Origin: Phosphitispora fastidiosa | Lineage (GTDB): Bacteria > Bacillota > Thermincolia > Thermincolales > UBA2595 | Assembly: GCF_019008365.1 (NCBI RefSeq) | Contig: NZ_JAHHUL010000001.1 | Span: 1 to 64,000 of the forward strand | Length of the DNA stretch: 64,000 nucleotides | Direction: 5' to 3' | In this document: positions 1 through 64,000 of the stretch, piece by piece | How the letters are laid out: the number at the start of each line of letters is the position of its first letter | Numbering within the stretch: position 1 is the stretch's first letter | Translations under genes and position numbers: made by a program | Notes under the pieces: generated by a model | The model's database searches: none | Told to the model about the DNA's origin: nothing | Seen by the model: the letters and a program-made list of their open reading frames with translations, nothing else

Positions 1-26
1 CTTGATAACAGCAGAAAATCAACAGT
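1..26. repeat. 26-nt direct repeat, left copy
   Basis: This 26-nt stretch recurs at 1050-1075 with one mismatch (A for G at the 17th base). The two copies bracket the first toxin-antitoxin pair. The left copy touches the window edge, so it may extend further. Its origin is unknown; it could be an element end, a target duplication or a remnant of a longer repeat. Confidence 0.7.
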
Positions 27-102
27 ATTCATACATAAAACGTCATTTGTGATATAATCTCTCCAAGTATGTTATAATAGAAGTCGTATTTTATGACATA
101 TA

Positions 103-408
103 TTAGAAGAAATCGGACTTTTTCAATGAACGAGTTACTAGCATTCTTACAAGAGCACTTTTACTTATACCGTTTTCCTGGGCTATTTTTTGGATCTTCT
201 CGTTTTCATTTTCGGTAAAACGAATAGTAATTACCTTGGTTCTATTTGGAATAAGAATTTCTTTATCTTCCATATTTTCAAGTGGGTTATAGTTGTCCTT
301 ATCATACTTTTCTGCATCTCCTAATAATTGTTCATCAGTAATTTGCCCTAGACTGGCAACGTCTTTAACCCTTTTGACCTTTATTGTTCTTCTTTTTCTT
401 TCACTCAT
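103..408 (-). CDS. Ribbon-helix-helix type antitoxin-like protein
   Basis: A 101-residue basic protein. Residues about 55-95 read as a ribbon-helix-helix DNA-binding fold (strand VITIRFTENENEKI, then IAQENGISKSALVRMLVTRSL), as in CopG and BrnA type antitoxins. The charged N-terminal half probably contacts the partner protein. Its start lies inside the end of the upstream gene (8-nt overlap), so the two are translationally coupled in the order partner first, DNA-binding protein second. That order and the sizes fit a type II toxin-antitoxin module in which this protein neutralises the toxin and represses the operon. The exact family is not certain from sequence reading alone. Confidence 0.6.
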   Translation of the reverse strand: MSERKRRTIKVKRVKDVASLGQITDEQLLGDAEKYDKDNYNPLENMEDKEILIPNRTKVITIRFTENENEKIQKIAQENGISKSALVRMLVTRSLKKSDFF

Positions 409-778
409 TTTGTAACACCTCTCTTTCTTGGAAATATAACTGTGTAAGACCTGAATCAGCCCAATAGGCAGTTATGATATAAAGGTTTCCATCCGGGAAC
501 AAACGGCCAACAATAAACATGACTTTACCGGTTTCAGTCTCGCAAAGGATTTCATAAAGGTTGCCTGAAGATTTTTCTTTGTCCAAGGGAGTGACGGATT
601 TTTGTCTGGGTTTCATAACGAGTATGAACGGGTCACTCAGCGCATCAACTAAGTCGTCAACATATACTTTGTGTTTATCTATTAATTTCAGTTCAATATC
701 CTCTTTAAGGATCAAGGTTCCATTAAAGCATTTTAAAAATTCAGAGCTGAAAATTCTTTTAAATATCACATGGTTCAC
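401..778 (-). CDS. Putative toxin-like partner of the RHH protein
   Basis: A 125-residue protein that I do not recognise with confidence. It ends with a beta-rich segment (TGKVMFIVGRLFPDGNLYIITAYWA) resembling the C-terminal strands of RelE/BrnT-like small RNases. It overlaps the start of a ribbon-helix-helix gene by 8 nt, an arrangement seen in BrnT-BrnA modules. Function as a toxin is inferred from context, not from visible catalytic residues. Upstream, around 785-810, an ACAA...TTGT inverted repeat could be an operator. Confidence 0.5.
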   Translation of the reverse strand: MNHVIFKRIFSSEFLKCFNGTLILKEDIELKLIDKHKVYVDDLVDALSDPFILVMKPRQKSVTPLDKEKSSGNLYEILCETETGKVMFIVGRLFPDGNLYIITAYWADSGLTQLYFQEREVLQNE

Positions 779-971
779 CTACTTGTGACAAAGTATGACA
801 TTGTATAACGATGTATTACAATCGCGTTATTATTATATATTATTTTAGGGTTTGAAGCAAGACCCGGCACATCGCCTAACATTTTAGCCGTGTTTCCGCA
901 GTTGAGCATGCAAAAACACCGGTTAGGCACTGGCCCTACCGGCGTCAAGTCATTACTCAATATGCTCAATT

Positions 972-999
972 GCGGCAACACGTGTTGGACGAAGCCGCG
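972..999. repeat. 28-nt repeat with internal 12-bp palindrome, copy 1
   Basis: An identical 28-nt sequence occurs at 5520-5547. It contains the perfect palindrome CAACACGTGTTG and is closed by GCGGC/GCCGC arms, so it can form a hairpin. The two copies roughly flank the whole toxin-antitoxin island. The 270 bases around copy 1 (779-1049) contain no convincing gene. Confidence 0.7.
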
Positions 1000-1049
1000 G
1001 GTTCAGAAACATTATGGGGATTCAAAGTTTTGTAAACCCCGGCTAAACT

Positions 1050-1075
1050 CTTGATAACAGCAGAAAGTCAACAGT
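1050..1075. repeat. 26-nt direct repeat, right copy
   Basis: Second copy of the repeat at 1-26. It begins exactly where the IS91-type transposase reading frame stops making sense (after HPHVHC), so its edge marks a recombination or insertion junction. Confidence 0.7.
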
Positions 1076-1510
1076 GGACATGAGGGTGGAACATAAGGTT
1101 TTGTCCCCAGGTATGCAGGACAAGGGTAGCGCCAATTTGTGCACCCAGGTACTTCTTATCACAGGCAAGTTCCTTCAGGGTATCTGAAGCAGCTTGGAAC
1201 AGGATAGAATACACTTCTTTCTGATTCCTGAGAGCAATTTGATTAAGCTCCTCAGGTATAGTAAAAACCACATGAAAATATCCTGCCGGCAGCAGATCCT
1301 GACGCCTGTCCTTCAGCCACTTTTCTTTGGTTATCCCCTGGCATTTGGGACAGTGTCTGTTGCGGCAGGAATTATATGAAATTTTCACATGGCCGCATTC
1401 GTCACACTCTTGTACATGGCCGCCAAACATAGAAGTGCGGCAGAACTCTATAGCATGGACAGCTTTTAACCTGAACGAATTTTTGGGGGAGGAAACAAAA
1501 CAGCCAGTTT
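1068..1510 (-). pseudogene. IS91-family transposase remnant (both ends missing)
   Basis: The minus-strand frame encodes the N-terminal zinc-binding part of an IS91-type Y2 transposase: CDECGH, then SYNSCRNRHCPKC (four-cysteine zinc site), then FHVVFTIPEELN and ending at FHPHVHC, the start of the catalytic HUH region. Intact IS91 transposases are about 350-400 residues; here only about 145 remain. The C-terminal part with the catalytic tyrosines is missing because the frame runs into the 26-nt repeat. The 5' end is replaced by a group II intron fragment, whose translation supplies the apparent upstream start. Not functional. Confidence 0.8.
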
Positions 1511-1765
1511 TGGCCAGCCACCCATATCGAGTGTTGCGCCGAAACTGGTAACAGCTAGGTGAAGTGTACACAGAGAACCATGCAGGCCGTAGGGAGGCCG
1601 TACTCCTGAAGAACATTCAGCCCCGTCAATGGATGCCTGGAGGGTCTGTCGGGGTCCAAGCACGCGGCATGTATGGAGAGTAGTACTGAGAACTTGGGTG
1701 ACCCTGTAAGTTCCGGCGTTCCTACCGTGACGGCGTAATAACCCGGACTTTGGGGTCACAAATGC
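1511..1765 (+). repeat. Group II intron fragment A (no ORF)
   Basis: Shares long near-identical blocks with 2930-3100 and 4370-4500, including the block after CATATCGAGTGTTGCGCC and a block GAGAACTTGGGTGACC. The latter, together with the downstream GTCGGATTAACCCATA and GGGAAAGCC blocks in the sister copies, matches the layout of the region just before the reverse-transcriptase ORF in bacterial group II introns. No reverse transcriptase remains. The call as group II intron is from recalled consensus, so it is probable rather than proven. Confidence 0.65.
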
Positions 1766-1834
1766 AGACCAAGCGTGTTAGCGAAAGCAAAAATGAGCAG
1801 CAAATCACTGCCCATATTTGTAGAAGTTACTCTA

Positions 1835-2149
1835 TTATAATCGTTCTTGAACATTTCGTCCGCTATACATTATGCGTAGAATATGTACTGTACTGTCAGA
1901 ATCTCTAACGATATAAAATACAAGATAATTGCTGGTAGGAAAGAATCTTAATCCTCTTGAAAGCCAAGGTTCTTTCTTGTAAAGAGTGTGTCTGTCTGGC
2001 AAGGTGTTTAATTTTAATATCTCCTGTTCAATTGTGTCACATAGATTCATAGCTATTCTTGGCTCTAATAATTCCAAAGCGATATACCTAAAAATATTCT
2101 GAAGATCCTTTTCTGCTTCGGGCGTAATGATTACTTCGTATTCTTTCAT
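1835..2149 (-). CDS. RelE/ParE-family toxin
   Basis: A 104-residue protein with the ParE/RelE layout: two N-terminal helices (TPEAEKDLQNIFRYIALELLEP), a middle segment TLPDRHTLYKKEPW, then the strands LRFFPTSNYLVFYIV and HILRIMYSGRNV. ParE-type members poison gyrase and RelE-type members cleave mRNA on the ribosome; which applies here cannot be told. It overlaps the upstream RelB/DinJ antitoxin gene by 4 nt (ATGA type) and is cotranscribed with it. Confidence 0.85.
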   Translation of the reverse strand: MKEYEVIITPEAEKDLQNIFRYIALELLEPRIAMNLCDTIEQEILKLNTLPDRHTLYKKEPWLSRGLRFFPTSNYLVFYIVRDSDSTVHILRIMYSGRNVQERL

Positions 2150-2451
2150 ACACCAAGTCCTTTTCGAATGTCAGAAAATACTTCTTTTACGGGGCGCCCT
2201 TTGTTTGCCAAATAGTCTGTGAACCCTTTCTCTATTTCAGTATCAAGCTCCGCTTCAGTCAAAGAATCAAAAGATTTAATTTTTGACGGTGCAAGTTTTA
2301 GGTCAAAGGGGATTGCTTGATTAATAACTACCTGCTTTAAGAAAAGTCCTACTGCATTTGACATTGAAATTCCTAATCCGTTAAATACTTTTTCAGCCTG
2401 TTCTTTTACATCGGGTTCGACACGTATATAGAGATTCGAAGACTTAGCCAC
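2146..2451 (-). CDS. RelB/DinJ-family antitoxin
   Basis: A 101-residue protein starting with GTG. It shows the RelB/DinJ ribbon-helix-helix start (NLYIRVEPDVKEQAEKVFNGLGISMSNAVGLFLKQVV) followed by an acidic C-terminal tail that would wrap the toxin. It lies directly upstream of the ParE/RelE-like toxin with a 4-nt overlap, the standard antitoxin-first order. A sigma-A type promoter sits just upstream. Confidence 0.88.
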   Translation of the reverse strand: MAKSSNLYIRVEPDVKEQAEKVFNGLGISMSNAVGLFLKQVVINQAIPFDLKLAPSKIKSFDSLTEAELDTEIEKGFTDYLANKGRPVKEVFSDIRKGLGV

Positions 2452-2477
2452 AAAATCACTTCCTTTCTTTAGAATTT

Positions 2478-2507
2478 ATTATATATCAATTGTACGCACA
2501 AAAGCAA
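2478..2507 (-). promoter_or_regulatory. Sigma-A promoter for the RelB/ParE pair
   Basis: On the minus strand TTGCTT (2507-2502) is followed after 18 bp by TATAAT (2483-2478), about 27 nt upstream of the antitoxin start. Confidence 0.5.
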
Positions 2508-2592
2508 TGCTTTATGCAAAAGATTGCCACTGATATCTCCTTGGCCGCTGCAACAATTTGAGCCCGTATGTCAGCCAACTGAGCTTTGTGTG

Positions 2593-2859
2593 TCATGAGT
2601 ATGCTAATGTACTCGCGGAGAACACGTATGTTGGACTGTTGGGGATAATTACGGGATATCTGGCATCCTGCAGGATGCAGCTAATTGGTTTTGAATAATT
2701 CCCAGTAGACTCCATAATGACATTAGGCCTCATGCCAGTGAGGTATTCCATATGTTCGAGACGGTCAATGACTTTTGAAACGTCCAAACTGTTAAATCCC
2801 AACCAACTCAGACGTGGTATGAATGCCTTTAGAGGGAGTGGATACTTTATCAGGAGCAA
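2593..2859 (-). pseudogene. IS110-family transposase N-terminal remnant
   Basis: The minus-strand frame contains VIMESTGNYSKPISCILQ followed by YPVIIPNSPT, the recognisable end of the DEDD (RuvC-like) domain of IS110/IS1111 transposases. Only about 88 residues are left out of about 400. The region upstream on the same strand runs into the group II intron-like repeat B. Not functional. Confidence 0.7.
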
Positions 2860-3385
2860 AAACCGCGCCAGCCGGTGGGGCGGGAAAGTTCATTTAGCTC
2901 CAATGCGATAGTACGCCAAGCAAAGCTTGGTACTGCCCATATCGAGTGTTGCGCCGAAACTGGTAACAGCTAGGTGAAGTGTACACAGAGAACCATGCAG
3001 GCCGTAGGGAGGCCGTACTCCTGAAGCACATTCAGCCCCGTCAATGGGTGCCTGGAGGGTCTGTCGGGGTCTAAGCACGCGGAGGCAGACTGATGACTTA
3101 CAGGGAGTCGGATTAACCCATATTACTCTGAGTGCGGGAAAGCCGTCCACATGGGGAAGGGGTTAACAGGAATATGCAGCCAGCAAAGGAAACATTAACC
3201 GGGCATGAAGGACTGGAGAAATTAATGCAAACCTCACTGCGGGGAATAGCATAGAAGGCAGAACAATTTCATTTAGTTTTGTCTAATCCTCAAGGCCGGG
3301 AATCTGTGCGGGGGGCGTCGGGCAACCGGCGTTCCTACCGTGACGATGAAATATTCAACCTGATTTGGGGTCAAAAAAAAGATGG
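2853..3385 (+). repeat. Group II intron fragment B (no ORF)
   Basis: The longest of the three copies. It shares with fragment C the leader from GAGCAAAAA through GCAAAGCTTGGTACTGCC, then the TGTTGCGCCGAAACTGG block, the AGGCAGACTGATGACTTA block, GTCGGATTAACCCATA and GGGAAAGCCGTCCACAT. Its tail (3330-3350) repeats the GGCGTTCCTACCGTGACG end of fragment A. The stretch just before a group II intron ORF normally looks like this, but no reverse transcriptase follows; a toxin-antitoxin pair on the other strand follows instead. Confidence 0.65.
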
Positions 3386-3403
3386 CTTTTGGCCACCTCG
3401 AAT

Positions 3404-3697
3404 TCATTTCATATACTTTTTTATAGCATCCCAAAAGTTTTCTCTTGTTCCGGCCATGACTACTACTACCAGCTCGCCTTTTTCGTTTTCTGCTAAGTAA
3501 TAGGCTATTTCATAATTTGCTCTGTTATGATATACATCACATCCTAAAATGCCTGCTAAATCACCAGTTTTACGGTCGCCGTAATCAGGATTTTTCCGGA
3601 TTTCCATTAAAGCAGATTCATACTTTTTCTTTAGCTTTTTGTCTTTAAGCTTTTTGAAGTATTTTTCAGCAGGGCTCAAAAAGACAATCGGTAGCAT
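3404..3697 (-). CDS. RelE/ParE-type toxin
   Basis: A 97-residue protein with an N-terminal helical hairpin (FLSPAEKYFKKLKDKKLKKKYESALMEI), the segment DLAGILGCDVYHNRANYEIAYYLAEN typical of RelE-superfamily mRNA interferases, and a final strand plus helix (LVVVVMAGTRENFWDAIKKYM). It starts 1 nt after the stop of an AbrB-type antitoxin gene, so antitoxin comes first. The predicted role is ribosome-dependent mRNA cleavage controlled by the upstream protein. Confidence 0.75.
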   Translation of the reverse strand: MLPIVFLSPAEKYFKKLKDKKLKKKYESALMEIRKNPDYGDRKTGDLAGILGCDVYHNRANYEIAYYLAENEKGELVVVVMAGTRENFWDAIKKYMK

Positions 3698-3698
3698 A

Positions 3699-4079
3699 CT
3701 AATCCTCCCTGCCCGAGAACATTTCTTTCATCTTGTCGTCTCCAGAGCCATTATTGTTTTTAGCGATAAGTTCGGCTTCTTCAAACATTTTTTGTATCGC
3801 AGGTCTGATCTGCGAACGGGTTTTTTTGAACTCATCAAGCAGTTGTTCACCCTGAAATCCTTTGGCAATTAGGTCTTTTAGTATTTCTTCGGCAAATTCG
3901 GTTTCTTGTTTTACTGGTCTAATGATAATTTCAGAGTTCGTCATAATACATTCAACTTCTTGACCGATATTGAGGCTGTCATAAAACCTTTGAGGAATAG
4001 TAATCTGACGTTTCTTTGATACGCTAATCCTCTTAGAATCTACGAAGCGTCTTCCTGGGTCTGACGGACCAATTGACAT
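3699..4079 (-). CDS. AbrB/SpoVT-type antitoxin
   Basis: A 126-residue protein. Residues about 15-60 form a swapped-hairpin AbrB-type DNA-binding domain (RISVSKKRQITIPQRFYDSLNIGQEVECIMTNSEIIIRPV). The rest is a helical, acidic toxin-binding tail, longer than in MazE. It is the first gene of the pair and is immediately followed by a RelE-like toxin. The AGGG ribosome binding site precedes the ATG. Confidence 0.8.
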   Translation of the reverse strand: MSIGPSDPGRRFVDSKRISVSKKRQITIPQRFYDSLNIGQEVECIMTNSEIIIRPVKQETEFAEEILKDLIAKGFQGEQLLDEFKKTRSQIRPAIQKMFEEAELIAKNNNGSGDDKMKEMFSGRED

Positions 4080-4136
4080 ATTAAACCCTCCAGTTTGTAA
4101 ATACCTATAACTTGGTTGCTTGGTTTCCTTGCTAGT

Positions 4137-4166
4137 AGTATATCATATAATGAGAAGTTTAAACAA
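4137..4166 (-). promoter_or_regulatory. Promoter for the AbrB/RelE-type pair
   Basis: On the minus strand TTGTTT (4166-4161), 18 bp, TATACT (4142-4137), about 58 nt upstream of the antitoxin start. The bases 4167-4290 hold no visible gene. Confidence 0.45.
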
Positions 4167-4289
4167 GACTTTTGGGGTAGGTTGAATACATTATACGAAC
4201 AACGGGCTAAATGGCTCGGCACAAGGCCTCGGCCCAACTTTCCCCGTCCTCGGCTGTCACGATTTCTGCGGTAAGTGGGGTAGTATGCA

Positions 4290-4660
4290 AGAGCAAAAAT
4301 CGCGCCAGCACAGTGGGCGGGAAAAGTTCATTTAGCCCCAATGCGTTAGTACGCCAAGCAAAGCTTGGTACTGCCCATATCGAGTGTTGCGCCGAAACTG
4401 GTAACAGCTAGGTAGAAGTATACACAGAGAACCATGCAGGCCGTAGGGACAGTATGGAGAGTAGTACTGAGAACTTGGGAGACCCTTTAAGTTCCGGTGA
4501 TAAAAAGCCGGTAGGTCTGACAATCGAAAAAGAGGCAGACTGATGACTTACAGGGAGCCGGATTAACCCATATTACTCTGAGGGCGGGAAAGCCGTCCAC
4601 ATGGGGACGGGGTTAACAGGAATATGCAGCCCGCAAAGGAAACATTAACCGGGCAAGAAG
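4290..4660 (+). repeat. Group II intron fragment C (no ORF)
   Basis: Third copy of the repeat family, with the same leader as fragment B but a different deletion. It keeps AGTATGGAGAGTAGTACTG, GAGAACTTGGGAGACCC, the GGAGCCGGATTAACCCATA block and GGGAAAGCCGTCCACATGG. It ends abruptly against an IS256-type transposase remnant at 4661. Confidence 0.65.
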
Positions 4661-4768
4661 GCCTTTAAACTAGTCCCTGAGCATAGCATGAACATCCTCA
4701 ACCGTCCTAAATTCCTTGGCCAATTCTCTGATGGATTTTTCTTGCATGGTTTGCATATCGACAAGCAT
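4661..4768 (-). pseudogene. IS256-family transposase N-terminal scrap
   Basis: The minus strand reads MLVDMQTMQEKSIRELAKEF then RTVEDVHAMLRD, an in-frame TAG, then FKG. This matches the start of Mutator/IS256 transposases, where the sequence normally continues LRDLFKG; the stop replaces that Leu. Only about 36 codons remain before the intron-like repeat begins. Confidence 0.55.
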
Positions 4769-4799
4769 GTCAAAAAGAAAAAAGACCCTTGATAGGTCT

Positions 4800-5024
4800 C
4801 TAAAGGTTATCCCAAAAGTCTTTTTCTGTTATTTGGAGTTGGTGCCTTAATATTCTTTTCCATAAGTGCCTTGGGATTTCTTTATGTGTTGCATGACTCA
4901 CTTTTGTTTGAAGAACCAATCCACTAATCAAAACTTTTTCAAAATACCAGTGGTCTGTGTTACGAATACATACCCAACCGTTCTTTTCACAAAACTTCTT
5001 CAGGTCACCGAATTTAGGTGGCAA
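4800..5024 (-). CDS. HicA-like small toxin
   Basis: A 74-residue protein that starts with TTG directly after the stop codon of the upstream antitoxin gene. It begins with a helix (GDLKKFCEKNGWVCIR), then a strand with DHWYFEKVL in the place of the catalytic histidine strand of HicA, then KVSHATHKEIPRHLWKRILRHQLQITEKDFW, which resembles the HicA pattern of a strand followed by helices ending in an EF-type motif. HicA toxins are dsRNA-binding-fold mRNA interferases. Similarity is distant, so the family call is tentative. A weak hairpin with T-tract (about 4797-4776) follows. Confidence 0.55.
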   Translation of the reverse strand: MPPKFGDLKKFCEKNGWVCIRNTDHWYFEKVLISGLVLQTKVSHATHKEIPRHLWKRILRHQLQITEKDFWDNL

Positions 5025-5450
5025 TTATGTCTCCAGTAAACTACGAATTTCTTCGTCATTCTCACAAAGTAGGATTCGTAACACATATGGAAAGTGGGGA
5101 CGGCGGTTGGGGGCATTTAGAAACAGTTGTGAACGGCCAATATAGTCTTGGGCATAGTCTTTAAGGTCTTGAACTAAATCAATAATAGCTTTATCAAGAG
5201 TTTCAGCATTAACATACATTTCTAGAATGTCTAGAGCTAAGGTTACTGAACCGTCTTCCTCGTTCAATACTTCTGGCTTCAAGGAAAAATTAGACAAAAG
5301 CATTTTCTGAAGATCGGTTCTGAGCAAAAGCACTTCTTCGGCTTGCTTGCGTTTAATTATCATAGGCTTATAACTGTTAAACACTTTGTTATACATAGAA
5401 GTAAAGTCTTTTCGCGCATCGGTAAATTGAAGTTCATCTAACATTTTCAT
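5025..5450 (-). CDS. Antitoxin, Phd/YefM-like N-terminus
   Basis: A 141-residue protein. The first about 45 residues (LQFTDARKDFTSMYNKVFNS then PMIIKRKQAEEVLLLRTDLQ) match the Phd/YefM dimerisation and DNA-binding fold. The long helical C-terminal part (about 95 residues) is not one I recognise and would neutralise the downstream 74-residue toxin. The genes abut with no spacing. A perfect palindrome upstream is a likely autoregulatory operator. A GGAGG site lies just before the ATG. Confidence 0.65.
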   Translation of the reverse strand: MKMLDELQFTDARKDFTSMYNKVFNSYKPMIIKRKQAEEVLLLRTDLQKMLLSNFSLKPEVLNEEDGSVTLALDILEMYVNAETLDKAIIDLVQDLKDYAQDYIGRSQLFLNAPNRRPHFPYVLRILLCENDEEIRSLLET

Positions 5451-5478
5451 GACCTCCTTTCATTTCATATAATAACAT

Positions 5479-5492
5479 ATTATGCACATAAT
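5479..5492. promoter_or_regulatory. Palindromic operator upstream of the Phd-like antitoxin
   Basis: ATTATG-CA-CATAAT is a perfect 14-bp palindrome 29 nt upstream of the antitoxin start, overlapping the promoter region. Phd/YefM antitoxins bind such sites to repress their own operon. Direct role is inferred. Confidence 0.45.
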
Positions 5493-5519
5493 GTACAGAA
5501 TGCATATTAGAAATAAAAG

Positions 5520-5547
5520 GCGGCAACACGTGTTGGACGAAGCCGCG
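5520..5547. repeat. 28-nt repeat with internal palindrome, copy 2
   Basis: Identical to 972-999. It is followed at about 5571-5600 by a short scrap of the group II intron-like repeat (CTGAGGGCGGGAAAGCCG), showing that the debris continues to this point. Confidence 0.7.
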
Positions 5548-5626
5548 TGTAGTGATTTTCGTCCTGGATGTAATACTCTGAGGGCGGGAAAGCCGTCCAC
5601 ATAGGGAAACAGAAGGAAAAACAATT

Positions 5627-5810
5627 TCATTGTCGTTTTTCCATGTATTCTTTCATTTCAAGCAAATTGCTAAATTTTACTGAATTAGCAATTGCTTTTG
5701 CAGTACCGGAAGCGATGATATCTCTATCTTTATCAAACTTACAAGTTCGCCATATTCCATCTTTCCCTATACCACAATAAAGATTTGACCCTTTTTGTTG
5801 GAATGGTCAT
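5627..5810 (-). pseudogene. Frameshifted small gene, unknown function
   Basis: Starting at the ATG at 5810 the frame reads MTIPTK and then goes wrong at a run of five A residues. Removing one A gives a continuous 60-residue protein that continues GSNLYCGIGKDGIWRTCKFD and ends LLEMKEYMEKRQ at the TGA at 5629-5627. A GGAGG site lies 14 nt before the ATG. I do not recognise the family. It may be a true pseudogene or a homopolymer error. Confidence 0.4.
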
Positions 5811-5952
5811 ACTAATTTTCTCAACCTCCTTCATTGTTACAAAGAAGGGCGGTCAAAAAGTTACTATTGTATAAGAAATGAAAAAAAAGCAATAGCAAAA
5901 CACGTCTGCCAATGGTAGACTTAAGAAAAGTAGTGACGAAAGGAGACATAAA

Positions 5953-6651
5953 ATGCTGCTGGTTTTAAATTGTCTTGTTGAAGATGAAAGTGCAGATGAA
6001 TTTGATATGGCCATGTCAATACTGCTTAAGAACACTAATTGCGTTTACCAAACTTATAGAGCCAGTCAAACAGAAAGTATCGCAGATTTACATCGGTATT
6101 CCCATCTTCTGATATCAGGTTCTGAGGCCTCAGCTTTAGACGATAATTCATGGGATGAATTACTGGTTACAACCATTGACCGCTTTATTACAGACAAAAA
6201 GCCTGTTTTAGGTATTTGTTACGGGCATCAATTCCTTGCCAGAACAATTGTTGGTAAAGAATGTCTTAAGAAAAGAGAACTGCCGGAAATAGGGTGGGCT
6301 AAGATTTACAACTGTTCCAATGAGTTGTTTAGAAGCGTAAATGATGCAGTGAGTGTTGTCTTACATTATGATGAAGTAGCGTATTTAACTGACGATTTTC
6401 GGATAATTGCTTCCTCTCAATCTTGTCCGATTCACTCTTACCAGTATAAAGACCTCCCAGTCTGGGGAATCCAATTTCACCCCGAATACAATTTAGAACT
6501 GTCAAAGGAAATATTTGAGTTGTTTTCTAAAACTGAGCCAAAATTTGATCAGAGTTTCATTAACGATTTGGATAAGGAAAGTGACCTGGAAAATATTACA
6601 AAAGTCATTAAGAATTTTATCAATGTTAAGGAAACAGGTGGAAGCCGGTGA
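5953..6651 (+). CDS. Class I glutamine amidotransferase
   Basis: A 232-residue protein of the GATase1 fold. The nucleophile elbow GICYGHQF places the catalytic Cys at residue 89, and GIQFHPEYN gives His176 and Glu178, completing the triad. These enzymes take ammonia from glutamine (or cleave gamma-glutamyl bonds) for a partner synthase or substrate. No synthetase partner is next to it; the downstream gene is DUF1294, overlapping by 4 nt, so the true substrate is open. The ATG follows an AAAGGAG site. Confidence 0.85.
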   Translation: MLLVLNCLVEDESADEFDMAMSILLKNTNCVYQTYRASQTESIADLHRYSHLLISGSEASALDDNSWDELLVTTIDRFITDKKPVLGICYGHQFLARTIVGKECLKKRELPEIGWAKIYNCSNELFRSVNDAVSVVLHYDEVAYLTDDFRIIASSQSCPIHSYQYKDLPVWGIQFHPEYNLELSKEIFELFSKTEPKFDQSFINDLDKESDLENITKVIKNFINVKETGGSR

Positions 6652-6917
6652 AATTAATATATACTATTTTGATTATCGTAAATATTTGCGGATTTATTAC
6701 TATGGCTTATGACAAGTTTCGGGCTAAAAGCGGGGGGCGGCGTATTCCGGAAATTAATTTTTTCATTACCTCAGTGCTGGGCGGAGCTGCCGGAGTTTTT
6801 TTAGGCATGAGGATATTTCGGCACAAAACCAAGCATTATTCCTTTGTAATCGGAATTCCAATTCTATTTGGATTAAACATTTTAAGCGCTTATTTATTTT
6901 TTCAAGTATTTTCTTAA
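6648..6917 (+). CDS. DUF1294 membrane protein
   Basis: An 89-residue protein with a GTG start overlapping the upstream stop. It has an N-terminal membrane segment, the family signature MAYDKFRAKSGGRRIPE, then GGAAGVFLGMRIFRHKTKH, and a final membrane segment. DUF1294 proteins are small predicted membrane proteins of unknown function. Translational coupling to the amidotransferase suggests cotranscription, not necessarily shared function. Confidence 0.8.
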   Translation: MKLIYTILIIVNICGFITMAYDKFRAKSGGRRIPEINFFITSVLGGAAGVFLGMRIFRHKTKHYSFVIGIPILFGLNILSAYLFFQVFS

Positions 6918-6941
6918 AGTCCCAAACAAATTAAAGGAAAA

Positions 6942-6958
6942 TGTCGAAATGTGTCGAA
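6942..6958 (+). promoter_or_regulatory. Tandem Spo0A boxes upstream of the cytochrome operon
   Basis: Two perfect TGTCGAA heptamers at 6942-6948 and 6952-6958, exactly 10 bp apart and in the same orientation, as expected for a Spo0A dimer on one face of the helix. They lie about 45 nt upstream of the membrane spermidine-synthase-like gene. An almost identical arrangement lies at 10010-10026. Binding is inferred from the known 0A box consensus. Confidence 0.65.
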
Positions 6959-7003
6959 AGAAGGTATTTGTGAATCTTAACAACATTATGTAAGGTGTGG
7001 AAA

Positions 7004-8521
7004 ATGCAGGCGAAAAATAAGTCCGTAACAAAAAAGCAAGCTCAGTTTTTGGGTGTTCAGGGGATATGGGTCTTATACTTTACCTCAATAATATGCGGGG
7101 CCATACTGATGGCTTTGGAAATTGTAGGCGGCCGGCTATTGTCGCCGTTTTTCGGAGGTTCTGTCTATGTCTGGGGAAGTATAATTTTCGTTTTTCTGAC
7201 CGCGCTCAGCACTGGCTACTATGCCGGTGGGATTGCATCTGATAAAAAACCAAGTCTGTCTGTGCTGGCAGGCTTTATCGCTTTGGCTGGCATACTGATT
7301 CTGTTTATTCCCCCCCTGGTAGTTCCCTTTGTTAAATTTACTTTTGCTATTGGATTGGGTAATTACGGAACTCTGGTTGTAGCCATGCTGTTATTTTTTT
7401 TACCCAGTGTAGGATTGGGAATGGTGTCACCATACATAGTTAAGCTGGGGATAAAAGAATCAAGCCGGCTGGGAAATCTGGTGGGCAAGTTTTATGCAGT
7501 TTCAACTGTAGGGAGTATTATCGGTACCCTGGCAACCACATTTGTGCTGATCCCATGGTTTGGCATAAGGCATATTATCTTTGCTTTGGGTATTATCCTG
7601 GTTATCTTGGCAGCAGCTATTTTAATAATGAACAAAAGGCTGCCACAGACTGTCCTGGTCATCTGTCTGCTGGTATTATCACTTTTTGCAGTAACAACAG
7701 CTAACTCCAAAGAAAGCAGCCAAGGCGGAAAATTGATATACCAAAAAGAGACTGCTTACAATAATATCAGGGTAGAGGACTACTACAACCGTCGATACCT
7801 CTTGTTTAATGATACCGAACAGAGTGTTACCGATAAAAATCAGCCAAATGTACATATTTGGCCATATACCGAGCTGATGGATAATGCCGCCGGGTACTAC
7901 CGGCCAGATGCCACTGATATGCTGGTTATCGGAATAGGAGGCGGTACGGTTATCAACAGTATGCTGACGAAAAACCCCGATCTCTTTGTTGACGCTGTTG
8001 ACATCGACGCTGAGGTTATTAAAGTGGCATATGAATACTTTAACATGCCTGACAGTCCCAAGCTCCAGGCAACAGCCGGTGATGGCAGAGTCTTCCTGAG
8101 AGATAAAAAGAACCGGTATGATGTAATTATGGTTGATGCATATAACCGCACTAGCATTCCCTCACACCTGACCACCAGAGAATTTTTTACTGAGATGGCA
8201 AGCGCTTTGAACCCCGGTGGTATCATAATCTTTAATATTGTCAGCAGCATTGAAGGCGATTATAGCACGTTCTTTAAGAGCTTATTGCTTACTTCGCAAC
8301 AGGTCTTCCCTGAATACCGTCTATTTCAGGCAGAAACAGAAGACCCGTCTGATTTGGATAATTTAATCCTGATTGCCTCAAGGGATAAACTGGGTACGCC
8401 AGACCGACTTGCAAACCGGCCCGAATACAAGGGAAATATCGATCTCAGTAAAGCCATAGTGCTGACAGATGATTATGCTCCTGTAGACACTCTGGCATTA
8501 AAAATTATGTCACTTTACTAA
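7004..8521 (+). CDS. Membrane spermidine synthase-like protein
   Basis: About 505 residues. I chose the ATG at 7004 because GTAAGG lies 7-10 nt before it; a GTG at 6995 is in frame but sits inside that site. The N-terminal about 220 residues hold seven or so membrane segments (ILMALEIVGGRLLSPFFGGS is typical of fused MFS/spermidine-synthase proteins). The C-terminal half is a Rossmann methyltransferase-like fold with VIGIGGG, DAVDIDAEVI, AGDGRVFLR and MVDAYNRTSIPSHLTT. True aminopropyltransferase activity is unproven for this fused class; such genes often sit beside cytochrome c clusters. It precedes the 15-haem cytochrome by 22 nt, so the two form one operon. Confidence 0.8.
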   Translation: MQAKNKSVTKKQAQFLGVQGIWVLYFTSIICGAILMALEIVGGRLLSPFFGGSVYVWGSIIFVFLTALSTGYYAGGIASDKKPSLSVLAGFIALAGILILFIPPLVVPFVKFTFAIGLGNYGTLVVAMLLFFLPSVGLGMVSPYIVKLGIKESSRLGNLVGKFYAVSTVGSIIGTLATTFVLIPWFGIRHIIFALGIILVILAAAILIMNKRLPQTVLVICLLVLSLFAVTTANSKESSQGGKLIYQKETAYNNIRVEDYYNRRYLLFNDTEQSVTDKNQPNVHIWPYTELMDNAAGYYRPDATDMLVIGIGGGTVINSMLTKNPDLFVDAVDIDAEVIKVAYEYFNMPDSPKLQATAGDGRVFLRDKKNRYDVIMVDAYNRTSIPSHLTTREFFTEMASALNPGGIIIFNIVSSIEGDYSTFFKSLLLTSQQVFPEYRLFQAETEDPSDLDNLILIASRDKLGTPDRLANRPEYKGNIDLSKAIVLTDDYAPVDTLALKIMSLY

Positions 8522-8543
8522 ACATGTACCAGTGAGGTTGAAA

Positions 8544-9914
8544 ATGACAGGCATTTGGCCAAAAATAAAAAAAATAAAATTAAAGTCACGTACCAAGCTA
8601 CTAATGGCATTAGTACTATGCATCACGGTTATTCCCTGGTTTTCATTTGAGGCTCTTGAATACATAGAGCAGCCCGGATTTTGCAGCAAGTGCCATTCTA
8701 TGACTCCCCATTTCAGTTCATGGGCTAAGTCAGGCCACAGTCAGGTCAATTGCTACAATTGTCATGGAGACACGAAACTGAAGCTGCAGATGGATGATGC
8801 CGCTAAGGTTGGAGAGAAATATACTCTTTCCAGGGATATACTCACAACCAACAAGGCAGTCAAAGTTTTTGGTAAAATCATTGACTGGATGTCTGGGTAT
8901 GCTGAGGTTATTTCCGATTATACAGACAAAAAAAATAAGCAGCTAACGTTTCTTTTTGACATGTATACAGATACTTCTGACGATGTCAACAAACAGCGTT
9001 CCTGGAATAGCTGTGTCAATTGCCACGAGGGTTTCCTTTTTTCTCGTACGGGAAATGACCATTACGGCCATTTTAAGCACACTGGAAGTGGAGTGATTAC
9101 CTGCCGGCAGTGTCACGGAAACCTGGTGCATGAACAGAAGGCTGAGATTAGCAGGGAAGCATGTCTTAACTGCCATGACAAAGAAATTCCCAAACCTCCG
9201 TCACACGTCCCGGATTCTTTTAAATTAAGTCACGGCAAGGATTACCTGACAGAAAAGAATTGCAGCCTGTGTCATGTTCAGGGTATTCAGGAACCCATTT
9301 GTCAGGATTGTCACAAATTAGCGATGCCACATCCGGAAAACTACCGGGAAGGCCATATACCCGCCATAGCAGAGACCGGGGTGAGAACATGTTTTAACTG
9401 TCATCAGGAGGATTTTGATGAGCAACCGTCAGAATCGGCACAACCGTCCGCTTCCAACCCTTTGGACAGAGCATCGTGCAGTGTTTGTCACGGGGTCAAG
9501 ATGCCCCATACAGGTGATGTGTTAAAAGAGCATACAGGGCTGGCAAAAAGGTCCGGGCTGAAGAGTTGTTCATACTGCCATCAAACATCTCCGGGGCAAA
9601 AAGACATGGCTGTAGCCTGTACAGACTGCCACGGGATGGAAGTTCCGCATCCACAGGGCTTTCAATATAAGCATAAGGAGGTGGTTGCGGCAAAAGGTCA
9701 GGGTGTGTGCAGCTACTGTCACTCTCCAAAGAACCCGATTAATCCGGGAGCGCCATGGGCAAGTCCGAAATTCTGTCTGGACTGCCATATGAAGAATAAG
9801 CCTCATGACCCCGGCTTTAAAGCTGAACACCAGTTGGGGTTCTATGACCGCAACAGGTGCAGTACATGTCATCCGACGGAGAATCACTGTTATGAATGTC
9901 ATTTTGGGGAGTGA
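8544..9914 (+). CDS. Membrane-anchored 15-haem cytochrome c, NapC/NirT-type N-terminus
   Basis: About 456 residues with 15 CXXCH motifs (CSKCH, CYNCH, CVNCH, CRQCH, CLNCH, CSLCH, CQDCH, CFNCH, CSVCH, CSYCH, CTDCH, CSYCH, CLDCH, CSTCH, CYECH). One N-terminal membrane anchor (LLMALVLCITVIPWF) precedes a NapC/NirT-like start (GFCSKCHSMTPHF and a second haem site). NapC-type proteins take electrons from menaquinol; the many extra haems would carry them across the envelope. The ATG at 8544 follows GTGAGG by 6 nt; the GTG at 8532 is in frame but is itself part of that site. It is in one operon with the upstream membrane protein. The final substrate is unknown. Confidence 0.88.
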   Translation: MTGIWPKIKKIKLKSRTKLLMALVLCITVIPWFSFEALEYIEQPGFCSKCHSMTPHFSSWAKSGHSQVNCYNCHGDTKLKLQMDDAAKVGEKYTLSRDILTTNKAVKVFGKIIDWMSGYAEVISDYTDKKNKQLTFLFDMYTDTSDDVNKQRSWNSCVNCHEGFLFSRTGNDHYGHFKHTGSGVITCRQCHGNLVHEQKAEISREACLNCHDKEIPKPPSHVPDSFKLSHGKDYLTEKNCSLCHVQGIQEPICQDCHKLAMPHPENYREGHIPAIAETGVRTCFNCHQEDFDEQPSESAQPSASNPLDRASCSVCHGVKMPHTGDVLKEHTGLAKRSGLKSCSYCHQTSPGQKDMAVACTDCHGMEVPHPQGFQYKHKEVVAAKGQGVCSYCHSPKNPINPGAPWASPKFCLDCHMKNKPHDPGFKAEHQLGFYDRNRCSTCHPTENHCYECHFGE

Positions 9915-10009
9915 TGAAAGTTATAAAATATAGAAGAAGTTCAGAAAAACATGGAGATTAAATAAATTACTACACATTGTAGAAATAATTGGTTTTAGAA
10001 GAAGGAAAA

Positions 10010-10026
10010 TGTCGAAAGATGTCGAA
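10010..10026 (+). promoter_or_regulatory. Second tandem Spo0A box pair
   Basis: TGTCGAA at 10010-10016 and 10020-10026, again perfect and 10 bp apart, within a context (GGAAAATGTCGAAA) shared with the pair at 6942. It lies about 140 nt upstream of the TPR gene, so this second unit probably has its own promoter. The 250 bases between 9915 and 10167 contain no gene. Confidence 0.65.
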
Positions 10027-10167
10027 ATGGTGTTATGTAAAAGACATGGCAGAGACAAAATGGCAACAAATATTAGTTAGCGTATATTGCTGCAAAGCTT
10101 AGAAAAACGCGGTTGTGTCTGAGGTAGTGAACTATTGAACAATTAGTTTATTTAGGAGTGATAATAG

Positions 10168-10806
10168 TTGTCTGATTTATCGGTAAAACAGCAGAAAAAA
10201 ACATCTGTTCCGATTCTGGTTATAATTTTGGTTTTGCTGGCAGCTAATATAGTGATGGGATTTCTTACTGTTAAAAAGTATATTGCCAAGGAACCCACTG
10301 TTGACCCTCAAGTAGTACAACTCAAAAGCTATTTGGAAAAAGTCAATGCTAACCCCACTGACCTAAACAGCAGGTTACAGTTGGCTTATACCCTGCAAAT
10401 GATGAATAAGTATGACGAGGCTAAAGAGCAGTACATGGAGGTTCTCAAAATTGAAGAAGGCAACCTGGCAGCCAACTATAACCTTGGGGTCATGGCCCAA
10501 AAGGAAGAAAAGTTTTCCGAGGCTGAGGAGTATTACCAAAAGGTTTTAAAATTAAAAGCTAATCATGTTATTGCTGCCATCGGTCTTGGGGAAACTTACC
10601 TGACTCAGGGGAAATATGATGATGCTATCATAACTGCCGACAAGGTTTTGGAATTGGAACCTGGCAAGACCGATTTACACCTGCTTAAAGCCAGGGCTTA
10701 TGAACAAAAGGGAGATCCCGAAAAGGCGGCAGAACAGTACAATAGGGTTCTTGAATACATACCTGATGATCCGGAAGCAGTTGAGGGACTGGAACGACTG
10801 AAGTAG
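10168..10806 (+). CDS. Membrane-anchored TPR protein of the cytochrome cluster
   Basis: A 212-residue protein with a TTG start 7 nt after AGGAGTG. A single membrane segment (residues about 14-32, VPILVIILVLLAANIVMGF) is followed by four or five tetratricopeptide repeats (for example NKYDEAKEQYMEVLKIEEGN, KFSEAEEYYQKVLKLKANH, GKYDDAIITADKVLELEPG). TPR proteins act as docking scaffolds, and here probably on the outer face of the membrane during cytochrome assembly or in the complex. It is 21 nt upstream of the NHL gene. Confidence 0.85.
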   Translation: MSDLSVKQQKKTSVPILVIILVLLAANIVMGFLTVKKYIAKEPTVDPQVVQLKSYLEKVNANPTDLNSRLQLAYTLQMMNKYDEAKEQYMEVLKIEEGNLAANYNLGVMAQKEEKFSEAEEYYQKVLKLKANHVIAAIGLGETYLTQGKYDDAIITADKVLELEPGKTDLHLLKARAYEQKGDPEKAAEQYNRVLEYIPDDPEAVEGLERLK

Positions 10807-10827
10807 GAAATTTGAAAGGAGTTTAAG

Positions 10828-11898
10828 ATGAAGGGGAAACACAAGGCTAATATAATTATCGCAGTATTGACAGTGACCCTTGCCATGATGGCATATATAT
10901 ACATTAGTATTCCGGAATTCGGGGGTGGCGGCATTGTATCCGCCCAGAAAAAGAAAGTCGGTAAAATAGAATTTCTATTCGCGGTTTACGGACCGGGGAG
11001 GGGTATCCTTCCCAGCCTGAACAAACCAATGTCGGTGGCATCTGACAACGAAAACAATATTTACGTGTCTGACAGTGGGAATAACAGGGTAGTTGTTTTC
11101 AACCGTAAGGGCGAGTTTATGTTTGAATTCGGTTCCCGGGGGGTAGCTCACCCGAGGGCAGGCGAACAAGCTGACTGGAGTCCCGGGAAGTTTAATTATC
11201 CTTATGGAATTGATATCGATGAAGCAACAGGAAACATATTTGTGGCTGACCTCGTTAACAAGAGGATACAGATATTTGATAATCAGGGTAAGTTTCTCGA
11301 CTGGTTCCCCAAAGAGCCTTATGGCGGTTTTGCTGATGACATCTTCCCACTGGCCATGGATATCAGGAATGGAAAGGTATATGTAGCCAACCCGTTCAAT
11401 ATAGTAGTTTTCACCACTAAGGGCGAGTTTGTCAAGGACTTTGGTATGCCCGGAGACGGAGATGGCCAGTTTGACCGTCCTAACGGCATCGCCGCCGGGG
11501 AAGATGGGACCATTTATGTCGCTGATTCTAACAATTTGAGACTACAGGCCATAGACCCTGACGGAAAAGTAAAATGGGTGTATGGCAAGGTTATCAATGC
11601 CTTTGACAATTTCAACAGAAAGCCCCAGGAGTTTGAGCTGCCGCGTAATATTGCGGTAGGGCCTGATGGCAACATCTATGTGATTGACAGCTTCGATTTC
11701 AATATCAAAGTACTCTCCTCTAAAGGAAAGTTACTGGCTGAAATGGGCCAGCGCGGTGTTGATGACGGGACCTTTAATTTCCCCAATGGGATAGCGGTCA
11801 CCGGGGATAAAATCATCTATGTGGCAGATAAGGGCAATGATAGGGTACAGGCTGTCAGATTGACTGATTTTGTTATCGAAGATGAAAAAAAGGAATAA
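10828..11898 (+). CDS. NHL-repeat beta-propeller protein of the cytochrome cluster
   Basis: A 356-residue protein with an N-terminal signal anchor (IIIAVLTVTLAMMAYIYI) and six NHL-type blades, each with the pattern P.GIA...G.IYVAD..N.R...F (NIYVSDSGNNRVVVF, IFVADLVNKRIQIF, IYVADSNNLRLQAI, IYVIDSFDFNIKVL, IYVADKGNDRVQAV). It has no haem motif. It probably folds as an extracytoplasmic six-bladed propeller acting as an interaction platform for the neighbouring haem proteins. It lies between the TPR gene and the first 7-haem cytochrome. Confidence 0.85.
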   Translation: MKGKHKANIIIAVLTVTLAMMAYIYISIPEFGGGGIVSAQKKKVGKIEFLFAVYGPGRGILPSLNKPMSVASDNENNIYVSDSGNNRVVVFNRKGEFMFEFGSRGVAHPRAGEQADWSPGKFNYPYGIDIDEATGNIFVADLVNKRIQIFDNQGKFLDWFPKEPYGGFADDIFPLAMDIRNGKVYVANPFNIVVFTTKGEFVKDFGMPGDGDGQFDRPNGIAAGEDGTIYVADSNNLRLQAIDPDGKVKWVYGKVINAFDNFNRKPQEFELPRNIAVGPDGNIYVIDSFDFNIKVLSSKGKLLAEMGQRGVDDGTFNFPNGIAVTGDKIIYVADKGNDRVQAVRLTDFVIEDEKKE

Positions 11899-11963
11899 AA
11901 TTTTATATTTTAAATATTACCTGAAAATCAGGTAGCATCATTTTGAGAAAGGAGGTGAAAAAG

Positions 11964-13163
11964 ATGCGAAAAATTACTTTAGTTGCTGTAATGGCTGTTT
12001 GCATGGTTTTATTGACAGCAGGAGCCGCCCTGGCTGCTCACGGCGACAGTGGTGACCGTACCGGTTACGCTGAAGCAGGTGGATGTAGCGGGTGCCACCC
12101 TACCGGTGTTGACAAGCACACCTTTGGACCGCACGGCGGGTATACCTCCACCAGTAACAAGTGCCAGTTGTGCCATGAGGTTCACGATGCCGGCAGTGCA
12201 CGCTTATTGCCTGGTCAGACAGTTACAGATGCCTGCCAGCATTGCCACGACATTACCGGAACTGATACAGCTCCGTATTATGCCAGTGATCTTCCGAGTC
12301 CGGCTTACGGTTCAGATGTTAAGGCAGCCCACAGGGTATTTGGTACTATAGAAGGCACTGTATTCAATGATGTTTACGGTTCTACCACAATCCCTGGCGG
12401 TGATGCCACCAGCGGTGGTGACAGTGAACTTGATGTAACCGGTCAGGGCGCCCTTTCCGGGACTGACTTCACCTGTAACAGCTGCCATACACCTCATGCG
12501 ATTGCCGGCAATACTGTTGGTATTTACCTTGGCGAGTCTCATGTCAAAGCCACTACAAAAGATTTACAGGCTACGGAGTTGAAGCTTTACCTCACTAACC
12601 GGATCCTCAAGAGAACCGTTAACGGTGTCGATACCGGCGGTACATACGGTACCGAATGGTGTGCCGGTTGTCATCAAGGTCGTGATAACATGGGTGATGC
12701 CTTTAACCACCCGGTTGACGAGTCCGGTCTTGGCTATGATATGTTAGGCGCTGCTTTACCTGCCGGTGCAACCTGGCTTAACAGTTCAGATGAGGCAACG
12801 GTTGTTGACAAAGCTTATCTGTTTGTTGATACCGCAGGTCTGAATGGAATTGCTGACCTTGATGTAGATCCACGGACCAATATGTGGTATGCAATGGAAG
12901 GTACAGACCCGGTAAATGGTGATGCTGTCCGTCCTGACGGATTTGTTCCGTTCGCTGATTATGACGACGGCCTCGGTCCTAGCTGTCAGCAGTGCCATGC
13001 CAGTCCGCGTAACGTGGATGGGGCCTTCTGGGCAGGTTTAGACACAGCAGGTGATGGCGCTCCATCAAGAGGTACTTTCCCACACTTAAGTACCAACACA
13101 GCTCTGCTGGTGGAATCAGGTGATGACTTCTGCACCAACTGCCATAACTTGAACTTACCATAA
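11964..13163 (+). CDS. Secreted 7-haem cytochrome c
   Basis: About 399 residues. The ATG at 11964 is chosen because AAAGGAGGTG precedes it by 6 nt; the earlier TTG frame only translates that site. It has a Sec signal peptide ending near AALAAHGD. Seven CXXCH motifs (CSGCH, CQLCH, CQHCH, CNSCH, CAGCH, CQQCH, CTNCH) are spread over the chain, with haem-poor stretches rich in Gly and Asp. No membrane or wall anchor is visible, so it is probably exported. It shares the whole motif order with the next gene. Likely role: extracellular electron carrier or filament-type cytochrome (inference). Confidence 0.88.
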   Translation: MRKITLVAVMAVCMVLLTAGAALAAHGDSGDRTGYAEAGGCSGCHPTGVDKHTFGPHGGYTSTSNKCQLCHEVHDAGSARLLPGQTVTDACQHCHDITGTDTAPYYASDLPSPAYGSDVKAAHRVFGTIEGTVFNDVYGSTTIPGGDATSGGDSELDVTGQGALSGTDFTCNSCHTPHAIAGNTVGIYLGESHVKATTKDLQATELKLYLTNRILKRTVNGVDTGGTYGTEWCAGCHQGRDNMGDAFNHPVDESGLGYDMLGAALPAGATWLNSSDEATVVDKAYLFVDTAGLNGIADLDVDPRTNMWYAMEGTDPVNGDAVRPDGFVPFADYDDGLGPSCQQCHASPRNVDGAFWAGLDTAGDGAPSRGTFPHLSTNTALLVESGDDFCTNCHNLNLP

Positions 13164-13210
13164 GAATAACGACTTAAGAAGATTATTTTTAGAAACCAAC
13201 TTAATAAAAT

Positions 13211-13240
13211 CAAAACTGCAACCTGGAGGTTGCAGTTTTG
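13211..13240. terminator. Hairpin after the first 7-haem cytochrome gene
   Basis: Perfect inverted repeat with a 13-bp stem (CAAAACTGCAACC and its complement) and a TGGA loop. No strong T-tract follows except the TTTTG of the arm itself. A related hairpin follows the next cytochrome gene. Confidence 0.65.
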
Positions 13241-13308
13241 ATTTCCAAAACAAACATGGGAGTTATATCCTTTTAAACAAACATGTAATCCGGAAGAGAG
13301 TGAAAAAA

Positions 13309-14532
13309 GTGCGTAAGATTATTTTAGCTGCTGTCCTGATATTATTTACAGTGATACTGCCTTCAGAGGCCGCTTATGCGGCTCATTCTGACATTGGTGA
13401 TCGTACCGGCTGGGATGACCTCTACGAGGCCGATGGTTGTGACGACTGCCATGGCGGAACTGCTGCCAATAACTCAGGCTTGCACGGTAGATATACAGCC
13501 TCCAGCAGCAACTGCCAGATATGCCACCAGGTCCATAATGCCGGTAATGCGCGGTTGCTGCCGGCGCAGACAGTAACTGAGGTCTGCCAGTTCTGCCATG
13601 ATATTACCGGAACCAATCTGGCGCCGTACTTTACCAGCGACCTTCCGGACCCTGCCTATGGAAATGATGTTCAGGCCTCTCACCGGGTTTTTGGAGCTTT
13701 AAACGGCTTCAATTATAATTCAGAATATGGTTCCCCAACAATTCCCGGCGGTGATGCGGCTACCGGCGGAGACGCCCCGCTAAATACCGCCAGTCAGGGC
13801 AAACTATCAGGCACGGACTTTACCTGTGGCAGCTGCCATTCACCACATGGAATTAATGATAATACTGTAGATATTTACCTCGGTGAGTCTGCTGTCAAGG
13901 AGACCGAAAATGGCTTAAGCTCAGGACAGAGAAGAATCCACCTGACTAACAGGCTCCTTAAGAGAGAGATAAACGGGGTCGACACCGGCGGAACTTTTAG
14001 TGCCGCATGGTGTGCCGGATGTCATCAGGGGCGGATTAATAAGATGACAGTGAGTGACGGAGTATATTCTTATGACCATCCGGTTAATGGGACAGGGATG
14101 GCCTATGATCTGCTTGGTATTGGCAGGAATAACGCTTCTGAGTGGATTAATGGTTCAAGTTCTGCAGAAGTGATTAATAAAGAAAATGTGTTTATTGACA
14201 GCAATCCCGCCCCGGCAGGAAACGCCGATCTCAGCTTCGACCCGCGGAGCAACAAGTGGTATGTGATGAATGACACTGACCCGATGACCGGTGAAACGCG
14301 TCCTGATGGCAGTGTTCCTTATGATGCCGAAAATGGACCTGTTTGCCAGCAGTGCCATGCCAACCCGCGTGATGTCGATACGGCATTTTGGGCAGGATTT
14401 GATATAAAAGGAGCCGGTTATCCATCCAGAGGTACTTTTCCACACTTGAGTACCAACAGCGCATTGCTGACTGAGCAAAACGGTGATGACTTCTGCACCA
14501 ACTGCCACAACCCAAATAATTTCAGGATTTAA
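13309..14532 (+). CDS. Secreted 7-haem cytochrome c, paralogue
   Basis: About 407 residues. The GTG at 13309 (MRKIILAAVL) is chosen by analogy with the sister gene and because GGAAGAGAG precedes it by 8 nt; a GTG at 13300 is also in frame. Signal peptide ends near AAYAAHSD. Seven haem motifs in the same order: CDDCH, CQICH, CQFCH, CGSCH, CAGCH, CQQCH, CTNCH. The spacing and many blocks (SGTDFTC, NGVDTGGT, RGTFPHLSTN) match the upstream copy, so the pair arose by tandem duplication. It probably has its own promoter in the 70 nt between the hairpin and the start. Confidence 0.87.
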   Translation: MRKIILAAVLILFTVILPSEAAYAAHSDIGDRTGWDDLYEADGCDDCHGGTAANNSGLHGRYTASSSNCQICHQVHNAGNARLLPAQTVTEVCQFCHDITGTNLAPYFTSDLPDPAYGNDVQASHRVFGALNGFNYNSEYGSPTIPGGDAATGGDAPLNTASQGKLSGTDFTCGSCHSPHGINDNTVDIYLGESAVKETENGLSSGQRRIHLTNRLLKREINGVDTGGTFSAAWCAGCHQGRINKMTVSDGVYSYDHPVNGTGMAYDLLGIGRNNASEWINGSSSAEVINKENVFIDSNPAPAGNADLSFDPRSNKWYVMNDTDPMTGETRPDGSVPYDAENGPVCQQCHANPRDVDTAFWAGFDIKGAGYPSRGTFPHLSTNSALLTEQNGDDFCTNCHNPNNFRI

Positions 14533-14536
14533 GCAC

Positions 14537-14562
14537 AAACTGCAACCATAAGGATGCAGTTT
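14537..14562. terminator. Hairpin after the second 7-haem cytochrome gene
   Basis: AAACTGCA and TGCAGTTT arms enclose ACCATAAGGA. The arms match those of the hairpin after the sister gene, so the terminator was duplicated with the gene and then decayed. Confidence 0.55.
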
Positions 14563-14666
14563 TCTAGGTATCATCACTTATCTGCAACTGGAATTGGAAT
14601 AACCGGCATTCCTGCGATATATTGCAACCTCAGGGATGTGTAAAGCTTCCCTGAAGGAACAAACCA

Positions 14667-15143
14667 TTAAATTGAAGGGTGATTTGGCGGCGTGGATTCC
14701 TCATCAACGGATATCATCTTGCCTGTTTTTATACCATACACTTGCCATTTATCACCTTTTTTACGCAAATCAAAAGTTAATGTCACCTGATATTTTTCCG
14801 TTTTTACCTTTGTAATAATTATTGATTGATTGTTAACTTCGTCAACATGAGGGTCAGGCTCAAATGTCCAGGTTTTGATTTTACCGATAGGCTGCTGCTG
14901 TTGGGAGAGTTTTTCTTTAAATTTTTCACGATCTTGGGGCCAGGAACTGTAAACACTATATGTTACCGTCTCTTTTAGTTTCTCATAATCAAGGTCCCTG
15001 AGCCCTTCGAGGTATGTGTTAACTACCTGTTTTTGAATCGCTGCATCGGGTTTTTTAGGACCCGCAAACGGTAAACTACTACAACCGGTAAAAATTGAAG
15101 ACAGAATAAGTACAAGTATCACTGATAATATTCTTGACACCAT
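14667..15143 (-). CDS. Lipoprotein of unknown function
   Basis: A 158-residue protein with a type II signal peptide (MVSRILSVILVLILSSIFTG, lipobox FTGC, Cys20). The mature part has an NTF2-like look: a helix (AAIQKQVVNTYLEGLRDLDY), then strands alternating through VTLTFDLRKKGDKWQVYGI. Such folds are common in Clostridial sporulation or envelope lipoproteins. No partner gene is evident. An inverse Spo0A box lies about 50 nt upstream. Confidence 0.7.
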   Translation of the reverse strand: MVSRILSVILVLILSSIFTGCSSLPFAGPKKPDAAIQKQVVNTYLEGLRDLDYEKLKETVTYSVYSSWPQDREKFKEKLSQQQQPIGKIKTWTFEPDPHVDEVNNQSIIITKVKTEKYQVTLTFDLRKKGDKWQVYGIKTGKMISVDEESTPPNHPSI

Positions 15144-15192
15144 TTTAATTTATGCCTCCCTCATGATGTGTTGAATATATTATATGATTATA

Positions 15193-15199
15193 TTCGACA
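15193..15199 (-). promoter_or_regulatory. Single Spo0A-type box
   Basis: Perfect TGTCGAA read on the minus strand, about 50 nt upstream of the lipoprotein start and 137 nt before the divergent DUF1232 gene. A single site, so weaker evidence than the pairs elsewhere in the window. Confidence 0.35.
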
Positions 15200-15335
15200 A
15201 AAAACAATATCCATTTGGGCATAGCAGTGGCAGACAGGAATTATGGTTCAGAATGAAGCCGAAAAAATGTATATGTAAACATATATTTAAGTAATATTAT
15301 ATTGAAATGTTTTTTTATCGAAGGAGGTTGTACAT

Positions 15336-15614
15336 ATGGGATGGCTTGACCAGCAGGTTTCCAGGAGGCTGGTGATGCTGCTGAACTTACCGAAATCTGT
15401 TCCCCTGGTATGGAATCTTGTCTGGGATAAGAGGGTCAAATGGACAGCCAAGCTGGTCTTCCCGGGAGCGGCCCTAGCATATTTCCTGCTGCCCTATGAC
15501 CTGATTCCTGACTGGATTCCTCTCCTGGGACAGCTTGATGACCTGACAGTGATGTTCTTATTAATGGAACGTTTTATTTCTATGATTCCGGATTATATAG
15601 TAAATCAGTATTAA
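15336..15614 (+). CDS. DUF1232 (YkvA-type) protein
   Basis: A 92-residue protein with the DUF1232 core FPGAALAYFLLPYDLIPDWIPLLGQLDDLTVM, a membrane-associated helical domain of unknown role. Strong AAGGAGG site 8 nt before the ATG. Confidence 0.8.
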   Translation: MGWLDQQVSRRLVMLLNLPKSVPLVWNLVWDKRVKWTAKLVFPGAALAYFLLPYDLIPDWIPLLGQLDDLTVMFLLMERFISMIPDYIVNQY

Positions 15615-15702
15615 TAAAATTTACAATTTTATCTTTAGGGAAGGAGTTTGGCAGCTCCCGTTGAACTATATGCCAGGAAAGCAGTAGAGGAGGGAGTTTT
15701 AG

Positions 15703-25760: not shown

Positions 25761-25812
25761 ATTATTGCAAAACTGCGCTATTTAAAATATAATTAGGTTG
25801 AGGTGTGATTGT

Positions 25813-26253
25813 ATGGAGTTCTCACTTGAGACCTTAAAACAAAAGCTGTGTGACCGGGAATATAAATTAACCCCTCAAAGAAGGATTATAATGGAGGCCT
25901 TTACCAGAAGTCTCGAAAAGCACCTGAGCGCTGAAGATATCTATGGAATGGTTAAACAAAACAATCCGGAGATAGGACTGGCCACGGTCTATCGTACCCT
26001 GGACCTCTTTGCGGAACTTGATATCCTTCAAAAAATGGATTTTGGCGACGGTCGCAGCAGATACGAATTCTGCACCTCTGAAGTTCATCACCACCACCAC
26101 CTGATATGTCTCTCGTGTGGGAAAGTAATGGAGTTTGGAGACGACCTGCTGGAATCATTGGAATCAGCTATTGAGAAAAAAAGCAGGTTCAGGATTGTGG
26201 ACCACCAGCTTAAATTTTATGGTTACTGTGAAAAGTGTACTGCCTCTAAATGA
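25813..26253 (+). CDS. Fur-family metalloregulator
   Basis: About 146 residues from the ATG at 25813, after GAGGTG; the upstream TTG at 25798 is unlikely. The winged helix has YKLTPQRRIIMEAF and ATVYRTLDLFAELDIL. The metal-binding C-terminal part has HHHHLICLSCGKVMEF and CEKC (two CXXC structural zinc pairs). It is placed right after feoAB, so it is probably the iron regulator Fur and a candidate for the repeats in front of feoA; PerR or Zur cannot be excluded. Confidence 0.88.
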   Translation: MEFSLETLKQKLCDREYKLTPQRRIIMEAFTRSLEKHLSAEDIYGMVKQNNPEIGLATVYRTLDLFAELDILQKMDFGDGRSRYEFCTSEVHHHHHLICLSCGKVMEFGDDLLESLESAIEKKSRFRIVDHQLKFYGYCEKCTASK

Positions 26254-26261
26254 GAGGCAGT
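26239..26261 (+). terminator. Hairpin at the end of the Fur-family gene
   Basis: ACTGCCTCT-AAATG-AGAGGCAGT, a 9-bp stem around the stop codon. No T-tract. A sister hairpin lies at 26536-26568. Confidence 0.6.
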
Positions 26262-26310
26262 AAGCTTGTTGACATACCCCATATTTTTTGATAATAAAAA
26301 TGTAACATGA

Positions 26311-26494
26311 ACAGGGGTAGATGAATTCCTCGGGCGGGGCCCCCAATCCGTTACCGAACCCCGGCCTTTCAGAAAGCCGGGGCTTCGACGGATCGGGGGG
26401 ACCCCCAGACATCTCCGCCGGCAACCGCTCCCGCTTTGCGGTCGTGGGCCGGACGGACGACAGACTCCGCCCTACGGAACACATCTACCCCTGT
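26311..26494. mobile_element. GC-rich palindromic element, MITE/REP-like
   Basis: A 184-bp, very GC-rich block without a gene. Its ends are 19-bp terminal inverted repeats: 26311-26329 (ACAGGGGTAGATGAATTCC) and 26476-26494, differing at two positions. Inside, further self-complementary stretches (for example CCCCGGC...GCCGGGG at about 26354-26384) indicate a large branched hairpin. The tip sequence AGGGG(T/C)AGATGNATTCCT recurs in the long hairpin at 33766. No transposase. A non-autonomous mobile repeat or structured RNA is likely. Confidence 0.6.
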
Positions 26495-26535
26495 CTTATA
26501 GCATTTTACAGTTCAATATTATTGACTTTGTCAGC

Positions 26536-26568
26536 AGTCTGACTGCCTCTAAAGAAGAGGCACAGTCA
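26536..26568 (-). terminator. Hairpin downstream of the TauE half-genes
   Basis: GTCTGACTG and CAGTCAGAC arms with inner GCCTCT/AGAGGC pairing. A strong stem just after the minus-strand stop at 26573, without a clear T-tract. Confidence 0.6.
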
Positions 26569-26572
26569 GACT

Positions 26573-26929
26573 CTATTCATCCCGGCTTTTGTAAAAGAAC
26601 TCGTAAAAACCCATTGCCATCAAAAAAATACCAAAAATCCGCTGCAGAGCGGGGGCAGGAATCCTTACTGCTATCATAGCGCCCAGCAGCGCTCCTGCCA
26701 CTGTGCCAATGGCCAGATAACCTGCCAGCCGTGGCCGTACATTGCCCTGCCGGTAGTGGGTAATAACAGCCACAATGGATGTTGGCACAAATGACAACAG
26801 GGAGACACCCTGGGCAGTATGCTGGGTAATCCCGGTCAGGAACACCAAAGCAGGGACCAGCAGAGTGCCGCCGCCGACTGCAAGTCCGCTCAGTATTCCG
26901 GCAAAAAATCCGATGATTGTCACAATCAT
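26573..26929 (-). CDS. TauE/SafE half-protein, C-terminal repeat unit
   Basis: 118 residues with about four membrane segments. It contains one copy of the family repeat (GILSGLAVGGGTLLVPALVF and TAQGVSLLSFVPTS). Standard TauE/SafE (DUF81) exporters are about 240-260 residues with two such repeats. The ATG follows directly, in the same frame, the TAA of the preceding half-gene, so the two halves are translationally coupled. Export of sulfite or organosulfonates is the family role; the substrate is unknown. Confidence 0.8.
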   Translation of the reverse strand: MIVTIIGFFAGILSGLAVGGGTLLVPALVFLTGITQHTAQGVSLLSFVPTSIVAVITHYRQGNVRPRLAGYLAIGTVAGALLGAMIAVRIPAPALQRIFGIFLMAMGFYEFFYKSRDE

Positions 26930-27289
26930 TTAAAACATCATCCTCAGCCCGGCCAAAAACATGAAAACACCGAAAAACTGTCTCAGTTTTCGGGCCGGAA
27001 TTCTGTTCATCAATTTTGCCCCCAGGTAGCCGCCAACTACGCCTCCCGCTACTACCTGCATGGTAAGCCTAAGGTTAAGGTCATCATTCAGCCCATAAAT
27101 TAAACAGCTGGCAACAGTTGTCGGCAGAATGACAGCGAGTGATGTTCCATGGGCTTGGTGCTGGGCTATCCCCATCAAACTAACCATTGCCGGAATTAGA
27201 ATTGTCCCTCCGCCAATTCCCAGAAGGCCATTTATCAAACCGGTTATAATTCCTATCCCGATGAGAAGCAGAAGACTAATATGTTTCAT
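26930..27289 (-). CDS. TauE/SafE half-protein, N-terminal repeat unit
   Basis: 119 residues with about four membrane segments and the first family repeat (GLINGLLGIGGGTILIPAMV, then HQAHGTSLAVILPT). It ends in TAA, followed at once by the in-frame ATG of the second half. It probably pairs with that half to make one eight-helix exporter. Confidence 0.8.
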   Translation of the reverse strand: MKHISLLLLIGIGIITGLINGLLGIGGGTILIPAMVSLMGIAQHQAHGTSLAVILPTTVASCLIYGLNDDLNLRLTMQVVAGGVVGGYLGAKLMNRIPARKLRQFFGVFMFLAGLRMMF

Positions 27290-27351
27290 ATTCCACCTGT
27301 GACAGATTAATTTTTGTGATTCAGAAGTTATTATTTTACCTATTCCTCCTT

Positions 27352-27380
27352 TTGACTCAGGTAAAATTGTGGTATATTAT
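27352..27380 (+). promoter_or_regulatory. Sigma-A promoter of the zinc-ribbon/glycosyltransferase operon
   Basis: TTGACT (27352-27357), 17 bp, TATTAT (27375-27380), 34 nt before the ATG. Confidence 0.65.
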
Positions 27381-27414
27381 AACAAGAAATCAATTATTTT
27401 TAGGAGGTTTTAAA

Positions 27415-27534
27415 ATGGCAGTTTTTGTATGTGCAAACTGCGGTTTTACTAAAGAAACCAGGTGTAAACCGAAAAAGTGTCCCGAATGCGGTTCTAATGA
27501 TTCTTTCGCAAAGAAAGAAGAAAACAACAAATGA
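27415..27534 (+). CDS. Small rubredoxin-like zinc-ribbon protein
   Basis: 39 residues from the ATG at 27415, 8 nt after TAGGAGG. Two CXXC knuckles, FVCANCGF and KKCPECGS, with the RCKPKKCPECG signature seen in small Clostridial rubredoxin-like proteins. It overlaps the next gene by 4 nt (ATGA). Metal-binding; role unknown. Confidence 0.75.
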   Translation: MAVFVCANCGFTKETRCKPKKCPECGSNDSFAKKEENNK

Positions 27535-28637
27535 AAAGAGTTCTCTTTTTTTCGGTTTCTATCGGGTCAGGCCACGATCTTGCAGCTGAAGCCACAGCCA
27601 GGGAAGTTACGTTACGCTTCCCTGACTGTAGGACCATGACCGTTGATACCTTCAAATACATCAATCCTGTACTTAACAAGGTCATTGCGGGAAGCTACAT
27701 GGAGTCCCTCAAATTCAACCCCAAAATATGGGGGTATTTATATAATCAGGCTGAAGCAGGGGACAAGTTTATTGACCTGAATCAGATACTTTCAAAACTT
27801 GTTTCCTCAAAGATGGAGAAACTGATTAAAGAGTTTGACCCCCAGGTGATGGTTTGCACTCATGCATTTCCCGCCGGAATACTGTCAATAATTAAATCAA
27901 AATATGGGCTCCGGATTCCTGTGATTGCTGTTATGACCGACTATACCATTCACCCGTTCTGGGTGCATGAAAATATTGACATGTATGTAATCCCGTGTGA
28001 AGAAATTAAATACCAGATAAGGGAATACCACATTAGTGAACAAAAAACCATGTGTACCGGGATACCGCTGAGACCACAGTTCGCCCAAAAGATGAATCAG
28101 CAGGAAATGAGAGAAAAGCTTGGTCTGGAACCAGAAGTCACCGTCCTGGTGATGGGCGGCGGACTGGGCATGGGCGAAATCGAGGATATTATTAATACCT
28201 TGGGAAATGCGGATATTAAATTACAGATTGTTGCCCTGACCGGGAAAAATGACAAACTGCGGAACACGCTGCAGCTGCTTACAACTGAAAACAGGATAAA
28301 GGTATTTGGATATATTGATAATGTGGCTGAAGTTATGGCGGCCAGCGATTTTATTATTACCAAACCGGGGGGGCTGACTACGGCTGAAGTTCTGGCTCAG
28401 CAGCTGCCCATGGTGATAGTTAATCCGCTGCCGGGGCAGGAAGACCGGAATACCGAATTCCTGCTTAACAACGGCGTTGCAGTAAAGGTCCGCAAAATGC
28501 AGAACCTGGCGCCTCAGATCAAAAATCTCTTAGAAAATAAGATTAGGCTGAAACAGATTAAAGAGATGTGCGCCCTGATTGGCAGACCGGATTCTGCGGC
28601 CAGGCTTGTGGATTATATGGAGACTCTGATTATATAG
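27531..28637 (+). CDS. MGDG-synthase-type glycosyltransferase
   Basis: 368 residues of the GT28/MurG-like fold. The N-terminal acceptor site has SIGSGHDLAAEA, then DPQVMVCTHAFPAGILS and MTDYTIHPFWVHENIDMYVIP. The C-terminal UDP-sugar site has VLVMGGGLGMGEIE and FIITKPGGLTTAEVLAQQLPMV. The family transfers a sugar from UDP to diacylglycerol (UgtP/MGD type), for glycolipids of the membrane. Coupled to the upstream zinc ribbon. Confidence 0.87.
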   Translation: MKRVLFFSVSIGSGHDLAAEATAREVTLRFPDCRTMTVDTFKYINPVLNKVIAGSYMESLKFNPKIWGYLYNQAEAGDKFIDLNQILSKLVSSKMEKLIKEFDPQVMVCTHAFPAGILSIIKSKYGLRIPVIAVMTDYTIHPFWVHENIDMYVIPCEEIKYQIREYHISEQKTMCTGIPLRPQFAQKMNQQEMREKLGLEPEVTVLVMGGGLGMGEIEDIINTLGNADIKLQIVALTGKNDKLRNTLQLLTTENRIKVFGYIDNVAEVMAASDFIITKPGGLTTAEVLAQQLPMVIVNPLPGQEDRNTEFLLNNGVAVKVRKMQNLAPQIKNLLENKIRLKQIKEMCALIGRPDSAARLVDYMETLII

Positions 28638-28648
28638 GGGGATTTACC

Positions 28649-29272
28649 TTGCCAAAAAGCTATCTGAATCTTGATGTAACATATCAATTTGCTGTGGAAC
28701 AGCTTCAAAAAAAAGAGCCCCGGGAAGCGGCCAGAAACGCCGGCGCTGAGTATAACCCTGAAACCGGGGGAATTTTAATAACATATCTGGGAGACACTTT
28801 TCGGGTTTCATATCCTGATGGCAGAGTGGAACCTGCAGAAGATGGGAAAGAGGTGTCCCTTACAGTAAAAATACTCATTCTGCATTATTTGAATACCGCA
28901 AACGGGGCGCCGCTTCAGGGCAAATTAATTTCGTTTAAAGAACTTCCTGATGGGGCCATCTATATCGAACCATTCACCAGACGGGCCATTAAACCGATGT
29001 TGAATTTGTTTGCCGAAAGACAGGATGAGTTTGTGGAACTGGCAAAAGGCATTGGCGCTGAAAAACAAAGCCTTGGTGATACCAGTGTGACCATTTACCC
29101 CTTCCCGAATGTACCCATCACCTATGTTATCTGGTCAGGTGATGATGAATTCCCGGCTTCCGGGAACATTCTTTTCGATGCTTCGGCGCCGTTTTACCTG
29201 CCAACTGAAGACTATGCCCTTGTTTCAGGATTGATTATCTACCAACTGGGCAGCCTGCTGCAAAAAAAGTAA
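28649..29272 (+). CDS. DUF3786 protein, copy 1
   Basis: 207 residues from a TTG at 28649, 5-8 nt after GGGGGAT; the frame is open further up but only overlaps the glycosyltransferase. Family features: ILITYLGDTFRVSYPDGRV, LILHYLNTANGAPL, GKLISFKELPDG, VWSGDDEFPASGNILFDASAP. DUF3786 is a family of unknown function common in anaerobes. A second copy lies at 42042-42662. Confidence 0.8.
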   Translation: MPKSYLNLDVTYQFAVEQLQKKEPREAARNAGAEYNPETGGILITYLGDTFRVSYPDGRVEPAEDGKEVSLTVKILILHYLNTANGAPLQGKLISFKELPDGAIYIEPFTRRAIKPMLNLFAERQDEFVELAKGIGAEKQSLGDTSVTIYPFPNVPITYVIWSGDDEFPASGNILFDASAPFYLPTEDYALVSGLIIYQLGSLLQKK

Positions 29273-29405
29273 ATAATCAGGTGATTTTCTCACAGGAGTC
29301 AATTTATACAAGTATTTGTTGGTTTCCACTTCTGTGATTTCAACAAGTTTCAGGAAGCCTCCGGTGTAAAATAGTAAGTGACTAGACCGGAGGTGATTGT
29401 TTTTT

Positions 29406-29906
29406 ATGAGCCGTATTTTTTGCAGTATGATGTTTCTCATCGTCTTTACAGTATCAGTTCAGACCAATGTGCCTGACGCTGGGGATCTGGCGAGGTTATT
29501 TGGTTCACTGTACAGCCAACGCCAGGTGGATTTAGCTGCATCGGATGCGGATGAAGAAAAAACGGTGCAGTCCGGATGGGTTTATTACAAAATGGGCAGC
29601 TTGGATAAGGCCAAAAATGTCATGGAGGGTGTTCTTGAAAATGATCACAATATTTCTGCACTTTACTGTCTGGGGATGATCGGTCTCGACACAAGAGACT
29701 TTGAATCAGCGGCAGAAAGTCTGGAAGCAGTCCTGGAATTATCACCTCAGCACCTGCCTTCCTTAATAAACCTTGGCAAGGCATATTATTTTTCCGGAAG
29801 GTATCACCTGGCTGAACAATGCTTTGAAAATGCCCTGCAGCTGGAGCCCGGTAACAGCGATGCGCTGTTTTGGATAGATAAGACCTGTTCCGGGGCAGGA
29901 ATTTAA
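29406..29906 (+). CDS. TPR protein
   Basis: About 166 residues from the ATG at 29406, 9 nt after CCGGAGGTGA. It starts with a signal-type segment (IFCSMMFLIVFTVSVQT), then three TPR units (VQSGWVYYKMGSLDKAKNVM, ALYCLGMIGLDTRDFESAAE, LINLGKAYYFSGRYHLAEQC). It is 70 nt before the ftsW/rodA gene. A scaffold on the outer membrane face is possible. Confidence 0.75.
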   Translation: MSRIFCSMMFLIVFTVSVQTNVPDAGDLARLFGSLYSQRQVDLAASDADEEKTVQSGWVYYKMGSLDKAKNVMEGVLENDHNISALYCLGMIGLDTRDFESAAESLEAVLELSPQHLPSLINLGKAYYFSGRYHLAEQCFENALQLEPGNSDALFWIDKTCSGAGI

Positions 29907-29975
29907 GCTTCATTTGTGGAAAATATACTTACAGAATGTGTTCCCAACATCATACCAATAAGAGGAGCAATAATC

Positions 29976-31085
29976 GTGAGAAATAGAAATATCGACTGGT
30001 ATGTCCTGGTTTCCGTGCTGCTGATGCTTGGCATAGGAATAATTATGGTGTTAAGTGCAAGTTCACCCACTACTGTGGCCGGAGCTAGCAAAGATGGGTT
30101 TTTGTTTTTCCGGAAACAGCTAGGCTGGATTGGTGTTGGCCTTTTCGGAATGCTGGTCATGTCAAGATTTAATTACCGTAAGCTGAATGACCTGGTTATT
30201 CCCTCAGCCGTTCTGACAGTTGTGCTGCTTTTGGCTGTATTTGCTTTTGAACCGAGAAACGGCGCTTACAGCTGGATATTCATCGGCAATTATCAGTTTC
30301 AGCCTTCAGAGCTTGTAAAACTTTGTCTCATCCTGATGCTGGCAAGAATTATCAGTGTAAAACATGATAAAATGGATTCATTTATACAAGGTTTGATACC
30401 GCCGCTGATACTTATCGCGGTTGTATGGGGACTTGTTGTAATAGAGCCTGACCTGGGGACAGCAATGGTAATAGGGATTACGTCTTACATAATGCTATAC
30501 GCCGGTGGAGCGAACTGGAAACACCTGGGCGGAATTGCACTGCTGGGATGTATGGTGGCTTCCATTGCTGTGATGGTGGAAGGTTATCGGATGGATAGAT
30601 TCTATGGCTTTCTGAATCCTTTTGAAGATCCTCTTGGGAGTACTTATCAGATAGTGCAGTCACTTTATGCGATAGGATCAGGTGGATTTCTGGGTGTAGG
30701 GTTAGGCCAATCCATGCAGAAGTTCGGACATATTCCAGAACAGCACACAGACTTTATATTTAGTGTGCTTTCAGAAGAACTCGGCTTTGTAGGTGCGGTT
30801 TTTGTAATTATACTGTTCGTTATTTTTGCCTCCCGGGGCTACCTGATCGCCCGCAACTCCAGGGATAACTTTGGCAGTATGCTGGCCATTGGAATTACAA
30901 CTCTGATTATTGTAGAAGCTGTAATCAACATTGCAGTGGTTACCTCTTCCATGCCGGTCACCGGGATAACCCTGCCATTTATAAGCTACGGTGGTTCATC
31001 ACTGATCTTCAAAATGGCTGCAGTCGGAGTTCTGCTGAATATTTCGAGATTTACCCAAAATCAGCAAAGGTCAATAGGTGAATAA
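29976..31085 (+). CDS. FtsW/RodA/SpoVE-family peptidoglycan polymerase
   Basis: 369 residues from the GTG at 29976, 8 nt after GAGGAG. Ten membrane segments. SEDS-family motifs: FQPSELVKLCLILMLA, EPDLGTAMVIG, GQSMQKFGHIPEQHTDFIFSVLSEELG, PVTGITLPFISYGGSSLI. These proteins polymerise glycan strands with a class B PBP for elongation, division or spore cortex. Which role applies cannot be told; no PBP gene is adjacent. It touches the methyltransferase gene (stop then ATG, no gap). Confidence 0.88.
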   Translation: MRNRNIDWYVLVSVLLMLGIGIIMVLSASSPTTVAGASKDGFLFFRKQLGWIGVGLFGMLVMSRFNYRKLNDLVIPSAVLTVVLLLAVFAFEPRNGAYSWIFIGNYQFQPSELVKLCLILMLARIISVKHDKMDSFIQGLIPPLILIAVVWGLVVIEPDLGTAMVIGITSYIMLYAGGANWKHLGGIALLGCMVASIAVMVEGYRMDRFYGFLNPFEDPLGSTYQIVQSLYAIGSGGFLGVGLGQSMQKFGHIPEQHTDFIFSVLSEELGFVGAVFVIILFVIFASRGYLIARNSRDNFGSMLAIGITTLIIVEAVINIAVVTSSMPVTGITLPFISYGGSSLIFKMAAVGVLLNISRFTQNQQRSIGE

Positions 31086-33086
31086 ATGCAACCCATTTTA
31101 AACGCTTGGTCTCTGGCTGAAGCAGGAGGCAAAGAAGCTGAAATCGTTTATAAGGCGGCCGGCCTGATTGCAGCAGATATGCTGCTGCATCAACAGGTTT
31201 ATGAAAATCCGGGGGAATATGGAAACTGGTCTATTACACAGGTTGTCACGAGAAATGCGGGATTAATCAGCTGCTTTTCTTCTTTTTTTGCAGATGTTTC
31301 TGAGATTGCAGCAGATTACCAGAAAACGGCGGCTCTGATAAAGGATTATATGTGTTCCGTGTCAACCGGTGAGATCCTGCATGTCCCCGGTCAGGTGTTT
31401 GAAGCATCGATGGGTCTAAGGGACAGCAATAAGAACAGTACGGTGAGAAAAAACACCGGTTCATATTATACACCCCCGGATATCGTGAAATTCATGGTTT
31501 CCCGCTCTGCTGCCGAAATAATCAGGGTATCGAAAAACAAAGGTATCCCCAAGGGATTCAAGGCAATTGACCCTGCCTGTGGCGGGGCGTCATTTCTCAT
31601 TGAGCTGTTTGAGAGCCTGACAGGATATGGTTATTCTCCGGCACAAGCCCTGGAAGCTGTTTACGGCACAGACCTTAATCCTGATGCTGTAGAATTGGCT
31701 GTTTTTCTGCTGACAGTTTTATGTCTGTCAAAGTTATCAGAACATAACTGCGAAGAACTTTCATCTATATTAAAAGCCAAAAAAATCATTGAAAAAAATG
31801 TCATAGCTGCCAATACCATTACAGCCGACCGGCGGGTCCTTTATCCTTGGTTGTTTGATACCGGTATATCTGCTGACCTGAGGGGATTTAATCTTGTTAT
31901 CGGCAATCCTCCTTATGTATCCAATAAGTTGATATCAGCCGCGGAAAAGAAACAATACCGTGAGAAGTACCGGTCGGCCAGAGGGCAGTATGACCTCAGT
32001 GTGCTTTTTCTCGAAGAGGGCTTGGAATTATTGGGTCCGGAAGGTTTGCTTTGCTATATAACCTCTAATAAGTTTTTGGCAGCAGAATATGGTCTGAATT
32101 TGCGCCAATTACTGCTGGAGAATTACCATGTGACTGAGATTATTGATGTTTCCACACTAAAGGACTTCCATGGTACTGCAGCCTATCCGGTTATTATTAC
32201 AGTCGCCAATTCGCGGAAGACTCCGGCAGCAGAGAGATTGATAAATCTCATAAATATATCCTGCTGGGAAAATGCGCACAACTGCAAACCTGTCGTCGTC
32301 AAACAGGATTTTTTCCAACAGCGTGAGGAGTACCTGCTGACAACAGAGCTTACTGAAGATACCTTACCGCTGATAAATAAGCTGGACTCTGTCAAAGGAC
32401 GCATTTCCCGCAGCCAAATAGCATGTGGTCTTGCTGTCGCGGGTTTTGGAAAATGGGTTACCGAAGAGCTGCCTGGAGGAACTGAGGAAAACCCGCATGA
32501 GCATTTCCTGTCATTTATCCAGGCAGGTGATATTACACCCTACCAAGTAAAACCAGGGGCCTGGATAGATGGCAGTAAGATAAAGTATGGCAAAATGGGA
32601 AAAATAAAAATGCCTAAACTGGTCATTCCGGGTATTGCCCGCAGACTTTCTGCTGCGGTAGATTATTCGGGAAGTCTGCTGGGAAGAGTATATTATATTA
32701 CTAACGAAGATTTATTCCTTAATTTAAGATACCTGGCTGTTCTCTTTAACTCATTCCTGCTCAATTTCTATTACCGGATTGTATACTGGCCTATCCATTT
32801 GGCAGATGGGTATCTCCGTTTTAACAGCGGTTACCTTGCGGGAATCCCTGTACAGGGTATTACCGGTATCCAGGCAGATTTGCTGAAGGAAATTATTCTG
32901 ACCGGGGCAGCCCTGGAAACCGCTGTTCCGGGTACTCGCGAATGGGAAGACCTGCAAAACCGGGCCGAGGCGCAGGTATTTGGGTTGTATGGGTTTAACG
33001 CTGCTGAGGCAAAAACTGTTATGAACTTTTTACAGACTCCGGCTGCGAAAATCGAGAAAATAATCGGCTTGATGGAAGGGGATTGA
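31086..33086 (+). CDS. Orphan Eco57I-type N6-adenine DNA methyltransferase
   Basis: 666 residues. The order is a helical N-terminal domain, TGSYYTPPDIVKFMV at about residue 125, the AdoMet site DPACGGASFLIELFE at about residue 163, and the catalytic NPPY at about residue 277 (VIGNPPYVSNKLI), then a C-terminal target recognition domain (FIQAGDITPYQVKPGAW...GKIKMPKLVIPGIARRLSAA...YFNSFLLNF-type). No PD-(D/E)XK nuclease motif is visible and no restriction gene is nearby, so it is probably a solitary methyltransferase. It sits in an operon between ftsW/rodA and NUDIX, an odd place for defence. Similar orphan methylases (CamA of C. difficile) affect sporulation. Confidence 0.85.
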   Translation: MQPILNAWSLAEAGGKEAEIVYKAAGLIAADMLLHQQVYENPGEYGNWSITQVVTRNAGLISCFSSFFADVSEIAADYQKTAALIKDYMCSVSTGEILHVPGQVFEASMGLRDSNKNSTVRKNTGSYYTPPDIVKFMVSRSAAEIIRVSKNKGIPKGFKAIDPACGGASFLIELFESLTGYGYSPAQALEAVYGTDLNPDAVELAVFLLTVLCLSKLSEHNCEELSSILKAKKIIEKNVIAANTITADRRVLYPWLFDTGISADLRGFNLVIGNPPYVSNKLISAAEKKQYREKYRSARGQYDLSVLFLEEGLELLGPEGLLCYITSNKFLAAEYGLNLRQLLLENYHVTEIIDVSTLKDFHGTAAYPVIITVANSRKTPAAERLINLINISCWENAHNCKPVVVKQDFFQQREEYLLTTELTEDTLPLINKLDSVKGRISRSQIACGLAVAGFGKWVTEELPGGTEENPHEHFLSFIQAGDITPYQVKPGAWIDGSKIKYGKMGKIKMPKLVIPGIARRLSAAVDYSGSLLGRVYYITNEDLFLNLRYLAVLFNSFLLNFYYRIVYWPIHLADGYLRFNSGYLAGIPVQGITGIQADLLKEIILTGAALETAVPGTREWEDLQNRAEAQVFGLYGFNAAEAKTVMNFLQTPAAKIEKIIGLMEGD

Positions 33087-33092
33087 TTCGGA

Positions 33093-33626
33093 TTGGAAGA
33101 AAAAACTGTTGCCAGCAGAACCATATACAAAGGTAAGGTTCTTGACCTTAAGGTAGATACAGTTACCCTTCCAAATGGGAAGACGACTGACCGGGAAGTA
33201 GTGGTACACCGGGGGGCGGTCGCAGTGGTGGCGGTTAACGAAACGGGTGATATTATTTTAATAAAGCAGTTCCGGTATCCCACCGGAAAAATACTGTGGG
33301 AAATACCTGCCGGCAAGATTGATGCAGGTGAGGTTCCTCAGGAAGGTGCGTTAAGGGAATTGGCCGAAGAAACCGGGTTCGGAGCCAGGGAATGGCAGCA
33401 TTTGGCAACTTTTTACACCTCGCCTGGTTTCAGTGATGAATTAATGTATGTTTATCTCGCCAGAGACTTATATCCTGATAAAAAGGAAATGGATGACGAT
33501 GAATTCATTGAAATTCACCCGATACCTATGCAAAACGCCACTGAGATGATTGAGCGCGGTGAAATAGCAGATGCCAAGTCGATAGCCGGGATTCTGCTGG
33601 CATCTTTGCGGATTGAGGCTACCTGA
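33093..33626 (+). CDS. NUDIX hydrolase, ADP-ribose pyrophosphatase type
   Basis: 177 residues, TTG start, 6 nt after the methylase stop. The full Nudix box GX5EX7REUXEEXGU is present from about residue 73 (AGKIDAGE then ALRELAEETGF), and a Pro about 17 residues later (TSPGFSDE) marks ADP-ribose-specific members. It hydrolyses ADP-ribose to AMP and ribose 5-phosphate. Confidence 0.9.
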   Translation: MEEKTVASRTIYKGKVLDLKVDTVTLPNGKTTDREVVVHRGAVAVVAVNETGDIILIKQFRYPTGKILWEIPAGKIDAGEVPQEGALRELAEETGFGAREWQHLATFYTSPGFSDELMYVYLARDLYPDKKEMDDDEFIEIHPIPMQNATEMIERGEIADAKSIAGILLASLRIEAT

Positions 33627-33633
33627 CATTTTG

Positions 33634-33711
33634 TTGGCTCCGGAAATGACCGTAATGAAACATGGTGAGCTACAACATCTCACCATATTTCACGGTCATT
33701 TCCAGAGCCAA
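33634..33711. terminator. Very long hairpin after the NUDIX gene
   Basis: Arms TTGGCTC/GAGCCAA (33634-33640, 33705-33711), GGAAATGACCGT and its complement (33642-33653, 33692-33703), and TGGTGAG/CTCACCA (33663-33669, 33679-33685). The 78-nt structure is followed by an A-run, not T. It could work as a terminator or RNA-stability element, or be a repeat element. Confidence 0.6.
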
Positions 33712-33765
33712 CCGCAAAAAAAATAGTCCAAGGGCAAAACATTGAACATAAAAGAAATACTAAGA

Positions 33766-33828
33766 AGAGGGGCAGATGTATTCCTGAAGACGGGTGGAAC
33801 CCGCCTTCAGGAATACATCTGCCCCTCT
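33766..33828. repeat. 63-bp near-perfect palindrome, MITE/REP-like
   Basis: Arms of 30 bp (33766-33795 and 33799-33828) with a single mismatch and a 3-nt loop. The outer 19 bases (AGAGGGGCAGATGTATTCC) match the terminal repeat of the element at 26311-26494, so both belong to one family. It lies between convergent genes; no ORF. Confidence 0.7.
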
Positions 33829-33863
33829 CTATGCACGTTTAAACGGCAATTTGAAAACAGTTT

Positions 33864-34067
33864 TTAGGTGACCGGTGATTTTTCTAATTGTTTCAGATCT
33901 TTTAAAAGAGCTTCCCCATCAATACCATGAACGCGGGCAGCCTGCCCAACGCTTTCGTAAGCTACGCCGCCTCAGCCAAGGCATTTAAGACCGTATTTGG
34001 CAAAAACCTTCACCGATTCCGGGTAATTGCGGATAACCTCAAGGATAATTGTGTTTTCTGCTATCAA
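33864..34067 (-). CDS. DUF1858 redox-disulfide protein with in-frame TGA, candidate selenoprotein
   Basis: A 67-residue frame from a TTG at 34067 (GGAGG at 34081-34077, 9 nt before) to a TAA at 33866-33864. It reads TIILEVIRNYPESVKVFAKY, GLKCLG, TGA, GGVAYESVGQAARVHGIDGE, ALLKDLKQLEK. This is the DUF1858 (hybrid-cluster-protein-associated redox disulfide) fold throughout. The TGA (33974-33972) is exactly at the second Cys of the family CXXC motif, giving C-L-G-U. Frame, start and stop are otherwise intact, and a SECIS-like hairpin follows the TGA. Reading as selenocysteine is likely; a nonsense-mutated pseudogene is the alternative. Confidence 0.6.
33930..33953 (-). promoter_or_regulatory. 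SECIS-like hairpin after the in-frame TGA
   Basis: On the coding strand, bases 19-42 after the TGA fold into a stem: A-U, G.U, C-G, G-C, a bulged U, U.G, three G-C pairs, C-G and a possible A-U. The loop carries GG(C) about 30 nt from the TGA. A bulged U below a short upper stem and a GG in the apical loop are the known features of the E. coli fdhF SECIS (AGGUCU loop; here AGGCU). Judged by eye only. Confidence 0.5.
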
Positions 34068-34115
34068 ATTAAACAGCCTCCATTCCGGAAAATATTTTCA
34101 CTCTGTATTATTTTT

Positions 34116-34141
34116 ACCAGGAGGAGTAAATTCCTCCTGGT
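34116..34141 (-). terminator. Hairpin downstream of the SASP gene
   Basis: ACCAGGAGGA-GTAAAT-TCCTCCTGGT, 10-bp perfect stem, between the SASP stop and the DUF1858 start. No T-tract, so strength is uncertain. Confidence 0.6.
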
Positions 34142-34160
34142 GGTGTAAAATATTTATTTT

Positions 34161-34349
34161 TTATTTGTTCAGGAGTGTACCATCTGCCATCGCTTGTTCA
34201 GCTCTTGCAATAGCCAGGCGGACCAGATTACCACAGTTTCTCGAGGATACGTCACCCCAACCGTCCTTCTGAACGGTTTCGAGAACACCGAGTTCCTTTG
34301 CCAGTTCATATTTCAGGGCATCGGACATGATTCCATGCCTTCCTGACAT
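34161..34349 (-). CDS. Alpha/beta-type small acid-soluble spore protein
   Basis: 62 residues with the two SASP signature blocks: YELAKELGVLE (before the germination-protease site region) and GDVSSRNCGNLVRLAIARAE. SASPs coat spore DNA and protect it from UV and heat; they are broken down at germination. The ATG follows AAAGGAGG. A forespore promoter (sigma-F/G) would be expected upstream, where a tandem repeat lies. Confidence 0.93.
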   Translation of the reverse strand: MSGRHGIMSDALKYELAKELGVLETVQKDGWGDVSSRNCGNLVRLAIARAEQAMADGTLLNK

Positions 34350-34401
34350 TACAGGCCTCCTTTATATTTTACACCAGTTTTATTTTTTGTTAATTGCAAT
34401 T

Positions 34402-34433
34402 TTTTATGTATCCATCATTTTATGTATCCATCA
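34402..34433 (-). repeat. 16-bp perfect tandem repeat, possible forespore promoter
   Basis: Two identical 16-bp units (34402-34417, 34418-34433) 53-84 nt upstream of the SASP start. On the minus strand each unit reads TGATGGATACATAAAA. GGATA of the first and CATAAAA of the second are 16 bp apart, similar to sigma-F/sigma-G promoter elements (GNATA and CATNNTA). Promoter function is inferred. Confidence 0.45.
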
Positions 34434-34514
34434 CAGGTATAAAAATTAACCGCAGGGGCAATAATATGGTTTAATGATTTGTAATTATATCTTATGATGG
34501 TAAGGAGGGTGGGT

Positions 34515-34649
34515 ATGAAAAACAAGCTGAATGAATTGCAAATTTCTAACCTGAATGAACAAGAAATCGGGGCTCTGGAAAAGTTCGAAAAAGACATGAA
34601 CCAGATGCATAACGGGTCAGAGGTTTACGTTATTGCTTTAGAAAAGTAA
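34515..34649 (+). CDS. Small acidic protein, 44 aa, unknown
   Basis: Short gene with a strong AAGGAGGGTGG site before the ATG and a good terminator after it. The product (MKNKLNELQISNLNEQEIGA, then LEKFEKDMNQMHNGSEVYVI, then ALEK) is helical and charged with no known motif. Expression signals argue that it is real. Confidence 0.6.
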   Translation: MKNKLNELQISNLNEQEIGALEKFEKDMNQMHNGSEVYVIALEK

Positions 34650-34669
34650 AGTTTAAGGATTTAAAATAG

Positions 34670-34707
34670 AAGGCATGCTGACTACAATCAGCAGGCCTTT
34701 TATCTTT
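34670..34707 (+). terminator. Rho-independent terminator
   Basis: AAGGCATGCTG (34670-34680) pairs with CAGCAGGCCTT (34689-34699) except for one A/G mismatch, followed by TTTATCTTTT. Confidence 0.8.
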
Positions 34708-34719
34708 TCTGGGCAACAT

Positions 34720-35451
34720 TCAGTTTTTCCTCAGTCCATATGTAAGGTAAGGTTCGATAACCATTTTTCCGTTAGCCAGACTGGCTACCTCAGGATAAGA
34801 AGTTAACTGCTGATTCTCGGGAGACCGGCTGATAATTGAAGCAATCCTTAACTGAACAGGTTTCAGGCGAAATGCCATAATTGAACAGTCTTGTTTTCCG
34901 CCGGCGCCTGCATGAACAACTCCCCGCAGACTGCCCCAAACTACTATATTGCCGGAAGCTGTAATCTCAGAGCCGGGATTGACATCACCCATAATAATAA
35001 CATTTCCATCATAGGAAATTTTCTGTCCTGAACGCAAACTGCGGTTGACCAGAAGGCTGGGTTCCCGGTCAGCCTGTGTGATGCCTGATTCCGGGAGAGA
35101 AGGAGATGCCTCCTTCATAACAGGGTTGACATCATCTGCCAGCGATACGGCCACCTCGTTATTAGCCTGTGCAGTGATATTTCTGGGTTCCGACGCTGTG
35201 GGCCAGGTAATTTGCCTGTCCGGCAGCAGCCCATATTCGCTGCAAATGTTCTCCAGTTCTACGGTCATCTCTTCCGTGAGGAACTTATCTGACGGATAAT
35301 GGAATGTTATCCGAGCCCCTTTAAAGAACCCTCTCGAATTTACAATTTTTACCCTTAGCATATTTTTGATTTCGGTGAAGTCATATTCTGTATTAATCAG
35401 AGCAACCAGTCCGTTGCGGGTGCCCTTGATGCTGATGATGTCACCGTTCAT
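34720..35451 (-). CDS. minC: Septum site-determining protein MinC
   Basis: 243 residues. The N-terminal domain (IKGTRNGLVALINTEYDFTE, then KGARITFHY) and the C-terminal beta-helix (SGQKISYDGNVIIMGDVNPGSEITASGNIVVWGSLRGVVHAGAGG) are both typical. MinC blocks FtsZ assembly at the poles when activated by MinD. The linker of about 60 residues is long. minD is not adjacent, which is unusual, though minC is often solitary in Clostridia of this type. Confidence 0.93.
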   Translation of the reverse strand: MNGDIISIKGTRNGLVALINTEYDFTEIKNMLRVKIVNSRGFFKGARITFHYPSDKFLTEEMTVELENICSEYGLLPDRQITWPTASEPRNITAQANNEVAVSLADDVNPVMKEASPSLPESGITQADREPSLLVNRSLRSGQKISYDGNVIIMGDVNPGSEITASGNIVVWGSLRGVVHAGAGGKQDCSIMAFRLKPVQLRIASIISRSPENQQLTSYPEVASLANGKMVIEPYLTYGLRKN

Positions 35452-35644
35452 AAAATATCAATCCTCCAAATTTCAAATACCTCATTAAATCCATGTTATA
35501 GAAATTCGACCCGGTATGCCTATATCCTCCAAAAAGTTATTTGAAAAACCCTAAAGTTTTTTTCGAATTAACCCGATAAAAGATACAAATCAAATAAACG
35601 GGTCAAGGATGAACCGTTACAAATCCACGGAAGGAGGCTCTAAA

Positions 35645-35761
35645 ATGCTCAGCTCAAATGTAGCATTGGAGAAAAAGCCGTACCAAGGAATCAGGATCAA
35701 ATACGGATTACTAAGACTTACTTTTCTAATCGGTATATTAGCAGTAATTATACAAAAATAA
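35645..35761 (+). CDS. Small single-pass membrane protein, 38 aa
   Basis: ATG at 35645, 8 nt after GGAAGGAGG. The product ends with one hydrophobic segment (LLRLTFLIGILAVIIQK) after a basic start (LEKKPYQGIRIKYG). No family recognised. The strong ribosome binding site and the terminator right after the stop support a real gene. Confidence 0.55.
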   Translation: MLSSNVALEKKPYQGIRIKYGLLRLTFLIGILAVIIQK

Positions 35762-35787
35762 AACAGGCTTATGCCTGTTTTATTTTT
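35761..35787. terminator. Bidirectional terminator
   Basis: AAACAGGC-TTAT-GCCTGTTT then TATTTTTG, between the 38-aa gene and the converging diguanylate cyclase gene. Confidence 0.85.
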
Positions 35788-36940
35788 GATTATATTTTTC
35801 ATATTCCATATTCAAGTCCGGATTAAAGAGATGGGATTTGTTGCGGCCATTGTTTTTAGCCCAATAAAGAGCAAGGTCCGCCTGTCGGATAAGGATATTT
35901 TTGCTGACACCTGTAGTATATCCGGAGACACCGATACTGACGGTGATTGGATCTTTAAAGACATTTCTCCTGTCATTGGCAGTTGTTTCCTGGATTCTGA
36001 CCCTAATCCTCTCAGCTATTTTTTGCGCTATTTCATTTTCACACCTGGGCAGGATAATGGCAAATTCTTCGCCTCCATAACGGCATACCGCATCTCCGGA
36101 TCTGACATTCCGCTTCAGCAGGTTGGCTAATTCCCGTAGTACGGTATCCCCATATAAGTGACCCCAGGTGTCGTTGACCCGCTTGAAATGATCTATATCC
36201 AGAATCATCAGTGACAAGGGTTCATTGTTTTCTTCAGCATAGGTCATTTCTTCATCGAGCCTTTGCTGGAAGTACCGGAAATTATATAGTCCGGTGCACT
36301 GATCCATTATTGCCTGTTCCCGCATAGCGCCAAACATCTGGGCATTGCTGATGGCAATAGATGCCTGACTGGCAAGAGCATAAACCAGAAACGTTTTTTC
36401 AGTGGTCAGGGGCTTGTTTTTGTACATCGAGTGGATATTTAAAAAACCAATGACCTTGTTTCTGGAAATCAGGGGAACGGATAGAAGAAGAGGGAAAACA
36501 CCGGTATCTCTTTCGAAGAACCTGGGTTTTTTCTCTACAGTCATTTCATAGAAGAATCCTTCGTTTAGTCTGGCATAATAGATATAGAAATTTTCGATAT
36601 CCTTAGTAGCAAGACCATAGCTCTCAGCTATCCGAAGCGTGTTGTCAGTTTCGTTAATCAGGATAACCGATACTCCCTGGGTATTTACAAGGGTAGTCAG
36701 GACCTGTAATATTAAAGAGAGGATTTCCTGCAGCTCGAAGGTTGAAGTTATGGCCGTATTAATTTCCCGAAAAAGCTTACTCTCAAATTCGGTTCTCTCT
36801 AACTGTGATATTAATTCGGCATTCTTAAGACGGTAATCCTCCAGCCTTTTCCGCAGCAAAATCGAATTTTGGTGCAGTGAAGCTCCCAGTTTATATCTCT
36901 TCCCTGAGTTTGGAAAACCGCTTTTGTCTGTCATATGCAT
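35780..36940 (-). CDS. Diguanylate cyclase, GAF-GGDEF
   Basis: 386 residues. A coiled-coil start is followed by a GAF domain (about 65-205) and a GGDEF domain (about 212-376). The active-site motif is GGEEF at 289-293, and an RSGD inhibitory I-site sits at 280-283, five residues before it, so the enzyme is expected to be active and feedback-inhibited. It makes c-di-GMP from two GTP. No EAL domain. Soluble: no membrane segment. The same window holds two c-di-GMP riboswitches and a PilZ protein. Short TTCGATA repeats lie upstream. Confidence 0.93.
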   Translation of the reverse strand: MHMTDKSGFPNSGKRYKLGASLHQNSILLRKRLEDYRLKNAELISQLERTEFESKLFREINTAITSTFELQEILSLILQVLTTLVNTQGVSVILINETDNTLRIAESYGLATKDIENFYIYYARLNEGFFYEMTVEKKPRFFERDTGVFPLLLSVPLISRNKVIGFLNIHSMYKNKPLTTEKTFLVYALASQASIAISNAQMFGAMREQAIMDQCTGLYNFRYFQQRLDEEMTYAEENNEPLSLMILDIDHFKRVNDTWGHLYGDTVLRELANLLKRNVRSGDAVCRYGGEEFAIILPRCENEIAQKIAERIRVRIQETTANDRRNVFKDPITVSIGVSGYTTGVSKNILIRQADLALYWAKNNGRNKSHLFNPDLNMEYEKYNQK

Positions 36941-36986
36941 CTACCCCCTTTCACTGGTGCTGCCAACTAACAAATAGAATAATTAT

Positions 36987-37024
36987 TTCGATAACCAATT
37001 CGATAAAAAACCAATTCGATAAAA
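36987..37024. repeat. TTCGATA tandem repeats
   Basis: TTCGATA occurs at 36987, 36999 and 37015. The last two lie in exact 16-bp units (AACCAATTCGATAAAA at 36993-37008 and 37009-37024). They sit between the divergent diguanylate cyclase and 151-aa genes and could be an operator array; TATCGAA on the other strand differs from the Spo0A box by one base. Confidence 0.5.
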
Positions 37025-37081
37025 GTACCCAGAAAACCTCTAATTATTAATATTTTTACAATAAGGCGAAACAAGGGGAAA

Positions 37082-37537
37082 GTGGTTATATTGAAAAGAA
37101 TTAGCACTGATAAGCAAAACAATAATGAATTTATTGTACGTGCGGACTATTACGGGGATATCCCTTCAAATAAAAAGGGGTCGTTCTGGCTGCCCAAGAG
37201 CAGGGGGATACTGTGCTTCTCCAGGGAACAGATCCGTTACCGGGAACTGGCCGTGGAGGCTTGGTCCCTAGCGCTTGATTTTCAGAAGATTATTAAGGTA
37301 AAAATGATTTCTCTGAATCCTGACAAAAATCTCTGGGCTTCAAGGTGCAAGGGTAATCCATACTATTTTCTTTTTTGGAACCCGCTATGGAACAGGTATC
37401 TCCTTAATGTCACGTTTTATGGTCAAAGCGCCCAGCCGAGGGAGTTATTTTTTAAGCTGAAAACCGGAAAAATAACTGCAGAAGCCACTGATATTCTAAA
37501 AAAAATGATTGAAGCGGGGGTTTCCAGGAATGAGTGA
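37082..37537 (+). CDS. Hypothetical protein, 151 aa
   Basis: Basic protein with many aromatic residues (KGSFWLPKSRGILCFSREQI, then NPYYFLFWNPLWNRYLLNVTFYG). No known family. It overlaps the response regulator gene by 8 nt (ATGAGTGA), so it belongs to that operon and could be a sensory or output partner. Confidence 0.6.
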   Translation: MVILKRISTDKQNNNEFIVRADYYGDIPSNKKGSFWLPKSRGILCFSREQIRYRELAVEAWSLALDFQKIIKVKMISLNPDKNLWASRCKGNPYYFLFWNPLWNRYLLNVTFYGQSAQPRELFFKLKTGKITAEATDILKKMIEAGVSRNE

Positions 37538-38213
37538 TACCATTCTGGTCGTGGATGATGACCCAAATATATGTGAACTTATCAAAATGTACCTGGAAGA
37601 TGATTTCCAAGTGGAGATTGCCAATGATGGCCGCGGTATTCCGGAAAAAATAAGAAAAATCTGCCCAATCCTGGTTATCCTTGATATCATGCTTCCGGTC
37701 AGAGATGGTTGGGAGATATGCCGGGAAATCAGGCAGGAATGGGATATACCAATAATAATGCTGACTGCAAAGGGAGATGAGACGGATAAGGTGCTGGGAC
37801 TTGAACTCGGGGCAGATGACTATATAACTAAGCCCTTCAGTCCCAGAGAAATGACAGCAAGGGTGAAAGCAGTTCTCAGAAGAAGCCGTTCCGGAGGCAG
37901 CAAGGCCCAGGTGTTGCGGTTCCCCGGGCTTGTCCTGGATATTGAAAGCCGCCAGGTAAAAGTCGACGGGAATCCTGTTGATTTCACTCCTAAGGAATTT
38001 GACTTGCTTTTGCTGATGGCCTCCAACCCCGGCAGGGTATTTTCAAGGGAAAGTCTGCTTGATAAAATCTGGGGATACGATTTCGATGGGGATACCCGGG
38101 CTGTCGATTCCCAAGTCAAGAGACTGCGCAAAAAGCTGGAAATATTACCGGACAATCCCTCATACATACATACAGTTTGGGGGATAGGCTACAAATTTGA
38201 GGTGCAGCCATGA
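37530..38213 (+). CDS. OmpR/PhoB-family response regulator
   Basis: About 227 residues from the ATG at 37530; the TTG at 37509 would add seven unlikely residues. The receiver domain has VVDDD, the phosphoacceptor Asp in VILDIMLPVRDG, and Lys in DYITKPF. The C-terminal winged helix has FTPKEFDLLLLMASNPGRVFSRESLL and DSQVKRLRKKL. It overlaps the kinase gene by 4 nt (ATGA). Confidence 0.93.
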   Translation: MSDTILVVDDDPNICELIKMYLEDDFQVEIANDGRGIPEKIRKICPILVILDIMLPVRDGWEICREIRQEWDIPIIMLTAKGDETDKVLGLELGADDYITKPFSPREMTARVKAVLRRSRSGGSKAQVLRFPGLVLDIESRQVKVDGNPVDFTPKEFDLLLLMASNPGRVFSRESLLDKIWGYDFDGDTRAVDSQVKRLRKKLEILPDNPSYIHTVWGIGYKFEVQP

Positions 38214-39625
38214 TAAAAAACCGGTTATTTATCAAGATTCTGGTAACTTATTTATGTATAATTATTTCTACACTGGCTATGCTGGGTGTTCTCCTGTCCT
38301 TTTTGTTAAACAATTTTTTTATCTATAACAAGCAAATGGAAATGCAGGTGAAGTCAAATGACATCACCAAACTGGTAAAACCCTTTTTAATAAACAAAAG
38401 GGACCCTGCAGAGCTTATCAGTCTGCTCAACCTGGCTGACAGGAACCTGGGTACGGAAATATGGGTTATTGACCCCAGAGGCTTTGTTATCGCTGCTGCC
38501 GCTGATCAAGAAGCACATGAAGGGAATCTGGTAGATCCTGCCGACATCCGGGAAATGCAGCAGGGCAAAGTGAGTATCCGGAAGGGGAAGTCACAGCTCT
38601 ATGATGAAACAGTTCTCTGGGTCATTACTCCGGTCGTCGAGGAAAACAATCGTGTTATCGGCGGCATTATTATGTATTCGCCAATTATAGGGATTGCCCA
38701 GACTATGCTCAAGGTGAGAAATCTTTTTATTTATTCTGCGGTTGTTTCGATTTTGTTTTCTACGGTAGTCGTCTACTTTCTTTCCAGGTATGTAACCGGA
38801 CCGCTGCAGAAAATGAACAGGGTAGCCAAGCAGCTGGCATCGGGGAATCTTGCGGAACGTGTATCTGTGAAACAGGGTGATGAAATCGGAGATTTGGGCA
38901 TGGCCTTTAACCATATGGCAGCGCAAATAGAAAAGAACGAGAAGATGAGGCGCGATTTTCTGGCAGACGTCTCCCATGAACTCAGAAGTCCGCTGACAAG
39001 CATCCAGGGGTTTATTGAGGCTATGATAGACGGTAAGGATAAGACACCTGAAAAGAGAAAAAAATACCTGGGGATTCTACATGACGAAAGTCTCAGACTG
39101 GCAAGACTGGTAAATGAACTCCTGGACCTGTCAAAACTGGAGTCGGGAAGCATGAATATTGTCAGGGAATCTGTAGACATGGCAAAGATTGTTCAGGATT
39201 CAGCAATAAGGGTAAACGCTGCAGTTAATGATAAGGAAATAAGAGTTTACCAGGACGAGCCGGGCCAAAACGTGATGGTCATGGGCAATCGGGATAGGCT
39301 GGAACAGGTAATGACAAACCTGTTGGATAATGCCTGCAGGTTTGCACCTGCAGGGTCAGAAATAGGGGTCAGACTCTCGGGAAACGCCGCAGATATTACA
39401 GTTTCGGTCCGAGACCAGGGAGAGGGAATTCCTGAAGAAGATCTCCCACATATATGGGAAAGGTTCTATAAAGTTGATAAGGCACGCAGCCGCGGTCAGG
39501 GAGGTACAGGGCTGGGATTGGCGATAGTAAAACATATTATTCAGTCCCTGGGTGGAAGAGTATTTGTTTCCAGCGTCAAAGGCAGCGGCACGGAAATCGG
39601 ATTTGTACTACCCAGAAGCAGATAA
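38210..39625 (+). CDS. Sensor histidine kinase
   Basis: 471 residues. Membrane segments at about 9-34 and 165-188 enclose an extracytoplasmic sensor domain. HAMP follows (RYVTGPLQKMNRVAKQLASG), then HisKA with the phosphorylated His in FLADVSHELRSPLTSIQGF, and HATPase with N-box LDNACRFAP, G1 DQGEGIPEEDL, F-box WERFYKVD and G2 GGTGLGLAIV. Partner of the upstream regulator. The signal is unknown. WalK/PhoR type architecture without PAS. Confidence 0.93.
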   Translation: MIKNRLFIKILVTYLCIIISTLAMLGVLLSFLLNNFFIYNKQMEMQVKSNDITKLVKPFLINKRDPAELISLLNLADRNLGTEIWVIDPRGFVIAAAADQEAHEGNLVDPADIREMQQGKVSIRKGKSQLYDETVLWVITPVVEENNRVIGGIIMYSPIIGIAQTMLKVRNLFIYSAVVSILFSTVVVYFLSRYVTGPLQKMNRVAKQLASGNLAERVSVKQGDEIGDLGMAFNHMAAQIEKNEKMRRDFLADVSHELRSPLTSIQGFIEAMIDGKDKTPEKRKKYLGILHDESLRLARLVNELLDLSKLESGSMNIVRESVDMAKIVQDSAIRVNAAVNDKEIRVYQDEPGQNVMVMGNRDRLEQVMTNLLDNACRFAPAGSEIGVRLSGNAADITVSVRDQGEGIPEEDLPHIWERFYKVDKARSRGQGGTGLGLAIVKHIIQSLGGRVFVSSVKGSGTEIGFVLPRSR

Positions 39626-39707
39626 GCACCTCCAAATTGGTGTTGAATAAAACAGCACAGCAGGCGGAAACCTAAGTTAAGGTTTTTTTGAAAGGAGTCT
39701 GTATGCT

Positions 39708-40253
39708 GTGAAAAAGCTTTCCGGTTCACTATTAATCAGACTAATTTATATAGTCACTATTTTTGCGGTTGGCGGGCTGCTTCCCGGTTGTTCCCTCAGT
39801 TTAGGAGGAAGTCCGGAGAAAAAACCATACGTAAGTCCAAGGGAAGTTGAACGAAATGTTGCCAAAGAAATGAAATCTGAAGAAATCCGCATGCTTATCA
39901 AAGACTCAGCAAAAACACAAAAGCTTGGAGAATTACTTAAAACACCTGGCGCTGATGTGGCGCTCAGCGAGGAGGTCGTTAAAAGCTTTGAGACATCAGA
40001 GGTAAATATAATGCTGCAGGAAGAAATTAAAAAAGCCCTGGAAACCTCTGAGATGAAAAAAGTATTCCAGGAACAAATCAAGAAAGCCATAGAAACTCCT
40101 GAGTTTCAGGAAGCTCTTTCGACAGCAGTACAAAAATCAATGATGCAGCTTATCCAGGGAGGTGGGACTCAGGGAGGAGGAGGCATCCAGCAACAGGGAG
40201 GCAGTTCAGGTGGCGGCACATCCGGCGGCGGAGGTTCGCCAGGAGGAAGCTAG
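39708..40253 (+). CDS. GerD-like spore germination lipoprotein
   Basis: 181 residues, GTG start (AAAGGAG 10 nt before). Lipobox LLPGC (Cys28). The middle consists of repeated helices with the pattern (E/K)xSExxxxxxEEIKKALETSE, then PEFQEALSTAVQKSMMQLI, as in GerD, and the C-terminus is a Gly-rich tail (GGGTQGGGGIQQQGGSSGGG). GerD clusters germinant receptors in the spore inner membrane. Similarity was judged by eye; the germinant receptor operon is 15 kb away. Confidence 0.7.
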   Translation: MKKLSGSLLIRLIYIVTIFAVGGLLPGCSLSLGGSPEKKPYVSPREVERNVAKEMKSEEIRMLIKDSAKTQKLGELLKTPGADVALSEEVVKSFETSEVNIMLQEEIKKALETSEMKKVFQEQIKKAIETPEFQEALSTAVQKSMMQLIQGGGTQGGGGIQQQGGSSGGGTSGGGGSPGGS

Positions 40254-40291
40254 TTTCTATTAAAAACATTAGTATTAAAAACATATAATGT

Positions 40292-41482
40292 TTAATTTTC
40301 GAAATACCCTCTAACAACCGGGAAGCCGCGGTCAACCATTAGCCTTCCCCGGGCAAAGACTTTTTGGATGTTCAGATCCCTGTCCAGCATGACTATATCA
40401 GCATCGCTTCCGGGGGCGATAGTTCCCTTAACAGGCAGTAGCCCTAATATCAAGGCTGGATTTCGGGTAATCAGGGACAGGGCTTTTTCCAAAGGAAGGG
40501 TCTCATTAAGGACAGTTTTCCGGACATCTTCCCAGAGTACTTTAACTGAGCCTACCCGGATGCTTGTCAGGTTTCCCCGGTCATCAAAAGCCGGGAGACT
40601 GCCATTGCCGTCAGAGCTAATAGTTAAGCTTGCGATATCCACACCTTTTTTCATCAGGAATGCTAAGGCATCACACACCTCTACCGCATCGGGAGAGGTG
40701 TTTTCAGGATATATTCCCGCTGTCAGATCAGCAAAAGCCCCCAGTTTAACCAGTTCTACAGTGTCGCTAAGCAAACGTTTAATACGATTAACATGTGTTG
40801 GGATTATCTGCTGCACGGGAATATCAGTTTTTAGGGCCAGGTCGAACAGTAAGGCCAGACCCCGTTTCCCTTCACCGATATGGGCATGCACAATCCCTGG
40901 TTTTTTACCCAGCAGTCCGCCAATCCTGGCTTCAGCAGCTACCTTCACCAGCATTTCCAGGGTTGGCTGTGATGAGCGATGGTCGGAGATTGCGATTTCA
41001 CCAACACCGAGGACCTTGTCAATCAGGACCAGGTCAGACCTTACGGAGCCGGTCAGGGTCCGGGTTGGGATTTCATAGGCGCCGGTAAAGATGTAGGCTG
41101 AGAGTCCCTCCTGTTCCAGGGCGCGAGCCTTTGCCAGCAATTCGGCCACACTTCTGGTTATTCCGTCAGCTCCTAAGAGCCCCACAACCGTGGTTATTCC
41201 TGCTGTTGTCAGTCTGCTGACAGTTATTTCGGGAGTTCTGGTTACGGGTCCGCCTTCACCGCCTCCTCCGGCTATGTGAACATGTTGGTCGATGAAGCCG
41301 GGAACCACAAAATAATCTGTGGCGTCTACTTCTTCAATCTCAGGGATACCGGTAATTTTTCCAATATCATTGTTTACCAGAGCAATTTTTTCGCCGGCCA
41401 TCAGAATGTCGCTTTTGCCAAGGTATTCAGGAGCATAGAGTTCGCCGTTTAGTATTAGCTTAAACAGATTTATCACCACCAC
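40292..41482 (-). CDS. iadA: Isoaspartyl dipeptidase (beta-aspartyl peptidase)
   Basis: 396 residues of the amidohydrolase superfamily, start in a GTG run. Metal site motifs: FVVPGFIDQHVHIAGGGGEGG, then the Glu/Lys region VGLLGADGITRS, HAHIGEG, QIIPTHVNR, and SSDGNGSLP. It cleaves isoaspartyl peptides from damaged proteins. Size and motifs fit IadA well. Monocistronic. Confidence 0.92.
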   Translation of the reverse strand: MVVINLFKLILNGELYAPEYLGKSDILMAGEKIALVNNDIGKITGIPEIEEVDATDYFVVPGFIDQHVHIAGGGGEGGPVTRTPEITVSRLTTAGITTVVGLLGADGITRSVAELLAKARALEQEGLSAYIFTGAYEIPTRTLTGSVRSDLVLIDKVLGVGEIAISDHRSSQPTLEMLVKVAAEARIGGLLGKKPGIVHAHIGEGKRGLALLFDLALKTDIPVQQIIPTHVNRIKRLLSDTVELVKLGAFADLTAGIYPENTSPDAVEVCDALAFLMKKGVDIASLTISSDGNGSLPAFDDRGNLTSIRVGSVKVLWEDVRKTVLNETLPLEKALSLITRNPALILGLLPVKGTIAPGSDADIVMLDRDLNIQKVFARGRLMVDRGFPVVRGYFEN

Positions 41483-41579
41483 AGATATTTTTTACAATGA
41501 ATATAAAAAAAATGTAGCATTAAAAGTAAGATTTTAGTAAAATTGATACATATAGTAATTGTTAATGGGGCTGGCGAAC

Positions 41580-41975
41580 ATGAGAAACAAGACTAATCTG
41601 CTTCCAAGGCGGTACTTCCGCATTCCTTTTGACCGCCCGGTGGATTTTACGATTCTAAAATACAAACGCCGTTATATAACTCATTTGAGCGCCAAACACG
41701 GTCCAGGTAAGGGCCATGATTTGGGTGAGGACGGCATGAGCTTTATATCCCAATACAGCCTTCCTGAAGATATTGTGGTCAGGGTAGTATTTGAACTTCC
41801 GGGATATGGCGACCATCACATTCTTGCCAGGGTTATCCGTAATACACAGATTGATTCCGGGTATCTTACCGCAGTTCAGTTTTTAAATCTTCATGGTCCC
41901 AGAAAGGATAAACTGAGAAATTATATCGCCAGGCAGACTAAGGAGAGTTATAAGTTCCTAAAATTTTTTAAATAA
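41580..41975 (+). CDS. PilZ-domain protein
   Basis: About 131 residues from the ATG at 41580 (a TTG at 41559 is in frame). The N-terminal PRRYFRIPF fits the PilZ RxxxR motif; HDLGEDGMSFIS fits (D/N)xSxxG with Gly in place of Ser; then VRVVFELPG and ARVIRNTQIDSGYLTAVQFLNL. PilZ proteins bind c-di-GMP and alter motility or surface traits; the changed Ser may affect affinity. Confidence 0.75.
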   Translation: MRNKTNLLPRRYFRIPFDRPVDFTILKYKRRYITHLSAKHGPGKGHDLGEDGMSFISQYSLPEDIVVRVVFELPGYGDHHILARVIRNTQIDSGYLTAVQFLNLHGPRKDKLRNYIARQTKESYKFLKFFK

Positions 41976-42041
41976 ACAGGGTGGCAGGATGTCGGTTAGA
42001 TATCTGCCGCCCTTATGTTTCCAGGTCTGGAGGTTTTGTTA

Positions 42042-42662
42042 ATGCATCAAATAAACGTGTTTTCTGAGGCTGTCAGGCTTTTTGCAGCAGCAGATCCGTT
42101 TGAAATGGCTGCAAAAGCAGGGGCTGTATATAAAGAGTCGGAAAAAGTGATTCACCTTAAATATCTCGGTTATGATGTTACCATAGAGTATCCTTCCGGA
42201 AAGATGCGATGGGCCTACCGGGAAACACCTGTAATCAATGACCAGGTACTTATTTTACAGTACCTGCAGCAGTCCTGTGGGGTTCTGCCACGGGGAAAAT
42301 GGGTTTCCTTCATGCAACTTCCGGATGGACCGCACCATCATGCACCGTTTGTGGCAGAAGCCATCAAACCATTAGCTGACACATTTGGCCGGGGTGGCCA
42401 CAATCTCGATATGTTTAGAGCTGTGACCGCAAAGTTTTCAGCGCAATCAATTGACATGGCCGACTGCGGGGCAGTGATTCCGGTTTTTTCAAAACTGCCG
42501 CTGGCAGTCTGCATCTGGACCGGTGATGACGAATTTGAAGCCAATGCCAACATCCTATTTGACAGCACAGCCCCACTTCACCTGACTACAGCAGCATTAT
42601 GGGTAATGGGTGCTGAGGTTTCCAGAAAACTGAGGCATACTAATGGACAACAATATATTTAA
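42042..42662 (+). CDS. DUF3786 protein, copy 2
   Basis: 206 residues from the ATG at 42042, 8 nt after CTGGAGG. It shares the pattern of the copy at 28649: YLGYDVTIEYPSGKM, LILQYLQQSCGVLP, GKWVSFMQLPDG, WTGDDEFEANANILFDSTAP. Function unknown. Two distinct copies in 14 kb suggest an important role in this organism. Confidence 0.8.
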   Translation: MHQINVFSEAVRLFAAADPFEMAAKAGAVYKESEKVIHLKYLGYDVTIEYPSGKMRWAYRETPVINDQVLILQYLQQSCGVLPRGKWVSFMQLPDGPHHHAPFVAEAIKPLADTFGRGGHNLDMFRAVTAKFSAQSIDMADCGAVIPVFSKLPLAVCIWTGDDEFEANANILFDSTAPLHLTTAALWVMGAEVSRKLRHTNGQQYI

Positions 42663-42705
42663 ACCGGAGGGAACATATGAAAGTAACTGCTGAATATATA
42701 CCTTG

Positions 42706-43158
42706 TTACCTGAAAAGTTGAATAAACTTAATGAAAAGGGCAGCCAGTCCGGCTGCCATAAGAGGGCCGACGGGAATTCCCCGGAACATAACTATACCGA
42801 TAATTCCCCCGACAACGAGGCCTACCATAAGTTCAGGGTCCAATTTGAGCATGTTCAGACCCTGACCGTTCATATAGGTAGCTAACGCGCCACCCAGTAT
42901 CGCCGCAACTCCGGTGACACTTGTAAAGCTGCCGGCGATTTCCGCCGGAGATATTTTACCTGTAGCAAAAGGGACCAGTACCGAAATCATCAAAAACATT
43001 AACCCTAACTCGAGACCGCGCCTTTCGAGAAGAGGGAAAAGTGAATACAGCCGGGTCAGTTTAATTATCAGCAGAATACACGAAGCTGTGGCCAATACAC
43101 TGGACTTTCCCAGGATTCCTATTATTATCAGTGATAAAAGAATAGTCTCACCCCACAT
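42706..43158 (-). CDS. DUF441 (UPF0756) membrane protein
   Basis: About 150 residues from the ATG at 43158, 9 nt after GGGAGG; the upstream extension lacks such a site. Four to five membrane segments, with LGKSSVLATASCILLIIKLT, the ERRGLELGLMFLMISVLVPFATGKI family block and GGIIGIVMFRGIPVGPLMAAG. Function unknown. Confidence 0.85.
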   Translation of the reverse strand: MWGETILLSLIIIGILGKSSVLATASCILLIIKLTRLYSLFPLLERRGLELGLMFLMISVLVPFATGKISPAEIAGSFTSVTGVAAILGGALATYMNGQGLNMLKLDPELMVGLVVGGIIGIVMFRGIPVGPLMAAGLAALFIKFIQLFR

Positions 43159-43351
43159 GAGAAGGAACCTCCCTAAGTAACATAAAAAGTCCGGTAACTG
43201 TTTCCTTATACAATATGACACATTTTAAATTTATGCCATTAATTTAGTAATAGTACAGCTAAGGGCAGGTGCGGTAGCATTTAGGGATAATATGTAATTG
43301 CCAGGGGGTGAGCACACTGTTTCCAAAATTCTTAAAGCTGTTCTGCCGATT

Positions 43352-44104
43352 TTAGTATTCGGGTTCAATATGCAGCGCTATCGGCTGGGTTAATCGTATT
43401 GTATTATTCTTGAAAATCGGCACAACCCTGAATTTGTTTTCCTGCAGACAATATTCAATATCTTCTGTGCAGCCAAGGTTCTGGAGGTTAACTCCGCTCC
43501 TGGTTGTTGACAATATCTGTTTAAGGTTATTCCTGAAATACAGATACAGGTAATAAAAGGTTCGGGCCAATTCACCAAATCTGATATCAGGCATCTGCTT
43601 CTTAAGGATGGAAACATGATATCCTGCGGCCAGCACATCTTCGAGAGCTATGTTGCCCTGTGAGCCGGCACACACAATAATGATATCCTTCTGATATCCT
43701 AAGGCACGTGAACAAACAGCATTGACATTTAAAAAGCTGCCAATGAGGACATGCTTTGCGGGCTTACAGTGTCTGATGGCTTTAGTCCCGTTTGTAGTTG
43801 TCAGAATAATAGTCCTATTCTTTACCAGCGATTCCTGAAATTCCAGCGGTGAGTTGCCTGTCTCAAAATCCTTGCATTTGGACCCGCGTATTTCCCCGGC
43901 AATCAGGACATTTTCCGGATGGTTTTTTTCCAGAATGGTTTTTGCTTCCTGCGGGGTCAGGGCAGGGATAATTTCGGTACAACCATTAGCCAGTGCGGTA
44001 ACGATGGTGCTGCTGCACCTGAAGATATCTAAAACTATGACAGTTTTGCCATAGATTTTCTGAGCCCTTACTTCCTTCAGCGTGGGAATAATATCAACAT
44101 TCAT
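43352..44104 (-). CDS. comB: 2-phosphosulfolactate phosphatase
   Basis: 250 residues from the ATG at 44104. ComB motifs: VIVLDIFRCSSTIVTALANG, AGEIRGSKCKDFETGNSPLE, TTTNGTKAI and VCAGSQGNIALEDVLAAG. It hydrolyses 2-phospho-3-sulfolactate to sulfolactate. It follows comA by 5 nt. In methanogens the pathway leads to coenzyme M; in spore formers sulfolactate accumulates in spores, so a spore role is likely here. Confidence 0.92.
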   Translation of the reverse strand: MNVDIIPTLKEVRAQKIYGKTVIVLDIFRCSSTIVTALANGCTEIIPALTPQEAKTILEKNHPENVLIAGEIRGSKCKDFETGNSPLEFQESLVKNRTIILTTTNGTKAIRHCKPAKHVLIGSFLNVNAVCSRALGYQKDIIIVCAGSQGNIALEDVLAAGYHVSILKKQMPDIRFGELARTFYYLYLYFRNNLKQILSTTRSGVNLQNLGCTEDIEYCLQENKFRVVPIFKNNTIRLTQPIALHIEPEY

Positions 44105-44109
44105 AACGT

Positions 44110-44946
44110 TCACACCATGGCCAGGGGTATTTGTCTGCATAGGATGTCTTTTAAAGTATCACTCCGCAGACCAACCCGCAGGGCTTCAAGAGCCAGAACC
44201 TCCCCCGGAGGGATATTGCCGAGATTTACATTGGGTCCGAAGGTTCTGATAAGCTCTAATTGCTGATTTTTAAGCGGGGCCTCCCAGATAATCCCTGGAA
44301 TGTCTCTGAGATGACGAGCAAGATTTCTGAAAAATTCATCTCGAATCTCACCGTTTTTATCAAAGATGCCGATTCCTTTTCCTGACTCTCTGGCCTCCAG
44401 AATCACCTGATCAGCTCCTGCTCTCAGGTCACTGCTCACCTGGGACACAATTTCTTCAACCCCGGAACTTTCCACGGGCGATTTTTTACCAACCTCACTG
44501 AGTACGTGATATCCCATATCTTTTGCCTGCATTATTATGTTTGTTCTCTCATCAGGGGTTAAACTGATGGTTCCGTCGGAAACTTCAATGGCTGAGAACC
44601 CGAGCTCGCGGCATTTAACAAGGAAACCTGCAATTTGCTGCTGGATTGACGCGATTTCCAGAAATGTTCCCCCGGGGTAGACATGAATTCCCCATGATCT
44701 GATTAGGGAAACCTTATCTCTGAGTATTTGACCGGGATACAGGGCAGAAGTACCAAAAGCCAGTTTTATATAATCAATACACTCTCCCGCAACTGACAGC
44801 AATTCTGCAGTCTCAGATAACCCTAAGCCCTTGTCCATGACCATTGTTAAGCCTATTGCCCTGGGTTTTGATAACCTGGCTTTATCAGGGAATGCTATGG
44901 TCCCTTCCCATGGGTTCACCAAACCAAATCCGGCCACAGCTTTCAT
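44110..44946 (-). CDS. comA: Phosphosulfolactate synthase
   Basis: 278 residues of the ComA TIM-barrel family: TMVMDKGLGL, DYIKLAFGTSALYP, VYPGGTFLEIA, FSAIEVSDGTISLTPDER, LSEVGKKSP, VNLGNIPPGEVLALEALR. It adds sulfite to phosphoenolpyruvate to give phosphosulfolactate. First gene of the comAB operon. Confidence 0.94.
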   Translation of the reverse strand: MKAVAGFGLVNPWEGTIAFPDKARLSKPRAIGLTMVMDKGLGLSETAELLSVAGECIDYIKLAFGTSALYPGQILRDKVSLIRSWGIHVYPGGTFLEIASIQQQIAGFLVKCRELGFSAIEVSDGTISLTPDERTNIIMQAKDMGYHVLSEVGKKSPVESSGVEEIVSQVSSDLRAGADQVILEARESGKGIGIFDKNGEIRDEFFRNLARHLRDIPGIIWEAPLKNQQLELIRTFGPNVNLGNIPPGEVLALEALRVGLRSDTLKDILCRQIPLAMV

Positions 44947-45019
44947 CTCCTTCCTCTTTATGGATGGTAAATCTATTACAATTGTATTGTATTCACCGGG
45001 CTTTTTTAAGGTTACCTAA

Positions 45020-45069
45020 AAAATGATGTTATTGTTCACCTGTAATTACAGTGGCAATAACATCATTTT
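45020..45069 (-). terminator. Strong terminator after the MFS gene
   Basis: Two perfectly complementary 15-nt arms (45020-45034, 45055-45069) with an inner CTGTAATTACAG palindrome; on the minus strand the stem ends in a T-run. It separates the MFS gene from comAB. Confidence 0.85.
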
Positions 45070-45078
45070 ATCTATAAA

Positions 45079-46449
45079 TTATTTAGTTTTCTTGTCAGAT
45101 TGGCTTTCCTTTTCTGGCTTCGGATTATCCGGGCTTTTATTAAGCGGTTTTCTTGTTACCAGTTGTCCGATAGAGTTTCGGAAGGTTACGGTATCAAAGA
45201 GTGTCTGCCCGATTTTCCTTACCGCAGATGGGTGCTCCGCTTCAGAAGATTTCTGATTTTCCGGGGTTTTGACCGGGAGGGCTATTACACAAAGTATTCC
45301 AACAGCTAAGGCTGCACCTGCACCGGACCAGAACATCACATATCTGCCGAATCTGTCAAGGAGCCCGAAAAGCGGGGGGCCTGCAGCTACGCCAAAAAAT
45401 CTTATTCCTCCATAGAGAGATGTGATCATTCCCCGTTCATCTGTGGAGGCAGAACTGGTGATCAGGGTATTCAAACAGGGTAAAATCAGCCCTACACCGA
45501 TTCCGGTAACAGACATCACCGCAATGTTTAACCATGGGTTTTCAAAAAAAGGCAGTACACCCAGAGTGAGAGTAATAATGCCTAAACCGGTAATTATCAG
45601 TTTTTTCATAAGGGAGACCTTTTTTTTGATAAGACTTCCTGCAGCCAGGGATGTTGTACTCATTGCAAGTACCGGTCCTGCCAGGGCGAAGCCCTTTTTT
45701 ACCCCAAACAGTTTCAGAGATGCTTCCAGGTAGTCTGATAGGTAAAACAGCAAGCCAAACAGCAGCAGCAAGGCCAGAGACCCGGTAATAAATGCTGTAA
45801 TCAAAAAGGCGGCCTTGTTTTTAAACAACGTAAGTACTGACTTTAAATACTGGCGGATACTCTGTTGTTTATTGCCTGATGCAGGTTCTTTTACCAAAAA
45901 CCATACCGCAACCGCGATAGGAACGGTAAGGACGGGGAACAGGAAAAAAGTGGCGAACCAGGCAACTATTGCGATAAGTGAACCCAAAATAGGGCTGACG
46001 ACCTTCCCCAGACCATTGGAAGCCTCAATATATCCCAGAGCCTTACTCCTTTCCTTTGAGGTGAAGATGTCTCCCACCAAGGCCATGGCAACAGGAGCCG
46101 TTCCGGCAGCGCCAATACCCTGGACAATTCTGCCGGCGATAATCAGCCAATAACACCTTTCCATACAAAGTGCGGCAATGCCGGCGATCAGACCGCCAAT
46201 TCCATAAATCAGCAAAGACGGGGCGATGACTTTTTTTCTCCCCAGGCGATCTGATAAAAACCCGGCAAAGGGAATTGCCAAACCTGCCGGAATTGAAAAC
46301 ATAGAGATTACCAAACTCGTTTGAAACTGTGTAATCCCAAGCTGTTTCTGCATTTCAGGAAGCACCGGAATTAACATTGAATTTCCAAGTACCATGATAA
46401 AAGGCACTGCCCCTAGAGCCGCAAGGATTGGTATGGTTTTTGCCTTCAA
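45079..46449 (-). CDS. MFS transporter
   Basis: 456 residues with 12 membrane segments. MFS signature in the loop after helix 2 (GFLSDRLGRKKVI) and multidrug-type motif in helix 5 (ASNGLGKVVSPILGSLI). It resembles the DHA1 drug-efflux branch (YfmO/Bmr-like). An unusual 65-residue hydrophilic, Lys-rich C-terminal tail (from KTPENQKSSEAEH to QSDKKTK) is added. Substrate unknown. Confidence 0.85.
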   Translation of the reverse strand: MKAKTIPILAALGAVPFIMVLGNSMLIPVLPEMQKQLGITQFQTSLVISMFSIPAGLAIPFAGFLSDRLGRKKVIAPSLLIYGIGGLIAGIAALCMERCYWLIIAGRIVQGIGAAGTAPVAMALVGDIFTSKERSKALGYIEASNGLGKVVSPILGSLIAIVAWFATFFLFPVLTVPIAVAVWFLVKEPASGNKQQSIRQYLKSVLTLFKNKAAFLITAFITGSLALLLLFGLLFYLSDYLEASLKLFGVKKGFALAGPVLAMSTTSLAAGSLIKKKVSLMKKLIITGLGIITLTLGVLPFFENPWLNIAVMSVTGIGVGLILPCLNTLITSSASTDERGMITSLYGGIRFFGVAAGPPLFGLLDRFGRYVMFWSGAGAALAVGILCVIALPVKTPENQKSSEAEHPSAVRKIGQTLFDTVTFRNSIGQLVTRKPLNKSPDNPKPEKESQSDKKTK

Positions 46450-46599
46450 TTTCCACTTCTCCTTTCATCTGCAAGACTATTTTCCCAACAATCCAGTCTT
46501 CGTATTCCAAAAGAAAAAACCCGGGTTAGGAGACCAAATGTCTAATTAATATCAGCGCTGCATAAATAAAACATATATTCTTAATCTGCGGAGGGGAAA

Positions 46600-46878
46600 A
46601 TGTTTTTTGTAAAAGATAAAATTGTTTTCGGAATGGCCATGATGCGGATATTATCTTGTCTGATTGAACTCACGGCTGCACTGCTTTTTATTAAATTTGA
46701 CAGCATTCAGACTGCCCTTAAAATTAATGCAATCCTGGCATTAATCGGTCCTACTATAATGGCAGTGGTCATGGCAATTGGCCTGAGCGGCCTCAGTGGC
46801 AGGATTTCTCCTGTTAAATTCGGGATAATACTTGCCGGGGTAATCCTGATATTTTTTGGAGTTTCCAGAGAGCACTAA
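46600..46878 (+). CDS. YqhV-family (DUF2619) membrane protein
   Basis: 92 residues, three membrane segments. Family pattern: MAMMRILSCLIELTAALLFIKF, then ALKINAILALIGPTIM. YqhV lies next to spoIIIA genes in Bacillus; its function is unknown. CGGAGGGG precedes the ATG. Confidence 0.8.
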   Translation: MFFVKDKIVFGMAMMRILSCLIELTAALLFIKFDSIQTALKINAILALIGPTIMAVVMAIGLSGLSGRISPVKFGIILAGVILIFFGVSREH

Positions 46879-47031
46879 GTTTCAAACCCGTGAAGATATG
46901 AACAAAAAGTAAACAAACCTTTAACAGGCTGTAAAATGTACCTATGTCCGGATGGCGACGGTATTAAATGGGCAAAACCTTTCGTATTCATAATTAAGAA
47001 AATCCTATATCAAAGAAAACCCAATAAAAAT

Positions 47032-47165
47032 CTGCAGGGGCAAACCCGGTGAAAGCCGGGGACGCAAAGCTATGGGTCTAAGGCATTTTGCCACGACTGC
47101 CAGGCTGCCAGAGAACGTTTCAAATGCTGCCCTTCAGAGAAGAGATTTACAGTGAAGGGTTTTCT
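47032..47165 (+). ncRNA. Cyclic di-GMP-I (GEMM-I) riboswitch with terminator
   Basis: Aptamer at about 47032-47112 with GGGGCAAACCCGGTGAAAGC, GGGGACGCAAAGCTA, TGGGTCTAAGGCA and a P3 closing GCCAGGCTGCCAGA, an almost textbook GEMM-I. The terminator CCCTTCA (47130-47136) with TGAAGGG (47153-47159) and TTTTCTG follows. It controls the SLH-domain gene 62 nt further on. The rest of 46879-47031 holds no gene. Confidence 0.92.
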
Positions 47166-47227
47166 GTTGGGAAACTTGGAGAGGAGGGATAACAGGCAGC
47201 TCAATTGAGTTTGAACCAATAATTAAT

Positions 47228-48823
47228 TTGGGAGGGATATTAGTGAGAAAAAATAAAATAATAGCAGTTTTGATGATTAGCGTATTTATCCTGATGACTG
47301 CGACAACCGGCGCCGTTGCCAAAAAGAGTATTGTTGATTTTAAGGATATGGATCAGGCAAAATGGGCGCAAAAACATGTCTATAAAATGAAGGCGCAGAA
47401 TGTTATCATGGGTTATCCTGACGGTTCTTTCCAGCCTAACAAACCCGTCACCCATGCAGAAGCTGTTGTCTTAACCCTGAGGGCAGCCGGACTCGAAGAA
47501 GAAGTGGCAGATTTAGATTCAGCTTCAGTGGTGCTGCCTTACAAAGATGCTGATAAGATTCCTGAGTGGGCGAAAAAACATGTAGCCTATGCTTATGAAA
47601 ACGGTTTCCTGGAAGAATCAATTTCGGGCAATTTTCAGTCAAACAAGGCAGCCAGCAGAGAATGGGTTGTAAAACTTATTATAAATGCACTGGGCTTGGA
47701 GGAAGATGCCGCTGAGATGCAAAATGTGCTGCTGCCCTTCAAGGATGCTGCTGAAATTTCTGATACAGGCTTTATAGCCTCGGCAATGAAAAACAATATT
47801 ATCAACGGTTTCCCTGACAAAACATTCAAGCCCAATAAACCTGTTACCAGAGCTGAGTTAGCAGTTATGCTGGGATCCTCAACAGATGAACTTCCCATCC
47901 CGGGGCAGATAAAGACTTACATTGACGGTACTGTAGTTGAAGTCTCCACTGATGACACAACTGTAGAAGACTCTATTACTGAGACAATCTACTGCCAGGG
48001 CACCATTACCCTTGATATAGGCGACGAAGATGAAGACGAAGATGAAGACGAAGATGAAGACGAAGATGAAGACGAAGATGAAGATGAAGATGAAGACGAA
48101 GATGAGGATGAAGATGAAGACGAAGATGAGGATGAAGATGAGGATGAGGATGAGGATGAAGAATCCGGAACAGTTACATATCCTGTCTCTGAAGATGCGC
48201 TGATATATGTTTACAACCAGGAAGCCGAACTCAGTGATGTGGCAGTCGGTGTAACCGCCAAACTTGTAGTTGACAAAAACGGTGTTGCTGTTTACATCGA
48301 GGTGGCTCCGGTAACTGTAAAAGGCATTGTCTATGCTGTTGATGCAGATGATAATAAGATAGAGATTGTGGAAAAAACCTGGGGTCAGGAAAAGGAACGT
48401 AACAGAAACGCAAACAAGTTAATGGGCTCTCTGAAAAATACCAAAAAATCAGGTGAACAGCCCAAAGAACAGGAACAGGAAAAAAACATTACTGAAACAA
48501 TTGCCATTACGGCAGTTCCTGTTGAATACTCAGTCACAGATGATGCAGCTATTACCTTAAACGGTGATAATGCTGAGCTTGAGGATTTGGAGGCAGGGGA
48601 TATCGTTATCCTGACTCTGAATGATGACAATGAGGTAACAACCATAAAGGCCTATTCAATGCCAACCCAAACAATTGTTCAGGATGATGAAAATAATGAT
48701 GAAGACGAAAACGATGAAGATGATGAAGATGAAGACGACAATGATGATGATGACGATGACGTATCAGCCAATGTAAATATTCAGAATGATAATGGTAAAA
48801 AAGGCTACAAACAAAAAATGTAA
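47228..48823 (+). CDS. S-layer homology protein with long Asp-Glu repeat
   Basis: 531 residues, GTG start after GGGAGG. Signal peptide (IIAVLMISVFILMTATTGAVA). Three SLH modules at about 33-92, 95-160 and 165-225 (for example NVIMGYPDGSFQPNKPVTHAEAV) bind wall polymers. A run of alternating Asp and Glu follows at about residues 266-312, encoded by GAAGATGAAGAC-type units, then two beta-rich segments, and a second acidic tail (about 485-515). It is surface-attached and strongly negative, so it could bind cations or haem proteins. Controlled by the c-di-GMP riboswitch. Confidence 0.9.
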   Translation: MGGILVRKNKIIAVLMISVFILMTATTGAVAKKSIVDFKDMDQAKWAQKHVYKMKAQNVIMGYPDGSFQPNKPVTHAEAVVLTLRAAGLEEEVADLDSASVVLPYKDADKIPEWAKKHVAYAYENGFLEESISGNFQSNKAASREWVVKLIINALGLEEDAAEMQNVLLPFKDAAEISDTGFIASAMKNNIINGFPDKTFKPNKPVTRAELAVMLGSSTDELPIPGQIKTYIDGTVVEVSTDDTTVEDSITETIYCQGTITLDIGDEDEDEDEDEDEDEDEDEDEDEDEDEDEDEDEDEDEDEDEDEDEDEESGTVTYPVSEDALIYVYNQEAELSDVAVGVTAKLVVDKNGVAVYIEVAPVTVKGIVYAVDADDNKIEIVEKTWGQEKERNRNANKLMGSLKNTKKSGEQPKEQEQEKNITETIAITAVPVEYSVTDDAAITLNGDNAELEDLEAGDIVILTLNDDNEVTTIKAYSMPTQTIVQDDENNDEDENDEDDEDEDDNDDDDDDVSANVNIQNDNGKKGYKQKM

Positions 48824-48844
48824 TTCTTAAGGTAAGTTTCCGTT

Positions 48845-48872
48845 AAAAACCCCCGCTCAGGGGTTTTTTTTT
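48845..48872 (+). terminator. Rho-independent terminator of the SLH gene
   Basis: AAAAACCCC-CGCTCA-GGGGTTTTTTTT. Confidence 0.9.
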
Positions 48873-48914
48873 ATACTTCAGGAAGGTATATTCTTATTAT
48901 TTTGACCGGTATCA

Positions 48915-48975
48915 TTGACAAATAGTGCTTTGAAGTATATTATATGAGTAAGTACATATATCAATAGACACTCAT
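48915..48975 (+). promoter_or_regulatory. Promoter and inverted repeat upstream of arsR-like gene
   Basis: TTGACA (48915-48920), 17 bp, TATTAT (48938-48943). An ATGAGT/ACTCAT inverted repeat (48944-48949, 48970-48975) lies just behind, a likely autoregulatory site for the ArsR-type product. Confidence 0.65.
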
Positions 48976-49008
48976 GTTGATAAATCCTAGTAAAAGGCAG
49001 GTGATATA

Positions 49009-49356
49009 ATGGGTGTGGAGGCTATTGACAGGATTGCAAAATTCCTCAAGATATTAGCTGACGCTAACCGTTTAAGGATAATATCGGCAATCGGGAAAAC
49101 AGAGTGTTCGGTTTCCGGAATAATGAATGATACCGGACTACCCCAGACACTAGTGTCTTTTCACCTCAGGATATTGCGTGAAGCCGGACTTGTTGAAACT
49201 GAACGGAAGGGAGCTTTTATTTATTACCGGCTGAAAGATCACGGCCTGATAGATTTGCTTTCTGCCTGTGAGACCTATACCTCGGAAGGTGATAATAATT
49301 TTGACGGACCACAAATATTTTGCTCTTGTCCGTCATGGTTCTTTAAGAAAACTTAA
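49009..49356 (+). CDS. ArsR-family transcriptional regulator
   Basis: 115 residues with a winged helix: FLKILADANRLRIISAIGKT, then GLPQTLVSFHLRILREAGLVETERKGAFIYYRL. The tail carries CSCPSWFFKK; a Cys near the recognition helix (KTECSVSGI) could join in metal sensing, but the usual ELCVCDL box is altered. It starts an operon with the Met-rich 133-aa gene. Confidence 0.87.
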   Translation: MGVEAIDRIAKFLKILADANRLRIISAIGKTECSVSGIMNDTGLPQTLVSFHLRILREAGLVETERKGAFIYYRLKDHGLIDLLSACETYTSEGDNNFDGPQIFCSCPSWFFKKT

Positions 49357-49387
49357 AAAGATTATAAATTTGAAGGAGGGATTTAAT

Positions 49388-49789
49388 GTGATGATGGGCA
49401 TGATGGGTAAAATGGGTCCGATGGCTGGCGCTGGCTTTAATCCTTCAGAGATGTGCCGCCAGATGACTTCATCTGTAACCAAAGCAGCCGAAATGGGAAG
49501 TTATGCAACTCCCGAAGTGAGGGCTTTATTTGAAGACTGGGTTACCGAAGCAGAAAAGGATGTTCTGAATTTTATTAAAGCAAATAAACAGGCTGCTCCG
49601 TCTGCAATTGCGGATCAATTAAAGATTAGTGAGAACAGTGTCATATTTTTTATCAGCAGGCTGGCACAGCAGCAGAAAATCAGAATCACAGGCATAGAAA
49701 TTTGTGATCCGCCGCCTGAAAATGAAATTCAAAAGCAATCTCTAGGGACAGAGCCAGAGCAGAATAACCAGTCCGGCGGCGGAGGCTGA
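49388..49789 (+). CDS. Met-rich N-terminus, winged-helix-like protein
   Basis: 133 residues from a GTG at 49388 (GGAGGG 5-8 nt before). It starts with MMGMMGKMGPMAGAG, unusually rich in Met and Gly. Then comes a helical part and a winged-helix-like segment (QAAPSAIADQLKISENSVIFFISRLAQQQKIRI), and a polar Gly-rich tail. The family is not one I recognise. Coupling with the ArsR gene (32 nt apart) suggests metal or redox sensing. Confidence 0.6.
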   Translation: MMMGMMGKMGPMAGAGFNPSEMCRQMTSSVTKAAEMGSYATPEVRALFEDWVTEAEKDVLNFIKANKQAAPSAIADQLKISENSVIFFISRLAQQQKIRITGIEICDPPPENEIQKQSLGTEPEQNNQSGGGG

Positions 49790-49841
49790 GGCTAGAAATA
49801 ATCTGTTTTGGATAAACAGAATGAGCATCAAACTAAGTCAT

Positions 49842-50291
49842 CTAATTTAAAGTTTTTAATTTGTCTTCCAGCCATAGATGCATTAATTGAGCTTCCACCA
49901 TATTGGAACTGGCTATTTCGGCAATGAACTGGTTCCTTATTTCAGAATCATTCTCCAGTTTGGTGACAAAATCGTTATACCCCTGGTGGGATTTCTTTTC
50001 AATAAAACTGTAGGCTTTAATAACCTCACGATCACTGGCAGCATTTACGGTAATACCAAACAGTTGTCCGATGATATCGCCGCTTTCCACAATAATTGAT
50101 GGTTTTCCACCCATGTTTAAAATAACGGCTGTTACTTTATTTATGTGCTCTTTTTCAATTTCCATAAACCTTCTGAAGGTTCTGCGGGTATCCTTGTCAC
50201 GATGATTCAGGAAGTTTTCATACATACCCAGGTGGCCATGCTCCAGTGTCAGGATCTTATTTAATTCCCTGATAAGTTCTTTATCTTTCAT
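49842..50291 (-). CDS. Ferritin-like diiron protein
   Basis: 149 residues, four-helix bundle. Diiron-type ligands are visible: EHGHLGMYENFL, EIEKEHINKV, IEKKSHQGYNDF, and EAQLMHLWLEDKL (ExxH-like motifs). Rubrerythrin or bacterioferritin-like oxygen/iron protection is likely; no rubredoxin domain. Close to the FMN protein upstream (18 nt), so in one operon. Confidence 0.8.
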   Translation of the reverse strand: MKDKELIRELNKILTLEHGHLGMYENFLNHRDKDTRRTFRRFMEIEKEHINKVTAVILNMGGKPSIIVESGDIIGQLFGITVNAASDREVIKAYSFIEKKSHQGYNDFVTKLENDSEIRNQFIAEIASSNMVEAQLMHLWLEDKLKTLN

Positions 50292-50308
50292 ATTGCTGAA
50301 TCCTCCTT

Positions 50309-51733
50309 TTATTCAGGTATGTCCGGCGAATATGCCATTGAAAGCCCCAAGCCTTTAGCAATAAGTTCATCCAGGGCAAATAGGTCATCCTTATTAACCT
50401 GGGCGGCAGATGTCTTCCCCAATGCCCGGACGCCCTCTACAAGTTCTTCCTTACAAGATTTAAGATACTTTGCCAGACTTTGGGCTCCTGATGCCACATC
50501 AAAATCAACGGCATATTTTCCATCATACCAGACGATTTGAGTTGGCGGCTCGAAAGGCAAAGCCTTTAATACCTGGGTATGTGACATCGCAAACAAAGAA
50601 ATGCCGCCAATATATGCGGCGTCTGCACCTAAGGCCAGTACCTTCAGGATATCTCCAGGGGTTTGTATTTTCCCTGATGCAATTAATGACACTTTGTTAC
50701 TTAACCCATTTTTTCGTAAAAATTCTGCAGCCCGGTTAACGGCAAATACGGTGGGTACTCCGAAGTCGTCCTGCAAGATTGGAGCCGAGCCCTTGGTAGC
50801 TGCTTCAGCGCCGTCTATTGTAACGAAATCAATACCACCGTTAACCAGCCACCTGAGATCGCTTTCAAGATGCTTACCGGCGCCTATCTTGGCGCCAATA
50901 GGAATATCACCGGCAATACTTTTCAGCTTGCGGACAAGCCGGGGGATTTCAGATGGGTGTTCAATTTCGGCATGACGTGCATGGAGCACAGCATCTTTGC
51001 CCAATCCCACTCCAAATCCTTTTTGCAGCTTCAAATCAAAGAAACCTATGTTGTTTTTGTGACCTGTACCTGCGGTTGCCCCCTGTCCGAACTGGATTTC
51101 TACAGCATCTGCCTGTCGAATAGTTTTATCGGATTTATTCCAGCTGCCCCGGTTATACTGTAAAATAAGTTTTTTGGCTGCCTTTCTTTCACTGGGGAGA
51201 AACGGTCCTTCTCCGGTGTTGGTTGCGGTTCCTGCCATGCCGGCTCCTTTAGCAAGAGCGATTTTAGCTTTTTCCGACAGTGCCGCGCCATACGCCATCC
51301 CGGCTATCATAACAGGAATATCGATTATCAGGGGTCTCTTACAAGCCTTACCGATGTGAACCTTTGTATTCACCGGAGTTTCCAGTGGAGTCGGCATTGT
51401 ATGGAGCTGGCTGATATTAAACATTACCTGCTCAAGACCGGGAAACTTTTTTGGAGTACCCAGAGGACGTTTAATAACTTTACCTTCCTGTGCCCGCAGG
51501 TTCGTTTCGGCAATCACCTGAGGCGTATACTTTGTTGTTGCTGAAAACAGCTCCCACAAGTTCTCATCATATAAATCAGTCATAATCGTTTTAGCGGCAT
51601 CTGTTATCACATCCCTGAAGATTAACCTGCCCAGCAATTTTACAGCCTGATAGCCCAGGATCGATCCCAGGGAGTAGATTAATAACCTGTCAGATAACTT
51701 GCTGTTCATCCTGTCAAACATCCTGTCCAACAT
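50309..51733 (-). CDS. FMN-binding glutamate synthase-like protein
   Basis: 474 residues of the GltB central/FMN domain (archaeal GltS type). Visible: IDIPVMIAGMAYGAALSEKA, TNTGEGPFLPSERKAA, QFGQGATAGTGHKNN, DFVTIDGAEAATKGSAPILQ, IASGKIQTPGDILKVLALGADAAYIG. The usual FeS cysteines at the end of this domain are not evident, and no amidotransferase subunit is near, so its reaction may differ from glutamate synthesis. Cotranscribed with the ferritin-like gene. Confidence 0.85.
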   Translation of the reverse strand: MLDRMFDRMNSKLSDRLLIYSLGSILGYQAVKLLGRLIFRDVITDAAKTIMTDLYDENLWELFSATTKYTPQVIAETNLRAQEGKVIKRPLGTPKKFPGLEQVMFNISQLHTMPTPLETPVNTKVHIGKACKRPLIIDIPVMIAGMAYGAALSEKAKIALAKGAGMAGTATNTGEGPFLPSERKAAKKLILQYNRGSWNKSDKTIRQADAVEIQFGQGATAGTGHKNNIGFFDLKLQKGFGVGLGKDAVLHARHAEIEHPSEIPRLVRKLKSIAGDIPIGAKIGAGKHLESDLRWLVNGGIDFVTIDGAEAATKGSAPILQDDFGVPTVFAVNRAAEFLRKNGLSNKVSLIASGKIQTPGDILKVLALGADAAYIGGISLFAMSHTQVLKALPFEPPTQIVWYDGKYAVDFDVASGAQSLAKYLKSCKEELVEGVRALGKTSAAQVNKDDLFALDELIAKGLGLSMAYSPDIPE

Positions 51734-51824
51734 CCCTTTCCAATGTTTCCATGATTAACTTTCCCTTAATTGTATCCTTTTATTTAAATCCGGACCATTG
51801 GCGGAGGTTTTTGTTTCATCACCA

Positions 51825-51868
51825 TAAAAAGGGAGCGCCCATAAGTTAGGTACTTATGTGACACTCCC
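51825..51868 (-). terminator. Terminator of the CorC-type gene
   Basis: GGGAG/CTCCC outer stem with an inner CATAAGT/ACTTATG stem, followed on the minus strand by TTTTT. A second hairpin AGCGG/CCGCT at 51874-51891 with a plus-strand T-run sits beside it. Confidence 0.8.
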
Positions 51869-51905
51869 ATGCAAGCGGCAGTTGAACCGCTCTTTTTTTA
51901 TTTGT

Positions 51906-53198
51906 TCATTGTGTTTTTTTAATTATCTTTACTTTTAATATTCTTGAGCCCACTACCTCTGCGGCCTGGAATATATAGCCATCAAATGAAACCTCGTCAC
52001 CATTTCTGGGTTTCCGGCTTATTTGGGTGAAAACATACCCCCCAATGGTTGTGATGCCTTCCTCGTCAATCTCAACACCGAGAATTTCTGAGATATCCTC
52101 CAGCAGTACCCGCCCATTGACCTCATAATCCGTTTCATTAACCTTTTTTATATGAGGCTGTTCCCGGTCAAATTCATCATATATTTCCCCAACCAGTTCC
52201 TCTAACAGGTCTTCAATTGTTACCAAACCCGCAGTACCACCGAACTCGTCCGCAACTACCGCCATATGAGTCCGCTGGCTGCGCATCTTTTGCACCAGGT
52301 GGGAAATAGGTACCCCTTCGGGAACGATTAGAATATCACGCTTTAATTGGGAAATATCCTTTACCGGATTGTCTCTGATTGAGATCATATCCCTGACATG
52401 TATCATCCCGATGACATTATCCTTATCATCATCACATAGCGGATATCTGGTATGCCCGTATTCTTTGATCACATTCAATGCCTCATCAATTGTATCCTGA
52501 ATATAAAGGCAAATCATGTCCTGTCTTGGAACCATGACTTCGCCGGCTATCCGGTCGGAGAATTCAAATACATTATCCAGTAGAGTGCTTTCCATTTTGT
52601 CCAGGAATCCATGACGCTCACTGGCATCTACCAGCATACGCAGTTCTTCTTCAGTATGGGCAAGGTCTGCTTCGTTTGCCGGCGCTATGCCAAATAACCG
52701 CAGTATGGAGTTGGCCAAGCCGTTAAGCAGAAAAATAACCGGATAAAAAATGCGGTAGAATGTCTTCAACATACCGGCAGTTGCCAGAGCAGTTTTTTCG
52801 GCGCTCTGTATTGCCAGTGATTTTGGCACCAGTTCACCCAGGACAATGTGGAGGAAGGTTATCATTAAAAAGGCAATAATCAAAGCAACAGTATGTGTAT
52901 AAACAGGTGACCAGCCAATTGTATTGGAAAACAAGGGTTCCAGCAGTGAGGCAATGGCAGGTTCACCCAGCCAGCCCAATCCCAGGGAGGCGAGCGTGAT
53001 TCCCAACTGGCAGGCAGATAGATAAGCATCCAGCTTGGAAGTTACATCAAGAGCGACAGCGGCTTTTTTAGAACCATTTTCCTCAAGTTCTGCCAGGCGG
53101 GTCTTCCTCACTTTAACCAGAGAAAACTCTGCAGCCACAAAGAATCCGTTTAAAACTACCAGGAATAATGCCACCAATATCTTAAACAAACTCCACAT
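51906..53198 (-). CDS. CNNM/CorC-family membrane transporter (HlyC/CorC, TlyC-like)
   Basis: 430 residues. An N-terminal CNNM (DUF21) domain with three to four membrane segments (AEFSLVKVRKTRLAEL, then LGITLASLGLGWLGEPA), a CBS pair (EVMVPRQDMICLYIQDTIDEAL and HVRDMISIRDNP) and a C-terminal CorC_HlyC domain (MAVVADEFGGTAGLVTIEDLLEELVGEIYDE). The family exports Mg or other cations; not a true haemolysin. Confidence 0.92.
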   Translation of the reverse strand: MWSLFKILVALFLVVLNGFFVAAEFSLVKVRKTRLAELEENGSKKAAVALDVTSKLDAYLSACQLGITLASLGLGWLGEPAIASLLEPLFSNTIGWSPVYTHTVALIIAFLMITFLHIVLGELVPKSLAIQSAEKTALATAGMLKTFYRIFYPVIFLLNGLANSILRLFGIAPANEADLAHTEEELRMLVDASERHGFLDKMESTLLDNVFEFSDRIAGEVMVPRQDMICLYIQDTIDEALNVIKEYGHTRYPLCDDDKDNVIGMIHVRDMISIRDNPVKDISQLKRDILIVPEGVPISHLVQKMRSQRTHMAVVADEFGGTAGLVTIEDLLEELVGEIYDEFDREQPHIKKVNETDYEVNGRVLLEDISEILGVEIDEEGITTIGGYVFTQISRKPRNGDEVSFDGYIFQAAEVVGSRILKVKIIKKTQ

Positions 53199-53240
53199 AA
53201 AGCTTTCGATGGGAAAACATCTCCTTTTAAGATTTTTTAA

Positions 53241-53580
53241 TTAATCAATAGGTTCATTGAACATAATCATCAATGCCTGCAGAACCAGTACACTCTTATT
53301 TATGATATCGGCTGAAACCACCCTGACCTGTTCATCTGACCCGCAGAGACGGATAGCAGGATAAAGTCCGGCTACTTCTTTTTGTAAATTGTCCAAATAC
53401 CGCCGAATATTTGCAGTTTTTTCAAATAAATCGCTGCTTTTATTTTCTTTAAATAGTTCACAGATTTCATGCAGGGAATAGTGCTGCTTCATTAATTATG
53501 CCCATTTGTGTGTAATAATCTACGGTACGGGAGCTTACGCCGGCTAACCGGGCCAGTTCACCGATCCGGAGGAATTTTAC
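53241..53580 (-). pseudogene. MerR-family regulator, disrupted
   Basis: From 53580 the minus strand reads VKFLRIGELARLAGVSSRTV then DYYTQMGIINE, a MerR helix-turn-helix start, but no start codon is in place (GTA where GTG is expected) and the frame then leads to a TGA at 53469-53467. The rest of the protein continues in another frame as an 83-residue stretch from 53492 (QHYSLHEICELFKENKSSDL ...). The shift lies at the usual R..YR.YS position. Probably inactivated by frameshift or short deletion. Confidence 0.65.
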
Positions 53581-53849
53581 AGCGTCCCCAAATAAACCAA
53601 CCCCTTTATGGATAATGACAAGTTGTTCTGCTTAGCATGAATATACAGTAGCGCGTTATGTTAGTCAATACTATAATTATCACTTTGGTTTAAGCCCTGT
53701 TCTCAATCAAAAACTGCCCGAAATTTGTGATCATGTAACCGGTATACTGCAGCTGGTTGTTGAGTAGTTTTACCAAGCTGATAATGGCTTCTGGATAAAT
53801 GCTGAAATTCGTTATATAATAATGATAAAAGCATAAAAAGGAGTCATAA

Positions 53850-54710
53850 ATGCCTAATAAAAGCAAAATAGTCCTGAGAACAATCAAAAGGTACGTTTTT
53901 CTGCTGATTGGTGCAGTATTTACTTCTATAGGATTAGAAATATTCCTTGTCCCAAATAATATAATTGACGGTGGAGTGGTAGGTATATCAATTATCTCCA
54001 GTCATCTCACCAAACTTCCGTTAGGTTTATTCATTTTCATCTTAAATCTGCCGTTTTTGGCGATAGGATACAAACAGATAGGTAAAACTTTTGTATGGTC
54101 AACCTTATTTGCAGTTACGGCATTATCAATAGGTGTAACTGTTCTTCACCCTATCCCTGGCTTAACAAAAGATGTTTTACTGGCATCTGTTTTCGGAGGG
54201 ATTACTATAGGCATCGGTGTCGGACTAATCATCCGTTATGGAGGATCCCTTGACGGTACGGAAATTGTAGCCATTATCCTGGACAAGAGAACAGGGTTTT
54301 CCATCGGTGAAATTGTTATGTTCTTTAACCTCTTTATCTTATCAAGCGCCGGTTTAGTCTTCGGTTGGGATAAAGCAATGTATTCACTTATAGCGTATTT
54401 CATTGCTTTTAAGGTCATTGATGTGACTGTGGAAGGTCTGGAGGAATCAAAATCTGTTATAATTGTATCTGACCAGCCCGAAGAAATAGCAGAAGTACTT
54501 ATGGCAAGATTGGGCCGTGGAGTTACCATCCTTCAGGGGAAAGGCGCTTACACAGGGATATTTAAGGGTGTATTGTACTGTGTGGTAACCAGGCTGGAGA
54601 TTGCCAAGCTGAAGTCGATTATAGAGGAAAAGGATCCAAATGCTTTTGTGACCTTTAGTGATGTTCACGAAGTTATGGGTGGCAGGTTTAAAAAGAGAGC
54701 GATTCACTAA
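53850..54710 (+). CDS. YitT-family membrane protein
   Basis: 286 residues. Five to six membrane segments (VFLLIGAVFTSIGLEIFLVP, then GGVVGISIISSHL, GGITIGIGVGLIIRYGGSLDGTEI) and a C-terminal DUF2179 domain (GRGVTILQGKGAYTGIFKGVLYCVVTRLEIAKLKSII). Function unknown in detail. ATG behind AAAGGAG. The stretch 53581-53849 holds no gene. Confidence 0.88.
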   Translation: MPNKSKIVLRTIKRYVFLLIGAVFTSIGLEIFLVPNNIIDGGVVGISIISSHLTKLPLGLFIFILNLPFLAIGYKQIGKTFVWSTLFAVTALSIGVTVLHPIPGLTKDVLLASVFGGITIGIGVGLIIRYGGSLDGTEIVAIILDKRTGFSIGEIVMFFNLFILSSAGLVFGWDKAMYSLIAYFIAFKVIDVTVEGLEESKSVIIVSDQPEEIAEVLMARLGRGVTILQGKGAYTGIFKGVLYCVVTRLEIAKLKSIIEEKDPNAFVTFSDVHEVMGGRFKKRAIH

Positions 54711-54717
54711 ATTTGTG

Positions 54718-54741
54718 AAACCCACCTGGTGGGTTTTTTTT
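54718..54741 (+). terminator. Rho-independent terminator
   Basis: AAACCCAC-CTG-GTGGGTTT followed by TTTTTT; 8-bp stem. Confidence 0.9.
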
Positions 54742-54853
54742 ATGCCGTCAAACTTTGATATGTTGTTCTGAAATTGGTTATCATAACATAAACGTTCACT
54801 TCAAGGAAGAATCATAATACCAATACTCATACTATCTATAGGAGGCTAGAATT

Positions 54854-56371
54854 TTGTTTTTCGATAAATTCCTGAAAGCGTCAAAAAAAGTAGTTGCTTC
54901 CGAAAAAAAGAGTTCAAGTACTGTCCGTTATAGAGAAATAAACAAAAGCCTGGAAGAAAACTTAGAAAACATCCTGAAGTCTACCGGCAGTCCTGATGAC
55001 CTTTTTATCCACCGGGTAGAGGACGGTGTTAAAATCTTTGCTGTTGCCGTGTATTTCGACACCTTGGTGGATAGCAATCTTCTTGGTCAGCACATCATCG
55101 AACCATTGAACAAGTTCATTCAGGGAAATACAGGGACACTTACCGAAAAACAAGTCAAATTCTTGCTTTCAGCATCAAAATTAATTGAAGTAAATGATCT
55201 TCATAATGCAATTGACAGATTACTTTCAGGATTTGCCCTTGTTTTGGTTGCCAATTCTAAAAGTATTTTTGCAGTGTCCCTGCCCGGGTTTGCCCGCCGG
55301 TCCATAGAGGACGCCCAGACAGAGAGAGCAGTTAAAGGCCCGCGGGAAGGTTTTAACGAGACCATTACTGATAATATCGGCTTGATTAGAAGATATATCA
55401 AAGACCCTAATCTGAGGCTGGAAAAGAAAAAAATCGGGGAAAGGACCAAAACCGAAATAGCCGTAGTTTATCTCAACGATGTTGCTAACCCTGACATTGT
55501 CAAGGAAGTCCATAAACGGCTTGAGCAGATAAAGATTGATGGTATCCTCGAAAGCGGTTACATAGCTGAGTTGATTACCGACCGGCGGTTGACACCCTTT
55601 CCCCTGGTGCAGGAAACGGAGAGACCGGATAAGGTTGCTTCAGCCATATTGGAGGGAAGAGTTGCCATCATGGTTGACCGTTCTAACTTCAATATAATTG
55701 TACCGGTAACCTCCAACGAGTTTTACCAGACCCAGGAAGATTTTTATTCTAACTGGATTACAGGAACCATAATCAGACTGATAAAGGCAGCGGGCACGAT
55801 TTTTGCTGTGACACTACCGGGTTTTTATATTTCGATGATTTCAGTCAATCCAGAGTTGCTGCCTCCTTCGGTCGTACAATTGGAAGCGTCTGCCCGGACT
55901 CAGATGCCATTTCCGGCGGTTTTTGAAATGATCACAACTCTGTTTGCATATGAAATTCTAAGAGAAGCCAGTGTGCGATATACTACAAACATGAATATGA
56001 TCGTGGGGGTTGGCGGCGGCATCGTCATGGGTTTAGCGGCTATCAATGCCGGTGTTGTTTCCGGCATAACTGTTGCTCTTGCAGCATTTTGCGTCCTGGC
56101 TACCTTTACGACTTCTAATCCAGCCAAAGAGCAGGCGTGGCGATGGATCCGGTACATCCTGTTTTTTGCCGGCGCCATTTTTGGATTTATGGGAGTAATA
56201 GCGACAGGAGTTATAGTTTTGGCGCATATGGCAGGGCTAAAGTCATTCGGAGTATCATATCTGGCGCCATGGGCGCCGCCCCTGATGGTTGATAGCCGAT
56301 GCTCCGGTGAGACTTCCTTGGTGGCTGAGCTACAGGCGACCGCCGACATATCGCCCGCAGCAGGAAGATAG
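54854..56371 (+). CDS. Spore germination receptor subunit A
   Basis: 505 residues, TTG start after TAGGAGG. GerA family: soluble N-terminal half (SPDDLFIHRVEDGVKIFAVA), then DRSNFNIIVPVTSNEFYQ, four to five membrane segments (SNWITGTIIRLIKAAGTIFA ... GVGGGIVMGLAAINAG) and the PWAPP-type end. The A subunits oligomerise as a germinant-gated ion channel in the spore inner membrane. First gene of a gerA-B-C-C' operon. Confidence 0.94.
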   Translation: MFFDKFLKASKKVVASEKKSSSTVRYREINKSLEENLENILKSTGSPDDLFIHRVEDGVKIFAVAVYFDTLVDSNLLGQHIIEPLNKFIQGNTGTLTEKQVKFLLSASKLIEVNDLHNAIDRLLSGFALVLVANSKSIFAVSLPGFARRSIEDAQTERAVKGPREGFNETITDNIGLIRRYIKDPNLRLEKKKIGERTKTEIAVVYLNDVANPDIVKEVHKRLEQIKIDGILESGYIAELITDRRLTPFPLVQETERPDKVASAILEGRVAIMVDRSNFNIIVPVTSNEFYQTQEDFYSNWITGTIIRLIKAAGTIFAVTLPGFYISMISVNPELLPPSVVQLEASARTQMPFPAVFEMITTLFAYEILREASVRYTTNMNMIVGVGGGIVMGLAAINAGVVSGITVALAAFCVLATFTTSNPAKEQAWRWIRYILFFAGAIFGFMGVIATGVIVLAHMAGLKSFGVSYLAPWAPPLMVDSRCSGETSLVAELQATADISPAAGR

Positions 56372-56404
56372 GCTGGGAGAAACCGAAGGGGAGGACGAGG
56401 CATA

Positions 56405-57502
56405 ATGTTAAAAGAGAAAACAGGGATTGGTCCCGGACTTTTGTTCATGGTAATGTATATCAGTATGTTCAGTTATGGCGTAATGCATCCAATATCTGTG
56501 GCTGCAAAATATATGGGCAATAACGGTTACTGGGGATTTTTGATGGCTTTTATCATATCGATTCCGGTAATAGCCTTAATAACCTTGTTAGGAAAACGTT
56601 TTCCCAAAAAGTCTGTGATACAATATCTGCCGGAAGTTTTTGGTACTTTTACGGGGAAGTTCCTGGGTTTAATTTATCTTGGATTTATCATGGTGTTAAT
56701 GATTTGGGCCAGCAGAGCCATTTCGGAAGAAATCAGTGTTTATTTTCTCAGCAGGACACCGATGTGGGTATCAATTTTTGTTTTCCTGGGAGTTGCTGCT
56801 TATATAGCTCACCAGGGTATTGAAGGGCTCACCAGGCTGGCGGCATTCATTTTTCCGGTAACCTTTCTTTTTGGTATATTGGCGATATTGTTTTCTTTTC
56901 AAAACTTTCAACTGGATAATATCCGACCAATCTTTTTAATCGACGGGTTCAAAATACCTTATGGGTCGCTGCATATGTTTTACCCGTTTATTCCGCTGCT
57001 GACAGTATTGATGATTTATCCATACCTGACGGAAAAACAAAAAAGTTTTAAGGTTATAACTGGGGCAACTGCACTGGTTTTTGCCGTTATTTTTTTGGTT
57101 ATTCTTAGTGGAATAGGCAACTACAGCGCTCCAGGGATCTCGCGGTACAGTTGGGCGACTTTAGAACTAACCAGAAAGGCTAACCTGCCTTTTGCGCTGC
57201 AATCCTTTGGGTTGTTTTTTGGGGCGACCTGGTTGAGCCAGGCTTTGGTTGGAACGGGGTTCTTTTACTATATCCTGTCAGAGGGGATGTCCGAGTTGTT
57301 AAAGGTGTTAAATTATAAGTGGTTTACCCTTATTCTTTTTCCCGTTACTTATTTCTTGATTATGCTGCCTTCCGGAGTAATTGATGTGCGTTATATTTTC
57401 CCGTATCTTCGCATTGCCGGTCTTGCTCTGACGCTTGGCCTGCCTTCAGTCATATTGCTTGTGGCGCTGTTAAGAAACCAGGGGTTTAAAAATGTTTCGT
57501 AG
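56405..57502 (+). CDS. Spore germination receptor subunit B (permease-type)
   Basis: 365 residues with ten membrane segments, an amino acid permease-like (APC) GerAB/GerKB protein: GPGLLFMVMYISMFSYGVMH, then SRAISEEISVYFLSRTPMWV, SRYSWATLELTRKANLPF. The B subunit binds the germinant. It overlaps the C gene by 11 nt. Confidence 0.93.
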   Translation: MLKEKTGIGPGLLFMVMYISMFSYGVMHPISVAAKYMGNNGYWGFLMAFIISIPVIALITLLGKRFPKKSVIQYLPEVFGTFTGKFLGLIYLGFIMVLMIWASRAISEEISVYFLSRTPMWVSIFVFLGVAAYIAHQGIEGLTRLAAFIFPVTFLFGILAILFSFQNFQLDNIRPIFLIDGFKIPYGSLHMFYPFIPLLTVLMIYPYLTEKQKSFKVITGATALVFAVIFLVILSGIGNYSAPGISRYSWATLELTRKANLPFALQSFGLFFGATWLSQALVGTGFFYYILSEGMSELLKVLNYKWFTLILFPVTYFLIMLPSGVIDVRYIFPYLRIAGLALTLGLPSVILLVALLRNQGFKNVS

Positions 57503-58607
57503 AGTTTTAGCGCTTATCGTTATTACATTGCTGGTTCCGTTACTGGTTGGGTGTTGGGACGTCCAAGAAGTGAACCGCAGGGGAATCGCAAACGCAGTAT
57601 TTTTTGGCCTTGGAAACCCCAAGAAGGTTAAAATGGGTATTGCTTTAGTCGTTCCCGGTACGCAGGTGCCGCCCAATGTCGGGACTCTACAGCAGTTTGA
57701 GAAACGTAATTTCGTTTTATCCGGAGAAGGCGATTCAATTGTTGAGGCTTGGGCCCAAATTCAATCCAATGTAGAGAGAGATATTTTCTTCGGCCAAATC
57801 AGGGCTATTGTGCTTTCAGACAAGTTTGCCCGTGAGAATATCAATGACCTTTTAGATTTTATCGGGAGGATACCGCTGGTACCCCCAAAGACAAAGGTTC
57901 TGATTACAAAAACTGACCCTGTAAAACTCTTCGACATGAAAAACAATGCTAATGACCCTATAGGTAACTACGTGGATTTTTTTGCCCAGTCACCGTTTAA
58001 GAGATCATTTGCTATCCCGGTAGACTTGTGGAAGGTTAATTCTATTATTGACAAAAAAGCAGGTGATATTTATATTCCGATGATTGAACAATCACAAAAC
58101 AATTATAAAATAGCGGGCACGGCGGTATTTTCCCGCAACCGTATGGTTGGCGAGTTGTCTATGGATGAGACCCAGACACTTGCCACAATCAGGGGTACAG
58201 ATGTGGGATACCAAACATTCCCCATGGGAGAAAACAATTATAAGGCTTTTAAGAATGTTCGTTCAAAAACTGATATAACGACAAAAGTGTCGTCTGAGGG
58301 AATACTTACTTTTGATGTTAAGTCTAAGATTCAAGGGATATTGGTAGAAAATGTCCCTCACCGGGAAATTCTTCTAAAAGAAAAAAAGGAAATTGAAAAA
58401 CAGGGTGAGATGTTAATTAAAAGAAAAATCGAAAACCTGTTAGCAAAACTACAGGGTTTAGACTCAGACCCGGTAGGTTTTGGCGATAAGGTAAGGATTG
58501 AATATCCCGGACAGTGGAAAAATATTGATTGGTACAAGGTCTATCCCGGGGCAAAATTTAATGTTGAGACAAAATTCACAATAAAAGAGACTGGATTATT
58601 CAGGTAA
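57492..58607 (+). CDS. Spore germination receptor subunit C, copy 1
   Basis: 371 residues, lipoprotein (lipobox LLVGC, Cys21; then WDVQEVNRRGIANAVFF), Ger(x)C family domain through the whole length. The C subunit is a lipid-anchored protein on the outside of the inner spore membrane. Followed 20 nt later by a close paralogue of equal length. Confidence 0.93.
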   Translation: MFRRVLALIVITLLVPLLVGCWDVQEVNRRGIANAVFFGLGNPKKVKMGIALVVPGTQVPPNVGTLQQFEKRNFVLSGEGDSIVEAWAQIQSNVERDIFFGQIRAIVLSDKFARENINDLLDFIGRIPLVPPKTKVLITKTDPVKLFDMKNNANDPIGNYVDFFAQSPFKRSFAIPVDLWKVNSIIDKKAGDIYIPMIEQSQNNYKIAGTAVFSRNRMVGELSMDETQTLATIRGTDVGYQTFPMGENNYKAFKNVRSKTDITTKVSSEGILTFDVKSKIQGILVENVPHREILLKEKKEIEKQGEMLIKRKIENLLAKLQGLDSDPVGFGDKVRIEYPGQWKNIDWYKVYPGAKFNVETKFTIKETGLFR

Positions 58608-58627
58608 GGAAATAAGGTGGCCTAAAA

Positions 58628-59743
58628 ATGTTGCGTAAAAATATATTTTTGGTTGTTATATTATTTATCATGCCCTTTTTAACAGGATGTTGGGATGTTG
58701 AAGAAATACCCCGGCGGGGAATATCAAATGCCGTGTTTTTTGATACCGGCAATCCCAAAAAATTAAAAATGGGTGTTGCTTTAACTGTTCCCGGTTCTCA
58801 GGTGCCTCCCAATGTTGGGGCAGTTCAGCAATTTGAGAAACGCAATTTCGTTATATCCGGAGAAGGTGACTCATTAGTTGATGCCTGGACCCAAATTCAA
58901 TCCAACACTGAAAGAAATATTTTCTTTGGACAGACCCGGGTAATTGTTATTTCAGACAAGGTGGCCCGTAAGAATATAAATGATCTGTTGGATTTTATCG
59001 GGCGGATTCCATTGGTGCCGCCCAACACAAATGTTCTGATTACAAAAACAGATCCCGCAAAACTTTTCGATATAAAAAATAATGCTAATGACCCTATAGG
59101 CAACTATGTCGATTTTTATTTTCGTTCGCCGTTTAAGAGGTCATTGGCTATCCCCGTGGATTTGTGGAGAGTCTATTCTGTTCTTGATAAAAGAACAGGT
59201 GATTTATATATTCCGATAATTGACCAATCGCAAAATAACTACAAAATAGCCGGCACCGCAGTTTTCTCCCGCAACCGTATGGTTGACGAATTGAGTGTGG
59301 ATGAAACGCAAACCCTTGCTTTGATCAGGGGTACAGATGTAGGATACCAAACAATACCACTCGGGGAAAACAAGTATGCGGCTTTTAAGAATGTTGTTTC
59401 CAAAACCCAAATAACACCTAAATTATCTTCTGACGGAACAATGACTTTTGACGTTAAAGCTAAAATCCATGGGGTTATGGTAGAAAACGTTCCACGCCGC
59501 GAAATTTTACTGAAAGAAAAAAAGGAAATCGAAAGACAGGCTGAGATGTTAACCAAAAGAAAAATCGAAGACCTGATAGTGAAACTACAGGGTTTAGAAT
59601 CAGACCCGGTAGGTTTTGGGGATAAATTACGGATTGCGTATCCCAGTCAGTGGAATAAAATTGACTGGCATCAGGTGTACCCGGCAGCGAAATTTTTTGT
59701 AAATACCAGTTTCACCTTAAAAGAAACAGGATTATTCAGGTAG
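58628..59743 (+). CDS. Spore germination receptor subunit C, copy 2
   Basis: 371 residues, lipobox FLTGC. By eye roughly three quarters identical to the preceding gene, including the block KRNFVISGEGDSLVDAW, RIPLVPPNTNVLITKTDP and NNYKIAGTAVFSRNRM. Equal length and adjacent position show a tandem duplication; both copies are open and kept. Confidence 0.93.
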   Translation: MLRKNIFLVVILFIMPFLTGCWDVEEIPRRGISNAVFFDTGNPKKLKMGVALTVPGSQVPPNVGAVQQFEKRNFVISGEGDSLVDAWTQIQSNTERNIFFGQTRVIVISDKVARKNINDLLDFIGRIPLVPPNTNVLITKTDPAKLFDIKNNANDPIGNYVDFYFRSPFKRSLAIPVDLWRVYSVLDKRTGDLYIPIIDQSQNNYKIAGTAVFSRNRMVDELSVDETQTLALIRGTDVGYQTIPLGENKYAAFKNVVSKTQITPKLSSDGTMTFDVKAKIHGVMVENVPRREILLKEKKEIERQAEMLTKRKIEDLIVKLQGLESDPVGFGDKLRIAYPSQWNKIDWHQVYPAAKFFVNTSFTLKETGLFR

Positions 59744-59787
59744 AACGCAGGAGACTGCGATTTTGTCTCTACTCCCCCAAAAGTTTC

Positions 59788-59812
59788 AAACCCACTATTG
59801 TGGGTTTTTTCC
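59788..59812 (+). terminator. Terminator of the ger operon
   Basis: AAACCCAC-TATT-GTGGGTTT followed by TTTT. Confidence 0.9.
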
Positions 59813-59860
59813 ATTATGACCAAAATTCGACGTTTTCTCCAAAGGATAAATATCTGCATA

Positions 59861-59867
59861 TGTCGAA
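59861..59867 (+). promoter_or_regulatory. Spo0A-type box upstream of the CheB-CheR gene
   Basis: TGTCGAA, perfect, 35 nt before the start. A degenerate inverse copy (TTCGACG) lies at 59826-59832. Confidence 0.4.
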
Positions 59868-59901
59868 TCACAAACTACATATGATTTAAACAAGAAATTT
59901 A

Positions 59902-62862
59902 TTGAGTCCAATCGAACGAAGCAGGAATGAGGAGCTGAAGAGTTTGGGGAGCAGAAAAACAATTTGCCCGATAGTTGGTGTTGGTGCTTCGGCCGGAGGT
60001 TTGGAATCTTTTTCGAGATTATTAAGAAATCTGCCTGTTGATACCGGTATGGCGTTTGTACTTGTTCAGCACATGGAACCTAAACATAAGAGCATATTGG
60101 CTGACATTCTTTCCAGGACGACCAATATGCCAGTTATCGATGTGAAAAATAAAACTGTGGTAAAACCTGACCATATCTATGTCATTCCAGCAGGAATGGA
60201 CGCGACTGTTTTAAAAGGGACCCTTTACCTTGTGCCACGGACGGAAAAAGTTTCGCAGTATAAGCCTATTGATACCTTTTTGGAATCACTGGCAAAGAAT
60301 CAAAATGGTACGCCAATTGGGGTGATACTATCGGGAAACGGTACGGACGGTTCCCAGGGATTGAGAGCTATAAAAACTGTTGGCGGCATAACCTTTGCCC
60401 AAACTCCAGAATCTTCAAAATACGATGGTATGCCGCAGAGCGCTATCACTTTAGGTGCTGTCGATTTTGTCTTGACGCCTGAAGAAATTGCCGGTAAGCT
60501 GGGGAAAATAGCCTGTTCCGGTGTTTTAAAAAAAATAGAGATAGAAACCGATGAGTTGTTTAATGCTGATGAACTCAACAAGGTATTTATGATGCTGTAT
60601 ACTGTCAGCGGCACAAATTTTGCTGAGTATAAACAACTTACAATACAGCGGCGTATATTGCGGCGCATGGGCTTACACCTGATTCAAAAACTGGATGATT
60701 ATGTCGATTACCTTGGGCAAAACCCAGCGGAAGTTGCCGCCCTGCATCAAGATTTATTAATCAATGTGACTAGTTTTTTTCGGGACTTTGAAGCATTTGA
60801 GACCTTAAAAAAATTGATTTTCCCGAGCATTATGGAAAACAGAACTCCTGATGAAACTGTTCGGGTGTGGGTACCGGGGTGTTCGACAGGAGAAGAGGCT
60901 TATTCAATCGCAATATTCTTAACGGAGTATTTGGAGTCTATAGCCATCAATATCCCTATTCAGATTTTCGCCACAGATGTTAATGAGACTGTCATTGAAA
61001 GGGCCCGGGCAGGCATATACCCGAGAACTATTGAGAACGATGTCTCATCAGAACGTCTCCGACGGTTTTTTGTCAAGGTGGAAGAAGGATACCAGATTAA
61101 TCGAAAAGTCCGTGATATGTGCATTTTCGCCAGGCAGGATATATCCAAGGACCCGCCTTTCTCCCGGTTGGATATGATCAGTTGCCGGAATGTAATGATT
61201 TATTTGGGTCCTGTTTTACAAAAGAAAATGTTTGCCTTTTTTCATTATGCCCTCAAGCCGAAAGGATTTCTCTTTCTTGGAACATCGGAGTCTGTTGGTG
61301 TATATTCAGATTTATTTGATTTGGCAGATAAAAAGTATAAGATTTATTTGAAAAAGTCGGTATCAACTCCGTTAATTTATGATTGTCCATTCAACGAGTA
61401 TGCACCAACTATTGAAAAGATTGAGGTAAAAAGTCAGTATCCTGCAGCTGAACGGCTGATTTCTGATGTGAAAGAACAATCAGACCGTATTGTCATTAAT
61501 AAATTTGCTCCGGCTGGTGTAATTATTAATGAAGCGCTGGAAGTTATTCAGTTTCGCGGACATACCGGGGCTTATCTGGAACATGCTTCCGGAACACCGA
61601 GTCTGAACCTTTTAAAAATGGCCCGTGACGGCTTGCTGCTTGGGCTTCGAGCTGCTGTTAACCAGGCCAAAAAGGAAAATCGTCCGTTCACAAAGGAAGG
61701 ATTACACGTTATTTATAATGGCCAATCCAAAATTGTAAGTGTTCATGTAATTCCTATCGAGGAATCATCTTACAAAGCACGTTATTTCTTGGTTTTATTT
61801 GAGAACGCTGCTTTGCCAACTTTTTCCAAGGGATGGAATACCCATCCTAATCTGAGAAGAAAAGGACAAATCAAGCAACAGGACGAAAATCGTGAGATTG
61901 TCAGGTTGAAGGAAGAACTTATTGTCAACAAGGAGTATCTTCATTCTGTTATCGATCAGCATGAGTCTGCAAATGAGGCACTGCGGGCTGCAAACGAGGA
62001 AATACAGTCAAGCAACGAAGAACTGCAGAGTATGAATGAAGAACTGGAGACTGCCAAAGAAGAGCTCCAATCTATCAATGAAGAGTTGATGACGTTAAAT
62101 GACGAATTACATCACCGCAACCAGGAATTAAACGACATCAACAGCGATGTACAAAACCTGTTCCGCTGTATCGATATCCCCGTCGTTATACTCACTGGTG
62201 CTCTCTGCATACGTCGTTTCAATTACCCGGCGGAAAAGCTGTTGAACCTGATTGCTACCGATGTCGGCCGCCCCATCAGTAATATTAATCCCAATGTTAA
62301 TATCCCTGATTTAGAGCAAGAAATCCTTGAAGTTATTGATAAATTTATCTCTAAAGAAAAAGAAGTGCAGGATAAGTGGGGCTTCTGGTATTCCATGCAA
62401 ATACGGCCCTACAAAACCGCAGAAAACAAGATAAACGGGGTAGTACTGACATTTGTTGATATTGATGCTTTAAAAAACAGCCTGACGTTATCCCAGGAAG
62501 CCTGTGAATACGCTGAAGCAATTGTGGAGACCGTGAGAGAACCGCTCCTGGTCCTGGACGCGAATCTGCATCTCACATCAGCCAACATGGCTTTTTATCA
62601 TACATTTCGGGTTACACCGGAGGAAACCCGAAATCAGCTTATTTTTGATATGGGAAACGGTCAGTGGAATATTCCCCGGCTGCGAGAACTCTTAACGGAT
62701 ATTCTCTGCAACAATACCATTTTCACGGATTTTAAAGTCGAATATGATTTTCCAAATATCGGTCGCAGGACAATGCTGGTCAATGCCCGTCCGATCATTA
62801 CTTTAAAAACCCGGGTGAAGTTGATCCTGATGGCCATTGAAGACATTACTGATGGGAAATAG
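59902..62862 (+). CDS. CheB-CheR-PAS hybrid signalling protein
   Basis: 986 residues from a TTG; a TTG at 59944 behind GAGGAG is an equally good start. CheB-type methylesterase at about 20-205 (GVGASAGG with the Ser, VQHMEP with the His, GNGTDGSQGL with the Asp), without a receiver domain. CheR methyltransferase at about 215-490 (VWVPGCSTGEEAYSIAIFL, SCRNVMIYLGPVLQ, LFLGTSESVG). A long Glu-rich coiled coil (about 680-755) and two PAS-like domains (about 750-985) follow. No kinase domain, but the next gene is a PAS kinase 25 nt away. The target is unknown. Confidence 0.9.
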   Translation: MSPIERSRNEELKSLGSRKTICPIVGVGASAGGLESFSRLLRNLPVDTGMAFVLVQHMEPKHKSILADILSRTTNMPVIDVKNKTVVKPDHIYVIPAGMDATVLKGTLYLVPRTEKVSQYKPIDTFLESLAKNQNGTPIGVILSGNGTDGSQGLRAIKTVGGITFAQTPESSKYDGMPQSAITLGAVDFVLTPEEIAGKLGKIACSGVLKKIEIETDELFNADELNKVFMMLYTVSGTNFAEYKQLTIQRRILRRMGLHLIQKLDDYVDYLGQNPAEVAALHQDLLINVTSFFRDFEAFETLKKLIFPSIMENRTPDETVRVWVPGCSTGEEAYSIAIFLTEYLESIAINIPIQIFATDVNETVIERARAGIYPRTIENDVSSERLRRFFVKVEEGYQINRKVRDMCIFARQDISKDPPFSRLDMISCRNVMIYLGPVLQKKMFAFFHYALKPKGFLFLGTSESVGVYSDLFDLADKKYKIYLKKSVSTPLIYDCPFNEYAPTIEKIEVKSQYPAAERLISDVKEQSDRIVINKFAPAGVIINEALEVIQFRGHTGAYLEHASGTPSLNLLKMARDGLLLGLRAAVNQAKKENRPFTKEGLHVIYNGQSKIVSVHVIPIEESSYKARYFLVLFENAALPTFSKGWNTHPNLRRKGQIKQQDENREIVRLKEELIVNKEYLHSVIDQHESANEALRAANEEIQSSNEELQSMNEELETAKEELQSINEELMTLNDELHHRNQELNDINSDVQNLFRCIDIPVVILTGALCIRRFNYPAEKLLNLIATDVGRPISNINPNVNIPDLEQEILEVIDKFISKEKEVQDKWGFWYSMQIRPYKTAENKINGVVLTFVDIDALKNSLTLSQEACEYAEAIVETVREPLLVLDANLHLTSANMAFYHTFRVTPEETRNQLIFDMGNGQWNIPRLRELLTDILCNNTIFTDFKVEYDFPNIGRRTMLVNARPIITLKTRVKLILMAIEDITDGK

Positions 62863-62887
62863 CCCTAGCCCAAAAGGAGGAGTTGTC

Positions 62888-64000
62888 TTGGCCAAGTTTG
62901 ATACAAATATTGCGCCAGAGGATATTAAATCAGTCAATACTCCGCAATCTATTGACAGCGTAGAAACAGGTGCAATTCAGCGGCTATTGGAAGAATTGCA
63001 GACTAAACAATTGGACTTGGAGACGCAACGCCAGACACTGATGGAAGCCCTTGAGGACTTGGAAGAATCAAGGAACTGTTATGCGGCTCTGTACGACTTT
63101 GCTCCGGTTGGTTATGTCACCTTCGATGACAGGGGCTGCATTCAGGAGATTAACCTTACCGGCGCATCTTTAATTGGCAAAGAACGGTCCCTGTTGATAG
63201 GCACTCCTTTTTGCAGTTTGGTAATAAAAAGCGATTTGAAGCTGTTTCTAAACCATCTGCGTAATTGCAGGCGATTTAATCAAAAGGTTGTTACAGAATT
63301 AAGTCTTGTTACCAAAAACAGCTCACCTGTTCAAGTGCAATTACTTAGTGTCCCGATTCAAATCGCCGGCAAAAACATTTCTCGCTATAGAACCATTATT
63401 ACAGATATTACAGAACGCAAAATGTTGGAAAAAGAACTATCCCGTCTTGAACGATTAAATTTAATAGGTGAAATGGCTGCGAGTATCGCTCACGAAATCA
63501 GGAATCCTATGACTACAGTCAGCGGTTTTCTGCAATTGTTTAAATGCAGCAAAGAGTTTATGAATCATAAAGAAAACCTTGACCTTATGCTAGAAGAACT
63601 GGAACGGGCCAATTCAATTATTTCGGAGTTTCTTTCACTTGCAAAAAACAAGGTTGTTAATTTAAATTATCATAATCTGAACACTATTGTCAAAGCACTC
63701 TATCCATTGCTTCTGGCTGATGCGCTCCGGACCGGTAAAAACATTAAGTTGGAACTCGGCGATATCCCTGATCTATTGGTAGATGAGGAAGAAATTCGTC
63801 AAGTGATTTTTAATCTTTTTAATAATGGCATCCAAGCCATGTCATTCGAAGGAACTCTGACCATAAAAACATATGTAGACAGTGAAGCGGTTGTATTAGC
63901 CGTTCAGGACCAGGGAACAGGAATCCAGCCCGACCTGATGGAAAGATTGGGTACCCCTTTTCTTACCACTAAAGAAAACGGTACCGGCTTGGGTCTTACG
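62888..64000 (+). CDS. PAS-domain histidine kinase (3' end beyond window)
   Basis: A gene open to the end of the window (371 codons seen). Start TTG at 62888 after AAAGGAGGAG. Coiled coil (RLLEELQTKQLDLETQRQTL), PAS domain (YDFAPVGYVTFDDRGCIQEI ... ITDITERKMLEKEL), HisKA with the phosphorylated His in MAASIAHEIRNPMTTVSGF, and HATPase with N-box FNNGIQAM, G1 VQDQGTGI and TGLGL at the border. It resembles KinB/KinE-type sporulation kinases, which have the same HEIRNP box, so a Spo0F/Spo0A phosphorelay role is plausible. Pairs with the upstream CheB-CheR-PAS gene. Confidence 0.9.
   Translation, partial: MAKFDTNIAPEDIKSVNTPQSIDSVETGAIQRLLEELQTKQLDLETQRQTLMEALEDLEESRNCYAALYDFAPVGYVTFDDRGCIQEINLTGASLIGKERSLLIGTPFCSLVIKSDLKLFLNHLRNCRRFNQKVVTELSLVTKNSSPVQVQLLSVPIQIAGKNISRYRTIITDITERKMLEKELSRLERLNLIGEMAASIAHEIRNPMTTVSGFLQLFKCSKEFMNHKENLDLMLEELERANSIISEFLSLAKNKVVNLNYHNLNTIVKALYPLLLADALRTGKNIKLELGDIPDLLVDEEEIRQVIFNLFNNGIQAMSFEGTLTIKTYVDSEAVVLAVQDQGTGIQPDLMERLGTPFLTTKENGTGLGLT

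Follow-up and report, generated by a model that had tools for sequence, protein, structure and literature searches.

Two gene units for multihaem cytochromes are each preceded, in the window (the whole stretch of 64,000 nucleotides that was analysed), by a pair of TGTCGAA words, and the question raised by this locus is which regulator reads them. The original prediction assigned this role to Spo0A, which was proposed to switch extracellular electron transfer at entry into sporulation or stationary phase. Our analysis points to a different primary reader: each site is most likely a sigmaH-dependent promoter, in which AGGAAAA would be the -35 element and TGTCGAAA, which includes the second TGTCGAA word, the -10 element.

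Paired TGTCGAA words upstream of multihaem cytochrome units

Both pairs described in the original prediction, four perfect words in all, are present on the + strand. A word search of the window located TGTCGAAATGTGTCGAA at 6942-6958 (words at 6942-6948 and 6952-6958) and TGTCGAAAGATGTCGAA at 10010-10026 (words at 10010-10016 and 10020-10026). In the head-to-tail dimer arrangement of Spo0A, the words have the same orientation and are 10 bp apart, and this layout of a tandem 0A site is found in both pairs, which read TGTCGAA-N3-TGTCGAA. The neighbouring genes are likewise those that had been described (a membrane protein/15-haem unit and a TPR/NHL/7-haem unit), with the membrane protein now recognized as spermine/spermidine-synthase-like (PF01564). 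Unit 1 thus comprises the synthase-like protein and the 15-haem cytochrome, and unit 2 comprises the TPR protein, the NHL protein and two 7-haem cytochromes (Table 1). Another cytochrome cluster, at G000:C6:106024-126964 (L222, L223; G000 being the genome that holds the window), includes a second pair of TPR/NHL-like type, along with proteins predicted to carry 34 and 73 CxxCH motifs.

Table 1. Predicted promoter elements and downstream genes at the two sites.
Feature	Position	Strand	Remarks
Predicted sigmaH -35, AGGAAAA	6935..6941	+	context AAAGGAAAA (6933-6941) fits RNAGGAWWW
Box 1, TGTCGAA	6942..6948	+	inside sigmaH spacer; possible upstream half of tandem 0A site
Box 2, TGTCGAAA	6952..6959	+	predicted sigmaH -10; also perfect 0A-box word
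Membrane-anchored spermine/spermidine-synthase-like protein, 508 aa	6995..8521	+	PF01564; ATG at 7004 possible
15-haem NapC/NirT- and cytochrome c7-like protein, 460 aa	8532..9914	+	15 CxxCH, Pfam
Predicted sigmaH -35, AGGAAAA	10003..10009	+	context GAAGGAAAA (10001-10009) fits RNAGGAWWW
Box 1, TGTCGAA	10010..10016	+	inside sigmaH spacer; possible tandem 0A half-site
Box 2, TGTCGAAA	10020..10027	+	predicted sigmaH -10; also perfect 0A-box word
Membrane-anchored TPR protein, 212 aa	10168..10806	+	TTG start
NHL-repeat beta-propeller protein, 356 aa	10828..11898	+	PF01436
7-haem cytochrome, 406 aa	11943..13163	+	7 CxxCH, PF09699
7-haem cytochrome, 410 aa	13300..14532	+	7 CxxCH, PF09699

The expectation that such pairs are unlikely by chance is borne out by the counts. 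The window holds 13 TGTCGAA heptamers (6.1 expected), and from heptamer density 0.0013 perfect pairs are expected at the 10-bp offset in the window (P ~9e-7 for the two present) and 0.018 genome-wide (P ~9e-7 for three). The 4.09-Mb genome has exactly three, with none for the reversed-pattern control. The third lies on another contig (L004), where the downstream gene encodes a 10-haem cytochrome that also has Ig-like domains, and all three perfect pairs of the genome therefore stand upstream of multihaem cytochrome units. Across nine family genomes, G000 included, there are 15 perfect pairs against one in the control. When two mismatches were allowed the excess nearly disappeared (37 pairs versus 31 in the reversed control), so the signal resides only in perfect or near-perfect pairs.

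Among tandem words with at most one mismatch, the 10-bp offset alone is enriched (5 versus a mean of 0.5), and N3 is the spacing in 15 of the 34 family pairs with gaps of N0-30. Grouped by downstream gene, these 15 N3 pairs represent about seven unrelated promoters, mostly of what we take from their sequences to be cytochrome genes, but also of presumed genes for LysM wall proteins and for one M23-peptidase-like protein. The pairs occur in two registers relative to AGGA, and their spacer letters differ between unrelated promoters. Pattern scans at the order and class levels gained only one genome for the family. Inverted pairs, TTCGACA-N4-TGTCGAA, were discarded as a candidate arrangement, as they proved to be one single site counted on both strands. 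Three members of the genus share a wider arrangement, TGTCGAA-N16-TGTCGAA (G000:C12:36462-36491, G004:C6:52902-52931 and G005:C34:90001-90030).

A predicted sigmaH promoter at each pair

The common local context noted in the original prediction is AGGAAAA, which directly precedes each pair. Because of this placement, both sites can be read as AGGA-N17-GAAA, which fits a sigmaH promoter with box 2 as its -10 element. The sigmaH consensus is RNAGGAWWW / RNNGAATWW (PMC8510167), and the Sporomusa SigH motif, AGGA-17/18 nt-GAAT, was found at 322 mapped start sites (PMC12456013). In Bacillus, Clostridioides and Sporomusa, sigmaH (Spo0H/SigH) promoters have in common with both sites an AGGA -35 and a spacing within the 17-18 nt range (PMC12456013, PMC8510167). 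The predicted -10, GTCGAAA, comes close to the RNNGAAT type, agreeing with it at all but the last base: it ends in A, where the consensus has T. The -10 of the spo0A promoter in G000 likewise ends in A. An Rfam scan at the pairs returned neither a riboswitch nor any other element.

The same motif recurs throughout the genome. In about 2.3 Mb of G000, taken as stretches, AGGA starts exactly 17-18 nt upstream of 31 of the 215 TGTCGAA words, compared with about one at each other position, and genome-wide the 24- and 25-nt forms of the motif dominate. In an unbiased count anchored on AGGAATT instead, 22 of 732 such words are followed by GAAT at offset 21, the peak position (versus about 3 at most neighbouring offsets), with TGTC, TGTA, TGGC or TATC in front of the GAAT. 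Of 1255 unit heads, 119 have the motif upstream, against 9 for the reversed control, and among cytochrome units the fraction is about 5/20 versus 9% of the others, a moderate excess resting on small numbers. SigmaH-type promoters also precede spo0A (AGGATTTCTCTATTATCCGTCGAAAA) and spoIIAA (AGGAAAAAGAATCCAGCCTGTAGAAT) in G000, as well as spoVS-like and dnaG-like genes; spo0A was identified by Pfam, and the other three are presumed identities recognized from sequence. The genome encodes SigH itself (TIGR02859, 382 bits), and 9 of 10 class genomes, G000 among them, score above the cut-off of this model. Elsewhere in the window, at 59843-59867, a sigmaH-type site of the form AGGA-N14-TGTCGAAT lies upstream of a CheB/CheR-like gene at 59902.

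Since a sigmaH -10 can share its letters, TGTCGAA alone does not identify a Spo0A box in genomes of this type. If the promoter assignment is correct, sigmaH-RNA polymerase would initiate a few bases downstream of box 2, at about 6966 and 10034, and the synthase/15-haem and TPR/NHL/7-haem units would rise at the transition to stationary phase. That sigmaH raises both cytochrome units in this phase is the most likely interpretation of the promoter sequences.

Conservation in orthologous promoters

Nine orthologous promoters could be compared, consisting of those of the synthase unit in five genomes (two families) and of the TPR unit in four. Box 2 is intact in all nine and AGGA in eight, whereas a perfect box 1 is found in three, and pairwise identity is 1.0 for box 2 against 0.61-0.62 for box 1. 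Ahead of -TGTCGAA, the synthase promoters carry AGGAAAATGTCGAAATG (G000), AGGAAAATGTCGAACAA (G005), AGGGAAAAGTCGTATAC (G004), AGGACTAGGAAGAAAAA (G008) and AGGAAAACATAGAAAAA (G009), and the TPR promoters carry AGGAAAATGTCGAAAGA (G000), AGGAATTTGTTTAATGA (G005), AGGATTTTGTCGATAGA (G004) and AGGAAAATGATAATCTT (G008). In the synthase set the -35 stays AGGA or AGGG in 5/5 and the box 2 heptamer is kept in 5/5, with a perfect box 1 in 2/5; in the TPR set the corresponding values are 4/4 for AGGA, 4/4 for box 2 and 1/4 for box 1, which is perfect in G000 only. Box 1 decays among the orthologs of either window promoter, and G008 and G009 lack it. A sixth synthase ortholog (G002), outside the nine, lacks such a box at the corresponding place. 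The synthase gene of G009 retains the promoter even though no cytochromes lie downstream.

The original prediction had offered the conservation of paired boxes before orthologous operons as a check. When it was applied, a perfect pair preceded only two of five synthase units and one of four TPR units, and only AGGA (or AGGG) with box 2, at a fixed spacing, persisted in every case. Judged from these alignments, the conserved element is most likely a sigmaH promoter rather than the pair of TGTCGAA words. The original interpretation is supported in part: the link to sporulation or stationary phase is upheld, although it would run through a sigmaH promoter and only possibly through Spo0A.

The C14 cytochrome promoter exhibits the other register. 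Here, AGGAAT is followed by a box 1 that starts 18 nt after AGGA and does not vary among eight promoters. The second box is conserved at 0.83 versus 0.46 for the spacer and is lost in G009, and the pair is perfect in six of the eight. Directly after the second box of C14-type pairs, a conserved element resembling GTACTTTTGTAC was observed at L004, L034, L037, L041, L042 and L043, which represent several genera.

Spo0A as a possible second input

A sigmaH promoter leaves box 1 and the exact 10-bp tandem enrichment unexplained. Moreover, TGTC stands unchanged in front of GAA in all the orthologous promoters, a stronger conservation than at the generic sigmaH -10s of this genome, where TGTA, TGGC and TATC also occur, so box 2 may have a reader besides sigmaH. 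Spo0A is present (PF08769, 156 bits), its DNA-binding domain is close to solved structures 1lq1 and 1fc3, and the recognition region SRVERAIRHAIE is unchanged. In G000 a perfect 0A word occurs upstream of spo0A, and another just after a likely sigmaA promoter of abrB, but these are single boxes; no perfect tandem was found in the regions upstream of spo0A, spoIIAA, spoIIGA and abrB.

These features leave room for a composite site, an extension of the sigmaH reading that is compatible with it. Here a sigmaH promoter would be combined with a true tandem 0A site, and a Spo0A~P dimer would occupy both words, one of which doubles as the sigmaH -10; sigmaH would activate the gene, while Spo0A~P would modulate it or shut it off. 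This reading is plausible at somewhat less than even chances. It would account for the 10-bp offset being the only one enriched, for the recurrence of N3 pairs in about seven unrelated promoters and in two registers, and for the conservation of the second box in the C14 cytochrome promoter; the intact Spo0A recognition region and the 0A words at spo0A and abrB agree with it as well. Its weak points are the decay of box 1 in the orthologs of both window promoters and the single boxes, rather than perfect tandems, at spo0A and abrB. We tentatively suggest, with rather more doubt than confidence, that such sites form a sigmaH/Spo0A promoter class in Thermincola-like bacteria, chiefly at multihaem cytochrome and wall-protein genes. 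Binding of a Spo0A dimer to the tandem site is a reasonable proposal, and the tandem may be a lineage-restricted addition that could recruit Spo0A. Box 1 would be dispensable for the promoter itself, but together with box 2 forms a tandem 0A-like site with its halves one helical turn apart, over which a Spo0A~P dimer may bind at the -10 region in some lineages. Our guess is that this would occlude the promoter and shut it off at high Spo0A~P.

Other explanations fare poorly. If Spo0A alone activated or repressed a sigmaA promoter through tandem 0A boxes, this would suit the dimer-like layout of the words and their perfect match to the consensus, and weak -10-like sequences (TATTTG at 6965, TTATGT at 10033) would put the boxes near -35. 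However, AGGA-N17-GAA is conserved and the pair is not, and a sigma70-type scan of the region found no more promoters than in shuffled sequences and none at the expected place, which makes this very unlikely. The poor conservation of box 1 in the window promoters could also mean that the pairs are meaningless products of chance or of a 10-bp slippage duplication. This is highly improbable in view of the genome-wide excess, which falls entirely upstream of multihaem cytochrome units, and of the recurrence of pairs in promoters that are unrelated and differ in their spacer letters. A further reading, that each box acts as the -10 of its own sigmaH promoter and the two promoters overlap at a 10-bp offset, is suggested by L042, where an AGGA is suitably spaced to each of the boxes. 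Yet there is no AGGA 17-18 nt before box 1 in the window, and the exact 10-bp offset is left without a reason, such that this arrangement is extremely unlikely to be the explanation.

Relation to known systems

The words match the TGTCGAA core of the 0A boxes of B. subtilis and C. difficile (PMC3485338) perfectly, and have the orientation and 10-bp spacing of the head-to-tail dimer arrangement, but here one word is also the predicted sigmaH -10 and the other is poorly conserved. Another parallel is the Ps promoter of B. subtilis spo0A, whose sigmaH promoter region is overlapped by the 0A4 box (PMC12090719), whereas in the window the tandem overlaps both the -10 and the spacer. The overlapping box has little effect in B. 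subtilis (PMC12090719), so a Spo0A effect here could be of either sign. The extracellular electron transfer cytochromes of Thermincola are proteins of the same kind, and the part of the paper considered here does not address their regulation (PMC7911101). Our literature search found no paper that links Spo0A or sigH/sigmaH with multihaem cytochromes, and the literature searched contains almost no work on how Gram-positive electroactive bacteria regulate such cytochromes. If sigmaH promoters do precede these units, expression should peak at the transition phase, and this would have consequences for cultivating such organisms on electrodes or iron minerals. If the combined promoter class also exists, extracellular electron transfer would be tied to the sporulation decision, with sigmaH turning it on and Spo0A~P modulating it.

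Other elements in the window

Two c-di-GMP-I riboswitches were identified in the window, one at 22830-22915 (77.6 bits), with small ORFs and feoA/feoB-like genes downstream of it, and the other at 47029-47112 (76.4 bits), which precedes an S-layer-homology-like protein that contains a long stretch of Asp/Glu. The window also has two fragments of group II introns (RF02005), at 1500-1664 and 2908-3079, close to a transposase-like ORF and surrounded by repeated ORFs.

Follow-up and report, generated by a model that had tools for sequence, protein, structure and literature searches.

How do electrons cross the thick wall of a Gram-positive bacterium? The proposal at hand is an OmcS-like polymer, CwcA, and the idea of a wire through such a wall is already published. 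The window analysed here, by which we mean the whole stretch of 64,000 nucleotides, holds a cluster in which a membrane-anchored 15-haem cytochrome and two exported seven-haem cytochromes are encoded together with a TPR protein and an NHL beta-propeller, and it raises the question of whether such a gene set could serve the same end. Our answer, for this Gram-positive relative of Thermincola, is that electrons are probably drawn from the membrane by the gene set and handed outward along stackable seven-haem proteins; the doubled seven-haem version, with its fixed TPR and propeller partners, looks new.

Results

Three cytochrome open reading frames on the forward strand (8532-9914, 11943-13163 and 13300-14532) carry 15 + 7 + 7 = 29 CXXCH sites, and Pfam places TPR and NHL genes between them, which confirms the preliminary description on both counts. 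When the residues of the three cytochromes were shuffled 2000 times, the mean number of CXXCH sites was 0.14, 0.02 and 0.02 (maximum 2, 1 and 1), and no further frame in the 64 kb window holds at least two CXXCH per open segment. The first gene (6995-8521, +), inside which lies position 7004, had been taken for the anchor of the electron path; its product is an MFS/spermidine-synthase-like membrane protein (MFS_SpdSyn family; NF037959, E 2.4e-78) with 0 haem sites, and we list it as an accessory gene.

Judged from its sequence, the quinol-side anchor of the module is the NapC/NrfH-type 15-haem membrane protein with its NrfH-like N-terminus (8532-9914, +), a putative menaquinol oxidase. Residues 22-83 match NrfH (2j7a, E 1.3e-11; Cytochrom_NNT, E 8.4e-7), and the protein combines an N-terminal membrane segment with CXXCHxM at haem 1, the methionine of which (M57, invariant in 7/7 sequences) we take to be a haem ligand. 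With 15 CXXCH and an NrfH equivalog score of 39.3 against a cut-off of 134.2, it falls outside the tetrahaem NapC/NrfH proteins. The suggestion that a quinol-side membrane multihaem protein stands beside exported cytochromes is supported, and the lineage is one with Gram-positive metal reducers among its relatives.

The TPR protein (10168-10806, +; TPR_1, E 2.9e-23), with a hydrophobic stretch near the N-terminus (about residues 15-35), and the NHL beta-propeller (10828-11898, +; NHL, E 9.4e-35) are both far over the Pfam cut-offs. Both have an N-terminal membrane segment and are free of cysteine and haem, and we therefore reject the initial view of them as conduit parts, a scaffold inside the electron path; a role as membrane-anchored assembly or placement factors fits these features better. 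A complete path had also been proposed, yet the cluster lacks an OcwA/OmhA-type terminal reductase, and none of the nine proteins scanned from 5953-15143 is an MtrCAB-type porin.

The two exported heptahaem cytochromes, 7haemA and 7haemB, are 60% identical and have predicted signal peptides. The frame of 7haemA is open from TTG 11943; the likely start is instead ATG 11964, preceded by the Shine-Dalgarno sequence aaaggaggtga, so that the gene spans 11964-13163 (+) with the mature protein from about 12036. 7haemB (13300-14532, +) starts at GTG 13300 or 13309. The haem-poor Gly/Asp regions invoked for a polymerising role are real, as a spacer of 103-106 residues separates haems 5 and 6, but their composition (Gly+Asp 28% in A, 20% in B) is unremarkable and the argument weak. 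The real evidence for such a role is homology to OmcS. A profile of 26 heptahaem homologues (alignment A5) finds OmcS first among 22 PDB matches at E <=10 (E 3.2e-11), followed by MtrA (6r2q, 1.1e-8) and OmcE (1.3e-5); with a 14-sequence profile only OmcS (1.2e-4) and OmcE (0.02) lie below 0.1, and a single-sequence search with 7haemA did not find OmcS. For the control, a single profile (A4, the 15-haem protein) of different architecture from the heptahaems, NrfH is the sole match at E <=0.01.

Haems 2-5 of the heptahaem proteins are collinear with OmcS haems 1-4. The position of OmcS His16, presumably the ligand of the neighbouring subunit's haem 5, lies three residues past the first OmcS-type haem motif and holds a histidine in 26/26 sequences (H81 in 7haemA, which is H50 of A5, and H79 in 7haemB). 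Haem 5 of OmcS receives a histidine from the neighbouring subunit (PMC6584659). Past haem 5, similarity to OmcS is not detectable, and a third OmcS stretch matched by the 26-sequence profile is out of order. OmcS has six haems per subunit, whereas A and B have seven, the extra one N-terminal to the OmcS-like part; two distant family members (L062) carry six. In the window's lineage seven distal histidines are conserved, six invariant in all 26 sequences and one near the mature N-terminus. Comparison with OmcS and Thermincola cytochromes gives the OmcS match and paralogy to CwcA, described below; OmcZ has eight haems, and no OmcZ chain appears at E <=10 for the heptahaem profiles. An AlphaFold monomer of mature 7haemA from the 26 sequences is unusable (pLDDT 38.5, pTM 0.29), with no interface visible.

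A perfect, terminator-like stem-loop stands behind 7haemA (13212-13239) in 5/5 genomes, its stem kept and its loop varying among relatives. Genome-wide the pattern occurs just twice, the second copy, with 2 mismatches, lying behind 7haemB (14536-14563). We considered a hairpin between A and B acting as an attenuator that sets the A:B ratio, and rejected it: with a second copy behind B, and with the copy after A in genome G009 opposite the convergent lipoprotein gene, a terminator that was duplicated and acts in both directions is the simpler account. Rfam gives no riboswitch within the cluster, the window's c-di-GMP riboswitches lying elsewhere, and promoter and terminator scans were not usefully above shuffles (23 vs 20.6 +/- 4.3; 13 vs 9.5 +/- 3.6). 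The functional unit also takes in the small lipoprotein gene convergent with 7haemB (14667-15143, -), beyond the coordinates first assigned to the cluster. Its model (pLDDT 60) has no Foldseek match at E <=0.001, and the best entries are mostly NTF2-like (best E 4.3e-3, query TM at most about 0.4), so that the NTF2-like topology is only a hint.

How widely is this arrangement kept? The 15-haem, TPR, NHL, 7haemA and 7haemB genes with the lipoprotein gene are conserved in 5/5 genomes of two families, and dN/dS values of 0.07-0.17 across the module genes indicate purifying selection (NHL 0.07, MFS/SpdSyn-like gene 0.10). NHL is the most conserved module gene, at 61-92% identity over 8 sequences. 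The MFS/SpdSyn-like gene adjoins the NapC-type gene in 4/5 full-module genomes and lies downstream of the modules in G005, which also has the lipoprotein gene, present in 5/5, twice. The 7haemB clade, family-f2 genome included, has support 99/99. A search of 61 genomes gave a match at E 0.001 in 14, full-length or nearly so at >=40% identity in only six (G000, G001, G002, G003, G005 and G009), and no match in G004, a genome of the same family that is 91% complete. For these comparisons L065, a 34-residue match, was excluded from A5 and the tree; G009 was excluded from A5, which was used for structure prediction, and included in A1 and the tree. Related TPR-NHL-7haem sets also occur in Actinomycetota.

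The genome itself holds five TPR-NHL-6/7haem sets, the window's and four with a 6-haem subunit, and each of its 9 NHL genes has a multihaem gene no more than 2.3 kb away. The four 6-haem proteins have OmcS as first PDB match (1.5e-8) and match the first half of the heptahaem profile (hhalign probability 99.5, against 59 for the 15-haem profile); a plasmid search with one of the genome's hexahaems as query gave no match. One 6-haem locus (G000 C6:106024-113322) encodes a 10-haem protein containing MGIRD. In Thermincola ferriacetica, the published account reports that purified ImdcA starts GIRD and that CwcA (Tfer_0075), a six-haem OmcS homologue, is proposed to polymerise through the cell wall (PMC7911101). 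The C6 locus matches this ImdcA-to-CwcA locus and shares the TPR-NHL-cytochrome order of the window. Since it is this other locus that corresponds to ImdcA-CwcA, and the window's proteins are heptahaem, the window holds, by sequence comparison, a paralogous, not orthologous, module with a doubled 7-haem subunit. Heptahaems and hexahaems form separate clades in the tree, and the placement of the hexahaems relative to the heptahaems is unsure because of long branches (hexahaem 1.9-3.4).

Discussion

The reading that we lean towards, with somewhat more than even confidence, is that of a self-contained electron-export module in a Thermincola-related Gram-positive. Menaquinol would be oxidised at the NrfH-like N-terminus of the membrane-bound 15-haem protein, whose haem string would lead the electrons off the membrane to exported 7haemA and 7haemB. 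A and B would be OmcS/CwcA-type subunits stacked end to end, H81 (A) or H79 (B) of one subunit filling a haem of the next, and the resulting haem chain may span the wall and perhaps reach beyond it. Along with the lipoprotein and the SpdSyn-like membrane protein, TPR and NHL would most likely act as assembly or placement factors for the subunits and not as carriers. A polymerising or wall-spanning role, as first suggested for the 7-haem proteins, gains support from OmcS as best PDB match and from the paralogue CwcA, in the published account a proposed wall polymer. A bolder version, in which A and B are non-interchangeable subunits of one two-component heptahaem filament, built by a dedicated TPR-NHL machine of the membrane that is standard in Bacillota and Actinomycetota monoderms, with several per cell and differing wire subunits, we regard as unlikely.

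Do the heptahaem proteins polymerise at all? They may instead be monomeric or dimeric carriers of the wall or surface, or terminal reductases, of OmcS/CwcA descent, docked to a membrane partner by TPR and NHL. Chains of the Thermincola-lineage members have seven haems where OmcS has six, and as many candidate distal histidines, which makes self-sufficient monomers possible; A and B are acidic and soluble-looking without a wall anchor, and OmcS homologues without a known wire exist, most Geobacter homologues among them by the account of PMC12977616. Yet the histidine at the neighbour-haem-binding position of OmcS is invariant (26/26), the best PDB matches are filament proteins, and CwcA, described as a homology model and a recombinant protein, is reported insoluble if expressed alone (PMC7911101); on balance we hold non-polymerising carriers to be possible, though rather less probable than stacking subunits.

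The direction of flow and the class of the system were weighed in the same way. Quinone reduction by a NapC-type protein is possible in principle, so that the module could run in reverse, with Fe(II), metallic iron or a partner cell as the electron source, or work both ways. The cluster is without an MtoA-type gene, however, and the nearest studied relatives are described as respiring Fe(III) and anodes (PMC7911101), which leaves uptake improbable. NapC/NrfH-like donors are common partners of nitrite, sulfite or tetrathionate-type reductases, and the A6 hexahaem profile weakly matches an eight-haem nitrite reductase (E 0.0035), as would suit an ordinary soluble multihaem reductase system. Against this, none of the three cytochromes has CXXCK or another unusual haem motif, and the heptahaem profile finds OmcS first and no OcwA, OmhA (9 or 11 haems) or octahaem reductase at E <=10; we consider assignment to a known soluble reductase system very improbable indeed.

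The existence of OmcS-type filaments in monoderms, and the identity of their assembler, become testable with this second module, a paralogous one that has a conserved subunit pair and fixed TPR-NHL partners. Within this genome, likely wire loci are better recognised by the TPR-NHL pair than by cytochrome sequence, whose evolution is too rapid for reliable annotation.

How does the module compare with known systems? NrfH/NapC quinol dehydrogenases share with the 15-haem protein the N-terminal membrane segment, the first two haems and CXXCHxM, but have 4 haems, the remainder of the window's 15 forming a haem string unlike NrfH. The OmcS nanowire of Geobacter sulfurreducens (6ef8, 6nef) is the closest PDB match, from which the heptahaems differ in the extra N-terminal haem and an unalignable C-terminal part, in a Gram-positive host without outer membrane and in having a NapC-type partner within the operon. 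Published descriptions (PMC3495685, PMC12977616) place large cytochromes and the gene of a beta-propeller close to omcS, and the likeness of loci is taken from them. In Dethiobacter alkaliphilus, as in the window, NHL and TPR genes lie beside CymA-like and exported multihaem genes, with a role in complex assembly suggested (PMC10376724); the available text of that paper describes no fixed TPR-NHL-OmcS-like unit and no pair of heptahaems. The CwcA/ImdcA pathway likewise exports an OmcS-like cytochrome in a related lineage, and as published it also requires a separate periplasmic protein, PdcA. CwcA has 6 haems and a single copy, in contrast to the 7 haems and two subunits of the window, and where ImdcA-CwcA has a set of 10-, 12- and 17-haem proteins the window has a single 15-haem NapC-type protein.

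Results

The three cytochromes of the module encode 29 CXXCH motifs, in agreement with the preliminary description: 15 in the NapC/NrfH-type protein (8532-9914, +) and seven each in 7haemA (11943-13163, +) and 7haemB (13300-14532, +), compared with a mean of ≤0.14 in shuffled proteins. No other open segment across the window contains two or more. Between the 15-haem and 7-haem genes lie a TPR gene (10168-10806, +) and an NHL propeller gene (10828-11898, +), and a lipoprotein gene, probably NTF2-like (14667-15143, -), is convergent with 7haemB. The first gene (6995-8521, +), previously counted as part of the electron path, encodes a haem-free MFS/spermidine-synthase-like membrane protein and is not an electron carrier.

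A 7haemB search of 61 genomes gave matches at E 0.001 in 14 and full-length or near-full-length relatives in six. Five of these, from two families of one order, have both subunits (G000, the window's own genome, and the related G001, G002, G003, and G009), and all five retain the order NapC15-TPR-NHL-7haemA-7haemB. They also all have the lipoprotein gene, located between A and B in G009, and in four the spermidine-synthase-like gene adjoins the module. As flanking genes vary, for instance in G003 and G009, the module is a unit. Comparison of G000 with G002 shows purifying selection on all six genes, with dN/dS from 0.07 (NHL) to 0.17 (NapC). Relatives of the lipoprotein were seen beside modules in six genomes.

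In the tree, A and B had already separated when the two families diverged; G009 is included in the B clade (support 99/99), and the A protein of G009 is placed beside both clades with weaker support (82/60). The long-kept separation of the two genes argues for different roles of A and B. A perfect stem-loop, with a retained stem and a variable loop, lies 3′ of 7haemA in 5/5 genomes, and a second copy 3′ of 7haemB in G000, G001, and G002; with the pattern used, the latter was not found in G003 or G009. A whole-genome scan of G000 allowing up to two mismatches returned these two places only, most simply explained by joint duplication of gene and terminator.

In G005, the sixth genome with a full-length or near-full-length relative, NapC17-TPR-NHL-7haem occurs twice in tandem. 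A solitary 7-haem gene and a third set, TPR-NHL-7haem, are also present, with spermidine-synthase-like and lipoprotein genes downstream. After the third set (L044:7990-13158) come two proteins, one with 2 and one with 3 CXXCH, whose signals are twin-arginine-like; these neighbors suggest a different electron partner.

Relatives are encoded at 20 loci of the genome collection: six are from Thermincola-like bins, 12 are in records labeled Coriobacteriia, Coriobacteriaceae, Actinomycetes, Actinomycetota or Actinobacteria, and the remaining loci are one unclassified bacterium (L062) and one short match (L065). The TPR-NHL-7haem order occurs in L052 and L055, the latter with a 14-haem NapC-like gene downstream, and NHL-7haem in L053. 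Several contigs do not extend far enough for the gene order to be assessed; in the available sequence of L054, L056-L061, L063, and L064, no TPR or NHL gene adjoins the cytochrome. The TPR-NHL-7haem unit is thus found in two monoderm phyla, though not next to every relative. L062:1-4159 has the order hexahaem-NHL-hexahaem-NapC-like, its first gene truncated by the contig end, and may represent a simpler version of the unit that lacks the N-terminal haem.

What kind of cytochrome are the 7-haem proteins? Single-sequence search did not find OmcS, the Geobacter sulfurreducens nanowire cytochrome. With a profile of 14 heptahaem sequences, only OmcS (E 1.2e-4) and OmcE (0.02) fell below 0.1 in the PDB, and with 26 sequences, including Actinomycetota, OmcS was the top of 22 matches (E 3.2e-11). 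The second match, 6r2q chain A (E 1.1e-8), is labeled cystathionine beta-synthase but is described as the MtrA structure in PMC12203936; 7tfs (E 1.3e-5), identified as OmcE (PMC12954529), also matched, as did the recently deposited cytochromes 28pb and 9yuq. In the one control, the 15-haem profile matches only NrfH, so OmcS is not matched by every multihaem profile.

Haems 2-5 of the heptahaem proteins are collinear with haems 1-4 of OmcS; the CHDPH/CHTPH motif at haem 3 and the His-Pro that follows haem 4 are part of this alignment. A histidine three residues past the first OmcS-aligned haem, at the position of OmcS His16, is invariant in 26/26 sequences; in OmcS filaments, His16 ligates haem 5 of the adjacent subunit. 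OmcS has one haem (haem 505) ligated from a neighboring molecule (PMC6584659). Six distal histidines are invariant in the 26 sequences, a seventh near the mature N-terminus is present in Thermincola-lineage members and absent from most Actinomycetota, and two members (L062) have six haems. The family thus appears to be built on an OmcS-type core of six haems, with one more haem at the N-terminus. Polymerisation of the heptahaem proteins is the main unproven step.

Multihaem genes are abundant in the window's genome, a 4.09-Mb draft assembly: a pattern of paired haem codon motifs separated by 30-60 bases gave 82 forward and 37 reverse matches, the reversed pattern 0. Each of the nine genes with NHL matches has a multihaem gene no more than 2.3 kb away. 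Five TPR-NHL-cytochrome sets are present: the window's, with 7 and 7 haems, and four with 6 haems, on contigs C17 (about 98-102.6 kb), C6 (110.6-113.3 kb and 132.4-135.4 kb), and C23 (32.2-36.8 kb, with a 12-haem NapC-like gene). OmcS is the first match of the four hexahaem proteins (E 1.5e-8), which align to 142 columns of the first half of the heptahaem profile with an hhalign probability of 99.5, versus 59 for the 15-haem profile. Some multihaem ORFs are very large, reaching 3060 aa with 42 CXXCH (C17:86541-97998, C6:115634-126964, C5:95132-102367, C18:7066-12777), and small membrane proteins that by sight resemble ResB/ResC haem-delivery pairs adjoin some of them.

Elsewhere in the window, a c-di-GMP-I riboswitch (22830-22915, +; 77.6 bits) lies upstream of putative feoA/feoB (23361-23582, 23618-25585; named by sight), so that, in a genome rich in cytochromes, ferrous iron uptake would be controlled by c-di-GMP. 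A second (47029-47112, +; 76.4 bits) precedes gene 47228-48823, whose product, judged by sight, is SLH-like, probably surface-located, and carries an extended Asp/Glu repeat. Two marginal group-II-intron-like matches, slightly above the gathering score (1500-1664 and 2908-3079, +), sit among transposase-like ORF fragments.

Discussion

OmcS-like wires through the Gram-positive wall have been proposed before: in PMC7911101, Thermincola ferriacetica CwcA (Tfer_0075), an OmcS homologue with six haems, is suggested to stack through the wall, and the N-terminus of the 10-haem ImdcA (Tfer_0070) was sequenced as GIRD. C6 106.0-113.3 kb has the order 10-haem, 12-haem, 17-haem, TPR, NHL, 6-haem, and its 10-haem protein includes MGIRDKFKF. 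These six genes fit the six of Tfer_0070-0075, a correspondence by gene number. The window module is therefore paralogous to the published wall conduit.

NapC-type donors and NHL/TPR genes close to multihaem genes are likewise known. At its N-terminus the 15-haem protein has a membrane segment and CXXCHxM, and its residues 22-83 match NrfH, which makes it a putative quinol oxidase. The TPR and NHL proteins contain no haem and no Cys, and their hydrophobic N-terminal segment shows no clear cleavage site. Gene clusters of Dethiobacter that include NHL and TPR genes have been described, with a suggested assembly role (PMC10376724), and NHL genes are mentioned for Geoalkalibacter and Desulfovibrio ferrophilus clusters (PMC12016550, PMC9769857).

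In an open-access library with few subscription papers and no preprints, we found no published heptahaem protein of the OmcS/CwcA type, no conserved pair of A and B subunits, and no description of the TPR-NHL-OmcS-like unit as a rule. PMC12977616 ties an eight-gene block beside the omcS-like GSU2501 of Geobacter to OmcS maturation and secretion. PMC3495685 places cytochromes GSU2494/2495 in the omcS region, together with a YVTN-type propeller gene, KN400_2445, by number between the lipoprotein gene KN400_2442 (GSU2497) and omcS (KN400_2449). Both this region and the window module have a propeller, a lipoprotein, and large cytochromes beside an OmcS-like subunit, a gene-neighborhood parallel that supports a possible assembly role for the partner proteins. 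Carboxydothermus SmhC, a secreted protein, is heptahaem like the window's subunits; however, it is grouped with OmhA/OcwA-type proteins in PMC7829351, whereas the window's subunits appear to be of the OmcS/CwcA type.

Follow-up and report, generated by a model that had tools for sequence, protein, structure and literature searches.

Selenocysteine (Sec)-containing members of the DUF1858 family have been listed as predictions. The entry "DUF1858 domain-containing protein, pfam08984, CxxU, WP_012065717.1" stands in the lists of prokaryotic selenoproteins of two reviews (PMC9312934, 2022; PMC13188914, 2026), which credit earlier surveys, the former those of 2008 and 2016. Neither of these surveys uses the term DUF1858 in its main text, and the original evidence may lie in their supplements. 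The first-pass annotation, which knew of no well-established selenoprotein in this family, was therefore mistaken at the level of prediction, and the gene described here adds a member to a selenoprotein family that is already catalogued. A literature search brought up no experiment that proves Sec in the DUF1858 family, and no paper joining sspF, the neighboring gene discussed below, with selenocysteine. As far as its description goes, WP_012065717.1 has the same Pfam family and the same Sec position in the motif as our gene, whereas a Thermincola-type clade with the GGVAYES..GQAA sequence and a linkage to sspF go unmentioned for it in the passages of PMC9312934 and PMC13188914 that list it.

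Three further systems are close. The hybrid cluster protein-associated redox disulfide domain (TIGR03980) is the Cys form; it shares the CxxC position and is matched over its full length, but in the present protein Sec replaces its second Cys, and no hybrid cluster protein gene is found among the annotated adjacent genes. The DUF1858 proteins of known structure (2K53 and 2K5E) are Cys proteins with the same fold, and ScdA and YtfE are Cys proteins that carry a di-iron domain, which is lacking here. For the decoding signal, the nearest described system is the fdhF-type bacterial SECIS, with which the present locus shares a hairpin located in the coding region after the UGA and a GG that opens the apical loop.

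The window (the whole 64,000-nucleotide stretch of Phosphitispora fastidiosa DNA that was analysed) contains a minus-strand DUF1858/TIGR03980 gene at 33864..34067, which consists of 67 codons plus TAA and starts with TTG. Its translation reads LIAENTIILEVIRNYPESVKVFAKYGLKCLG, an in-frame TGA, GGVAYESVGQAARVHGIDGEALLKDLKQLEKSPVT and the terminal stop. The TGA (33972..33974, minus strand) is codon 32 and coincides with the second Cys in the CxxC motif of the family (C-L-G-U), where it is predicted to encode Sec. A ribosome-binding site region of the GGAGG type precedes the TTG start at approximately 34075..34082 (minus strand), as similar sites do in most homologues. The intact frame with its single TGA, its start and stop, and the placement of the TGA on the second Cys thus agree with what had been described from the letters. 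When the TGA is taken as Sec, the PF08984 DUF1858 profile matches the frame at 61.5 bits (E=8e-17; gathering score, 32.2) and TIGR03980 does so at 69.7 bits (E=1.6e-19; curated cut-off, 44.95 bits), and both matches span nearly the whole frame. An AlphaFold model of the protein is a confident helical domain (pLDDT 88.7), whose best structural matches are the DUF1858 NMR structures 2K5E (TM 0.85) and 2K53 (TM 0.79); the N-terminal domain of YtfE (5fnn) matches more weakly. Sequence searching concurs with this fold, yielding 2K53, 2K5E, and ScdA.

TGA occupies the same codon in 22 distinct C-x-x-U loci with identities as low as 39%, and apart from it their frames are intact. Six public loci from Thermincola and related Firmicutes metagenome-assembled genomes (MAGs), which are 71-97% identical, have TGA at this position and no other internal stop; likewise, the DUF1858 matches of the same subfamily (from the window's own family and order) and the matches in further families of the phylum contain one TGA and no second stop. 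In every listed CxxU relative, TGA is the sole stop inside the match. Homologues with TGA aligned to Cys, proposed as a check by the first-pass annotation, are therefore available, and the decay by further stops that it had named as a counter-indication is not seen in them. In loci pooled from the family and order (ten loci), pN/pS upstream of the TGA is 0.24, and downstream of it, with the hairpin codons set aside, it is also 0.24, indicating that the downstream half is a protein under the same selection. As a side observation, one DUF1858 gene (L118 3001-3183, in G371) carries its TGA in place of the first Cys (UxxC) and lacks a hairpin of the conserved type; this is either another Sec position or an assembly error.

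These data bear directly on the view that the TGA is a true terminator, leaving a functional 31-residue N-terminal peptide or permitting reinitiation downstream. Other frames of the window do end at TGA, but here the downstream half is as well conserved as protein and aligns with the C-terminal half of DUF1858, and no start codon is conserved in the alignment shortly past the TGA; we regard termination as very improbable.

The region after the TGA contains a hairpin of the bacterial SECIS type (33934..33948, minus strand), with a 6-bp stem and a 3-nt loop GGC that begins 29 nt after the TGA. Its core, conserved across relatives, is GGGCA-GGC-TGCCC, which lies at 33935-33947 and is extended by one outer pair; in other families the stem is GAGCA-GGG-TGCTC, with the outermost pair also changed. 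In the bacterial SECIS model, as outlined in PMC13188914, the spacing is 16-37 nt and G occupies the first loop positions; the U-forms, with GGC, GGG or GGT loops, 6 bp and 29-nt spacing, fit it. Across 20 aligned sequences (L042 and one sequence that does not differ from the window's within the aligned part being omitted), all 120 of 120 stem cells are paired (100%) and 14 cells carry compensatory changes on both sides. When the partner column is slid by 1-3 positions, pairing falls to 17-43%; the shuffle control ignores relatedness. The six stem pairs are formed in 95-100% of the 22 U loci versus 22-63% of the 46 Cys loci; the single U exception to the conserved pairs, L042, has its own shifted stem.

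Codon usage is constrained at the same place. Synonymous divergence is 0.31 in the hairpin codons and 0.73 in the remaining downstream codons. With relatedness ignored, the Glu codon is GAG in 11/11 U-forms versus 14/28 Cys forms, the Gln codon CAG in 21/21 versus 18/29, the Gly codon GGT in 12/12 versus 11/30, and the codon following the Ala of the stem starts with C in 21/22 versus 7/46.

Folding energy was considered as proof of the SECIS and rejected, because neither the minimum free energy (MFE) of a single sequence nor the energy set against synonymous shuffles discriminates, whereas comparison among relatives does. The plain MFE of 63 nt of the window sequence alone is unremarkable (z = 0.10), and single-sequence energies do not stand out from those of synonymous shuffles. 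The best constrained hairpins pass an MFE threshold of <= -7.5 kcal/mol, but in the window sequence the conserved hairpin is not the one of lowest energy, and shuffling of synonymous codons often gives comparable values. Thus, of the folding check that had been suggested, the single-sequence part was uninformative and the comparative part revealed the hairpin. The element first described, 19-42 nt after the TGA with a GG loop and a bulged U as in fdhF, is upheld as to the hairpin and the GG loop; it differs in part from that description, and the bulged U finds no independent support, since the T that is present in all U-forms occupies the middle position of a codon for Val, Ile or Leu and is explained by coding. 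We take the sequence of the hairpin itself to be unlike that of the fdhF SECIS.

The machinery for Sec insertion is encoded in the same genome (4.09 Mb in 239 contigs). The search yielded a tRNA-Sec with anticodon tca (UCA; 75.5 bits), SelB (365 bits), SelA (642 bits), and two SelD matches that each contain one TGA (L028 on contig C26 and L029 on C20 of G000). The TGA of L028 sits in the motif KAGUAAKIG, presumably the usual Sec position of SelD. All of selA, selB, selC, and selD are therefore present, and the absence of a sel gene set, which would have told against the first-pass reading, does not apply. SelA is found in 257/398 genomes of the phylum and in 19/20 genomes with a CxxU gene; the one CxxU genome with no selA match (G008) is a MAG that is 75% complete.

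UGA readthrough is known in bacteria, and UGA might accordingly be read here as Trp or Cys by a near-cognate or suppressor tRNA. TGA terminates other long frames in the window, however, and genome-wide reassignment is thus unsupported; moreover, homologues have Cys at the position, and the covarying hairpin together with the sel genes fits Sec, so that we give this reading hardly any weight. Least probable of all is a nonsense mutation, that is, a pseudogene or a sequencing error in a Cys-encoding gene: TGC or TGT becomes TGA in a single step and many of the loci are from metagenome assemblies, but the idea is refuted by the same TGA in 22 loci of several families, with other stops absent and purifying selection equal after it. 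The gene is therefore very probably a functional selenoprotein gene, on comparative sequence evidence, that yields a 67-residue single-domain DUF1858 protein in which Sec stands where CxxC has its second Cys.

Although resolution is poor in a tree of 67 short sequences, 21 U rows fall into a single group, which also takes in two Cys paralogues of G152; this is consistent with one main origin of Sec. L042 of G001 is placed among the Cys forms, and a separate gain of Sec besides the main origin has perhaps occurred. A second CxxU DUF1858 gene with a separate placement, L126 3001-3180 of G001, has a different shifted hairpin (GCCGC-AGGT-GCGGC), which, with its placement, suggests an independent gain. 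In G152, a Sec form of DUF1858 occurs alongside two Cys paralogues of the same clade (L119, L130, L131); in the Cys copies within the U clade, a Lys follows the stem and so breaks the closing pairs of the SECIS, which fits a Sec-to-Cys change in this genome. The SECIS thus constrains the protein sequence as well and is disrupted in the Cys paralogues, and this seems to be new.

Directly upstream on the same strand is a gene for an alpha/beta small acid-soluble spore protein (SASP) at 34161..34349 (minus strand), assigned by PF00269 (E=1e-6); the adjacency is conserved. We call it SspF-like, a name that we assume from the B. subtilis protein. Such a gene lies 61-200 bp upstream of the CxxU gene, on the same strand, in 14/20 CxxU genomes, which span five families (f1, f2, f36, f61, f134; adjacency at loci L012-L017 and L114-L129 besides the window). 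Among the others, the SspF-like gene of G361 adjoins the CxxU gene but is inverted, both genes of G119 are at contig ends so that adjacency cannot be judged, the two genes are apart in G046, G087 and G122, and G032 has no SspF match. None of the 46 Cys-form DUF1858 loci has a SASP gene within 1 kb, one having it at about 1.2-1.4 kb. As most SspF-bearing genomes hold a single copy, chance adjacency is very unlikely, and the recurrence of the linkage is in part due to vertical inheritance. The location of sspF directly upstream of the CxxU form seems not to have been described before.

Genes farther out vary among families. An Eco57I-like DNA methylase/restriction gene is located downstream (31086-33086), and relatives within the family and order have a related gene in the corresponding position. 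An inverted repeat, CCAGGAGG...CCTCCTGG, without a T run, lies between sspF and the DUF1858 gene at 34116-34142, and the corresponding gap of relatives contains similar hairpins. A sigma-A promoter scan of the gap in the window gave no promoter-like site; TATAAT-like boxes are seen in the gap of several relatives. The linked SspF has a conserved Cys; a tie between this residue and the selenoprotein was considered and rejected, because the Cys is equally present in SspF proteins without the neighbor.

Insertion of Sec by SelB at the hairpin is strongly supported by the comparative data. SelB carrying Sec-tRNA(UCA) would bind the hairpin within the coding region and decode the UGA, after which the Cys-Sec pair would form a selenenylsulfide, and the protein may act as a small thiol/selenol redox relay or reductant, like the putative redox disulfide of the family. 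Of the Sec-based DUF1858 disulfide that was originally envisaged, Sec at the second Cys is strongly supported on sequence grounds, and the redox role and a partner are inferred from the CxxC/CxxU motif. The linkage to sspF suggests a possible role tied to sporulation or the spore core. A more specific idea, which we put forward as speculative and on balance unlikely, is that the Sec form is kept beside, and possibly expressed with, SspF, and provides redox protection or reactivation based on selenium while anaerobes form spores or grow out from them.

What was a one-line catalogue prediction is thereby a family that has good support and whose SECIS is defined. In this family, an RNA element dictates protein sequence, as the residue after the Ala of the stem is held to C-initial Arg, Gln, or Leu codons, and G152 offers Cys and Sec paralogues in one genome for direct comparison. 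Genes of this kind would be shortened or missed by gene callers for which TGA always means stop. The sspF neighbor offers a hint of the biological context of a small redox domain that has had no assigned function.
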